NCBI GenBank assembly: GCA_947507965.1 | Contig: CANNQU010000019.1 | Coordinates: 1 to 46,277, forward strand | Direction of reading: 5' to 3' | DNA from: Bacteroidota bacterium | GTDB taxonomy: Bacteria; Bacteroidota; Bacteroidia; UKL13-3 | Length of the DNA stretch: 46,277 nt | Shown: in pieces, positions 1 to 46,277 of the stretch | Position numbering within the stretch: position 1 is the first letter of the stretch | Layout of the letters: each line of letters starts with the position of its first letter | Position numbers and translations under genes: made by a program | Notes under the pieces: generated by a model | Seen by the model: only the letters and a program-made list of their open reading frames with translations | The model's database searches: none | What the model was told of the DNA's origin: nothing

Positions 1-252
1 GATGAATGGTGTTTTTTGGTGTTGGTTTTTGAGATCCTTCCTTCGTCAGGATCAATACAACACGAATCTATGAATCCAATTATCCGTCGCTTCATGAGGG
101 TGTTGATGGTTGATGATGAGTGGTGTTTTTTTGAGATCCTTCCATCGTCTGAATACAACACTGATTATTAAGGAGGATATACGAATGAATGATGGGACAG
201 AGAAATTTGAGTAATGGATCCCATTGTATTCCTCCTGACGAAGGAAGGATCT
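1..252. repeat. cluster of degenerate dispersed repeats
   Basis: No convincing gene lies in the first 431 bases. A 22-base motif beginning gagatccttccttcgtcagg occurs at 31-52, again with changes at 133-154, and inverted at 231-252; a further copy sits at the far end of the window (46252-46273). The motif core ATCCT..AGGAT is itself an imperfect inverted repeat. A T/G-rich segment (ggtgtttttt) precedes each of the two direct copies, so 1-60 and 111-165 look like two diverged copies of one longer unit. Similar AGATCCTTC..GGAT elements are common intergenic repeats in Bacteroidota genomes (general knowledge). The stretch 346-431 holds nothing I recognise. Confidence 0.7.
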
Positions 253-345
253 ATTGTAATTCATCTTAAAATACTTCTATCCAAGATCAATGGCAGCGAC
301 AAGGGTTTCTTTGTTCTTTCTTGACCAGCATTGGAAATTAAGCTT
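237..345 (+). repeat. 109-bp dispersed repeat, copy A
   Basis: This block matches the reverse complement of 46159-46267 over the same length without gaps, with about five single-base differences counted by eye. The similarity stops sharply after aattaagctt on the inner side. One frame of both copies reads a similar peptide core (SLF.LDQHWKLS). In copy A a TAA stop lies close upstream in that frame, and several differences change the residue, so it does not look like a conserved gene. It is best read as one copy of a dispersed intergenic repeat. Confidence 0.85.
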
Positions 346-431
346 TTCATTATAACGCTTTAAACTATCGGTCTATTCATACATCCTAAAGCGAAAATAT
401 TTTATTCCATAATTTTTAAATCAATTTAGTT

Positions 432-776
432 ATGAACGTATTCTCATCCTTCCGACAAATCTTGAAATCAGGAAAATTAGTTAGCCGTTTGATGAAGACA
501 ATGGCCGTTATTTTCGTTAGTTTAATTGCATTTTCAACAACCCTAAATGCTCAGGTTTACATCAAAGTTTGTCCAAAGCCTCCCGTATATGTACGTCCTG
601 CTGCTCCACATGCAGGACATGTGTGGGTTGATGGCGACTGGGTGTCTAATGGTAGAACGTATGTATGGCGTGAAGGCTATTGGGCTGCTCCTAAAAACGG
701 CCATCGTTGGATCCCGGGTCATTGGAAAAATGGTCATAGAGGGTATAAGTGGGTGCCTGGCCATTGGAGGCGGTAG
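432..776 (+). CDS. small secreted YXWGXW-repeat protein
   Basis: This is a 114-residue protein whose C-terminal half is made of W-x-x-G-x-W units (WVDGDW, WREGYW, WIPGHW, WVPGHW), the hallmark of the YXWGXW-repeat family (Pfam WXXGXW). These are short exported proteins of unknown function, often found in Bacteroidota and Proteobacteria. An in-frame ATG at 492 (residue 21, MKTMAVIFVSLIAFS) would give a compact signal peptide ending near LNAQ, and that start may be the real one; the longer start at 432 adds 20 charged residues. The product should be periplasmic or outer-membrane associated. It stands alone between the repeat cluster and a convergent gene. The family assignment is firm; the function is unknown. 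Confidence 0.75.
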   Translation: MNVFSSFRQILKSGKLVSRLMKTMAVIFVSLIAFSTTLNAQVYIKVCPKPPVYVRPAAPHAGHVWVDGDWVSNGRTYVWREGYWAAPKNGHRWIPGHWKNGHRGYKWVPGHWRR

Positions 777-969
777 GGTGATAATAGCTTTTCAAATTGC
801 CATTTATCGGATATGTAAGTAGGAAAAAATATTTCTCGAGCCGCGTGTACTCCCGTAATTTTTTTGTAGGTGGTCAGATGGTTTGGTTCTTGAAACAATC
901 AGAGGTAAGGGATGAAACCTGCTTTTATGGTTGATATCAACACGACAGGCATTAATTCTCCAAAATAAA

Positions 970-2865
970 TTAAAGTACTTTCATCTCTGTTCTTCTGTTT
1001 TTTGATTTGTTCTCTTGGGTCGTATTGGGCATTACCGGTTTGCTATCGCCGTATCCTTTTGCGGTGAGTCGCGAAGCAATAACACCACCTCGTGTTAAAT
1101 AGGACACGACACTTTTCGCTCGATTTTCGGATAAGTTTTGATTTGAAATTTTATCGCCTGTATTATCGGTGTGTCCACTAATTTCAAGTCGTACCGTTGG
1201 GTTGTCATTTAAAAATTTCAAGATCTTATCAAGCTCTGCTTTCGATTCTGATTTTAAATCAGCCTTATTGACTTCGAAAAATATATTATTCAAAACAATA
1301 CTTTCTCCTCCCGAAATAGGCTTCAGCTTAATGTTTTTTCGCATCGGTTCGGTGGCTGATTTTAGTTTAAATTCGAAATTCTCCGAATAAAATAAATAAC
1401 CTGCTGCGGAAACATTTAAAGCATAATTTTTATTGGGTGGAAGACAAATTAAATATTCGCCGCTCATGCTGTTGTTTTCAACAGAACCGGCATTTTTCCC
1501 TGTTTCAAGGTCGATAAGTTGTACCGTTGCTTTTACAATTTCAGCGGTTTTAATATCGGTGATGGTGCCATTCAAATAGGCTACTGGCTTAGGTTGTGCG
1601 GCAGTATGTAAAGTAAAGGTAAAGATGTCGATATTAAATGGTTTCCTATTCTCTTCGGTGGCATAAAATGCTGTTTTTCCATTGGAGCTAAGATCAAATC
1701 CCGATTCCACCGCAGGCGTATTAATAGGGTATCCTAAATTAATCGGGGTGCTCCAATTTCCATTTTCATCTTTCAGCGTGTAGAAGATATCGAGGCCACC
1801 CATTCCCGGATGTCCTTCTGAGGAGAAGAATAACGTATTCCCATCGGTATATATGAAAGGTGTAAATTCTTTATACGGTGTGTTTATTTTAGGGCCAATA
1901 TTTTTCGCTTCCGACCAATGATCGATACTGTCGAGCGTGCTAAACCAAATGTCTTCGGCACCCAAGCCTCCCGGCCGCGTACTTAACCAATATAGTGTTC
2001 TGCCGTCAGAGCTGAGACTTGGATGCGAATCCCAATACTTAGAATTAATTTTTGGACCGGCATTATATGGTTTACTCCATTTATTTCCTTGAAGAAACGA
2101 AAAATAGATATCATGACTGCCATAATTTTCATCAGGTTTATTACTGCTAAAAAAAATGTATTGACCGTTACTTGAAATGCAAAGAGCTCCTTCGTTATAT
2201 TCCGAATTAATTAAACTACTGATGGGTTGACTTGGTACCCATTCGTTGTTTTCCTTATGGGTGATATAGATGTCTTCTTGTTGCTTATCAACTAACCTCG
2301 AAAAGATGAAATTTTGTTCGTCGGCACTAATGGAAGGAAAATATTCGGGTACCTCCGTATTTATTTTATTCCCCATATTGATAGGCTCAAAGGGTACTGG
2401 GTTTTTAATTGCCTTGGCCGCAAATTTGCAATCTAAAATATATTTCGAAGCTTTGGTTTTAAGTGCATCATTAAGTTTTTCCTTTAGTAAATAATTCTCA
2501 TAGAGAGGAATGGCCTCTTCATACATCATATGGTCTTTATAGGTTTGAGCCAGTGCAAAATACGCTTCCGATTTGTTAGGGTATTGAGCGATATATTTTT
2601 CATAATATATTTTTGAATTTGCGATATCTTTTAGTAACGAATAGCAATCGGCAATGGCAAATAATGCATAGCTGTAATTGGGGTCAGCATCAAGGGTGAG
2701 TTTGTATTCTTCTATGGCATTTTCGTATTTCCTTTCAGAAAAAAGCAGTTCGGCTTTACGGTAATGTTCTTTGGCACTCTTGTTTACAACGGATGGCTTT
2801 TGCGATTTACAGGAAGATGGAAGTAAAAAAAATAATGAAAATAATAAGAAATAATATTTCGCCAT
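970..2865 (-). CDS. porE: PorE-like OmpA-family lipoprotein (TPR, propeller, CRD, OmpA)
   Basis: From the ATG at 2865 the product has 631 residues; a GTG nine bases upstream lies inside a candidate -7 element and is unlikely to be the start. Visible domains in order: signal peptide with lipobox-like LLPSSC near residue 18; TPR units (about 30-150); PD40/WD40-like propeller blades with repeated FSS and D-I-(Y/W) motifs (about 165-420); a carboxypeptidase-regulatory-like beta domain (about 430-510); and a C-terminal OmpA peptidoglycan-binding domain with SGHTDNTGD and NLSENRAKSV. This four-part order is that of PorE, the periplasmic T9SS component that ties the PorLM/KN machinery to peptidoglycan. 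Bacteroidota carry paralogues with the same architecture and other roles, so porE is a probable rather than certain name. T9SS cargo encoded elsewhere in the window supports a working T9SS. Confidence 0.75.
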   Translation of the reverse strand: MAKYYFLLFSLFFLLPSSCKSQKPSVVNKSAKEHYRKAELLFSERKYENAIEEYKLTLDADPNYSYALFAIADCYSLLKDIANSKIYYEKYIAQYPNKSEAYFALAQTYKDHMMYEEAIPLYENYLLKEKLNDALKTKASKYILDCKFAAKAIKNPVPFEPINMGNKINTEVPEYFPSISADEQNFIFSRLVDKQQEDIYITHKENNEWVPSQPISSLINSEYNEGALCISSNGQYIFFSSNKPDENYGSHDIYFSFLQGNKWSKPYNAGPKINSKYWDSHPSLSSDGRTLYWLSTRPGGLGAEDIWFSTLDSIDHWSEAKNIGPKINTPYKEFTPFIYTDGNTLFFSSEGHPGMGGLDIFYTLKDENGNWSTPINLGYPINTPAVESGFDLSSNGKTAFYATEENRKPFNIDIFTFTLHTAAQPKPVAYLNGTITDIKTAEIVKATVQLIDLETGKNAGSVENNSMSGEYLICLPPNKNYALNVSAAGYLFYSENFEFKLKSATEPMRKNIKLKPISGGESIVLNNIFFEVNKADLKSESKAELDKILKFLNDNPTVRLEISGHTDNTGDKISNQNLSENRAKSVVSYLTRGGVIASRLTAKGYGDSKPVMPNTTQENKSKNRRTEMKVL

Positions 2866-2873
2866 GGCTACCA

Positions 2874-2881
2874 CAAAGTTA
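2874..2881 (-). promoter_or_regulatory. candidate -7 element for the PorE-like gene
   Basis: Read on the minus strand this is TAACTTTG, a full match to the Bacteroidota -7 consensus TAnnTTTG. It ends nine bases before the ATG at 2865, so the transcript would be nearly leaderless. No good -33 TTTG is visible at the expected distance, so the call rests on one element only. Confidence 0.4.
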
Positions 2882-3035
2882 CTAAAATTATTAGGAATGC
2901 TATTAACCTTAATGTTTTCACCGGGTGGTTCTTTTCTTTAATGGTTTGTATTGTTTTATGATGAGCTCCTGCAACGAATTCAAACCGAAAATCGCCAACA
3001 TCCTGCCAAACGGCTACCAATTCAATTTGGTTAAT

Positions 3036-3062
3036 AAAAGGTACGGTGCTTTTACACCGTTA
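3036..3062 (-). terminator. weak hairpin downstream of the DUF6498 gene
   Basis: ACGGTG (3043-3048) and CACCGT (3055-3060) can form a 6-bp stem with a 6-base loop. Read on the minus strand it is followed by ACCTTTTATTAA, a poor T-tract. It lies 37 bases past the stop of the minus-strand membrane protein gene, the right place for a terminator, but the stem is short. Confidence 0.35.
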
Positions 3063-3098
3063 GATCGGCTTGCCCAGGATAAAACAAGAAACAGTTTT

Positions 3099-3821
3099 TT
3101 ATTTCCGTATCAACATGTTAGAAGTAAGGCCTTTATATTTCAATACTTCAAAAATGGTTTTAACAATACAAAAAACACTGATGATAAAGAGGTAAATGCC
3201 CATCTGACTGGGATGAAAGCCCCCAGAATCATTGTTAAAAGCGCCACTATAAAAGCCACCAAAAACACCACCGATAACAACGGCAATATGAATTATTATT
3301 TGTCGGCCATCAAAAATGGCAGCAAAATCGGAAGCATGCGTACGTTTAAAATCGTCGTTGAGAATAAAGTTGAAGATAAACTGGAGTGCCTGGTTTAGAA
3401 TAAATCCACCAAGGGCGTAATTAAATGACGTATTGAAAAATAACATGGTATCCAACACTTCATGATTTCCAGAGCTGGGCGTAATAATAAATCCAATAAA
3501 AACAACAATGAAAAGCAGGTAAAAAAAGAAAATCCCTATTCTGATCAGAAGATAGCCTAACGCTTTTCTAATATGGGAGCCGTATTTAACATGTATCTCG
3601 GCGTATTTGTGGGTGCTCGTTTCCAAACGAATATCCGATTCATCGCCTCTGCAGAATACGATCTTAAGAGCATTAAATACTGAAATAATGAGTGTTTCTA
3701 GCCAAAAAAGGTAAAACACAACGAAGGGTGTCCAGCCCCATTTCCACACCCCATAAATGGGTAAAAGGTTCAATGCAATTATAAATGCGAGAGAGGGAGT
3801 TTGATTTTTAACCATCTTCAT
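3099..3821 (-). CDS. DUF6498-like integral membrane protein
   Basis: A 240-residue protein with about six predicted membrane segments. The N-terminal pattern (LNLLPIYGVWKWGW, then FYLFWLETLIISVFNALK) is what I recall as typical of the DUF6498 family of uncharacterised inner-membrane proteins. The region 60-85 is polar and charged and would be a cytoplasmic loop. ATG codons at 3821 and 3815 are both possible starts. The gene is divergent from nuoA with about 90 bases between them. Nothing in the neighbourhood explains its role. The protein-coding call is good; the family name is by recognition of the N-terminal pattern only. Confidence 0.7.
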   Translation of the reverse strand: MKMVKNQTPSLAFIIALNLLPIYGVWKWGWTPFVVFYLFWLETLIISVFNALKIVFCRGDESDIRLETSTHKYAEIHVKYGSHIRKALGYLLIRIGIFFFYLLFIVVFIGFIITPSSGNHEVLDTMLFFNTSFNYALGGFILNQALQFIFNFILNDDFKRTHASDFAAIFDGRQIIIHIAVVIGGVFGGFYSGAFNNDSGGFHPSQMGIYLFIISVFCIVKTIFEVLKYKGLTSNMLIRK

Positions 3822-3887
3822 GCAAACATAATCTAGAATATGTGCAAAAAAAATTCTTTTAATCTATTTAATAACGAACAATTCTCT

Positions 3888-3895
3888 TACTTTTG
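3888..3895 (+). promoter_or_regulatory. candidate -7 element of the nuo operon
   Basis: TACTTTTG matches TAnnTTTG exactly and is followed by C, as is usual. It would place the transcription start a few bases before the ATG at 3914. It overlaps a TTG codon at 3893 in the nuoA frame, which argues that the TTG is not a start. No clear TTTG is found 19-20 bases upstream. Confidence 0.5.
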
Positions 3896-3913
3896 CGCTT
3901 TCAAAACAATCCT

Positions 3914-4279
3914 ATGCAAAGTTCAGCTGTCGATTATTTGCCAATAGCAATGATGTTTCTGGTCGCTTTAGGTTTTATTATCGCCGTTATGGTGGTATCT
4001 CACATGGTTGGCCCCAAAATTAGCACACTAACAAAACAAGAAAATTTCGAGTGTGGCATTAAATCAGAAGGGAATGCGCGCTCTCCTGTTTCAATTAAAT
4101 ATTTTTTAGTAGCCATTTTATTTGTGCTCTTCGATGTGGAGGTCATTTTCATGTATCCTTGGGCCGTTAATTTTAAAGAGCTTGGCTGGGTGGGGCTAGT
4201 TGAAATGTTTTCTTTCATTGGCATCTTCCTTATCGGTTTTTATTATATTCTAAAAAAAGGTGCCCTAGCTTGGGAGTAA
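3914..4279 (+). CDS. nuoA: NADH-quinone oxidoreductase subunit A
   Basis: NuoA (homologue of mitochondrial ND3) is a small membrane subunit of complex I at the junction of the peripheral and membrane arms. The 121 residues from the ATG at 3914 show three hydrophobic helices (about 8-30, 58-80 and 88-110) and the family signatures FECG (the conserved Cys loop), SIKYFLVAILFVLFDVE and FMYPWA. The ATG at 3914 is preferred over an upstream TTG because a -7 promoter element overlaps that TTG. It is the first gene of a six-gene nuo run, with nuoB 89 bases downstream. Confidence 0.95.
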   Translation: MQSSAVDYLPIAMMFLVALGFIIAVMVVSHMVGPKISTLTKQENFECGIKSEGNARSPVSIKYFLVAILFVLFDVEVIFMYPWAVNFKELGWVGLVEMFSFIGIFLIGFYYILKKGALAWE

Positions 4280-4368
4280 TAAAATGCCCTTGGTGATTAG
4301 GTAAGAAGTATAAAATTAAAGTATAATTAACTGTGATGTTATCTTAAATTAAAAATGTCAACATACCC

Positions 4369-4914
4369 ATGTCAAATATAATTGTAAACCCAAAATACGA
4401 GCCACCTGGCATCAAAGGAGAAGGTTTTTTCGCAACCAAACTTAGTGATGTTATTGGACTAGCCCGCAAAAATTCATTATGGCCATTACCGTTTGCCACC
4501 AGTTGTTGTGGTATTGAGTTTATGGCTACCATGGCTTCAACCTATGATTTAGCACGATACGGCAGTGAGCGTATGAGTTTTAGTCCACGCCAAGCCGATA
4601 TGTTAATGGTAATGGGTACCATTAGTAAGAAATTAGGTCCTGTTTTACGACAAGTTTATGAGCAGATGGCTGAACCAAAATGGGTTCTATGTATGGGTGC
4701 ATGTGCCAGTTCAGGAGGTATTTTTGATACGTATAGCGTATTGCAAGGCATTGATCGTATTATTCCGGTGGATGTGTATATACCGGGTTGCCCTCCGAGG
4801 CCTGAACAGGTTTTAGATGGAGTACTGAAGATCCAGGAGTTGGCTCAAAATGAGAGTTTTCGTCGTCGCGATCTGCCGGAGTATAAAAAACTACAGATGG
4901 ATTATGGAATCTAA
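4369..4914 (+). CDS. nuoB: NADH-quinone oxidoreductase subunit B
   Basis: NuoB carries the terminal 4Fe-4S cluster N2 of complex I, which passes electrons to quinone. In this 181-residue protein the four ligands are visible: adjacent Cys 46 and 47 in TSCCGIE, Cys 112 in MGACASSGG and Cys 141 in PGCPPRPE. The length is normal for the family. The extra N-terminal segment [14 protein letters not shown] resembles other Bacteroidota NuoB proteins. It is followed by nuoC after 65 bases. Confidence 0.97.
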
Positions 4915-4979
4915 GTGAAGTAGTATAAATAGAGAACGATACCGATTCAAGAATTGCAAATTTGACTAATTTTAATTCC

Positions 4980-5477
4980 ATGTCAGAAAATATAATGTTA
5001 GCCGATCGATTAAAAGCAAAATTTGGTGATGCTTTAATCCAGTCAACAAAAGATTTTGATTTTCCTGTTTTCGAATTTCAGAAATCAGAAATTAAAAATG
5101 CCATCTATTATTTGAAAAATAGCGAAGGCTTTAATTACCTCACAACCCTATGTGGGTCTCAATTTCCAGAGGCAGAGAAGAGTAGAGAGTATAATGTTAT
5201 GTACCAACTGCATAACTTCACTACCAATGATCGAATACGATTAAAGACCTTTATGCCGGAAGAAGATTTGAAATTGAATACCATTACTGATATTTATGAT
5301 GCAGCCAACTGGATGGAAAGGGAAGCGTACGATTTTTTTGGTTTTACCTTTGATGGGCATCCAAATATGACTCGTATATTGAATATGGCAGAAATGAATT
5401 ATTTCCCATTGCGTAAACAATACCCCTTAGAAGATATGTCTCGTGATGATAAGAACGATAAATTTTTTGGAAGATGA
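4980..5477 (+). CDS. nuoC: NADH-quinone oxidoreductase subunit C
   Basis: NuoC is the 30-kDa-type subunit of the peripheral arm that packs against NuoD near the quinone site. The protein has 165 residues from the ATG at 4980; the reading frame opens further upstream only at a TTG (4962). The family signature is clear near the C-terminus: MEREAYDFFGFTFDGHPNM followed by RILN and PLRKQYPLED. NuoC and NuoD are separate genes here, not fused as in enterobacteria. nuoD starts 105 bases downstream. Confidence 0.93.
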   Translation: MSENIMLADRLKAKFGDALIQSTKDFDFPVFEFQKSEIKNAIYYLKNSEGFNYLTTLCGSQFPEAEKSREYNVMYQLHNFTTNDRIRLKTFMPEEDLKLNTITDIYDAANWMEREAYDFFGFTFDGHPNMTRILNMAEMNYFPLRKQYPLEDMSRDDKNDKFFGR

Positions 5478-5582
5478 GAAGAGTATTGTTAATTAGAAGG
5501 GTTCGTTTTTGAACTAAATAAATCACCATCGACTTTTAAATTACGCTGAAACATTTTTAATTAACTACAAACCTTTATAAAG

Positions 5583-6779
5583 ATGATAACAGAAGATATA
5601 GTACAAGAAGAGAAAAAGGAATATACCACGCTTAATCTTGGTCCAACCCACCCAGCTACCCATGGTATTTTTCAAAATGTGCTTACCATGGATGGCGAGA
5701 TTATTATTGATGCAGTGCCTACCATTGGGTATATCCATCGCGCCTTTGAAAAGTTAGCCGAGCATCGTCCGTACAATCAAATTACACCCATCACCGACCG
5801 ATTAAACTACTGCTCATCGCCAATTAATAATATGGGATGGCTGATGACGGTTGAGAAATTAATAGGTTGTGAAATACCAAAGAGGGCTGAGTATCTTCGT
5901 GTTATTATCATGGAGCTATCTCGAATCGCCGATCATATTGTATGTAATACGGTGATCGCCGTGGATACCGGTGCCATGACCGGGTTCTTGTATTTATTTC
6001 AATGGCGTGAACGAATTTATGAAATATTTGAAGAAATTTGTGGCTCACGTCTCACTACCAATATCGGTAGAATTGGGGGGATGGAACGCGATTTCTCCCA
6101 AAGTACCTGGTTGAAAATTGAAACTTTTTTAAAGGAATTCCCTGCCGGATTAAAGGAATTCGGAGCACTCGTAAATCGCAACCGAATATTTATGGATAGA
6201 ACCATTAATTGTGGTGCCATAAGTGCCGATCGTGCGCTAAGTTATAGTTTCTCAGGTCCCAACCTGCGTGCCTGTGGTGTTGATTATGATGTTCGGGTAA
6301 TGAATCCGTATTCTTCCTATCAAGATTTTGATTTTAATATTCCTATTGGTAAAGCGGGTGACACGTACGATAGATATATGGTGCGTAACGATGAAATGTA
6401 TCAGTCGTTGAGAATTATACGACAGGCCATCGACAAAATGCCTAAAGGTAATTTCCATGCCGACCTCCCCGATTTTTATTTACCTGCGAAGGAAGATGTT
6501 TATAGTAAAATGGAAGCCTTGATCTACCATTTTAAAATTGTAATGGGCGAAACCGATATCCCAAAAGGTGAAGTTTATCATAGTGTGGAAGCAGGGAATG
6601 GAGAATTGGGGTTTTATCTGATCAGTGATGGTGGACGAGCCCCTTTCCGCTTGCATATGCGCCGTCCATGTTTTATATTTTATCAAGGGTTTACGGAAAT
6701 GATAAAAGGAAGAATGTTGAGTGATGCCATCTTGACATTAAGTAGCATGAATGTTATCGCAGGTGAATTGGATGCCTAA
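5583..6779 (+). CDS. nuoD: NADH-quinone oxidoreductase subunit D
   Basis: NuoD (49-kDa subunit) forms most of the quinone-binding cavity of complex I together with NuoB. The 398-residue protein opens with the signature LGPTHPATHG, continues with GYIHRAFEKLAEHRPYNQ and TDRLNYCS, and ends with EAGNGELGFYLISDGG and RAPFRLHMRRP, all characteristic of the family. The length is usual for a stand-alone NuoD. The next gene, nuoE, starts 16 bases downstream, so the two are co-transcribed. Confidence 0.97.
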   Translation: MITEDIVQEEKKEYTTLNLGPTHPATHGIFQNVLTMDGEIIIDAVPTIGYIHRAFEKLAEHRPYNQITPITDRLNYCSSPINNMGWLMTVEKLIGCEIPKRAEYLRVIIMELSRIADHIVCNTVIAVDTGAMTGFLYLFQWRERIYEIFEEICGSRLTTNIGRIGGMERDFSQSTWLKIETFLKEFPAGLKEFGALVNRNRIFMDRTINCGAISADRALSYSFSGPNLRACGVDYDVRVMNPYSSYQDFDFNIPIGKAGDTYDRYMVRNDEMYQSLRIIRQAIDKMPKGNFHADLPDFYLPAKEDVYSKMEALIYHFKIVMGETDIPKGEVYHSVEAGNGELGFYLISDGGRAPFRLHMRRPCFIFYQGFTEMIKGRMLSDAILTLSSMNVIAGELDA

Positions 6780-6795
6780 TAATTGAATATAAAAA

Positions 6796-7332
6796 ATGGA
6801 AGTAAAATTTAATGAAGCAGCACTAAATACTGCTAACAAAATAATCAGTCGCTATCCCGATGGCAAACAAAAATCGGCGGTATTGCCCCTTTTACATTTG
6901 GCTCAGGCTGAGTTTGATGGCTGGCTTAGCATTCCAGTGATGGATTATATTGCCTCTATCTTAACCATACAACCCATCGAGGTTTATGAAGTGGCTACTT
7001 TTTATTCGATGTTTAACATGAAGCCGGTAGGCAATTGTTTGATTGAAATTTGCCATACCAGTAGCTGCTGGCTTCGTGGTGCGGAAGATTTAATTAAACA
7101 TATCGAAAACAAATTAAATATTAAAGCAGGAGAAACAACAGCCGACGGTAAGTTTTCATTAAAACGGGTCGAATGCTTAGGTAGTTGTGGTACTGCACCG
7201 ATGTTCCAGATAGGCGCACAATACTATGAAAATCTAACAACCGAAAAAGTTGATATGATTCTGGATGATTTAGACAAAAGTGGTAAACGACGCACCTATT
7301 TTGACGCAGTAGATTTGAATGCACATAAATAA
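6796..7332 (+). CDS. nuoE: NADH-quinone oxidoreductase subunit E
   Basis: NuoE (24-kDa subunit) is a thioredoxin-fold protein of the NADH-dehydrogenase module and binds 2Fe-2S cluster N1a. The four ligands are visible as Cys 86 and Cys 91 (CHTSSC) and Cys 127 and Cys 131 (CLGSC). The N-terminal helical part ends in EVYEVATFYSMF, which is typical. The length of 178 residues is normal. The ATG follows an A-rich stretch (ATATAAAAA) rather than a Shine-Dalgarno site, in keeping with Bacteroidota habits. Confidence 0.96.
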   Translation: MEVKFNEAALNTANKIISRYPDGKQKSAVLPLLHLAQAEFDGWLSIPVMDYIASILTIQPIEVYEVATFYSMFNMKPVGNCLIEICHTSSCWLRGAEDLIKHIENKLNIKAGETTADGKFSLKRVECLGSCGTAPMFQIGAQYYENLTTEKVDMILDDLDKSGKRRTYFDAVDLNAHK

Positions 7333-7383
7333 TATGTTTCTTCGTTCGCATTTTTTTAAAGTACCATAAATAATACCCCAGTA

Positions 7384-8670
7384 GTGAGCACAAAATTATT
7401 ACTTAAATACGACCATATTCCTAACATCAATCGTTTGGAGGTTTACAAGCAACACGGAGGCTATGCTTCTGCAGAAAAGGCAATTAAAACAATGACTTCT
7501 GATGCTATCGTTGATGAAGTTAAAAAATCGGGTTTGAGAGGTCGAGGAGGAGCTGGTTTCCCTACCGGTATGAAATGGAGTTTCTTGGCAAAGCCACCAG
7601 GTGTTGCCCGTTACCTCGTTTGCAATGCCGACGAAAGCGAGCCCGGTACTTTTAAAGATCGCTATCTGATGGAACGAAATCCTCACCTTCTCCTTGAAGG
7701 GATGTTATGTTCAAGTTTTGCTTTAGGTGCCAACACTAGTTATATTTACATCAGAGGGGAATATTTTTATATTGTACCTATTTTAGAAAAAGCAATAGAA
7801 GACGCAAAAGCCGCTGGATATTTAGGAAAAAATATACTAGGTACCGATTATAACTTGGAAATATATGTTCAAGTAGGTGGTGGGGCATATATCTGTGGCG
7901 AAGAAACAGCGTTGTTAGAGTCGCTGGAAGGCAAAAGAGGTAACCCTCGAATGAAACCGCCATTTCCTGCTGTTGCCGGACTTTGGGGCTGCCCTACCGT
8001 AGTTAATAATGTAGAGACCATTGCCTCCGTCGTATCTATTTTGGAGAATGGGGGAGATGAATATGCCAAATTAGGCGTTGGAAAATCAACCGGAACAAAG
8101 TTGATTTCCGCTTCCGGTCACATCAATAAACCCGGTGTTTATGAAATAGAATTAGGGAAAGTATCTGTTGAAGAATTTATTAACAGTGACGAATATTGTG
8201 GTGGTGTGTGGAAAGGCAGAAAATTAAAAGCAGTGGTTGCCGGTGGCTCTTCAGTACCCATTTTACCTACGCATCTAATTCTTCAAACCTCCGATGGGAA
8301 ACCACGAATGATGAGTTATGAAAGTTTAGGTGAAGGAGGGTTTGCAACAGGCACGATGTTGGGTTCTGGTGGTTTTATTGTTATGGATGAAACGGTAAAT
8401 ATTGCCGAAAATTTATACACTTTTAATCGCTTTTATCATCACGAAAGCTGTGGACAGTGCAGCCCCTGCCGTGAAGGAACCGGGTGGATGGAAAAAATAA
8501 CTCATTCCATTATCAGTGGCCACGGCAAAAATTCGGATATTGATTTACTATGGGATATACAAAGTAAAATTGATGGCAAAACGATTTGTCCGTTAGGTGA
8601 GGCTGCAGCATGGCCTGTGGCAAGTGCGGTACGTCATTTTCGTGACGACTTCGAGAAGCTGATTCATTAG
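7384..8670 (+). CDS. nuoF: NADH-quinone oxidoreductase subunit F
   Basis: NuoF (51-kDa subunit) binds NADH and FMN and carries 4Fe-4S cluster N3. The 428-residue protein starts with GTG at 7384. It shows the nucleotide-binding motif [16 protein letters not shown], the FMN region [26 protein letters not shown], and the cluster motif [12 protein letters not shown], with the fourth Cys in TICPLGEAA. It is complete at both ends. It closes the nuo run: 213 non-coding bases follow, then a glycosyltransferase gene, so nuoG and nuoH-N must lie elsewhere if the complex is complete. Confidence 0.96.
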
Positions 8671-8883
8671 CAAAATGCCTTTTATAGAGGTCATTAGAAT
8701 ACTTCTTTTTTGGAAATTTTTATTGTTCTCGTGATATCGTACGGAATGGTTCACTTTTCCTTTTCAATTCCTATTCAACAAAGTTTCATTCTACATTTTT
8801 ACTGCTATTTTTTAGCATGAAATAAAATTAATTCGTGTAATGGATTAAATTCAAGCGCAAAAATGTAATATTGAACTAAAATA

Positions 8884-10416
8884 ATGTACAACGTATTAAT
8901 AAAAAATCATTTTCTGATATTGATTCTAATTATTGGAGCGTTGCTGCGATTGGTTTTACTACCTTTCGCATTACCATCCTTAAGTCAGGATGAGCTGGTA
9001 ACCGGATATGATTCTTGGTGCCTTTCTCTGAATTTTCATGATCATCATGGGGTATTCCTACCTTTCATGCCCGAAGCCTTTGGCGATTGGACCTCTCCAT
9101 TGATAAATTATATTTCTCTTCCAGTTTTAAAGATCATGGGGTTAAGTGAATATGCTACTCGCCTGCCTGTTTCCATACTAGGTATTGCTAGTATTTACCT
9201 GTTTTATGTTTTTATTTTGCATTGTTTAGGTAATAAACAAACGGCATTAATAGCTTCGTTTCTATTTGCCACAGCCCCCTTTGCAATTTCGTTGTCACGC
9301 TGGGCAATTCCACCAAGTACGGTACCGTTTGCATTGCTTTTGTTTTTAAATTCCTTCTTCTGGGCTTTAAAAAAGCCATCCAATATGCGCTTTGTCATTG
9401 CTGGAATTTCGGCTGTCGTGGTGGTTTATTCTTATCCTACCATGAAGTTGTTTTTTCCTCCTATACTGTTACTACTTTTTGTTATTTATTTTAATGACAT
9501 TAAATGGAAGTGGCTTCCCGGAGGATTGCTGTTTATCGCGTTCGTTTCACCACTCTATTATCTGGCCTTAAGGTATCCTGAAATATACAATGTTCGTTTT
9601 AGAAGCATCGCCTTATCGGCAAGTAATGAGCCGTTGATGCAAGGATTTATAACGCGATATATAGGATATTTCACACCTTATTTTTATTTCGGCAGAGGAG
9701 ATGAATTTATGCTTCATCATGTTCCAGGATTCGGAAGTATTCACGAGTTTTTAGCATTTTTTAGTTATGCCGGATTGGCTGCTGTAATTGCCAATGGTTT
9801 CAAAAGACTAAATTTTATGGATCATAAATTATCAATATTTCTTTTACTTGTATTTCTAATGGCCCCGATTCCGGCCTCCTTAACAATACATAAATATACA
9901 CTGCTACGTAATATTCATACGGTGTTGTTGATGCTGGTATTTGCCGTAATCGGTATCCACTTTATGCTCCTCAACATGGCCAAACTAAAGGTACAAAAGC
10001 TACTCCTATACACGGTTATTATCATCATCTCCATTTCTACCTTAAATTTTTCCTATTACTACTTTCGACAATATAAATATGATGCACAAGTTGACTATCA
10101 TTATGGCGTAAAGGAAGTTTTTGCCTATTTAAAAGACAACGAAGAAAAATTCACAAAAGTGGAAATCAATACGTCGCTCGATGACGATAAAGGCATTAAT
10201 GAGCCGTATATTTATTATTTGTTCTATAATAAAATTGTACCGGGCAGCTACAACACCAATACCATGACAGCGCATCTGGGTAAGTATTACTTCACTACCG
10301 TAAATTCCGATTCATTGAAAGATGTTAGCCCTGTTTTTGTTTTTCCTTTTGGCAAAGATGGATTATCCTATAAAATTTATGGGAATACGGATGGGGTGTA
10401 TGTGGTAACGAAATAG
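8884..10416 (+). CDS. GT39-like membrane glycosyltransferase
   Basis: A 510-residue polytopic membrane protein with about ten to eleven hydrophobic helices followed by a soluble C-terminal part (about 415-510). The first extracytoplasmic loop has SQDELVTGYDSW with Asp36-Glu37, the position of the catalytic acidic pair in the GT39/GT83 (protein mannosyl- and ArnT-type) superfamily. These enzymes use a polyprenyl-phosphate sugar donor at the outer face of the inner membrane. The acceptor cannot be read from sequence. The gene stands alone after nuoF and converges on hisS with 34 bases between stops. The superfamily call is good, the substrate unknown. Confidence 0.75.
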   Translation: MYNVLIKNHFLILILIIGALLRLVLLPFALPSLSQDELVTGYDSWCLSLNFHDHHGVFLPFMPEAFGDWTSPLINYISLPVLKIMGLSEYATRLPVSILGIASIYLFYVFILHCLGNKQTALIASFLFATAPFAISLSRWAIPPSTVPFALLLFLNSFFWALKKPSNMRFVIAGISAVVVVYSYPTMKLFFPPILLLLFVIYFNDIKWKWLPGGLLFIAFVSPLYYLALRYPEIYNVRFRSIALSASNEPLMQGFITRYIGYFTPYFYFGRGDEFMLHHVPGFGSIHEFLAFFSYAGLAAVIANGFKRLNFMDHKLSIFLLLVFLMAPIPASLTIHKYTLLRNIHTVLLMLVFAVIGIHFMLLNMAKLKVQKLLLYTVIIIISISTLNFSYYYFRQYKYDAQVDYHYGVKEVFAYLKDNEEKFTKVEINTSLDDDKGINEPYIYYLFYNKIVPGSYNTNTMTAHLGKYYFTTVNSDSLKDVSPVFVFPFGKDGLSYKIYGNTDGVYVVTK

Positions 10417-10450
10417 GGTAAAAAATCAACTCGAATACGTGGTTCTCGTT

Positions 10451-11824
10451 TTATCCTTTTAGCAACGGAATAATTTCTTCCATAGTTAATTTTAGTTGTT
10501 CTCCTGAAATCAAGTTTTTCAATGTTAATATTTTGCTCTCCATTTCTTGTTCTCCAATGATTACAGCATAATTAATTTTTTTAGAATTCGCATAGTCCAG
10601 CTGTTTTTTAAGCTTGGTTGCTATAGGGTATACTTCCGTTTTCAGGTTTAAATTGCGGCACTGTTGGGCTAGCAGCATGGCATATGGTAAGGCATCTTCA
10701 TCCATACAGCAAAATAATACTTGAGTGAAATAGTGATTTGTTTCAGGGAAACGTTTCAGCTCCTCGATTACCTCATATATCCGATCCAACCCGAAACTTA
10801 TACCTACGCCCGAGATTCCAGGTAAACCAAAGATTCCCGTGAGATCGTCGTAACGACCACCGCCACCCACACTTCCAATTTGAACTTCGTTGGCTACCAC
10901 TTCTATAATGGCCCCGGTATAATAATTTAAGCCTCGAGCCAGGGTTACATCAAATTCAATTTTCATCATCTTATTTAAGGCATAAAGAGATGAAAATATG
11001 ACTTCCATTTCACGAATTCCGTGCATGCCTTTTTCCGAATTGATCAGTAATACTTTTAATCTCTCGAGGGTAATTTTTTCTTGTAAAATACTTTTTACTT
11101 TCTCCAGAGAGGAAGCTTCAAATCCTTTTTCAGAAAGTTCTTTCAGAACCCCATCTACGCCTATTTTATCGAGTTTATCGATGGCTACCGTAAGTTCAGT
11201 TTGTTTATTCGATTCTCCTATATATTCACTTAATCCGTATAAAATTTTCCGGTTATTTATTTTAATGGTTACCCCTACATTTAACTTTTCAAATACTTCG
11301 GCATAGATACCTATCAGGTCTACTTCATTTAACAAGCTATCGCTTCCCACCACATCAGCATCGCATTGCCAAAACTCACGAAAACGCCCCTTCTGAGGGC
11401 GATCGGCACGCCATACCGGTTGCATCTGATAACGTTTAAATGGAAATGTAATATCGTTACGATGCATTACCACGTAGCGGGCAAAGGGAACGGTTAAATC
11501 GTAACGCAGGGCTTTCTCTACTAGATTTTTACTATTTGAATTAGCAATAAGTGCTTGTTCGAAGTCGGCGCGCATTACTATTTTTTTCTCGTCCTTTGCC
11601 TCGTAGATACGAGAATTTAATACTTTATAAATCAATTGATCCCCTTCATCACCATATTTACCCGTAAGCGTTTCAATATTTTCCATGCTAGGGGTTTGCA
11701 GGGGCATGAATCCATACTTCTGAAAAACATGTTCAATGATATTCAGGATGTAATTTCTTCGAATTACTTGTTCGGGTGAAAAATCGCGCATTCCCGATGG
11801 CACCGATGGTTTATTAACAGACAT
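10451..11824 (-). CDS. hisS: histidyl-tRNA synthetase
   Basis: HisRS charges tRNA-His with histidine using ATP; it is a class II synthetase. The 457-residue protein has the N-terminal PSGMRDF motif, motif 2 with GRFREFWQCDADVVG, the histidine-specific ARGLNYYTGAI, GGGGRYDDL, and motif 3 GISFGLDR, followed by the anticodon-binding domain (about 360-450). A candidate -7 element TATTTTCG on the minus strand (11837-11844) would give a very short leader before the ATG at 11824. The gene is divergent from the CAU-anticodon tRNA gene. Confidence 0.96.
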   Translation of the reverse strand: MSVNKPSVPSGMRDFSPEQVIRRNYILNIIEHVFQKYGFMPLQTPSMENIETLTGKYGDEGDQLIYKVLNSRIYEAKDEKKIVMRADFEQALIANSNSKNLVEKALRYDLTVPFARYVVMHRNDITFPFKRYQMQPVWRADRPQKGRFREFWQCDADVVGSDSLLNEVDLIGIYAEVFEKLNVGVTIKINNRKILYGLSEYIGESNKQTELTVAIDKLDKIGVDGVLKELSEKGFEASSLEKVKSILQEKITLERLKVLLINSEKGMHGIREMEVIFSSLYALNKMMKIEFDVTLARGLNYYTGAIIEVVANEVQIGSVGGGGRYDDLTGIFGLPGISGVGISFGLDRIYEVIEELKRFPETNHYFTQVLFCCMDEDALPYAMLLAQQCRNLNLKTEVYPIATKLKKQLDYANSKKINYAVIIGEQEMESKILTLKNLISGEQLKLTMEEIIPLLKG

Positions 11825-11904
11825 AGATTAAAGCAGCGAAAATACAATTTTTAATGGCAGGTCGTATTATCCGACCGATAGCATTGCGAATGCCATTTAT
11901 TTAT

Positions 11905-11935
11905 TTTGTAACTACGATTCAAAGCCTTATTTTCG
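11905..11935 (+). promoter_or_regulatory. promoter of the CAU-anticodon tRNA gene
   Basis: TTTG at 11905-11908 and TATTTTCG at 11928-11935 are separated by 19 bases, which fits the Bacteroidota sigma-A promoter (TTTG, 19-20 bases, TAnnTTTG) with one mismatch in the -7 element. The predicted start is a few bases before the mature tRNA 5' end at 11949. Confidence 0.55.
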
Positions 11936-11948
11936 CATTTTAATAAAT

Positions 11949-12025
11949 GGACTTGTAGCTCAGATGGTTAGAGCATCTGACTCATAATCAGGGGGTCCTT
12001 GGTTCGATCCCAAGCTGGTCCACCA
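11949..12025 (+). tRNA. tRNA with CAU anticodon (elongator Met or Ile2)
   Basis: A full cloverleaf can be drawn: acceptor GGACTTG with CTGGTCC, D-arm GCTC..GAGC, anticodon arm TCTGA-CTCATAA-TCAGG with anticodon CAT, T-arm CTTGG-TTCGATC-CCAAG, discriminator A and an encoded CCA end. The G1-C72 pair and the lack of three G-C pairs in the anticodon stem exclude the initiator tRNA. Elongator Met and lysidine-modified Ile2 cannot be separated by eye. The acceptor stem has a T6-T67 mismatch and a T5-G68 wobble. Confidence 0.93.
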
Positions 12026-12032
12026 ATAGCAT

Positions 12033-12066
12033 AAAAGGTTTCAGGCAACTGAGACCTTTTTTGTTT
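12033..12066 (+). terminator. rho-independent terminator of the tRNA gene
   Basis: A 12-bp stem (AAAAGGTTTCAG with CTGAGACCTTTT, one G-T pair) closes a GCAA tetraloop at 12045-12048 and runs into a T-rich tail. It begins 7 bases after the CCA end of the tRNA. Confidence 0.85.
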
Positions 12067-12146
12067 ATAGAGCTATCAAGCCTATGTTGTCGTACTGTTT
12101 TTACAAAAAGATTTATTCGGATAAATGCAATATGCTTCCTTTGTAG

Positions 12147-12163
12147 TTCGTATATTTGCGAAT
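12147..12163 (+). promoter_or_regulatory. ArsR operator O1 overlapping the arsR -7 element
   Basis: TTCGTATATTTGCGAAT is an imperfect palindrome (TTCG..CGAA arms) and matches the second operator at 12499-12515 at 15 of 17 positions. It contains TATATTTG (12151-12158), a perfect -7 element, so a bound repressor would block the arsR promoter. The arsR ATG is 18 bases beyond the palindrome. A good -33 is not visible. Confidence 0.65.
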
Positions 12164-12180
12164 AGATATATTGCAGATAA

Positions 12181-12480
12181 ATGACTAAAGCAAAAGAAAA
12201 ATACACCACGAAGCAAGAACTTATCGCCAAATTTGGTAAAGCACTTGGAAACCCGGTTCGAGTATCCATATTGCAATTATTGTCGAAACAAAGCTGCTGC
12301 TACCATGGCGATATGGCTGATGAACTTCCCATTGCTAACAGTACTTTGTCGCAGCATTTGAAAGTTTTAAAAGAAGCCGGACTGATTCAAGGTGAAATAA
12401 ATCCGCCAAAAACCAAATATTGTATTAATATAGAAAACTGGAATTTGGCAAAGGGATTAATGATCGGTTTTTTTGATTGA
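12181..12480 (+). CDS. arsR: ArsR/SmtB-family metalloregulator
   Basis: A 99-residue winged-helix repressor of the ArsR/SmtB family, which binds operator DNA as a dimer and lets go when As(III) or a related thiophilic ion binds its cysteines. Visible: GKALGNPVRVSILQLL (N-terminal helices), the recognition helix STLSQHLKVLKEAGLI, and a wing ending in KTKYCIN. A Cys pair in KQSCCYHGD sits just before the segment equivalent to the classical ELCVCDL motif, displaced by two to three residues, and a single Cys (YC) lies in the wing. It heads an arsenic-type operon and has two matching palindromes, one in its own promoter and one before the next gene, consistent with autoregulation plus control of the operon. 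Confidence 0.88.
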   Translation: MTKAKEKYTTKQELIAKFGKALGNPVRVSILQLLSKQSCCYHGDMADELPIANSTLSQHLKVLKEAGLIQGEINPPKTKYCINIENWNLAKGLMIGFFD

Positions 12481-12497
12481 AATAATATTAACTTTAT

Positions 12498-12515
12498 ATT
12501 CGTATATATACGAAT
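12498..12515 (+). promoter_or_regulatory. ArsR operator O2, perfect 18-bp palindrome
   Basis: ATTCGTATATATACGAAT is a perfect 18-bp inverted repeat between arsR and the next gene. It shares 15 of 17 bases with the palindrome in the arsR promoter. It covers the -33 region of a candidate promoter whose -7 element lies at 12522-12529, so repressor binding would block polymerase. Confidence 0.7.
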
Positions 12516-12529
12516 GATATCTATCTTTG
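12499..12529 (+). promoter_or_regulatory. second promoter of the arsenic operon
   Basis: TATCTTTG at 12522-12529 is an exact -7 match. TTCG at 12499-12502, a one-base variant of the -33 TTTG, lies 19 bases upstream inside operator O2. It would transcribe the five genes after arsR. An AGGAG ribosome-binding site at 12533-12537 is followed four bases later by ATG 12542, one of the few clear Shine-Dalgarno sites in the window. Confidence 0.65.
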
Positions 12530-12541
12530 CAAAGGAGAATT

Positions 12542-12793
12542 ATGCCACCCATCGAAATGAAAAACATCAAGGTATTAGGCACCGGTTGCTCAAAATGCAA
12601 AACCACCTATAACAACGTTTTGGAAGCCTTAAAACAATTGAACATGCAGGCTGAGGTTATTAAAATTGAAGACATCGAAGAAATGATGAAGTACAATGTA
12701 CTTACAACTCCTGTACTAATGATTGACGAAGTTGTAAAAGTAAAGGGTAGAGTCGCTGATATTACTGAAATCAAACAATTTTTAACGAGTTAA
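12542..12793 (+). CDS. TM0996/MTH895-type small thioredoxin-fold protein
   Basis: An 83-residue thioredoxin-fold protein of the TM0996/MTH895 glutaredoxin-like group (redox-active disulfide protein 2). The redox motif CSKC is at residues 16-19 after KVLGTG, and TTPVLMIDE gives the conserved cis-Pro. The start is set at 12542 because an AGGAG site lies just upstream and the only upstream codon is a TTG inside the promoter; ATG 12557 (MKNIKV) is an alternative. Small proteins of this kind regularly sit next to ArsP-type permeases and ArsF/ArsG genes, probably as thiol reductants. It may correspond to the ArsE component of ArsEFG systems, but I am not certain of that equivalence. Confidence 0.85.
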   Translation: MPPIEMKNIKVLGTGCSKCKTTYNNVLEALKQLNMQAEVIKIEDIEEMMKYNVLTTPVLMIDEVVKVKGRVADITEIKQFLTS

Positions 12794-12809
12794 TACGATT
12801 TATATCACC

Positions 12810-13268
12810 ATGGAAAACCAAACATTAGTCAATGAAATTTGCCCGACCACAACTCAACAATGGGTTAAGAATGGTGCATTATTAGTTGATGTTCGTGAAA
12901 AAGACGAAGTGGCTCAATTGGCTTATGATGTGCCGAACATCATCAATATTCCTTTAAGTGTATTCGAGGATCACGTTATAGAAATTCCAAAAGACCAAGA
13001 GGTGGTTTTAGTTTGTAAAGGAGGCGGAAGAAGTTTGCGAGCCGCAGGATTTTTAATCAATAACGGCTATGAAAAAGAAAAGGTAGTGAATATGAAACAT
13101 GGAATCATCCGTTGGATTCAAAAAGGATTTCCAACAAAAGGCGACACCTCATCAGTTTTAACCAATGCCGCTACCAGCAGTTGCTGCGGAGACTCATCAG
13201 AAGTGAAAACGTCAAAAGACACTTCCTGTTGCTCCAGTCCAAACAGTGACGGAAGTTCGTGTTGTTAA
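12810..13268 (+). CDS. cytoplasmic rhodanese with Cys-pair tail
   Basis: A 152-residue single rhodanese domain (about 12-115) followed by a low-complexity tail. Rhodaneses carry persulfide sulfur on an active-site Cys; here it is Cys 69 in the loop VCKGGGRS, after the LLVDVRE motif. There is no signal peptide, so it should act in the cytoplasm. The tail (about 118-152) is rich in Ser, Thr, Lys and Asp and holds three vicinal Cys pairs at 125-126, 140-141 and 151-152, the last being the C-terminus itself. Vicinal cysteines bind trivalent arsenic tightly, so the tail may hold or pass As(III); this is inference. It lies 16 bases after the thioredoxin gene and 14 before the permease gene, in one operon. 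Confidence 0.85.
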   Translation: MENQTLVNEICPTTTQQWVKNGALLVDVREKDEVAQLAYDVPNIINIPLSVFEDHVIEIPKDQEVVLVCKGGGRSLRAAGFLINNGYEKEKVVNMKHGIIRWIQKGFPTKGDTSSVLTNAATSSCCGDSSEVKTSKDTSCCSSPNSDGSSCC

Positions 13269-13282
13269 TATAAATCCCTACC

Positions 13283-14257
13283 ATGTTTACTTGGCTAAAA
13301 TATTTTGCCGATTGGCTTATTTTTTCAGCATTTGGCATTTCGGCTCAAAGCCATTTAGGTGAAGCCCTGAATTTCTTTGTTCTCGACACGATTAAGATTG
13401 CCATCTTACTTTTTATAATCACTACCGTGATGGGAATGGTCAATTCATATTTCCCCGTTGAGAAAGTACGTAATTTTTTAAGTCGCAATAAAATGTATGG
13501 CTTGGAATATGTCTTCGCCTCTTCTTTCGGAGTGGTTACGCCTTTCTGTTCTTGCTCGTCAGTTCCTTTATTCATTGGTTTTGTAAAAGGAGGTATTCCA
13601 TTGGGAATAACTTTTACATACCTAATTACCGCTCCTCTAGTGAATGAAGTTGCGATTGCCATTTTTGCAGGGGCTTTTGGTTTTAAGGTTACGGCGATTT
13701 ATGTAATCACTGGAATTGTTTTAGGGATAACCGGTGGCTTTGTTTTAGGTAAATTAAAATTAGAGAAATATCTTTCGACTTGGGTGCAAAATATCATTAC
13801 CAATGCGCAAACAGAGGAAGCGTTAGAGATTGAAAAACGATCCTTGACACAACGATTTCCAAACATTCTTAAGGAGGCTTTCACAATTGTAAAAGGAGTT
13901 GGTATTTATATCATAATTGGCATTGGTATCGGCGCTGCCATGCATGGTTTTCTGCCGACTAGTTTTTTCGAACATTATATTAACAAGGGTCAATGGTATG
14001 CCGTTCCGCTTGCTGTGATCATGGGCGTTCCAATGTATAGTAATGCCGCTGGTGTTATTCCGGTAGTACAAGTTTTGGTGGCCAAAGGTGTTCCACTCGG
14101 TACTGCTATTGCTTTCATGATGGGTGTTGTAGGACTATCATTACCGGAAGCGATGCTTTTGAAAAAAGTGATGAATATGAAGCTAATCGCTATTTATTTT
14201 TCAACCATTGCTTTTTTAATGATTCTATCGGGATATTTATTCAATATAATTTTATAG
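13283..14257 (+). CDS. arsP: ArsP-type permease (organoarsenical efflux)
   Basis: A 324-residue membrane protein of the ArsP_1/DUF318 permease family with about eight to ten helices in two halves. The diagnostic motif TPFCSCSSVPLF carries Cys 89 and Cys 91; in characterised ArsP proteins cysteines of this motif take part in exporting trivalent organoarsenicals such as methyl- or phenyl-arsenite. The second half has the related MGVPMYSNAAGVIPV and FMMGVVGLSLPE motifs. Other members of the family move other substrates, but the ArsR and ArsG neighbours support an arsenical role. There is a soluble cytoplasmic loop around 160-200. Confidence 0.85.
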   Translation: MFTWLKYFADWLIFSAFGISAQSHLGEALNFFVLDTIKIAILLFIITTVMGMVNSYFPVEKVRNFLSRNKMYGLEYVFASSFGVVTPFCSCSSVPLFIGFVKGGIPLGITFTYLITAPLVNEVAIAIFAGAFGFKVTAIYVITGIVLGITGGFVLGKLKLEKYLSTWVQNIITNAQTEEALEIEKRSLTQRFPNILKEAFTIVKGVGIYIIIGIGIGAAMHGFLPTSFFEHYINKGQWYAVPLAVIMGVPMYSNAAGVIPVVQVLVAKGVPLGTAIAFMMGVVGLSLPEAMLLKKVMNMKLIAIYFSTIAFLMILSGYLFNIIL

Positions 14258-14261
14258 TACC

Positions 14262-14327
14262 ATGAAACCAAAAATACCGGTGATAGCCTTCGAAACATTT
14301 CAACCAACAATTTTTAATTTCAAATAA
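14262..14327 (+). CDS. possible 21-residue ORF (MKPKIPVIAF...)
   Basis: ATG at 14262 opens a 21-codon frame (starting MKPKIPVIAFETF) whose TAA ends one base before the ATG of the next gene, as in translational coupling. It fills the only sizeable gap (71 bases) among the five distal operon genes. It may be a tiny leader peptide, a decayed remnant of a lost gene, or chance. No ribosome-binding site is evident. Confidence 0.2.
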   Translation: MKPKIPVIAFETFQPTIFNFK

Positions 14328-14328
14328 A

Positions 14329-15222
14329 ATGCAAAAAGTAATTTTTACCATCGCCTTTCTTGCCGGCATATTTAGTTTGTCCTGCAATTCAAACAGCTCG
14401 TCAAAAAATAATAAAAGCGAGAAAGAAACGATAACGGTAACGGAAGCTGATATATTACTTAAAGAAGGGGCAATTTTAGTTGATGTGCGGGATCCAGATG
14501 AATTGGAGACCCAATCCTATGATGTGAAAGAGGTTAAAAATATTCCTTTGGCAGAGATAGAAACACGTTTAACGGAAATTCCTCAAGACAAACAAGTAAT
14601 TTTGGCTTGTCAGAAGGGAGGAAGAAGTAAAAATGCATTTGATTTATTAAAAGCAAAAGGATATACAAACATCTCTAATATGGAAGGTGGTATGAATGCT
14701 TGGGAGAGCGCAGGATTACCCACTAAAATAGGAAAATCGTCTGATGTAAATTCAACAGAAACAAAATCATGTTGCCCCGATCCCAATTCAAAAGATTGTA
14801 ATCCCGACGGAACGTGTAAGCCATCTTCTGATACGAATTCTTCGGAACGTAAATCCAATAGTAACAAGTCTACCAATAATGTAATTAAAAACCATTTAGA
14901 GGTGTATTGTTTTCATGGAACCCGACAGTGTGAAACCTGCATCAATATGAAGGCCAATACTAAAGCAACGTTAGATAAATACTTTTCGGAAGAACTAAAA
15001 AATGGAAGTATTACTTTTTCTATTATTGATGTGGATGAAAAAATGAATGAAATGTTGGCAGAGAAATATCAGGCAACCGGTACCGCATTAATGGTAAATA
15101 ACATGGTGGATGGTAAAGATAATATTATCGACTGGAGCGATTTTGCGTTTGATAAAGCAAACAATCCGGATAAGTTCATTCCTGAATTTAAAGTAAAAAT
15201 TGATATATTATTGAATAGGTAG
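14329..15222 (+). CDS. arsF: lipoprotein fusing rhodanese and ArsF-like domain
   Basis: A 297-residue exported protein with three parts. Residues 1-19 are a signal peptide ending in FSLSC, a loose lipobox with Cys 19. Residues about 35-133 are a rhodanese domain with active-site Cys 94 in CQKGGRS. A Ser/Lys/Asn-rich linker (134-188) contains Cys 148, 149, 157 and 163. Residues about 189-297 match what I recall as the ArsF family (nitrophenyl compound nitroreductase subunit), with a thioredoxin-like CETC at 201-204 preceded by YCFHG. ArsF works with ArsE and ArsG against nitro-aromatic arsenicals such as roxarsone (family knowledge). The family as I know it is a shorter single domain, so the rhodanese fusion is unusual. 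It is followed by arsG after one base. The product is likely anchored on the periplasmic side. Confidence 0.8.
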   Translation: MQKVIFTIAFLAGIFSLSCNSNSSSKNNKSEKETITVTEADILLKEGAILVDVRDPDELETQSYDVKEVKNIPLAEIETRLTEIPQDKQVILACQKGGRSKNAFDLLKAKGYTNISNMEGGMNAWESAGLPTKIGKSSDVNSTETKSCCPDPNSKDCNPDGTCKPSSDTNSSERKSNSNKSTNNVIKNHLEVYCFHGTRQCETCINMKANTKATLDKYFSEELKNGSITFSIIDVDEKMNEMLAEKYQATGTALMVNNMVDGKDNIIDWSDFAFDKANNPDKFIPEFKVKIDILLNR

Positions 15223-15223
15223 C

Positions 15224-15934
15224 ATGGAAACACTTCATCAATTATTGGAAAGCTCCAATATTCCAATTCTCTCTGCTCTGCTTTTAGGGTTGTTAACAGC
15301 AATAAGTCCATGTCCATTAGCAACTAACATTACCGCAACAGCCTATATTGCTAAAACACTTTCAGGTAAGAAAAAGGTTTTGTTAAGTGGATTACTTTAC
15401 ACCTTAGGGTTGGCTTTGTCCTACACCACCATTGCCACCATTATTATCTTAGGAGCCAGTAAATTTCATGTCGCAAAATTCTTTCAGGGCAATGGAGAAA
15501 AATTTGTCGGGCCTGTGATGGTCATTATTGGACTAATCATGCTTAATATCATCAAGTTTAATTTCTTAGATAAAATAAATTTCACGGAGAAGCTTCAAGA
15601 TAAATTTAAGGATAAAGGTTTACTTGGTGCCTTTTTATTGGGTGCATTATTTGCTATGGCTTTTTGTCCGTATAGTGGTGCAATGTATTTCGGAGTGTTG
15701 ATTCCGATGAGTATCAAAAGCAGCGTTGGCTTATTTTTGCCTATCTTTTATGCACTTGGGGCGGGTTCCTTGGTTCTGTTTTTCACCTTTTTAATAGCTT
15801 TTAGTATGCAAAAGGTTGGTCGATATTTTAACACGGTTACAAAAATAGAAAAGGTGATGCGAGTAGTGGCCGGTATGTTATTTTTACTCACCGGACTTTA
15901 TTATATTTTGATTTACTTAAAAATCATTCAATGA
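15224..15934 (+). CDS. arsG: ArsG-type efflux permease (DsbD-like)
   Basis: A 236-residue membrane protein with six predicted helices, related to the CcdA/DsbD transmembrane domain. It has Cys 30 in AISPCPLATN on the first helix and Cys 148 in AMAFCPYSGAMYFG at the start of the second half, the paired positions that form the redox centre in DsbD/CcdA. In ArsEFG systems this protein is named ArsG, an efflux permease for trivalent aminobenzyl-type arsenicals. An alternative is plain electron transfer to the neighbouring periplasmic thioredoxin-like domain. It starts one base after the rhodanese-ArsF gene and closes the operon. Confidence 0.82.
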   Translation: METLHQLLESSNIPILSALLLGLLTAISPCPLATNITATAYIAKTLSGKKKVLLSGLLYTLGLALSYTTIATIIILGASKFHVAKFFQGNGEKFVGPVMVIIGLIMLNIIKFNFLDKINFTEKLQDKFKDKGLLGAFLLGALFAMAFCPYSGAMYFGVLIPMSIKSSVGLFLPIFYALGAGSLVLFFTFLIAFSMQKVGRYFNTVTKIEKVMRVVAGMLFLLTGLYYILIYLKIIQ

Positions 15935-16057
15935 TTGATGCACGTTGAATTATAGTGAAATTGAAGATGGGCGTTTACTTGGAGTTTCTTCCATTATGGT
16001 TATCCTGTCACCCAAAAAACGATCTCTTTTACACGATTTATGGAGCCGTAGGGTTTT

Positions 16058-18550
16058 CTAAAACATCATATAAATCCTAAAATTCAAACGGCGGGAAGTT
16101 AAATAATTGGGCACAGCATAGGTGGTTCCGGTTAAATCTTTTATCCATAAATACGATAAGGTATTATTAATATCCAATAAGTTAAATACCTCTAAACTCA
16201 CCTTTAATTCCTTTATTTTTTGAGTTACGTTGCCTTTTCCTTTGGTTTCATCATCATAAATAACCCTTGCAAAGCCAATATCGACGCGCTTATATTGAGG
16301 AACGGTAAAGGTGTTTCTCAATTGTACATTACCGGGAGGAGATGACGGCATACCCGTACCAAACAACAAATTTAAGTACATCTTATTTTTTGGAAAGCTG
16401 GGTAAGGCATCTTGAAAATAAATGGCCGCGGTAATGCGCTGATCTGTTGGACGACGTAAGTATCCAATTTCCTTACTATTACCTTCACTATCGGTATAAC
16501 GATCACCTACAATATCTTCTTTTGAATTTAAGTACGATATGGAAAACCAGGATTCCTCATTTTTAATGAATTCTCCATTGATTCTAAAATCCACACCTGT
16601 GGCATATCCATTCGACACTTGATCGGCCAGATATCGAATACGTACATCATCAATCTCGTAAGGAATTAACTGGTTTAAAATTTTATAATAGGCTTCACCG
16701 AAAATCTTAAAAGGACGATCCCAGATTTTTAAATTCATATCACCACCCAAAACAAAATGAGTGCTTTGTTGCGATTTTATAGTTGCATTAAGCACGCCTT
16801 CAAGGTTTCGTAACTCCCGATAAAAAGGAGGCTGGTAATACCTTCCTACAGAAGCCTTTAATATGATATCGCGTTTTTGTTTAACGTTAGTGTCATTAAG
16901 GTGCAGTAGGTTGTATTTTTTATTGGGTAGCCAGCTAAATTGAAAACGAGGTGAAATATTTGTTTCCTTGTTATAGTTCCAATACGTAGCACGTATTCCA
17001 TACGTTAACGTAATATTACCCCAATTCTTAAAGTGCTGCATATTTTGTGCATACGCACTCACTCGTTGTGAAACCAAATTCAAGTTGGTGTTGAGCCGAT
17101 AGCTTATGGGAAATGAATTATTGATATCGTCGGGTAAATAAGGTACAAAATAGTTTGACGAATCGTTATATTTCCATTCTGAAATTTCATCCTTTATCTT
17201 TTCATTCTGCCATTTTACGCCCCAATTCACATAATTATAGTCGCCTACGTAAGTCCCTAAATGTTGCATATTGTAGATGTTGACATCCATATAATTTCGG
17301 ATATGATTAAAATACCTTCCGATGCCTAGGTTATATTTTACCTTCCCAAAACTTGGTTTTCCGAAGTCATTTTCAAGTTGATCTAAATTATAGAGTGCAT
17401 CTACATCAGCCAACTCATCTTCTAAGGAAAAATAGGATGATCCTATGAATTTCAACTTTAATTTTTCACTTGCTAAATAGGTGAAGTTTAAACTGTTTAA
17501 AATGGATTGATACTTTAAAATATTTCTGCCTTCATAATCGATACTTAACTGTTTGGCATTTTTTACGGTACCAAATTTGGTCACTCTGTTTTGTGGGATG
17601 CTGATGTAGTTATTGCTGGCAGCATAACCCAGCCAACTTAAACTCCATCTTACATTGAGTTTGTAACTCATTAAATTTTGAAAATCTTGAAATTTTGTTT
17701 GGTATTCCCCTTTCGTTTCTAACGAATTTAACAGCATCTGACTGCTGCGAATACGATAACCGGAAAGCCATGTGAAACGTTCGTTTTTTGAGGAGCCTTC
17801 GCTATGCAGCTGCACGCCAAGTAGTCCGGCACTCACGGTGGTTTTAATTTCTTTGGGTTCGTTATATTTAATATCCAATACCGACGAGAGTTTATCGCCA
17901 TACTTAGCTTCAAATCCACCGGCACTAAAGGTGATGTTTTTAACTAAATCCGGATTAATAAAACTTAAGCCTTCTTGCTGACCAGCACTTAATAGCAGGG
18001 GTCGAAAAATTTCAATGTCGTTTACATAAACTAAATTCTCGTCGAAATTTCCTCCTCGAACATTATACGAAGAAGAGAGTTCGTTGTTGGTGGTTACCCC
18101 TGGCAGTAATTTTATTACTCTCTCGAATTGGTCGCCTCCGGGTATGTTTTTTATTAAATGCGGATCAATGGTTATTACCGAAGGGATATTTCGATTGTTG
18201 CGCACCTCTATGGTAACATCTCGTATTTGAAATTTATAGGCGATAAGAACGTCGATTCTTAGTTTTATATCGGGTTTTAGGGCATCAATAAAAACTTTCT
18301 TAGGCGTGGTACTCAAGTAGGTAAATACCAGAATCAGTTCTTTGCCAATGGGAGCCTTCAGCTCAAAATACCCTTTTTCGTTCGTGCTGGTAAAGTAGGA
18401 AGTATTCTCAATTAAAACATTAACATCTATTGCCGGAGTACCACTACTATCGAGCACCGTGCCATAGATAAGAGCCGATTGTCCATTCACCGTAGCAAAG
18501 AAAGAAAGAAGGAGGAAATTGGTGAGAATGAATTTAATGAATCCGTGCAT
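16058..18550 (-). CDS. TonB-dependent receptor with regulatory-like N-domain
   Basis: An outer-membrane receptor of about 830 residues from the ATG at 18550, which gives a good signal peptide (HGFIKFILTNFLLL, cleavage near NGQS). The frame opens further upstream only at a TTG. Order: carboxypeptidase-regulatory-like domain (about 27-105, GTVLDSSGTPAIDVNV), plug (about 120-225, with SSSYNVRGGNFDENLVYVND), then a 22-strand-type barrel to the C-terminal Phe (LNFRIYMMF). It is shorter than SusC receptors and has no SusD partner nearby. Substrate unknown. It converges on the arsenic operon with 123 bases between, and nothing shows that the two are linked. Confidence 0.88.
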   Translation of the reverse strand: MHGFIKFILTNFLLLSFFATVNGQSALIYGTVLDSSGTPAIDVNVLIENTSYFTSTNEKGYFELKAPIGKELILVFTYLSTTPKKVFIDALKPDIKLRIDVLIAYKFQIRDVTIEVRNNRNIPSVITIDPHLIKNIPGGDQFERVIKLLPGVTTNNELSSSYNVRGGNFDENLVYVNDIEIFRPLLLSAGQQEGLSFINPDLVKNITFSAGGFEAKYGDKLSSVLDIKYNEPKEIKTTVSAGLLGVQLHSEGSSKNERFTWLSGYRIRSSQMLLNSLETKGEYQTKFQDFQNLMSYKLNVRWSLSWLGYAASNNYISIPQNRVTKFGTVKNAKQLSIDYEGRNILKYQSILNSLNFTYLASEKLKLKFIGSSYFSLEDELADVDALYNLDQLENDFGKPSFGKVKYNLGIGRYFNHIRNYMDVNIYNMQHLGTYVGDYNYVNWGVKWQNEKIKDEISEWKYNDSSNYFVPYLPDDINNSFPISYRLNTNLNLVSQRVSAYAQNMQHFKNWGNITLTYGIRATYWNYNKETNISPRFQFSWLPNKKYNLLHLNDTNVKQKRDIILKASVGRYYQPPFYRELRNLEGVLNATIKSQQSTHFVLGGDMNLKIWDRPFKIFGEAYYKILNQLIPYEIDDVRIRYLADQVSNGYATGVDFRINGEFIKNEESWFSISYLNSKEDIVGDRYTDSEGNSKEIGYLRRPTDQRITAAIYFQDALPSFPKNKMYLNLLFGTGMPSSPPGNVQLRNTFTVPQYKRVDIGFARVIYDDETKGKGNVTQKIKELKVSLEVFNLLDINNTLSYLWIKDLTGTTYAVPNYLTSRRLNFRIYMMF

Positions 18551-18667
18551 TGCTTTAATGGGTATTGGTTGTGTCAACGTATTTTATATTATTTTGTTTT
18601 AAATACTTTTAATGGCGAGGAATGTGTATTTCTTAATGGCCAGTTCAAAACCAAGAGTGTTGTTTAT

Positions 18668-19408
18668 TTATAACCTTCTTCCTAAAAAATTATCACAGGC
18701 AATGGCTGCCGCTACCGCCACATTCAGCGATTCGGCTAAGCCAATACGGGGGATGGTAATAGGGTGGGAGATGACGCCTTTGAGCGTTTCACTCAATCCT
18801 TGACTTTCGTTTCCGACGAGAATCATGGAATTGGCATCAAACAAGGTGGCATAGATGCTAAAGCCTTCAAGTACCATCCCATAAACAAGCTTTTGCGATA
18901 GTCGAATATAATCTTTCAGGTCGGTGTAATGCACTTGAACCCGACAAAAGCTTCCCATTGTAGCGTTAATTACCTTTGGATTATAAACGTCGACGGTATC
19001 TTCACTGCAAATAATGTTTTTTATTCCATACCAATCGGCAATACGAATGATGGTACCTAAGTTGCCGGGGTCTTGAACATTTTCCAAGCCAATGACGGTT
19101 CCGGGGTCGAAATGGGAAAGATTGTATTTAGGCATCTCCACCACGGCCAAAACCTTGTTTGGTGTAACTTGGGTGCTTATTTGAGCTAACTCTTTTTCAT
19201 TCACCTCAATTAATTCGATTCGCTTTTCTATTTTTGCACTATTATTGTTAAACCAATCTTGGATTGCAAAAATGAAATTTACCGTTAGATTCGATTGTAA
19301 AAGCTCGTTAACATTTTTTTCGCCTTCAACAATAAATTGATGCGTACTATTGCGTGCTTTCTTTTGATGCAATGACTTAACAAAATTGACTTGATATTTG
19401 GATAACAT
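18668..19408 (-). CDS. TrmH-family (SpoU) RNA 2'-O-methyltransferase
   Basis: A 246-residue SPOUT methyltransferase that uses S-adenosylmethionine to methylate the 2'-OH of a tRNA or rRNA ribose. The three knot motifs are visible: LENVQDPGNLGTIIRIADW (motif 1), ILVGNESQGLSE (motif 2) and IPRIGLAESLNVAVAAAI (motif 3). The N-terminal part (FIVEGEKNVNELL) is the substrate-binding domain of the RlmB-like group. The RNA target cannot be told from sequence. It is divergent from tamL, with only two bases between the two start codons. Confidence 0.9.
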   Translation of the reverse strand: MLSKYQVNFVKSLHQKKARNSTHQFIVEGEKNVNELLQSNLTVNFIFAIQDWFNNNSAKIEKRIELIEVNEKELAQISTQVTPNKVLAVVEMPKYNLSHFDPGTVIGLENVQDPGNLGTIIRIADWYGIKNIICSEDTVDVYNPKVINATMGSFCRVQVHYTDLKDYIRLSQKLVYGMVLEGFSIYATLFDANSMILVGNESQGLSETLKGVISHPITIPRIGLAESLNVAVAAAIACDNFLGRRL

Positions 19409-19410
19409 AG

Positions 19411-21798
19411 ATGTTTAAAAAATCGCATAAAATTAACATATTACTTGTAATTGTCGTGTTTTTTTCTGCGTGCAATACGGCAAGGCGCGTCCCTAAAGGA
19501 AAGGCGTTGCTTCAAAACAACTATGTAATGGGGGTAAAACGGAGTTTAGGCGATGAATTACAAGGGCAGATACAGCAACAGCCAAACCGAAAATTTCTTT
19601 CCTCCTACAAGTTCTTTTTACATGTATATAACCTTTTTGATACCACCTTTAAGAAAACCTGGTTACGAAAGAAATTTATTCGGATTGGAGAAGAGCCGGT
19701 TATTTATGACAGTACGTTAAATACCAATTCGGCACAAAATATAAAACAAGCACTCTTTAATTTAGGTTATTATGATGCCGAAGTGGTGTGGAGAGATACC
19801 CTTTTAGGTAAAAAACACAATTATGCAAAGGTTTTCTATAGCGTTAACCTCAATAGAAGTTATTCTATTTCAAAAGTAAATTATTATGTGAGTGATCGTC
19901 ACCTGGATAGTATCATCAATTCAGAGGTTGGGTATTCAAGGATCAAAATTAATCATGTTTTTAATAAGTCAGATTTTGATGAAGAGCGAAATCGTATAAC
20001 CAATCAACTACGTAATTTGGGTTACTACTATTTCAATAAAGAGTATATCTATTATGAATTGGATTCCATGGTTGACTCTTTTAATATAAAGGTTAAGGTG
20101 ATCATTGAAAACCCGGAACAGTTTACCGAGCATAAGAGGTACAATATAAGTAAGGTGTATTTAACGATTGAGAATTCCGATGGTTATAATGTGCGCGATT
20201 CTGTTTTTCACTACTATAAAGGATATTACATTAAGCGCAATGGATATAATATTGCTCGAGAGGTATTACTCACCAAAATATTCGTTTACGAAGGTGGGCT
20301 CTTTCGACAAAAAAATACCGTTGCAACCTACGATCACTTGAGCGATTTACAGCTTTTTAGGTATGTAAATATCGTCTATCTTCCAGATACCAGTAGATGG
20401 GTGCATCAAGTGATTCATGATAGCTATAAAGGCGATGTTGAATATTTTGGTGATACCTCCGATGCGCCTCCATCATTGCTCTGTTTCATTAGTATGTCGC
20501 CCACAAGTAGGTATGAAATTGTATTGGAGCCACAGGCCATTATTTCCGATCAAAGTATTATAGGTGGTGCTAGGAATACGAATTATGGTGGTGCACTTAG
20601 TGTGTTATTTAAGAACAAAAATATTTTAACGAAAGGAGAAACGTTTCAGCTTACATCCAATGGGGCATTGGCCTACCAGTTCGATGGTTCAAATAAATTT
20701 TTAGGAAAAAATTTGGCGTATAAACAGTTTGGAGTGGATATTCAAATTAAAATACCCAAATTAATTGCTCCGGGAAATTTAAAGTTTATTGATGCCCGTA
20801 ACTCGAACACATCCTATAATGTAAACTTCAGTACCGAGTCTTTCACGGAGTTTAAACGCGACATTTTTGGCATCAGTAACCGATATCAAACCACTTTATT
20901 AAAGTCATTCTTACTCAATGTTTCGCCGATAGACCTGAGTTATATTCAATCCAAAATTATCGATGCAACATACGCCAAGCAAATTAATTCCAATACGCTC
21001 ACCCGGGTACAGTTTCAACCTAAATTTATTGTAAGTATCCGAGCCTTTGCACAGTATAATAGTTCGCATTTGGTGAATAATTCCCCTGTTTTTTCATCTC
21101 GATTTGGATTGGAGTCTTCGGGTTTCTTGCTGCATCAATTTTCGCAATTTCTAAATGCACAATATGATGATACCATCAGGGCCTATAAATTATTAGGGGT
21201 GCCTTACTCTCAGTTTTTACGAGGCGATATCGACCTACGATACCATTATAAAGTGGGCGATTTTAAAAGCATGGCGATACGATTTTACAGTGGTGTTGCC
21301 GCTGCTAAACAAAATTCAGAATATACCGGCATCCCTTTTGAAAGGCGATTTTTTGTTGGAGGCACCAATGATTTAAGAGGATGGCGTATTCGAAAGATAG
21401 GGCCGGGTAGTTACTATTATCCCGACTCTCTTGATTTTTACAGGGCAGGCGACTTGAAATTAATGTTGAATTTGGAGTATCGAACTTTGTTTTATAAAGC
21501 CATGAGCGGGGCCCTGTTTGTTGATGCCGGTAATGTGTGGAATTTGAAGAAGGAAATGGGTAAAGAAGGGGCCGAGTTCGACCTATTGACATTTTATAAA
21601 CAAATGGCGGTTGACTTTGGCTTGGGATTACGCTATGATTTAGATTTTTTTGTGTTCCGATTTGATGCCGCCTTGCCTGTTTTCGACCCACGTGTTACTC
21701 CTACGTTAAGCGACAAATGGATTATCAGGCATATTGGCACCTATGAACAATTTAGTCGAAATGTAAATTTAAACATTGCTATCGGCCTTCCTTTTTAA
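19411..21798 (+). CDS. tamL: TamL, lipidated TamA/BamA-like outer-membrane protein
   Basis: A 795-residue Omp85-superfamily protein. The N-terminus is a lipoprotein signal (VIVVFFSAC, Cys near 21) followed by the conserved RRVPKGKALLQNNYV. POTRA domains fill roughly residues 35-330 (ALFNLGYYDAEVVW, QLRNLGYYYF). A C-terminal 16-strand-type barrel contains FFVGGTNDLRGWRIRKIG, the loop-6 signature of the superfamily (RGF/RGW), and ends in IAIGLPF. TamL is the Bacteroidota lipidated variant of TamA and is thought to work with TamB in outer-membrane assembly; no tamB is in the window. It starts two bases from divergent trmH, so its promoter must lie within the trmH coding region. Confidence 0.9.
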   Translation: MFKKSHKINILLVIVVFFSACNTARRVPKGKALLQNNYVMGVKRSLGDELQGQIQQQPNRKFLSSYKFFLHVYNLFDTTFKKTWLRKKFIRIGEEPVIYDSTLNTNSAQNIKQALFNLGYYDAEVVWRDTLLGKKHNYAKVFYSVNLNRSYSISKVNYYVSDRHLDSIINSEVGYSRIKINHVFNKSDFDEERNRITNQLRNLGYYYFNKEYIYYELDSMVDSFNIKVKVIIENPEQFTEHKRYNISKVYLTIENSDGYNVRDSVFHYYKGYYIKRNGYNIAREVLLTKIFVYEGGLFRQKNTVATYDHLSDLQLFRYVNIVYLPDTSRWVHQVIHDSYKGDVEYFGDTSDAPPSLLCFISMSPTSRYEIVLEPQAIISDQSIIGGARNTNYGGALSVLFKNKNILTKGETFQLTSNGALAYQFDGSNKFLGKNLAYKQFGVDIQIKIPKLIAPGNLKFIDARNSNTSYNVNFSTESFTEFKRDIFGISNRYQTTLLKSFLLNVSPIDLSYIQSKIIDATYAKQINSNTLTRVQFQPKFIVSIRAFAQYNSSHLVNNSPVFSSRFGLESSGFLLHQFSQFLNAQYDDTIRAYKLLGVPYSQFLRGDIDLRYHYKVGDFKSMAIRFYSGVAAAKQNSEYTGIPFERRFFVGGTNDLRGWRIRKIGPGSYYYPDSLDFYRAGDLKLMLNLEYRTLFYKAMSGALFVDAGNVWNLKKEMGKEGAEFDLLTFYKQMAVDFGLGLRYDLDFFVFRFDAALPVFDPRVTPTLSDKWIIRHIGTYEQFSRNVNLNIAIGLPF

Positions 21799-21873
21799 TC
21801 GGTTTAAGTACGAAATATTTATTCGCCTCGTAGAAAAGTCAATCGTGTAATATCAAAAAAAAATCGCATATCA

Positions 21874-22653
21874 ATGAAAGAATTGAAAATAACTTTGGTG
21901 CAAACCTTTTTAAATTGGGAGGATGTGGATGCCAACATCAATCATTTTAATAATGTGCTACATACCCTTAATAACACGGATGTTATTGTACTGCCTGAAA
22001 TGTTTACAACCGGCTTTAGTATGAATACCCTTAAATGTGCTAAAGATAGTTATGAAAAGGGATTGCAATTTATGCATTCATTAGCCTCAAGAAAGAGTAG
22101 TGCAATCTGCGGTAGTTTAATGTGTGAAGAAAAAGGTAAATATTATAACCGATTGGTTTGGGTACAACCCGATGGCATCGTGAAATATTATAATAAACGA
22201 CATCTTTTTACCATGGGAGATGAAGACAAACACTATGAAAAAGGAATCGAACAACTGACCATTGAATATAAAAACTGGAAAATAAAACCTTTGATTTGTT
22301 ATGATTTGCGGTTCCCGGTATGGAGCCGAAGTACAGCGTCAAATAGTTATGACGTGCTGCTATATTGTGCCAACTGGCCCGAGAAACGTAGTTCGGCATG
22401 GACTAAATTATTACAGGCAAGAGCCATAGAAAATAGTTGCTATGTAGTAGGCGTGAATAGAATAGGGGAAGATGGAAACGGCTACGTGTACAATGGAAAT
22501 AGCATGGTTGTTGATTTTAAAGGCGAACCGGAAATACTGGAAAATCGGGAAGAAGTGATACGTACCTTCACGCTCAATAAACAAGCATTGGATGAGTTTA
22601 GAATTCAGTTTCCCATGCAAAAGGATGCTGATGATTTTAAAGTCATGTTTTAG
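21874..22653 (+). CDS. omega-amidase / nitrilase-superfamily hydrolase (YafV-like)
   Basis: A 259-residue carbon-nitrogen hydrolase with the full catalytic triad: Glu 42 (VLPEMF), Lys 108 (YYNKRHLF) and Cys 142 (PLICYDLRFPVW). Length and motifs (EMFTTGFSM, CANWPEKRSSAW, GVNRIGEDGNG) fit the YafV/Nit2 omega-amidase branch, which hydrolyses alpha-ketoglutaramate and alpha-ketosuccinamate in methionine-salvage-linked transamination repair. It should be cytosolic. Its TAG stop overlaps the stop of the convergent gene by four bases (22650-22653). Confidence 0.88.
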   Translation: MKELKITLVQTFLNWEDVDANINHFNNVLHTLNNTDVIVLPEMFTTGFSMNTLKCAKDSYEKGLQFMHSLASRKSSAICGSLMCEEKGKYYNRLVWVQPDGIVKYYNKRHLFTMGDEDKHYEKGIEQLTIEYKNWKIKPLICYDLRFPVWSRSTASNSYDVLLYCANWPEKRSSAWTKLLQARAIENSCYVVGVNRIGEDGNGYVYNGNSMVVDFKGEPEILENREEVIRTFTLNKQALDEFRIQFPMQKDADDFKVMF

Positions 22654-24203
22654 TGCTTTACAAAACGTTTCGACGTTTCATTCTCTCCCTGAAAGATCTT
22701 AATAACATAAACTCCTTGAGGTATGCTGCTGATATCAACAGGTATGTAATTTCCTGTGGCTGTTTGCCTGATCATCTCTTTCCCTTGGATATCCATGATT
22801 GCAATAATAACATGGTCGTAATTCCCCATTAAATGAATGGTCAAACTGTTTTGTACTGGATTTGGATAAATGGTACAACGGCCATTTTCCTTTATTGGAA
22901 TGATACCGCTCGGTTGAAGTACGGAACTATCTAAAATGATGTTTTCGTCACCTGCTTGATAAAGGGTATAGGTGAAATAGCATAACATCATTTCGTCGGT
23001 AGTATTCTCACCCAAGCTAACATTTTTCGGTGGCGAAGAAGGATTAAGTGGGTTATTGGCTGTATTATCGTAGATGGCTTCTCCATATACTTTGGTGCTC
23101 TTAGGGAATTTAACAATTTTTCGAAAGGTATATGCTCCTTGCCAATGGAAATCCCAGTCGGGAATATTACAAAGTTTCAGCGTGTCGTTCACCGGTGTTA
23201 CGGCAAATACTTTGTAACTTTTTCCAATGAGATGTAAATGTGGGGCAACCGAAATAATACTATAATCGGTGGTATTATCCAAGGTATAAACCTGATTGAA
23301 CTTTTTCACCGTATTCGCAGGTATAAATAACGGGCCATTGGTAATGCCCCCGTTACCACCATTGGCATGGTTTAATATGGGTACAACAAATATTTCCCGG
23401 GTATTGGTAAGTGAGGTGTACTTAAAATGACAACGTGTGCTGTCTTTCTTCGACAAGCTTCCAGGTGCATAATGAATTTGCAGTATTAAATAACTATTCG
23501 CTTTCAAAAGTATTCCCATATTTTGTGGAATATCAATTAAATTTCCTCCCGGTACCCAACCTCCAATTAAGGTGGAAGTGCCGCTTCCTATGCCTCCCCC
23601 AAAACTTGCATATCCTGGCAGAGGGTCAGCATCATCTAAATTTTTACATGTTATGGCGTTGTCTTGAAAAAGCAAGATGTGATGAACGATGGAGATATTC
23701 ATCGGTTCAAATTCAATTTGTGAAAGAAATTTACTAGCTGTAATACCCGATGGAATGACAAAGCAACGATAATCGTCGGTGTTTTTTACGACCGAGTAGG
23801 TGGGAATTGAAAACGACTTATCCGGGTTTTGCATTTTTATGCCCGGTGTAAAGGTAGGCGGCAGCGGTGCCTGAGATAAGTCGCCAGCGGGTGCACCGGC
23901 ATTAACCCAGTCGGAGATATCGGAAATTTGTTGTGAAGTTAAAATACGCTCACCTTTTAGATGATTATAACTTGGATCGGCATGCCACGGTGGCATCATT
24001 TTAGAGCTGGTTGCACTCTTAATTCCAAAGGCTTGTGCCTGTGCATCTGCATAACTCAACAGCGAAAAAGGAGCAATGCCGCCGCTTCTGTGACATTCGG
24101 TACAATTGGAATAAATAATTTTAGCAATTTTATTACTCCAAGTAGGGGTTTGTGAAAAAGCGATGGAACTGTAAAAAAACAGGGCGATGGAAATACGTCT
24201 CAT
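22650..24203 (-). CDS. secreted cytochrome c / copper monooxygenase-like protein, T9SS sorted
   Basis: A 517-residue exported protein. After a signal peptide (to about residue 18) comes a cytochrome-c-like segment with heme motif CTECH at 34-38 and a likely axial Met in SSKMMPPW (69-70). The middle (about 125-420) resembles the copper type II ascorbate-dependent monooxygenase (PHM/DBM) fold, with candidate copper ligands His 174-175, His 244, His 322 and 324 (PHLHLIG) and Met 405-406 (DEMMLCY). Residues 441-517 form a T9SS type A sorting domain (IYPNPVQNSL ... GVYVIKIF). The enzyme would act outside the cell or at its surface. The substrate is unknown and catalytic activity is inferred. Confidence 0.82.
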   Translation of the reverse strand: MRRISIALFFYSSIAFSQTPTWSNKIAKIIYSNCTECHRSGGIAPFSLLSYADAQAQAFGIKSATSSKMMPPWHADPSYNHLKGERILTSQQISDISDWVNAGAPAGDLSQAPLPPTFTPGIKMQNPDKSFSIPTYSVVKNTDDYRCFVIPSGITASKFLSQIEFEPMNISIVHHILLFQDNAITCKNLDDADPLPGYASFGGGIGSGTSTLIGGWVPGGNLIDIPQNMGILLKANSYLILQIHYAPGSLSKKDSTRCHFKYTSLTNTREIFVVPILNHANGGNGGITNGPLFIPANTVKKFNQVYTLDNTTDYSIISVAPHLHLIGKSYKVFAVTPVNDTLKLCNIPDWDFHWQGAYTFRKIVKFPKSTKVYGEAIYDNTANNPLNPSSPPKNVSLGENTTDEMMLCYFTYTLYQAGDENIILDSSVLQPSGIIPIKENGRCTIYPNPVQNSLTIHLMGNYDHVIIAIMDIQGKEMIRQTATGNYIPVDISSIPQGVYVIKIFQGENETSKRFVKH

Positions 24204-24229
24204 AAAGGATATTAATTCTTGTTATACTA

Positions 24230-24237
24230 CAAATATA
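24230..24237 (-). promoter_or_regulatory. candidate -7 element for the cytochrome/monooxygenase gene
   Basis: On the minus strand this reads TATATTTG, a perfect -7 match, and would give a leader of about 20 bases before the ATG at 24203. No -33 TTTG is seen at the usual spacing. Confidence 0.4.
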
Positions 24238-24330
24238 TAAAATAGAATTAATATTAATGGGCTATTTTAAATAACTATTCACAAACGGTGCTGCAAGAAA
24301 TTACTAAAATACGAATGAAATGGATGCTTT

Positions 24331-27300
24331 TTATTTTTTTGTCATTCTTTTCACCCAAATGGCATGGTTGGGGGTACTAATTTTTAGGTAATACACACCG
24401 GCAGAAAGAGAAGAAACATTTAAAACGAAAGGCGTATCATTAAACCATCCCTTTCGTAATGTTTTACCGGCTAAATCACAAATCTGGTATTCTGTTTCTT
24501 TGCCATCCTTTAGTGCATCCTGCATTGATCCGATTTTGATGATGGTGAGTTCTTCTTCCACCGGATTGGGAAGTATTATAAATTCTTCTCCGTTGTTTTC
24601 AATATTCTTAACCCCTGTTGCATCAACCAATACGGCTACTGTTTTTACTGTACTACATAAATTACTGTCGGTGCCGGTTACTTGGTAATTGGTGGTGATG
24701 GCAGGTGATGCCGATACCGTATTTCCTATGGTGGTGTTTAACCCATAGGCAGGCGACCATTGGTAGGTTTTAGCACCCGAGGCCACCAGAACAACGGTTT
24801 TGCCTTTCGTAATCGTAGGTGCCGCCGGGCTTACCATAACGATCGGTACATCGAGAACCATAATTTGAAATTGAACCGTATCCCTGCATAAATTAACAGA
24901 TTCTGCAATGCCGTGATAAACGGTAGAACTTGTAGGTGAAGCAATAACCTGTGCCCCAGAGGTGGTGTTTAATCCTAATGCCGGATACCATCGGTAAGTG
25001 TTTCCCCCGGTGGCATTTAGTGTTGTACTTTGTCCCTTGCAGATGATATTATTACCGGTAATCTTAGCTTTTGGATTTTGAACTACTTGAATCGTTATCC
25101 TTGAAGTATCCAAACATCCACCAGGATTAATGCCAATTACTGTATATGAAGTAGTACTTGAGGGCGTGACCAATACCCTATCGCCAATAGAATCATTTAG
25201 TCCTGGCGAAGGTAGCCATCGGTAGGTAGTGGCACCTTGGGCCGTAAGCGTTGCCGTGTTTCCCATACAAAGTATGGTATCAACACTATTAATTACAACC
25301 TTCGGAATGGGATATACTGATATTAAAATAAAGGAAGTATCAATACAACCGTGGATATTAATTCCGGTTACCTGGTAAATGGTGGAGGTGTTAGGCGATA
25401 CAGAGATGCTTGAATTACTTGAGCCTGAAAATCCATTCGTAGGCAGCCAATAGAGGTTCAGCCCCCCGCTAGCAAGTAAAGTTACGGTTTCTCCAACACA
25501 AATTTGTGTTCTGTTACTGCTAATTTTTATCGGTGCCGCTGGATAAAAAATGATTTCGTAAGCTGCCGTATCCGTGCAACCTTGTGTGTTGCTTCCGATA
25601 ACCTGATAGGTGGTAGGTACCAAGGGGTTTACCATCACTGTTGCGCCTACCGAATCGTTTAATCCATTGGCTGGAAGCCACCGATAGGTGCTGCCGCCGG
25701 AAGCCGTGAGAGTCATCGATTGAAGTCGACAAGCGCTGTCTTGTGAAGGCGTTATGGTTACCGTTGGCTTGGTGTTTACCACCACGGTTATATACGACGA
25801 ATCGCTGCAGCCTAAGGAGTTATATACCACTACTTTATAGGTAGTCGTAAACGTTGGCGTTGCTTTTACCGAAGAACCATTGGCGGTATCGAGTGTGGAT
25901 GTTGGAGTCCATTTATAGGCTGCTGCTCCTGTGGATGCCGAAAGAATAGCGCTCTGTCCTCTACAAATAGAAGTATTGCCGCTATTGCTTTTTGATGGGA
26001 GAGGCAATACCGTTATGGTAATAAACCCGGTGTCAACGCATCCATTATGGGTTTGCATGATAACACGATAGGTTCGGGTAGTATCTAATGTAGCAATCAC
26101 ATTTCTACCATTTACGGTGTTCAATCCAATAGCAGGCCACCACGTAAAAGTTGATCCAATTCCGTCGGCATAAAGTTTAACAGATTGGTTCTTGCAAATA
26201 GCCATTTTTTCGGCCGAAAGCACCACTTTGGGTTTGCAATTGGTTACGGAATTACAGTTTACCACAAGCTGATTATCCATCCATAACAAGCGTTGATTAA
26301 TCCATGATTTCAAGGCATAAATTTCATCTTCGTAGGTGTAACTTAAAGGGGTAGGATTAGGCCAAATATATTGCCCTAATATAGGCCATCGTTGGAAGTT
26401 ACGAAATGCTGCATCTTTTGTTAACGCTAGGTTGGAGTCTAAAATATTGTTTATGTTATTGATTGACAAAGTCGATTGCCTCAATTCATTCCATCGACAA
26501 TAAAAGGTGTTCACGTATCCCGTGTCTAGTCGAAATCGTTTCCACCAAAATGGAGCGCCGGAAGTAAGGTCTATTTCCCAGCCTATAGGGCTAACACTAT
26601 TATTATAGTTCGCATTGCTCCATGCAATCGTAAAGTCCCAAATTGGGCCCATCGATAATTTACCCCCTTTGCTGTCTTTATCTTTGAAGAGATAGGTACT
26701 TAGTCGATAGCCATCTACATTTTTACTGATCTCATTCATGATGGAGTAATCGATGAAAGAGCCAACATCGGCATATTGTCGGTAGCCGTTGATGGGGTTC
26801 ATGAATTGAGCACCATATAATGCATTCTCAAAAAGGTAGATATAGTTTTTTATATACGCTCTTTGTTGAGGTGGCATCACCGCCTCTTCCGGATAATCAT
26901 ATTGGAAAAACACCCGTTGTGTAGAGCCAGGATAGGTAGGAAAGCTATCGGTCCACCCTCCGCTATAATTGCCGGTAGTTTTGTCTATTTTAACAATATA
27001 ACCTCCGGTAAGATTATTTCCAGTGGTATCTTCGGGTTTTAGTTTTGCTATGTCAACACGGTTTGCATCACGTTTTACTTTTTCCATCAGCAGATAAACG
27101 CCTTCGTATTTGCCATTAATAAACAACTCACAATATTGATAGCGGGAGGCATATCGGCCCGTGCGTCTGGCCAGTTCATAGGTGAGCATATCACGCATGA
27201 GCGATTTGTCGTTATAGCTTGCATTAAGTACCCAGTTATGCTCGCTAGGTAAATCGAGCAGGGTGGTATTGCTATCTGCACCACTGGCATCCACAGTAAA

Positions 27301-28032
27301 AAATCCATACGGTTTTTTCGCGAATGATTGTGATGAGGATCCTCTTGATTCAATGGTTATTTTATGATTGTAAAACAAGGAGGAGTCATGGATATAATTT
27401 AAAGAGGTATCATGGCTGATAATGCGCATCCTGGCATTTATTTTGGGCTCATCGAGGATGTTTTGGTTAAAGGTGTTAATGAGCATCAAGGGTAAATTGG
27501 AGCTAACAAATGGAACCAATTTAGAAGGGTTGCTTGAAAATATTAGCCCCCAGTTTAATAAAATTCCGGCATCAGAACTTTTCTTCGAATCAACAATTAA
27601 CAGCTTCCATACACCGTTTGGGTTTTGTCCGTTATTTACGCTACCTAAAGAGCCTTCCGGCTTAAAACTACCCGAAAATGGGGGTGCAGCACTGGTGATT
27701 TTAGCAGTGGTATTTGCGGTAAAAATACAATTGGTATAATGGTCGCCGCTCCCGCCATTTTTGGTGCTTAGTTCAACCGTAAAATTATTAGGTGCCACAA
27801 GAAAAATATTTAAATCACCATCGAAGGTGTGAGAAATGTTGATGGATACTCCATATATACCGTAAGTACTATCGATATAGGTATTACCCATGACCAAATT
27901 TTGGGAATAAAAATTGGGCAAGCTATCATTACTTATGGCCCCCCCTGTACCGGTGAAAATTTGGGAATATGAAGCAGAAAAGGAACCAATAAGTAGAATG
28001 AATAGCTTAATTTGAACAATAAAGATTTTCAT
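24331..28032 (-). CDS. giant secreted CotH-kinase protein with Ig-like repeats, T9SS sorted
   Basis: A 1233-residue exported protein. Order: signal peptide (to about 23); a proprotein-convertase P-like domain (about 35-170, GVSINISHTFDGDLNIFLVAP ... NPNGVWKLLIVD); a CotH kinase-like domain (about 195-590) with IESRGSSSQSFAKKPYGF, SLMRDMLTYELARRTG, LFINGKYEGVYLLMEKVKRD and GPIWDFTIAW; seven Ig-like repeats of about 78 residues (about 600-1140); and a C-terminal T9SS type A sorting domain (ILPNPVEEEL ... AGVYYLKI). CotH proteins are atypical kinases that phosphorylate secreted proteins in spore-formers; the substrate here is unknown. It is likely surface-attached or released. It is divergent from rpoC, with 220 bases between starts. 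Confidence 0.87.
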   Translation of the reverse strand: MKIFIVQIKLFILLIGSFSASYSQIFTGTGGAISNDSLPNFYSQNLVMGNTYIDSTYGIYGVSINISHTFDGDLNIFLVAPNNFTVELSTKNGGSGDHYTNCIFTANTTAKITSAAPPFSGSFKPEGSLGSVNNGQNPNGVWKLLIVDSKKSSDAGILLNWGLIFSSNPSKLVPFVSSNLPLMLINTFNQNILDEPKINARMRIISHDTSLNYIHDSSLFYNHKITIESRGSSSQSFAKKPYGFFTVDASGADSNTTLLDLPSEHNWVLNASYNDKSLMRDMLTYELARRTGRYASRYQYCELFINGKYEGVYLLMEKVKRDANRVDIAKLKPEDTTGNNLTGGYIVKIDKTTGNYSGGWTDSFPTYPGSTQRVFFQYDYPEEAVMPPQQRAYIKNYIYLFENALYGAQFMNPINGYRQYADVGSFIDYSIMNEISKNVDGYRLSTYLFKDKDSKGGKLSMGPIWDFTIAWSNANYNNSVSPIGWEIDLTSGAPFWWKRFRLDTGYVNTFYCRWNELRQSTLSINNINNILDSNLALTKDAAFRNFQRWPILGQYIWPNPTPLSYTYEDEIYALKSWINQRLLWMDNQLVVNCNSVTNCKPKVVLSAEKMAICKNQSVKLYADGIGSTFTWWPAIGLNTVNGRNVIATLDTTRTYRVIMQTHNGCVDTGFITITVLPLPSKSNSGNTSICRGQSAILSASTGAAAYKWTPTSTLDTANGSSVKATPTFTTTYKVVVYNSLGCSDSSYITVVVNTKPTVTITPSQDSACRLQSMTLTASGGSTYRWLPANGLNDSVGATVMVNPLVPTTYQVIGSNTQGCTDTAAYEIIFYPAAPIKISSNRTQICVGETVTLLASGGLNLYWLPTNGFSGSSNSSISVSPNTSTIYQVTGINIHGCIDTSFILISVYPIPKVVINSVDTILCMGNTATLTAQGATTYRWLPSPGLNDSIGDRVLVTPSSTTSYTVIGINPGGCLDTSRITIQVVQNPKAKITGNNIICKGQSTTLNATGGNTYRWYPALGLNTTSGAQVIASPTSSTVYHGIAESVNLCRDTVQFQIMVLDVPIVMVSPAAPTITKGKTVVLVASGAKTYQWSPAYGLNTTIGNTVSASPAITTNYQVTGTDSNLCSTVKTVAVLVDATGVKNIENNGEEFIILPNPVEEELTIIKIGSMQDALKDGKETEYQICDLAGKTLRKGWFNDTPFVLNVSSLSAGVYYLKISTPNHAIWVKRMTKK
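24616..26235 (-). repeat. seven tandem Ig-like repeats within the CotH gene
   Basis: Seven units of about 78 codons follow one pattern: IC-x-G-Q-S-x-T-L-x-A-S-G, then Y-R-W-x-P-A-x-G-L-N, then P-x-x-T-T-x-Y-x-V-x-G, then G-C-x-D-T-x-x-I-x-V. The two Cys per unit probably form a disulfide. The last unit (closest to the sorting domain) has lost the first Cys (ITKG in place of ICxG). The units have diverged at DNA level, so this is an old protein repeat and not a recent tandem duplication. Confidence 0.85.
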
Positions 28033-28144
28033 TTTAAAGCATAAAAATACGAAGGTAGGTAATAATCAATAGATTGGTAACATTTGTTAATTTGTTTTCC
28101 CGCCATTTCACCATAAGCAGAGGGTAAAAATTCTTCCGATTGTC

Positions 28145-28176
28145 TTTGGTTTATAGATTTTTATTTACTATATTTG
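28145..28176 (+). promoter_or_regulatory. rpoC promoter
   Basis: TTTG at 28145-28148 and TATATTTG at 28169-28176 are 20 bases apart, a complete match to the Bacteroidota housekeeping promoter. A perfect palindrome GCTTTTAAAAGC (28180-28191) sits at the predicted start, and the leader to ATG 28253 is about 70 bases. This is the best promoter in the window by sequence alone. Confidence 0.8.
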
Positions 28177-28252
28177 CACGCTTTTAAAAGCAGTACTGTG
28201 CCGTTTCAGGTGCTGTATAATTTCTTAAATTACCTACAGGGATTCATAAAAT

Positions 28253-31200
28253 ATGTCAAGTAAAAAAGATTTTAAAATCAAATCAAACTTCTCACGTTTG
28301 CGTATTGGCTTAGCTTCACCAGAGATGATATTAAATCGTTCTAGTGGTGAGGTAACAAAGCCGGAAACCATTAACTATCGCTCGTTTAAGCCCGAAATGG
28401 GTGGCTTATTCTGTGAACGAATTTTTGGCCCGGTGAAAGATTTTGAATGTCATTGTGGTAAATACAAACGTATTCGTTACAAAGGAATTGTATGCGATCG
28501 TTGTGGTGTTGAAGTGACAGAAAAGAAAGTTCGTCGCGACCGCATGGGACATATAAACCTCGTAGTGCCGGTGGCACATATTTGGTATTTCCGCTCACTG
28601 CCGAATAAAATTGGTTACCTTTTAGGTATTCCTACTAAAAAAATGGATATGATTGTTTACTACGAGCGTTATGTAGTAATTCAAAATGGTATAAAAGTTA
28701 ATGATGGCGTAAATTATCTTGACTTATTAACGGAAGAAGAATATTTGGATATTCTGGATGGCTTACCTAAAGAAAACCAAGCGTTAGATAATTCTCATCC
28801 TGATAAATTTATTGCAAAAATGGGTGCTGAGGCGTTACAAGATTTATTGGTACGCTCCAACCTCGACACCTTATCATTCAACTTACGTCACCAAGCAGCC
28901 AACGAAACCTCTCAACAACGTAAACAAGAGGCATTAAAACGCTTGAAAATTATTGAAGCCTTCCGTAGTGCCAATTTAAATGGATATGAGAACAGGCCGG
29001 AGTGGATGGTGCTTAAAATGATTCCTGTTATTCCTCCCGAATTGCGTCCATTGGTTCCATTAGAAGGTGGTCGTTTTGCAACGTCCGACTTAAATGATTT
29101 ATACCGTCGTGTTATTATTCGTAATAACCGTTTGAAACGATTAATGGAAATTAAAGCACCCGATGTTATCTTACGTAATGAAAAACGAATGCTGCAGGAA
29201 GCCGTCGATTCATTATTGGATAATACCCGTCGAGTGAGTGCCGTAAAAACAGAAGGTAACCGTCCATTGAAATCGTTGAGTGATATGCTCAAAGGAAAAC
29301 AAGGTCGTTTCCGTCAGAACTTATTGGGTAAGCGTGTCGATTATTCCGGTCGTTCGGTTATTGTGGTGGGTCCGTACTTGAAATTGCATGAGTGTGGTAT
29401 TCCTAAAACAATGGCTGCCGAATTATATAAGCCGTTTATTATTCGCCGTTTAATTGAACGTGGAATCGTAAAAACAGTTAAATCGGCGAAAAAAGTGGTG
29501 GATCGCAAAGATCCTATCATCTACGAAATCCTTGAAAATATTATAAAAGGGCATCCGGTTATGTTGAATCGTGCTCCTACACTTCACCGTCTAGGAATTC
29601 AGGCATTTCAACCGAAATTAATAGAAGGTAAAGCCATTCAATTGCATCCTTTAACCTGTACTGGCTTTAACGCGGATTTTGACGGTGACCAGATGGCCGT
29701 GCATTTACCATTAGGAAATGCCGCAATTTTGGAAGCTCAGTTATTAATGTTAGCGTCTCATAATATCTTAAATCCTGCCAATGGAGCTCCTATTATGGTT
29801 CCATCTCAGGACATGGTTTTAGGATTATATTATATCACTAAAATTCGCAAGTCAACTCCTGACGATATGATCAAAGGGGAAGGTAAAGCATTTTATGGTG
29901 CAGAAGAAGTGATTATTGCTTTCAATGAAGGTAAGGTAAGTTTGAACGCTGAAATACGGATCAAAGGCAATACACGTCAGAAAGACGGAAGTATGGTATA
30001 TGGCTGGATTACCACCTCGGTAGGACGTGTTATTTTCAATAAAGCGGTTCCTGAAGATGTTGGTTTCATCAATGAACTATTGACCAAAAAATCATTACGT
30101 GAAATTATTGGCGACATCATTAAAATATGTGGTTTGGATAAAACCGCTTCATTCCTCGATGCCATCAAGGAATTAGGATACCACTATGCATTCAAAGGAG
30201 GATTATCTTTTAATGTTGCGAATGTGGCCATTCCAGTGGAGAAGAAGTTATTACTGGAGCAAGCAACAACAGAAATAGATGCCATCGGTGAAGAGTATTC
30301 GATGGGTTCCATTACCAATAAAGAGCGTTATCAAAAAGTAATTGACGTTTGGACTCGTATCAATAATAGAGTTTCGGAAGCCGTTTACACTAAATTGAAA
30401 AATGATGACAAAGGATTTAATCCGGTGTTTATGATGTTGGATAGCGGTGCTCGGGGTAGCAAGGAACAAATTCGTCAGTTGGCAGGTATGCGTGGATTGA
30501 TGGCTAAACCTCAAAAGAGTTCGGCTAATTCGCAAAGCGGTGAGGATATGATTGAGAATCCTATTACATCAAGCTTAAAAGAAGGTTTGACGGTATTGGA
30601 ATACTTCATCTCTACTCACGGTGCAAGAAAAGGTTTGGCCGATACGGCGTTAAAAACGGCCGATGCTGGTTATCTTACCCGACGCTTACATGATGTAGCG
30701 CAAGATGTAATTGTTACCGATGTTGATTGTGGAACACTGCGTGGAGTGCCTGTTTCAGCATTGAAAGAAGATGAAAATATTGTAGAGAAATTATATGACC
30801 GTATTTTAGGTCGCGTATCACTGCATGATATCTTTGCTCCGATAAGCAATGATCAATTAATTGCTGCTGGTGAAGAAATAACGGAGCAGGTGGCTCTGGC
30901 GATTGAATCAGGTGGTATCGAATCGGTGGAAATACGCTCCGTACTTACCTGTGAAGCGAAGTCGGGTATTTGCTCGAAGTGTTATGGTCGTAACTTGGCT
31001 TCCGGACGAATGGTTCAGAAAGGTGAAGCCGTTGGTGTAATTGCAGCACAGTCTATTGGTGAACCCGGTACGCAGTTAACATTACGTACATTTCACACGG
31101 GTGGTGCGGCCAATTTAATTGCTTCAGAAAATATGCAAATGGCCAAATTTTCCGGCACTATTGAGTTGGATGATATGAAAGTGGTGAAGATGAAGAAAAA

Positions 31201-32554
31201 TGGCCTTACCAGCGAAATCGTTTTAGGAAGAACTGGTGAAATTCGTATCATCGATAAGAATAGTGGAAACATCATGCAGGCTGTGAATTCGCCTTATGGT
31301 TCAACATTACTAGTGAAAACCGGACAGAAAGTGGAAAAAAATGAGACGTTATTTTCATGGGATCCATTTAACTCCTTAATTATTACTGAATTTGACGGCC
31401 GCGTTAAGTTTGAAAATTTTGCTGAGAATATTAACTATCGAACCGAAACGGATGAAAATACCGGGTTTAGTGAGATGGTTATTTCTGAAACAAAAGATAA
31501 GACAAGGGTTCCTTCTATAAAAATAATGAATAAGAAGGAAGAAGTGATAAAAGAATATAATATCCCGGTTGGGGCGCATATTGCAGTCGTTGATGGGGTA
31601 ATGGTTTCCGGTGGTGAAACCTTGGTGAAAATACCTCGTTCTGCTGGTAAAAACAGAGATATTACAGGAGGATTACCTCGAGTAACGGAATTGTTTGAAG
31701 CACGTAACCCTTCGAATCCGGCAGTGGTAAGTGAAATTGATGGTATTGTTACCCACGGCGGAATTAAGCGGGGTAATAAAGAGATTATGGTGGTAAGTAA
31801 AGATGGAGAAAAACATACAAAATATCTTGTGCCATTAGCTAAACATATTCTCGTTCAGGACAATGATTATATTAAAGCAGGTGAGCCATTATGTGATGGT
31901 GCCATTACACCTCAGGACATCTTGCGTATTCAAGGCCCATTGGCTGTGCAACGCTATATCACCAATGGTATTCAAGAGGTTTATCGTTTGCAAAATGTAA
32001 CTATTAATGATAAGCATATTGAAATTATTGTGAGCCAGATGATGCAGAAAATGACCATCGAGGATCCTGGAGATACACAATTCCTGCAAAATGATGCCGT
32101 TGACAGATTATTGTTAATGGAACAAAACGATTGGATCTATGATAAGAAGGTAGTCACCGATTTCGGCGATAGCACCACCTTAAAGGTTGGAGAAATTGTA
32201 AGCGTACGTAAATTACGTGATGAAAATTCTTCACTTAAACGTTCGGATAAAAAACTGGTAGAAAGCCGTGACGCAAACCCGGCTACCGCCTCACCGTTAT
32301 TGCAAGGAATTACCCGTGCTAGTTTAGGAACACAAAGTTGGATGAGTGCTGCATCGTTCCAGGAAACGACGAAAGTATTAAACGAAGCTGCTATCTACGG
32401 TAAGGTTGACCATATGCTTGGATTAAAAGAAAACGTAATTGTTGGACACTTAATTCCGGCAGGAACTGGCCTACGTGAATACGAAAGATTAGTAGTAGGA
32501 AGTAAAGATGAATTTGAAGCGTTGATGTCATCGAAAGATGAAGACGATGAATAA
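28253..32554 (+). CDS. rpoC: RNA polymerase beta' subunit
   Basis: The 1433-residue beta' subunit of RNA polymerase, full length for Bacteroidota. Visible: the N-terminal zinc motif CHCGKY with CDRCG; the active-site motif [15 protein letters not shown] (about 472-486), whose three Asp bind the catalytic magnesium; [13 protein letters not shown]; the trigger-loop region with [20 protein letters not shown]; the second zinc site ([15 protein letters not shown]); and a complete C-terminus ending in an acidic SSKDEDDE tail. It has its own strong promoter and a terminator at 32574. rpoB, normally directly upstream, is absent: the preceding gene is the divergent CotH protein. Confidence 0.98.
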
Positions 32555-32573
32555 CGTCAACGAGTAATACAAT

Positions 32574-32609
32574 AAAAAAAGCCGAGTAGAAATCCTACTC
32601 GGCTTTTTT
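32574..32609. terminator. bidirectional terminator between rpoC and the aldo/keto reductase gene
   Basis: GCCGAGTAG (32581-32589) and CTACTCGGC (32595-32603) form a perfect 9-bp stem with a 5-base loop. It is flanked by seven A on the left and six T on the right, so it can stop transcription from both convergent genes. Confidence 0.92.
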
Positions 32610-32624
32610 ATTAATTGAATGCAT

Positions 32625-33656
32625 TTACCTCCCAATAATCTTCTCTTCATTCACTCCAAGGACAATATCTTTCACATTCTGCGATTTTAGGAACTCATGA
32701 GGGAAACCTAATTCTATTTTACTTACACTTTCCAATTCAATGATTGCTGCTTCCGGCAATACGATTTTTGCAGCACCTAAACAATCTTCAATTTGCGCTA
32801 AGGTACGTGAACCGATGATGGGTATTGTATTTATATTATTCCTTCGAGTGAATGCTATAGCTACTTGTGAAGGACTGTAACCATAGGCATTGGCAACATT
32901 AACCACCACTTCCGCAATGGATAAATTACGTTCTGTTCGCTTCCCACTACCCAGTGGTAGCCGGCCCGATTCGTTTTTTAAATATTTTCCACTAAGCACG
33001 CCTCCACCCAACGGCGACCAGTTGGTAACACTCATTCCAAAATGTTTTGCCATAGGCAACAAATCGCGTTCGGCGCTGCGTTGTACTAAACTGTATTCAA
33101 TTTGTAAGCCAGCAAAAGCATTCCATCCTCTAAAATGTGCCAAGGTATTGGCTTCTGCAACAATCCATGCCGGTGTGTCGCTGATACCGATATAATTTAC
33201 TTTGCCATTCGTCACTAAATCGTTCAAGCCGCGCATTATTTCTTCTATGGGGGTGTGGAAATCCCAGGCATGTAACCAAAGGATATCGATGAATTCGGTG
33301 TTCAATCGTTTTAAGCTTGCCTCAACGCTTCGCATTAAATTCTTTCTGTGATTGCCGCTGTAGTTAGGGTCGCGTTTACGGTCTTCAGCATTACTATCTC
33401 TTAAGGTGTATTTTGTTGACAGAACAAAATGATCTCTGTCACGAGCAATAAATTCACCTACATATTTCTCTGAAGTTCCGTTCGTGTATAAATTGGCGGT
33501 ATCAATAAAGTTTCCGTCAGCATTCGCGTAAAAATCAAAAATATCTTTGCTATCATTATAATCTGCGCCATAGCCCCAGTCGGTGCCGAAAGTCATGGTG
33601 CCTAAGGCCAGCTCGCTCACACGAAGGCCGGTATTCCCAAATAATTTGTACTGCAT
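32625..33656 (-). CDS. aldo/keto reductase
   Basis: A 343-residue NADPH-dependent oxidoreductase of the aldo/keto reductase family with a (beta/alpha)8 barrel. The catalytic tetrad is visible as Asp 52, Tyr 57 (IDTANLY), Lys 82 (STKYTL) and His 129 (LWLHAWD). The cofactor end has TIPIIGSRTLAQIED. It resembles the large group of YajO/Tas-like reductases without a defined substrate. It is separated by 83 bases from the upstream acyl-CoA dehydrogenase gene on the same strand. Confidence 0.92.
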   Translation of the reverse strand: MQYKLFGNTGLRVSELALGTMTFGTDWGYGADYNDSKDIFDFYANADGNFIDTANLYTNGTSEKYVGEFIARDRDHFVLSTKYTLRDSNAEDRKRDPNYSGNHRKNLMRSVEASLKRLNTEFIDILWLHAWDFHTPIEEIMRGLNDLVTNGKVNYIGISDTPAWIVAEANTLAHFRGWNAFAGLQIEYSLVQRSAERDLLPMAKHFGMSVTNWSPLGGGVLSGKYLKNESGRLPLGSGKRTERNLSIAEVVVNVANAYGYSPSQVAIAFTRRNNINTIPIIGSRTLAQIEDCLGAAKIVLPEAAIIELESVSKIELGFPHEFLKSQNVKDIVLGVNEEKIIGR

Positions 33657-33739
33657 GGATTGATATTGTCAATAAAAAAAAATCGTAATGAATGATGAAA
33701 TAACGAGGTTTAAATCGGAATTAATATATGCTTGATTCG

Positions 33740-34951
33740 TTAATTAAATGCATTCTCTCCGGTAATCTCCAATCCTAAAATAAGCAGATGAACATCATGT
33801 GTGCCTTCGTAGGTTATTACACTCTCAAGGTTCATCATGTGGCGCATAATCGGGTATTCTCCTGTAATACCCATTCCTCCGTGTATTTGACGCGCCTCCC
33901 GGGCAATGGTAAGAGCCATATCTACATTGTTTCTTTTGGCTAATGATATCTGTGCTGGGGTGGCACGGCCTTCATCCATTAATTTCCCTAGGCGCCAACA
34001 AACTAATTGGGCTTTGGTTATTTCGGTAAGCATCTCGGCTAACTTTTTTTGTTGTAATTGAAAACGTGCTATCGGTTTACCAAACATAATCCGTTCTTTC
34101 GAATATTTCAAGGCACTCTCATAACAATCCATCGCAGCACCAATGGCACCCCAGCTTATGCCATATCGGGCACTGTTCAAGCAACTCAAAGGGCCTCGTA
34201 AACCTTTTACACCAGGGAGCATATTTTCTTTGGGTACTTTTACATTATCGAATACTAATTCGCCCGTGGCACTTGCTCTTAAGCTCCATTTGCCATGAGT
34301 TTCAGGAGTGGTGAATCCTTCCATACCCCGTTCTAATATCAATCCGCAAATTTTACCTTCTTCATCTTTCGCCCATACAATGGCTAAATCGGCAAAGGGG
34401 GCATTGCTAATCCACATCTTTGATCCATTCAATAAATAATGATCGCCCATATCTTTGAAGTTCGACTTCATTCCACCGGGATCACTGCCATAATCGGGTT
34501 CCGTTAATCCAAAACAACCGAGCAATTCGCCGTTCGCTAATTTGGGGAGGTACTTTATTTTCTGCTCTTCACTACCAAACAAATAGATTGGATACATGAC
34601 CAAACTACCTTGCACCGATGCGGTGCTACGAATGCCACTATCGCAACGTTCCAGCTCTTGCATGATGAGGCCATAGGTTGTGTAATCCATTCCACCACAA
34701 CCATACTTTGAAGGAAGTTGTGGCCCAAAACAGCCCATCTCAGCTAATTTCTTTACCAGATATTGCGGAAATTTCGATTGTTGACAAGCATCTTCTATGA
34801 TAGGAGAGATGTCGCGTTTTACAAAATCGCGAACGGTATCGCGAACCAACTTCTGTTCATCGGTAAATAATTCGTCCATCAAATAAAAATCGGGATGGGT
34901 GAATGTATCTTGTTTTAATGTGCGATGAAATTCGGGTGTTTCTGGATTCAT
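33740..34951 (-). CDS. gcdH: glutaryl-CoA dehydrogenase (acyl-CoA dehydrogenase family)
   Basis: A 403-residue FAD enzyme. Its sequence follows glutaryl-CoA dehydrogenase closely: YGLIMQELERCDSGIRST, GELLGCFGLTEPDYGSDPGG, KWSLRASATGELVFD, CLNSARYGISWG and NLESVITYEGTHDVH, with the catalytic base Glu at about 382 in YEGTHD. The enzyme converts glutaryl-CoA to crotonyl-CoA and CO2, the late step of lysine and tryptophan breakdown. Other short-chain acyl-CoA dehydrogenases cannot be wholly excluded, but the motifs favour this branch. An antiquitin-type aldehyde dehydrogenase, an earlier enzyme of lysine breakdown, lies 6.5 kb away. Confidence 0.87.
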   Translation of the reverse strand: MNPETPEFHRTLKQDTFTHPDFYLMDELFTDEQKLVRDTVRDFVKRDISPIIEDACQQSKFPQYLVKKLAEMGCFGPQLPSKYGCGGMDYTTYGLIMQELERCDSGIRSTASVQGSLVMYPIYLFGSEEQKIKYLPKLANGELLGCFGLTEPDYGSDPGGMKSNFKDMGDHYLLNGSKMWISNAPFADLAIVWAKDEEGKICGLILERGMEGFTTPETHGKWSLRASATGELVFDNVKVPKENMLPGVKGLRGPLSCLNSARYGISWGAIGAAMDCYESALKYSKERIMFGKPIARFQLQQKKLAEMLTEITKAQLVCWRLGKLMDEGRATPAQISLAKRNNVDMALTIAREARQIHGGMGITGEYPIMRHMMNLESVITYEGTHDVHLLILGLEITGENAFN

Positions 34952-35000
34952 TGATTTTAATTTTTAATATTCAATTAGCTGTTGTCAATTACCTTTGAAA

Positions 35001-35699
35001 TTACGTGTGAAGAACTAATTTGAATCCAACGCCGTGAACGTTTACAATTTCCAAGCGGGGATCATCTTTTAAATATTTTCGAATTTTACTTATAAATACA
35101 TCCATGCTTCTTCCCATAAAATAATCGTCGTCGCCCCAAATCGAATTTAATAATTCATCACGCTTTAAGGTCTTGTCGAGATGAATGGCAAAGGTGCGAA
35201 GCAAGTCCGCTTCTTTCTGCGTGAGTTTCTGTTCTAATGCGGTAGGATGTTTTAGCATCAGTCGATTATAATCTAAGGTGTATAATCCAAGTTCTAAAAT
35301 ATTATTGGTCTTTATTTTTCCTGTGGTCGAACGTTTTAAAAACACTTCAATCCGGGCTTCCAATTCTTCTATGCTGAAAGGTTTCGTTAGATAATCATCT
35401 CCCCCCGATTTAAATCCTTGCAATTTGTCTTCTTTCAGGCTTTTAGCGGATGTAAAAATGATGGGAACTTGCTCGTTTTTCTTTCTTATTTCCTCTGCTA
35501 AAGAGAATCCATCTTTCTTCGGCAACATCACATCTAATAAACAAACATCATACGATTTCTTATTAAATGTTTTCCATGCAATTTCGCCGTCTTCACACAA
35601 TGTAACGTCGTATCCATGTTGTTCTAGATTATCTTTTATTACAAATCCAAGATTCTTATCATCCTCCACCAAGAGTATTTTAGTTTTAATGTCTTCCAT
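35001..35699 (-). CDS. OmpR-family response regulator (RprY-like)
   Basis: A 232-residue two-component response regulator: receiver domain (1-120) with acidic pocket Glu12/Asp13-14, phospho-acceptor Asp 56 (CLLDVML), Thr 83 and Lys 106 (YLTKPFS), then an OmpR-type winged-helix DNA-binding domain (about 135-230, ending VHGVGFKLV). It resembles RprY of Bacteroidota. No histidine kinase gene is adjacent, so it is an orphan here. A perfect -7 element at 35724-35731 suggests its own promoter. Confidence 0.9.
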   Translation of the reverse strand: MEDIKTKILLVEDDKNLGFVIKDNLEQHGYDVTLCEDGEIAWKTFNKKSYDVCLLDVMLPKKDGFSLAEEIRKKNEQVPIIFTSAKSLKEDKLQGFKSGGDDYLTKPFSIEELEARIEVFLKRSTTGKIKTNNILELGLYTLDYNRLMLKHPTALEQKLTQKEADLLRTFAIHLDKTLKRDELLNSIWGDDDYFMGRSMDVFISKIRKYLKDDPRLEIVNVHGVGFKLVLHT

Positions 35700-35723
35700 G
35701 ATTGATACCGTGTTCTTTTAGGG

Positions 35724-35731
35724 CAAATATA
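35724..35731 (-). promoter_or_regulatory. candidate -7 element for the response regulator gene
   Basis: Reads TATATTTG on the minus strand, a perfect -7 match placing the start about 18 bases before ATG 35699. There is no obvious -33 TTTG at the right distance; the upstream gene ends at 35759. Confidence 0.4.
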
Positions 35732-35758
35732 TTCTTTTTGTATTGAAAATTAGAAATG

Positions 35759-36622
35759 TCATTCATCCTCTTTATCACCATCTACATATTTAGAAAATAA
35801 TTCAGTATTAATGCTGATTTCTCGGGCTTGATGGCAAAAGTTTTTCCATTCCGTTGCCGTCATTTCCGGAATATAAATTTGTTTTTCATCAAGGTATATC
35901 CACCCGTGTCGTAGCAGCTTGTCGATTGAAGTGTAAGAAATAAAAAAAGATTCTTTTGTGTTCTCTTGAATCTTAAGCATATCTGCTGGTTGTAAAACAG
36001 TACTGCATTGGTTGTTTAATAAGCTGAAGGTCGTACTCAATTTTTCACTTATTTTTTCTACTAAGCAATTCTCGGCATTCAACGCCGTGTATTGACTTTT
36101 TCTTATTAAGGCATAGAAATAGGTGAGTTTCTCGGTGTCCGGTTGTTCTCGTATGCGTTCAAATATTTTGATTCCGGCATAAAACGCCCGATGAATTCCG
36201 TAAAAATGTAATGTTTCATCGCTGCGCATCGATTGATTCAAAAGGTTTTCAAACCGTGTTTGTTGAATCCCCACTTTTGCCGAATCGAAAAATGCTTCCA
36301 CATCCTCTACGAGGTCGTTTTCTGCAATCATTACGGCCGTATGGAAAGTAAAAAATACCAGGAGCCAATCTCGTAGTAGCTCCCAGTCATCAATACATGA
36401 AAATGGGGGTAATATTAAATCAATTCCTTTGGACGTATATTGTAGTTGTAATAAACGCGTCGATACTCCATTATTGAAGAATGCCACGCCATTAGATATC
36501 GGTACTAATTGAACCGAATATCCCATGGCCAACAACCCATGTTTTATTTTAGCAGATTCAAAATCGCCGGTGATACTGCGGAGTTTGAGAATGAAATTAT
36601 AATTTGTAAGCGTGTTGGTCAT
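35759..36622 (-). CDS. hypothetical protein, 287 residues
   Basis: I do not recognise this protein. It has 287 residues, no signal peptide and no clear membrane segment; one hydrophobic stretch (LRDWLLVFFTFHTAVMIAEN, about 83-102) looks like a buried helix rather than a membrane anchor. It is rich in Leu, Phe and Tyr with a charged C-terminus (YVDGDKEDE). The codon pattern and neat fit between its neighbours (42 bases from the thioesterase gene, 136 bases before the response regulator stop-to-start region) support a real gene. It could be co-transcribed with the thioesterase and MlaD genes. No function is proposed. Confidence 0.75.
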   Translation of the reverse strand: MTNTLTNYNFILKLRSITGDFESAKIKHGLLAMGYSVQLVPISNGVAFFNNGVSTRLLQLQYTSKGIDLILPPFSCIDDWELLRDWLLVFFTFHTAVMIAENDLVEDVEAFFDSAKVGIQQTRFENLLNQSMRSDETLHFYGIHRAFYAGIKIFERIREQPDTEKLTYFYALIRKSQYTALNAENCLVEKISEKLSTTFSLLNNQCSTVLQPADMLKIQENTKESFFISYTSIDKLLRHGWIYLDEKQIYIPEMTATEWKNFCHQAREISINTELFSKYVDGDKEDE

Positions 36623-36664
36623 GCTAGCGTATTCATTTAGTAGGTAACCATGTTTTAAACATTC

Positions 36665-37171
36665 TTAGAATCCAAAAAAGTCTTTCAACTCCGGTGCTTC
36701 ACTTGGCTTTAGCCGTTTTGCTTGTATGAGGCGTACCTGTCGACGACGCATGGCCGATTCATATAATAATTGTTCTTCCTCTGTTTCAGGGCTAATTTCA
36801 TATACCGGAATGGGGCGGTTGTTGCCATCCACGGCAACGAAAGTATAGAAGGCTTCGTTACATTTTTTACGCGTGCCCTCCGGAATGTTTTCGGCATACA
36901 CCTCAATGGATACTTCCATACTGGTTTTAAAGGCTCTTGTAACTTTGGCTCTGAGTGTTACCACATCGCCAAGTTTGATGGATTCTGAAAAAGAAACAAA
37001 GTCGACACTTACCGTAACCACCACTCGATTGCTATGCTTCTGTGCCGAAATCGCACTTACAATATCCATCCAGTGAAGAAGTCGTCCGCCCATCAGATTG
37101 CCAAGAGTATTCGTATCGTTGGGTAATACTAACTCATTCATTTCTGTAAAAGACTGTTGCGGTTTTTTCAT
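36665..37171 (-). CDS. hotdog-fold acyl-CoA thioesterase (YciA-like)
   Basis: A 168-residue acyl-CoA hydrolase from the ATG at 37171; the frame extends 6 codons further only to a TTG. The hotdog fold motifs are typical of the YciA/BACH group: PNDTNTLGNLMGGRLLHWMD with the catalytic Asn/Asp region, VSVDFVSFSESIKLGD, and KKCNEAFYTFVAVD. It frees CoA from fatty acyl-CoA in the cytosol. The start lies 21 bases after the stop of the MlaD gene, so the two are likely co-transcribed. Confidence 0.9.
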   Translation of the reverse strand: MKKPQQSFTEMNELVLPNDTNTLGNLMGGRLLHWMDIVSAISAQKHSNRVVVTVSVDFVSFSESIKLGDVVTLRAKVTRAFKTSMEVSIEVYAENIPEGTRKKCNEAFYTFVAVDGNNRPIPVYEISPETEEEQLLYESAMRRRQVRLIQAKRLKPSEAPELKDFFGF

Positions 37172-37192
37172 GTAGTTCGTATTATGCAATAA

Positions 37193-38128
37193 TTACTTCT
37201 TGTTTTTTTTGAATGGCACGTATTTGCCTGGGTTTTTCTGAAGTTCTTTTAAAATGGCATCGAGATTGGTGCTAGCACTAAGTAAACTCTCGTATAGTTT
37301 CTTGTCGGTTGCAAGCATTCCTAAACTACCTTGTCCGGAATTAATTTGTGCAATTAATTTTTTCAACTCTTCAATGGTTTTTTTTGCCTCCTCAATCGTG
37401 TTTTTTAAATCGGCTTGAGCTAATTGATCGGTCGATTTTTTTAAGTTTTTTATCGATGCGGTGATGTCATCATTATTGTTTTTGATATTGGAGGTAATCG
37501 ATTCAGCATTTTTTAATGTTGCATCTAGTGTTATCCCTTCCTTTGATACAACATCGTTTGTTTTTACCGTAAGCGTCTTCACATTTTCGGTTATATCTTT
37601 TAGATTTGAAATTACAACACTTAAATCTTTCTGTGCATCCTTGGTAAACGTGCTGTCGAGCTTATTTAAAAAGCTGGTTAAGCTTTCTTTGATTTTGGCT
37701 AAGGTAGGGGTTAGGTTCTCCACCATGCCGAGTTCAATTTTCGAGGCTAAGGTGTCGCGGTTCTTACTGAGTGGGCCGTTTATATCGCCATTATATATTT
37801 TCAATGCATTGCCACCTAAAATCCCTGTAGAATACGAGGAGATGACGGCATCTTTGCTAATTTTAAACTTCTTATTGACGGTGAATTCTATAATTACTTC
37901 CGACTGCACCCCTTGGGTCATTTCAATATTGGTAACGCTGCCTACCTTAAACCCATCCAAGTCAATGGCTGTAGATACAGCAATACCGGGATTATAATTC
38001 ATCTTCGTATAGTATACATGCGTTGGGGTGAAAAGATTTTTACCTTTTAATAGGTTAAATCCAAGAATTAAACATACAATGGCTACTACTGTTAATACGC
38101 CTACTTTGGTTTCGTTAGATACTTTCAT
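37193..38128 (-). CDS. mlaD: MCE/MlaD-family lipid transport protein
   Basis: A 311-residue protein with an N-terminal membrane anchor (about 9-27, VGVLTVVAIVCLILGFNLL), one MCE domain (about 35-115, VYYTKMNYNPGIAVSTAIDLDG and FKVGSVTNIEM) and a long helical part with heptad patterns (about 130-280). MCE proteins form hexameric rings that carry phospholipids between inner and outer membranes with an MlaEF ABC transporter. No mlaE or mlaF lies beside it. A candidate TAnnTTCG element on the minus strand (38147-38154) may serve the MlaD-thioesterase pair. Confidence 0.9.
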   Translation of the reverse strand: MKVSNETKVGVLTVVAIVCLILGFNLLKGKNLFTPTHVYYTKMNYNPGIAVSTAIDLDGFKVGSVTNIEMTQGVQSEVIIEFTVNKKFKISKDAVISSYSTGILGGNALKIYNGDINGPLSKNRDTLASKIELGMVENLTPTLAKIKESLTSFLNKLDSTFTKDAQKDLSVVISNLKDITENVKTLTVKTNDVVSKEGITLDATLKNAESITSNIKNNNDDITASIKNLKKSTDQLAQADLKNTIEEAKKTIEELKKLIAQINSGQGSLGMLATDKKLYESLLSASTNLDAILKELQKNPGKYVPFKKNKK

Positions 38129-38219
38129 TTATAATTTTAAAGCTTACGAATTTACAAAATTCAAATTAGATAATAACATGTAGCCGATTACCTTCTTTCC
38201 GAAATTTTATACCAAGAGC

Positions 38220-40712
38220 TTAAAACTCCTCCATTCGTTGTTCTCCTTGATCTTGTTTGTTCTTTTTTCGTGGCGTAGTTTCTGTATTGCCAAAACGGTA
38301 AGTGAATGCCAGCATGACAATTCTGGTTTCACGTTTACGGTAATTGGTGGAGGTAAAGCCATCTCCAAAATTATACAACTCAAAATGCCGACTATTAAAT
38401 ACATCGCTTACATTCAAGGTAATGGAGGCATGGGTTCCCCAAAAATCATATTTCCCGCCCAAATCGACGCCACTCATGCCCTGAAATTTTCCTTGCGGTA
38501 ACGTTATCGGCGCCATATACATTCCCGACAATTGAAATGAAAGGGTTTTGGATAGTCTTCCGGCAATCATGGTACGTACATTCCAATTAATTGCAGATGA
38601 TTGCAGCGTTGCATCAATATTTGAACCATTAACGATGTTTTGATAAACGTTGGCACTGGTGGTTATCTGAATGGCCTTTCGAATGGTGTTTTTAATTACT
38701 ATTTCCAATCCTGTATTATCGCTGGTACTAAAATTTCGATGTGTGGTGGTAGCAATACCATTTAAAGTATCCAACGTACGCAAACGGGTAATCAAATTAA
38801 GTGTGTGACGGTAATAAAAGGTGGTTCCTATCGATTGTTGTTTTATCGTTTTATAATAGGAAAATTCAAATGAATTAATGCTTTCCGGTTTTAATTCAGG
38901 ATTGCCTATCATATAATTATAGGCATCTTCATAGTTTTTTATCGGTAGTAATGCTCGTACTTCCGGACGATTTACACGGCGGCTGTAGGATAGTTGAAAG
39001 TCATTTGTTTTCCTGAACGTATATTTACCCAGAGCGCTAGGATACAAGCCAGGGTATTGATAACGAAAGGGAATATTTGAAAGTAACGATTGGCCTTCTA
39101 TCGAGGCAATTTCGCCTCGCATTCCGAATTGGTACGTAATTTTATTTATGCTCCCCGAATATTGAATATATGCCGATTGAATATGTTCTTCATAGTTGTA
39201 ATGTTGTGTCAAAAAAGTGTCGTTTTCTAAAATGTTTTTTAATGTGTTATAATTCGATGCATCAACATAATTAATGATGTAACGATTGATGCTTTTAATT
39301 CCGGTCTCCAATTTCCCATTTTCTTTTATGGGCATGGCGAAGTCTGCCTGTGAGGTTAGTACCTTGTAATCGGCATCGGTGTTATTATATTGGGATAAAA
39401 ACAAGTTACCTAAAATATCATCATAAATATTTCCATTATAATTCAAATACTCGGTTGCGTTAATGCGCTTTGAAACACTTAATACCGACGATGCCGTTAG
39501 CTCCTGTCGGTTGATGAAGGTATGTTTATAGTCTAACGAAAAATCGGTTGAGTTGTTTTTTTCGTCTGAAACCGATTGGCGAAATGTTTTCAGGTTGGTA
39601 TCTCCAAAAGCATTATTAAATAGATATTGAATATCACTCGAGCTCCTTTCTTTTCGTGCATTTATAGTGGTATAGAACCCCAATGTATTCGTATTGTTAA
39701 GGTACCAATCGGCACCCAGTTTCACCACATGAGAAAAGGAATTATTCATGCTGGAAGTAATATTGTTGATGTAATATACGGTATCCTTCCCATTGATCGT
39801 GTATTCGTTTTTGCGTTCGCTATGTCCTTCTCCATTGCGTGCCTCACCTCGGTAGTTATAATTTCCGTACCAATTTATTTTGCTTACTCGATAATTGATA
39901 CCTATCGAGGCATTGTATTTTTCATGCGTTCCAATTCCCAATGTCGTATTAATATTAAAACCTTGCATTTTATCTTTCTTCGTGATAATATTAATAATCC
40001 CCGACATGCCGTCGGCATCATATTTCGCCCCTGGGTTTGTAATTATTTCTATTCGATCGATGCTTCCCGCTGGTAGCTGCTGAAGTATTGCAGCCCTGCT
40101 ACTTCCTGTGATAGCCGATGGCTTTCCATCAATAAGTACCGTTACATTGGAATTACCTCTTAAGCTTACGTTGCCATCAATATCTACGGTTACTCCCGGT
40201 ACATTTTGCAACACTTCTGTTGCCGTGCCGCCAACATTGATGAGACTTTTTCCAACTTCAATAACTCGTTTGTCAATTGTATTTAAGAGGGTCTGCTTAT
40301 CAGCACTTACCTCTACCTCATTCATTTGTTTGGAGGATGGCAATACATTTAAATCACCGGCAATGATGTCCGGGTTACGTGGAGTAAGTAGAAGTGGTTT
40401 ACTATAGAACTTTTTATACCCTACAGAGGTAATCACCAAGATAAAACGACCCATCGGCAGCTTTTCCATGATAAATTCACCACGATCATTGGTTATAACA
40501 CCGGTTATAATACTACTGTCGCCCACTTTAAGTAAAGCCACAGAAGCATAGTCAACCACTTTTTTTGTAGCCCCATCTTTTACCGTTCCGGTAATTTTTC
40601 CAATCTTAGGCAGCCGGTTTAATATGGCCGTATCGGGCATTCCACCTTCCGGTCGTTGAGCCGATACACCTTGTGAATACAAGAATAATAGGAGCAAAAA
40701 TAATTTTTTCAT
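38220..40712 (-). CDS. outer-membrane beta-barrel receptor (TonB-dependent type)
   Basis: An 830-residue outer-membrane protein. Signal peptide MKKLFLLLLFLYSQGVSAQ; carboxypeptidase-regulatory-like domain (about 38-115, GTVKDGATKKVVDYASVAL); plug domain (about 130-235, VPGVTVDIDGNVSLRGNSNV, VLIDGKPSAI); and a barrel of the outer-membrane beta-barrel family 3 type with QLSYSRRVNRPEVRALLP and NPELKPESINSFEFSYYKT. The C-terminus is atypical: after the last strands (VMLAFTYRFG) there is a charged tail ending RMEEF. Receptors of this group take up unknown nutrients or peptides. It stands alone, divergent from the gene at 40819. Confidence 0.87.
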   Translation of the reverse strand: MKKLFLLLLFLYSQGVSAQRPEGGMPDTAILNRLPKIGKITGTVKDGATKKVVDYASVALLKVGDSSIITGVITNDRGEFIMEKLPMGRFILVITSVGYKKFYSKPLLLTPRNPDIIAGDLNVLPSSKQMNEVEVSADKQTLLNTIDKRVIEVGKSLINVGGTATEVLQNVPGVTVDIDGNVSLRGNSNVTVLIDGKPSAITGSSRAAILQQLPAGSIDRIEIITNPGAKYDADGMSGIINIITKKDKMQGFNINTTLGIGTHEKYNASIGINYRVSKINWYGNYNYRGEARNGEGHSERKNEYTINGKDTVYYINNITSSMNNSFSHVVKLGADWYLNNTNTLGFYTTINARKERSSSDIQYLFNNAFGDTNLKTFRQSVSDEKNNSTDFSLDYKHTFINRQELTASSVLSVSKRINATEYLNYNGNIYDDILGNLFLSQYNNTDADYKVLTSQADFAMPIKENGKLETGIKSINRYIINYVDASNYNTLKNILENDTFLTQHYNYEEHIQSAYIQYSGSINKITYQFGMRGEIASIEGQSLLSNIPFRYQYPGLYPSALGKYTFRKTNDFQLSYSRRVNRPEVRALLPIKNYEDAYNYMIGNPELKPESINSFEFSYYKTIKQQSIGTTFYYRHTLNLITRLRTLDTLNGIATTTHRNFSTSDNTGLEIVIKNTIRKAIQITTSANVYQNIVNGSNIDATLQSSAINWNVRTMIAGRLSKTLSFQLSGMYMAPITLPQGKFQGMSGVDLGGKYDFWGTHASITLNVSDVFNSRHFELYNFGDGFTSTNYRKRETRIVMLAFTYRFGNTETTPRKKNKQDQGEQRMEEF

Positions 40713-40818
40713 TCGGCGGTAAATTTACACATAGAATAGGATGCGAATTGCAATTATTCGTTAAGTAAAGGATGAAAACGCTGGAATTGAAATAAATCTT
40801 ATCTTCGTTTTGAAAAAC

Positions 40819-41340
40819 ATGAAATTAGTTTTACTTTTTTTATTGGCCTCTGCCGTTCTACCATCTTTTTCTCAGTATGATTCTTCTTCCACTTATTTAA
40901 CTATTGGAAAAGCGAAACATCGAATACTAAGCCGTAAAATTTCAGAAGATCATATCGGAATAACTAGATTAGCATTTACTCCAATTTGGTATGTAACCAA
41001 TGGGCAGAAGAAATACAGAAAAATAGGACTTGGAGGGAGAAATATAGCAAATTACCTCCTTCATGATTCAAGAACCTTAGCCCCATTTATGCTGTTTAAA
41101 AAACAAAAAATGCAAAGCTATCTCTGTCTTTCTGCTGCCTGTGTTTCCTATTTTGCATGGGCCGCCATTGGAATACGTGAGGCGTTATCAAATCAACCGA
41201 ATGCATTTATTAGTTATAAATCACTTCCTTTCTTTGGTAGCTTTTCTTATTTTGTATTTCGTGGTATAAGGCTAAATACCCGAGCTGACATTTCGCTGGT
41301 ACTCTCCGTACGAGCTTTTAATAGGATTAATAGGCATTAA
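40819..41340 (+). CDS. hypothetical exported or membrane protein, 173 residues
   Basis: Unrecognised. From the ATG at 40819 (the upstream codon is a TTG) the product starts with a signal peptide (MKLVLLFLLASAVLPSFSQ), has a basic middle, one strong hydrophobic helix (about 98-118, YLCLSAACVSYFAWAAIGI), a second weaker one (about 130-148) and a C-terminal segment LSLVLSVRAFN-like. Mature parts could be anchored in the inner membrane. It is divergent from the receptor gene and 74 bases upstream of the aldehyde dehydrogenase start. Confidence 0.65.
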   Translation: MKLVLLFLLASAVLPSFSQYDSSSTYLTIGKAKHRILSRKISEDHIGITRLAFTPIWYVTNGQKKYRKIGLGGRNIANYLLHDSRTLAPFMLFKKQKMQSYLCLSAACVSYFAWAAIGIREALSNQPNAFISYKSLPFFGSFSYFVFRGIRLNTRADISLVLSVRAFNRINRH

Positions 41341-41388
41341 TATCGTTGGCCTTTTGGAAACCTTTTTTTAACTTATCCTTTAAATATC

Positions 41389-41396
41389 TACCTTCG
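41389..41396 (+). promoter_or_regulatory. candidate -7 element for the aldehyde dehydrogenase gene
   Basis: TACCTTCG matches the TAnnTTTG consensus except for C in the seventh place and is followed by C. It ends 18 bases before ATG 41415, which supports that start over the TTG at 41346. No -33 is seen. Confidence 0.35.
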
Positions 41397-41414
41397 CATT
41401 TCAAATCGTATTTT

Positions 41415-42944
41415 ATGCAAGACATTTTAAATAAATTAGGGATTGGTCGTCTGAATGAAGCTGCAAGTACTGGTTGCAACTGGATTTCAACAAATAATAA
41501 TGAAGTTAAGGAAATCGTTTCTCCGGTAGATGGGAAACGGATAGCAATCGTAAAAATAGCCACTGCCGACGACTATAACGTCCTTATAATTAAGGCTCAA
41601 GAAGCATTTCTTGTATGGCGATCCATACCGGCCCCGAAAAGAGGTGAAATCATTCGCCAATATGGTGATGTATTACGTGCCAATAAAGAATCGTTAGGGA
41701 AACTAGTGAGCTATGAAATGGGAAAGTTACTTCAAGAAGGGTTGGGGGAAGTTCAGGAAATGATCGATATCTGTGATTTTGCCGTTGGTTTGTCGAGGCA
41801 ACTATATGGATTGAGCATGCATAGCGAACGTCCAAACCATCGCATGTATGAACAGTGGCATCCATTAGGTATCGTTGGTATTATTTCGGCATTTAATTTC
41901 CCTGTGGCCGTATGGAGTTGGAACGCTATGCTGGCGGCTGTTTGTGGAGATGTATGCATCTGGAAGCCTTCAGAAAAAACACCCTTAACGGCGGTGGCTT
42001 GTCAAAAATTACTTCATTCGGTATTAAAACAAAATAATTTACCGGAGGGGATTTTTAATTTAATTATTGGCGATTATCGTGTAGGCGAATTAATGAGCCA
42101 CGATGAACGCGTAGCCTTGGTTTCTGCCACCGGAAGTGTACGTATGGGTAAAAAGGTTGGAGCTGCGGTAGGTGCCCGTTTAGGCAAAAGTTTACTGGAG
42201 TTAGGTGGTAATAATGCCATCATCATTAGCGAGCATGCCGATATGGAAATGGCCCTTCGTGCTGTGATTTTTGGCGCTGTGGGTACCGCCGGACAACGTT
42301 GTACCACTACCAGACGTTTAATCATTCATGAAAGTAAATACGATGAATTGGTTGCAAAATTAGTGAAAACCTATCCTAATATTGCCATTGGTAACCCTTT
42401 GAATGAAGGAGTTTTGGTTGGTCCATTAATTGATGCCGCCGCCGTGGAAAACTTTACCAATGCCATTGAAAAAGCCAAACAAGAAGGAGGGAAGGTTTTA
42501 ATAGGAGGGGAGGTGCTTATTGGTAAAGGCTATGAAAGCGGATGCTATGTTAAACCATGTATCATCGAAGCAAAAAATACATACCAAATTGTGCAGGACG
42601 AAACTTTTGCTCCAATCCTATATCTTATGAAATACAAAACGATGGAGGAAGCTATAGCGCTGCAAAATGGGGTACGTCAGGGTTTAAGTTCTTCGGTTTT
42701 TACCGGTTCCATGCGCGAGAGCGAATTATTTTTAAGCGTTAATGGCAGCGACTGTGGTATTGCCAATGTAAATATTGGCACCAGTGGTGCCGAAATAGGA
42801 GGGGCCTTTGGAGGCGAGAAAGAAACCGGTGGTGGGCGCGAAAGCGGCAGTGATAGCTGGAAAGCGTATATGCGCCGACAAACCAACACCATCAACTATG
42901 GCATTACATTACCTTTATCGCAAGGTATAAAATTTGAGGTATAA
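41415..42944 (+). CDS. aldehyde dehydrogenase, antiquitin (ALDH7) type
   Basis: A 509-residue NAD-dependent aldehyde dehydrogenase from the ATG at 41415. Catalytic residues are visible: Glu 262 (LLELGGNNAI) and Cys 296 (GQRCTTTRR). The motifs AFNFPVAVWSWN, WKPSEKTPLTA, NVNIGTSGAEIGGAFGGEKETGGGRESGSDSWKAYMRRQT-type C-terminus (positions about 455-495) and the overall length match the ALDH7A1/antiquitin branch, which oxidises 2-aminoadipate 6-semialdehyde in lysine breakdown. A role in oxidising other aldehydes is possible. It converges on gldC with eight bases between the stops. Confidence 0.9.
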   Translation: MQDILNKLGIGRLNEAASTGCNWISTNNNEVKEIVSPVDGKRIAIVKIATADDYNVLIIKAQEAFLVWRSIPAPKRGEIIRQYGDVLRANKESLGKLVSYEMGKLLQEGLGEVQEMIDICDFAVGLSRQLYGLSMHSERPNHRMYEQWHPLGIVGIISAFNFPVAVWSWNAMLAAVCGDVCIWKPSEKTPLTAVACQKLLHSVLKQNNLPEGIFNLIIGDYRVGELMSHDERVALVSATGSVRMGKKVGAAVGARLGKSLLELGGNNAIIISEHADMEMALRAVIFGAVGTAGQRCTTTRRLIIHESKYDELVAKLVKTYPNIAIGNPLNEGVLVGPLIDAAAVENFTNAIEKAKQEGGKVLIGGEVLIGKGYESGCYVKPCIIEAKNTYQIVQDETFAPILYLMKYKTMEEAIALQNGVRQGLSSSVFTGSMRESELFLSVNGSDCGIANVNIGTSGAEIGGAFGGEKETGGGRESGSDSWKAYMRRQTNTINYGITLPLSQGIKFEV

Positions 42945-42952
42945 AAACGGGG

Positions 42953-43279
42953 CTATTTAATCACCTTCGTCTTTTTTCCCATACCAATGGTGAACTCCTT
43001 CATGGCTACCGATATTTCTTTATTATTTGTTGCACGTTCATACGTGTCGGCAAAGGTCATCAGGGTTTGATAAAAAAAATGATTCATCTCTTCAACCGAC
43101 ATTTCTTTTGTCCATAAGTCTATTCTGAGTGCTCCTTTCTCCTCGGGGTCCCACATGCTTAACATAATTGCTTTGGCTGCTTTTCGCTCAGTACCGGAGT
43201 CGGTGGCATCCCAGTCAATGGAAAAAGGTACATTCTCTTCATCGAGACCAATATTGAAGGTAATCTGTGTTTGACGCAT
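42953..43279 (-). CDS. gldC: gliding motility protein GldC
   Basis: A 108-residue soluble protein that matches GldC of gliding Bacteroidota: FNIGLDEENVPFSIDWDA, AKAIMLSMWDPEEKGALRIDLWTKEMSVEEM, and FFYQTLMTFADTYERATN. GldC forms part of the gliding accessory set and in Flavobacterium is encoded next to gldB; gldB is not adjacent here. Its exact biochemical role is not settled. A TATATTCG element on the minus strand (43288-43295) may be its -7 element. Confidence 0.93.
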   Translation of the reverse strand: MRQTQITFNIGLDEENVPFSIDWDATDSGTERKAAKAIMLSMWDPEEKGALRIDLWTKEMSVEEMNHFFYQTLMTFADTYERATNNKEISVAMKEFTIGMGKKTKVIK

Positions 43280-43398
43280 AATAGGCGCGAATATAATTTT
43301 TATTAAAAGCTTTTTCGCTATCCTTTAAACTAACTTTTTCCATTTACCGTTATCTTGCTACATTTATGGTAATTTGCCTTCATAATTAGCATTTCAGC

Positions 43399-46062
43399 AT
43401 GGGTAACATGAAAAGATTATTCTACATTATCGTTCTGTTGATTATTTTTTTATTGTCTTTTGTTTCTGCAATACAAGCTCAAGGTGCCTGGATTGTAGCA
43501 AATTCCAATCCTTCCTATCCTCGAATAGTTTGTAAACAGGATAGTATCATCAGCATTCAAAATAATTTATTATTAGAGCCACAAAAAAGCATCTATAGTA
43601 GCGTCTATTCCAATGGATTGAGTATTATCCAGCCAGGAAATATAACCGATATCGACCGAAGGACTCGAGGCACTCATTGCAAAAATGCGGCCTTTGCGTA
43701 TTTGATTAATAAAAAAATTTCCGGCAATAACCTGATCACTACGCCAAGCAACGAGAGAGATACCTTGCTAAAAAGAGCTCTTACCTTGCTTAACAACATG
43801 AATTATGGAGTAGATTCGATTACCTTTTCCAATCTTACCGCCTATGATAGCTGGCAATGGCGAAGCAAAGAAATCATCAATTACGCCTTGGCCTACGATG
43901 GTTTGAAAGGTGCTCTGGTGAAAGATAGTTTACTTCTTACGGCAAAGGCAAACTTGCAGTTGTTTACCGGAAACTTATATAAAGAATGCCATCGAAGTTT
44001 ACTCGGAAATTCGTTTTGGACCTTCAATAAAAATAATTTTGCACTCATCATGTGTGCCGCCTTAGGCACTAGTGCTATTGTTATTAACGATGCCACAAGC
44101 AGCAATTTTAACTTTCAACCCAGTGCCTGGCTGTATTGTGCGCTGGCACGTACAGATAGCCTTTTTTGGTTTGATGTTAACCATAAAAGTATCAAAGGCA
44201 AACTCTCCGGATATGCCGAGAGCCCATACTATTTTTTATACGCACTGCAGCATCTCAATTCATTTTTTATTGGGCTCAATAATTATGTGAATGATGATTA
44301 TATTTATACTAACTATGCTACTAATATTAAAAATATAGTACAGCCACTGCATGATACCGATTACAACACATTATTCGACTGGCTCTATCTTATTCGCATG
44401 CCTGATGGCCGAGTACCCGCCATAGACGATACCTACCAGGATGTGTATAACACCCAACTGGCACTTACCGGCCGACGTAAATATTACACTCGAAATTTCT
44501 ATGACAAGATGAGTAAATATCAAAGTAATAGTTTTATCAATTCGTTGTATGGCGCGGATGATTATAAAGTTAACTTCTTGGGATTAAATTATACTCAATA
44601 CAATACTACTTTTAATGAATCACCTACCCAGTTTTTGAAAGATGCCGGTGATATTGTATTTAGAAGTGGATGGGATAGTGCTGCAAATTATATGCATATC
44701 ACAGCCGAAAGCGGTATTCCACGCCTGGAAGGTGGAGGGCATAATCAAGCCGACGAGATGAGTTTTATCATCCATAGTAAAGGGCAATTAGTAGCTCTTG
44801 ATGCCGGATATATTCAATACAATCAGCGCAGTAGTGTAGGCCAGGCAAGTAATCATAATATGCTTTTGGTTGATGGGCAGGGCACTACCTGCGGGGCACC
44901 AGGAAACAGCGGAGGGGCTGATGTAACGATCTTTAATGCTTTTACGACGCCAAGTTTTGAGTATTCGGAAACACATACCAATTATAATAATACCAATATC
45001 GTGAGATGTGCCATGATGCTGAATAAAAGATACTTTGCCTTATGGGATTTTGCTTCCTCTAATGCTATTAGAACCTATACCTGGCAGTTGCATGGCTACG
45101 GCTTGGAAAACGGAAATGACAGCCTGGGTTATTTTGTTGATAGCACGCAAAATGGATTTTGTACATGGAGAAAAAACGATGTTACCTTGCAAGCCAATAT
45201 CATTGCCAAAGAGGCTAACCCAAACTTTAGAAAAATTACCAATATCCATGAACTCTCTTATAATCAGCCGGAAAGTCATACCGCCCTTATGGTTGATGTA
45301 AACAACAAACTTAATCTTTCAATAGGCGCAGTTCTTTATCCATACACCATATTGACAGACACCATAGAGAACTCACCTAATTTAATTACCGTTAGAAATG
45401 GAAAACGGAAAGAATATTTTAGCTTACTAAATGAAACAGAGTCGAAAATAACCGGTTCTTCCGATGCCGTTTATTGCAAATTAGAGGATGACAGTGTGAA
45501 ATTGATTTTTTCGAGAAATGGAACACAAACGTATCGATACGAAATCAACCCCGGCATTTTTTCGGCAAAAGATATTATTGTAAGCACTGCCATAGCGTCG
45601 AACCTTTATATAGAAGACCCTCTTTCACAACATATCCTTGTTTATATAAACAATGCAAATACCATTCATCTCAATACGCATTACATCCCAATTTCTGTTA
45701 CCGGTAATAACCTTATCAGCTGGCGATTGGTGGGAATCAATAAAACGCTTGAAATGATAACCAATGGTGAAGGCGAAATTGTTATTCAATGCAATGGCAC
45801 ACGCATTGTTCATGTTGGAATTGGAGTAAACAATACAGGGGAAACGACGTTATTAATTTATCCGAACCCGATTTCTAATGGTGTCAATATTGTATCCGAA
45901 ATTCCAATAAAAACAATAGCATTATACACTACCAATGGTTTAAAGATACTCCAAGACACAACGACTCGTATTAACCTAGAAGCATTACCTGCAGGGTTAT
46001 ATATGCTCTCCATAGAAACTGAAGATGGCGTTATACAGTATCGTAAAATCCAAAAATTATAA
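43399..46062 (+). CDS. secreted heparinase II/III-type polysaccharide lyase, T9SS sorted
   Basis: An 887-residue exported protein. Signal peptide from either ATG 43399 or ATG 43408 (KRLFYIIVLLIIFLLSF, cleavage near IQAQ). Residues about 60-400 are an alpha/alpha toroid-like region rich in Tyr, Trp and Asn (YDSWQWRSKEIINYALAYDG). The central part has the heparinase II/III C-terminal motifs PRLEGGGHNQADEMSF and SNHNMLLVDG, with His residues in catalytic-type positions. Residues about 815-887 are a T9SS type A sorting domain (IYPNPISNGV ... AGLYMLSIETEDG). It probably cleaves a uronic-acid polysaccharide outside the cell; the substrate is unknown. Confidence 0.85.
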   Translation: MGNMKRLFYIIVLLIIFLLSFVSAIQAQGAWIVANSNPSYPRIVCKQDSIISIQNNLLLEPQKSIYSSVYSNGLSIIQPGNITDIDRRTRGTHCKNAAFAYLINKKISGNNLITTPSNERDTLLKRALTLLNNMNYGVDSITFSNLTAYDSWQWRSKEIINYALAYDGLKGALVKDSLLLTAKANLQLFTGNLYKECHRSLLGNSFWTFNKNNFALIMCAALGTSAIVINDATSSNFNFQPSAWLYCALARTDSLFWFDVNHKSIKGKLSGYAESPYYFLYALQHLNSFFIGLNNYVNDDYIYTNYATNIKNIVQPLHDTDYNTLFDWLYLIRMPDGRVPAIDDTYQDVYNTQLALTGRRKYYTRNFYDKMSKYQSNSFINSLYGADDYKVNFLGLNYTQYNTTFNESPTQFLKDAGDIVFRSGWDSAANYMHITAESGIPRLEGGGHNQADEMSFIIHSKGQLVALDAGYIQYNQRSSVGQASNHNMLLVDGQGTTCGAPGNSGGADVTIFNAFTTPSFEYSETHTNYNNTNIVRCAMMLNKRYFALWDFASSNAIRTYTWQLHGYGLENGNDSLGYFVDSTQNGFCTWRKNDVTLQANIIAKEANPNFRKITNIHELSYNQPESHTALMVDVNNKLNLSIGAVLYPYTILTDTIENSPNLITVRNGKRKEYFSLLNETESKITGSSDAVYCKLEDDSVKLIFSRNGTQTYRYEINPGIFSAKDIIVSTAIASNLYIEDPLSQHILVYINNANTIHLNTHYIPISVTGNNLISWRLVGINKTLEMITNGEGEIVIQCNGTRIVHVGIGVNNTGETTLLIYPNPISNGVNIVSEIPIKTIALYTTNGLKILQDTTTRINLEALPAGLYMLSIETEDGVIQYRKIQKL

Positions 46063-46078
46063 TATCAAAAATTGATAT
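46062..46078 (+). terminator. weak AT-rich hairpin after the heparinase gene
   Basis: ATATCAA and TTGATAT form a 7-bp AT-rich stem with a 3-base loop right at the stop codon, followed by CTATTTCTTTT. The position suits a terminator, but the stem has only one G-C pair. Confidence 0.3.
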
Positions 46079-46158
46079 CTATTTCTTTTGTGAAGTCGAT
46101 TTTTATTCTACACCAAAGCGTCAGGTACTGGGTTATTCCGAATTTGATGTGCTGGGTT

Positions 46159-46267
46159 AAGCTTAATTTCCAATGCTGGTCAAGTAAGAACAAAGAAACC
46201 CTTGTCTCTGCCATTAATCTTGGATAGAAGTTTTTTAAGATGAAATACAATAGATCCTTCCTTCGTC
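46159..46267 (-). repeat. 109-bp dispersed repeat, copy B
   Basis: Inverted copy of 237-345, the same length and about 95 percent identical by eye. It reaches to ten bases from the window end and contains the agatccttccttcgtc motif of the 5' repeat cluster. Bases 46079-46158 between the last gene and this copy hold nothing recognisable. Confidence 0.85.
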
Positions 46268-46277
46268 TGGATGACAA

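Follow-up and report, generated by a model that had tools for sequence, protein, structure and literature searches.

Genes and Operator-Like Sites at the Locus

The window, by which we mean the whole analysed stretch of 46,277 nucleotides of Bacteroidota DNA, harbors six genes in one orientation: arsR, arsE, a rhodanese gene with a Cys-rich tail, a gene for an ArsP-type permease, a gene coding for a rhodanese joined to an ArsF domain, and arsG (Table 1). The fifth of them, hereafter the fusion, is a single open reading frame, as described in an initial annotation of this DNA, and its stop codon is separated from the start of arsG by one base. The link to ars genes claimed in the same annotation agrees with the position of the fusion in an arsR/arsE/arsG operon.

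Table 1. Features of the operon and parts of the fusion protein (nucleotide positions refer to the window, residue numbers to the fusion protein).
Feature	Position	Strand	Description
ArsR-type operator-like palindrome 1	12147..12163	.	Upstream of arsR; TTCG-N8-CGAA; TTCGTATATTTGCGAA
arsR	12181..12480	+	ArsR/SmtB-family repressor; NF033788 57.5 bits, cut-off 55; PF01022
ArsR-type operator-like palindrome 2	12499..12515	.	Between arsR and arsE; TTCG-N8-CGAA; TTCGTATATATACGAA
arsE	12557..12793	+	Small cytoplasmic thioredoxin (CxxC, cis-Pro); TIGR00412 101.7 bits, cut-off 62
Cytoplasmic rhodanese	12810..13268	+	Cys-rich tail (SCC...SCC...SCC); PF00581
ArsP_1-family permease	13283..14257	+	PF03773 219.2 bits
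Fusion gene	14329..15222	+	ATG start; 297 aa; lipoprotein-type signal, rhodanese, Cys linker, ArsF domain
Fusion, signal part			Cys19 after hydrophobic stretch
Fusion, rhodanese part	residues about 33-134		Cys94
Fusion, linker	residues about 136-185		Four cysteines
Fusion, ArsF domain	residues about 187-297		CxxC = C201/C204
arsG	15224..15934	+	CcdA/DsbD-like membrane protein; NF040495 283.2 bits, cut-off 200; PF13386 DsbD_2

Palindromes of the form TTCG-N8-CGAA would be expected about 0.008 times by chance in 535 nt, and two were observed. Palindrome 1 is found at the equivalent place in the fused loci L047, L060, L024, L025 and L061 and in L026 (loci and genomes are designated here by our own L and G numbers), palindrome 2 occupies an equivalent position in relatives, and both recur in most related operons with their places kept. 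In an alignment of relatives, ArsR shows a conserved CC...YC cysteine set. By these sequence features the six-gene unit appears to bear the marks of ArsR control, and arsenic would presumably be its inducer.

The listed reading frame of arsE starts with a TTG at 12527 and its homologues begin at MKNIKV; C10, C13 and P51 of ArsE are invariant in 16 homologues. The Cys-tailed rhodanese and the rhodanese domain of the fusion share about 41% identity. The G+C content of the operon, 36.4%, lies close to the 38.4% of the window. Directly upstream of the operon lies a tRNA-Met gene (11949-12025), which was considered as the border of a mobile element and rejected for lack of a convincing flanking repeat: the only repeat shared by the tRNA and the far side is 14 nt long and lies within arsG, so that no island is demonstrated.

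The Fusion Joins a Sulfurtransferase-Type Rhodanese to an ArsF Domain

In profile searches, residues 39-127 of the fusion matched Pfam Rhodanese PF00581 with 60.3 bits (gathering cut-off 22.2), and residues 190-292 matched NCBIfam NF040494 (ArsF) with 100.5 bits (curated cut-off 60) over profile positions 1-104 of 106. A complete rhodanese, with Cys94 at the start of the loop CQKGGRS, and a C-terminal half of the ArsF type with a CxxC motif had both been proposed in the initial annotation and are corroborated by these matches. By such assignments, every part of the protein belongs to a known family. The AlphaFold model consists of two confident domains and a flexible joint (pLDDT 83.6 overall and above 90 in most domain blocks, pTM 0.44), the linker being mostly of low confidence.

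The signal peptide with a possible lipid-carrying cysteine that had been noted before is also probable. Cys19 follows a hydrophobic stretch and is invariant in five fusions; the lipobox in the window, S-L-S-C, is slightly off consensus, and those of related fusions (ILSC, IMSC, IASC) are clearer. From this predicted signal, the fusion is probably a lipoprotein. The four linker cysteines (CCPDPNSKDCNPDGTC) are a trait of the window protein and not a universal one, because they are missing in L024, one of seven fusions; the other six have them, and the unfused rhodanese of L071 ends in cysteines of this kind at its C-terminus.

The rhodanese domain superposes on 3tp9 with a VIA-align Z of 18.2 and an rmsd of 1.3 over 100 residues, and its best structural matches include the persulfide-handling proteins CoADR-RHD, Npsr and a persulfide dioxygenase-rhodanese. 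When the model of the whole fusion was used in VIA-align and Foldseek, rhodaneses took up the lists of matches. The active-site loop is the six-residue C-x4-R loop of sulfurtransferases, present as C-x4-RS in nine of nine sequences of the fusion-type rhodanese; an arsenate reductase of the Acr2/Cdc25 kind was rejected, since the loop is not C-x5-R. CoADR-RHD, Npsr, BpPRF and the Wolinella Sud polysulfide transferase share the C-x4-R rhodanese and are among the best sequence or structure matches, with the match extending over the rhodanese only. The partner domain differs: here it is thioredoxin-like, has a CxxC and forms part of a predicted lipoprotein, whereas it is a flavoprotein or a dioxygenase in CoADR-RHD, Npsr and BpPRF. 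YgaP of the E. coli inner membrane is, as the fusion probably is, a membrane-attached protein with a single rhodanese domain, but it is anchored by transmembrane helices and lacks an ArsF domain.

The Fusion Is Recurrent, Rare and Patchily Distributed

Contig scans and whole-genome searches revealed the identical architecture in seven Bacteroidota loci including the window, the other six being L047 (G396), L023 (the same as L060; G675), L024, L025, L061 (G472) and L070 (G757). All six exceed the cut-off of the ArsF profile. The fusion of L047 comes from the same genus as the window (81%), and a comparison of the two gives dN/dS values of about 0.11 (rhodanese) and 0.09 (ArsF); at values of about 0.1, both domains appear to be under purifying selection. 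Recurrence in six other loci together with this constraint excludes a frameshift, or a sequencing or assembly error, joining two genes, a source of error that the initial annotation had raised. An accidental fusion with no joint function, or an artefact of assembly, would fit with the interleaving of fused and unfused forms in the trees described below, but the seven loci, the low dN/dS in both domains and the conserved gene order speak against it; this explanation is largely refuted by the seven loci and we consider it highly improbable.

The fusion was detected in two of 64 genomes of the window's order, in four of the 395 from its class, a count that includes the window's own genome, and in three of 36 genomes of another order. 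The 349 genomes of the family of G107 yielded no fusion and only separate arsF genes. Among the genomes sampled, the fusion is therefore rare and patchy; the profile sampling covered Bacteroidota, and the contig scan covered close relatives in all phyla. In plasmid records, no match covered 80% of the fusion query and the best matches were to the rhodanese only.

In L026 (Flavobacterium sp. ZT3R18) and L071, arsG is preceded by two neighbouring genes in the order of the fused domains, one for a lipoprotein-type rhodanese and then a free-standing arsF, and each such ArsF has its own N-terminal hydrophobic segment. The pairing of rhodanese and ArsF is thus independent of the fusion, while arsF without this rhodanese occurs in many other loci. 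The ArsF tree places all seven fusions in a set of ten rows (support 99/97) that also takes in the adjacent form of L071, as well as L062 and L072, which have no such rhodanese. In the rhodanese tree, L025 pairs with the unfused L026 (96/96) and L024 with the unfused L071 (90/93). Since fused and unfused forms are mixed in both trees, fusion, splitting, loss or exchange occurred repeatedly around a recurring rhodanese-ArsF pair. The fusion was not found in the literature searched, in keeping with the earlier impression that it is undescribed, and neither was a paper joining rhodanese, CcdA and arsenic in this manner.

The ArsF Domain Has a Predicted Thioredoxin Topology and Lacks the Cis-Proline

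DSSP applied to the model of the whole fusion gave the order beta-alpha-beta-alpha-beta-beta-alpha for the ArsF domain, with the CxxC at the start of helix 1 and pLDDT above 90, so that the domain is predicted to have thioredoxin topology. Matches of the ArsF profile to disulfide oxidoreductases and thioredoxins were weak (best E 0.002) and in register at the CxxC. The motif F-H-x3-[QR]-C-x2-C corresponds to F195, H196, C201 and C204 of the fusion, and its F-H and CxxC are invariant in 23 sequences. At the cis-proline position before strand 3, none of these 23 sequences has a proline, in contrast to ArsE, which keeps it as P51; for this reason we do not class ArsF as a classical thioredoxin.

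The cis-proline may keep metals off a CxxC, according to a statement in PMC2757866 that cites Su et al. 2007. ArsF, which lacks this residue, might therefore hold arsenic or a metal centre at its CxxC. The main rival of the thiol relay proposed below is that the fusion is an arsenic-binding trap or chaperone, in which As(III) or organoarsenicals would be captured in the periplasm by the linker cysteines (CC...C...C), the rhodanese cysteine and the CxxC of ArsF, with a relay that only keeps these thiols reduced. The absent proline set against the invariant P51 of ArsE, the retention of linker cysteines in most fusions and in the L071 rhodanese, and the CC-rich tails on the other rhodanese of the operon and on ArsM of L023 all fit such a role. 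On the other hand, L024 has lost the linker cysteines, and every copy of the rhodanese has an intact active-site loop, as would be expected of a catalyst more than of a passive binder. We regard a trap as unlikely, though worth keeping in view.

ArsG Resembles the Membrane Electron Transporter CcdA

ArsG exceeds the cut-off of NF040495, a family named as an efflux permease, and its Pfam family is DsbD_2, matched with 57 bits against a cut-off of 24.9. In Foldseek, the best PDB match of the ArsG model was CcdA (5vkv; probability 1.00, TM 0.50/0.53), and 5vkv was also the sole match of the ArsG profile to PDB sequences at E values up to 10 (E 8e-4). The SPCP of ArsG aligns on the SPCV of CcdA with the first cysteine in register, and the second cysteine is one residue off the CcdA position (FCP versus TPC). 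Neither of the two membrane cysteines, Cys30 (SPCP) and Cys148 (FCP), varies among 14 homologues. The confidence of the ArsG model is modest (pLDDT 69.8), and in VIA-align it reaches a Z of 7.5, a score that unrelated transporters equal. L043 and L046, in which no arsG was found nearby, retain arsE and arsF and encode in addition a periplasmic thioredoxin and a DsbD_TM/CcdA protein.

As judged from sequence and model, ArsG looks like a CcdA-like membrane electron transporter. It shares with CcdA/DsbD the DsbD_2 match, the SPCP motif, the best structural match and the two invariant cysteines, and differs in the shifted second cysteine, in the cytoplasmic ArsE encoded alongside, and in being published as an efflux transporter: PMC9144182, in a passage citing the 2019 ArsEFG paper among others, lists ArsG among efflux transporters of organic arsenicals. 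Our reading departs from this published label, and the Pfam family already hints at it. The initial annotation had not noticed the resemblance to CcdA, which alters the mechanism to be proposed.

Comparison with Known ArsEFG Systems and Arsenic Context of Related Loci

The ArsEFG system of Shewanella putrefaciens was reportedly described by Chen, Zhang and Rosen in 2019, and the family name "nitroreductase subunit" appears to originate there; this work is cited in PMC9144182 and PMC10190100. The same three families (TIGR00412, NF040494 and NF040495) are present in the window, all over their curated cut-offs, and in most related loci arsF stands directly 5' of arsG. Unlike in Shewanella, the ArsF of the window follows a rhodanese within one probable lipoprotein, and the operon has two further genes, one for another rhodanese, with a Cys tail, and one for an ArsP-type permease.

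The fusion might act in an ArsEF nitroreductase converting nitro-phenylarsenicals to amines, with the sulfur chemistry of the rhodanese assisting and ArsG exporting the product. The scores of ArsF and ArsG over the curated cut-offs of families named for that function, the presence of ArsE and the listing of ArsG among organoarsenical exporters in the passage of PMC9144182 favor this view. However, profile searches with NCBIfam and Pfam found no flavin or other nitroreductase domain in the operon, relatives lie beside the inorganic-arsenic genes ACR3, ArsC and ArsA/D, and ArsG resembles CcdA. The sequences neither support nor exclude a nitroreductase directly, and the idea goes back to the family name and the 2019 paper as cited in those texts; we consider it improbable. 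The initial annotation had connected ArsF with the reduction of nitro-aromatic arsenicals, a claim weakened by the same lack of a nitroreductase domain, by the predicted topology of ArsF as a CxxC protein and by relatives placed beside ACR3, ArsC, ArsM or ArsA/D. Of its broader proposal that thiol or sulfane-sulfur chemistry takes part in detoxifying such arsenicals, persulfide or thiol chemistry in the periplasm can fairly be proposed, while the nitro-aromatic specificity finds no support in the sequences.

The arsenic link is stronger in relatives than in the operon of the window. ArsM adjoins the fused L023, ACR3 and an ArsC-like gene occur in the fused L025, and many unfused related loci have ACR3, ArsC, ArsM or ArsA/D. 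Most related loci possess an ArsP-type permease. These neighbours argue against a periplasmic system for persulfide or sulfide homeostasis that answers general thiol stress, with arsenic as merely one inducer. Genes for rhodanese, thioredoxin, OsmC and DinB/mycothiol-S-transferase-like proteins, variously combined in these operons, are compatible with homeostasis, as is the inclusion of sulfur sensors in the ArsR family, where the match to BigR (NF040642) is weak and far below the cut-off. Such a system seems to us quite improbable.

A Thiol Relay May End in the Fusion

We propose, with a confidence that stays somewhat short of even, that a thiol relay induced by arsenic runs from ArsE through ArsG and ArsF to the rhodanese, and that the fusion, anchored by lipid and facing the periplasm, forms its end. 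ArsE, as cytoplasmic CxxC thioredoxin, would reduce ArsG, which would pass electrons outward via its two membrane cysteines and reduce the CxxC of the ArsF domain. The fusion would hold ArsF beside the rhodanese, whose Cys94 would take sulfane sulfur, and ArsF may then reduce the Cys94 persulfide, with sulfide released or the sulfur handed on, or may keep the thiols of rhodanese and linker reduced. Once exported by the ArsP-type permease, arsenicals could thus encounter sulfide or reduced thiols outside the cytoplasm. The direction of electron flow, the rhodanese as acceptor, the reduction of its persulfide, the release of sulfide and the arsenic substrate are what we infer from these proteins.

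The proposal is based on the operon-like order of six co-oriented genes with two ArsR-type operator-like palindromes, on the invariant CxxC and cis-proline of ArsE, on the CcdA resemblance of ArsG with its invariant cysteines, and on the predicted topology and invariant CxxC of ArsF, together with the replacement of arsG by a CcdA homologue in L043 and L046. It also draws on the rhodanese-arsF pairing without fusion, the persulfide-type structural matches, the C-x4-R loop and the arsenic genes beside the fused L023 and L025. Counting against the relay are the literature label of ArsG as an organoarsenical efflux protein, the modest confidence of the ArsG model and its tied VIA-align Z, the missing cis-proline of ArsF and the second cysteine of ArsG that is off by one. 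Furthermore, L062 and L072 belong to the same ArsF clade and do without the rhodanese lipoprotein, so the rhodanese is dispensable.

More tentatively, ArsEFG-type systems in general could represent a split DsbD, with ArsE as thioredoxin, ArsG as conduit and ArsF as periplasmic acceptor, and not an efflux pump plus nitroreductase; here, the fusion of acceptor and rhodanese would allow electrons from the cytoplasm to power persulfide reduction or arsenic-thiol chemistry in the periplasm as a means of resistance. If so, ArsG would be recast from efflux pump to electron carrier, the grouping of a thioredoxin gene with genes for a membrane protein and a CxxC protein of the periplasm would be explained, and powered sulfur chemistry in the periplasm would join the known bacterial routes of arsenic resistance. 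The fusion points to a likely partner of ArsF and makes the mechanism testable in one construct.

Other Genes in the Window's Genome and in Related Operons

The window's genome has an ACR3 arsenite exporter on another contig (G000:C68:6097-7086; L083), unlinked to the operon. In many related operons, an FmdE-family protein (PF02663, tested in L023) with an apparent signal peptide is encoded 3' of arsG (L023:6583-7236, L026:6648-7307, L061:36-761, L070:3606, L062:5217, L063:2493, L072:4686); in the window no such gene follows arsG. The interval between arsE and the permease is occupied either by the Cys-tailed rhodanese, as in the window (12810-13268) and relatives, or by an OsmC-like protein (L038:5232-5639, L078:7345, L079:4460, L081:7339), never by both in the loci seen. 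In some operons (L026:4521-4985, L025:4307, L063:4280), a gene for a DinB/mycothiol-S-transferase-like protein (PF12867, PF04978) separates the permease gene from arsF or the rhodanese gene. The more distant arsF loci L043:7080-8365, L046:6786-8818 and L037:5998-6623 encode two thioredoxins of the ArsE type, a separate thioredoxin of the periplasm near the permease, or both.
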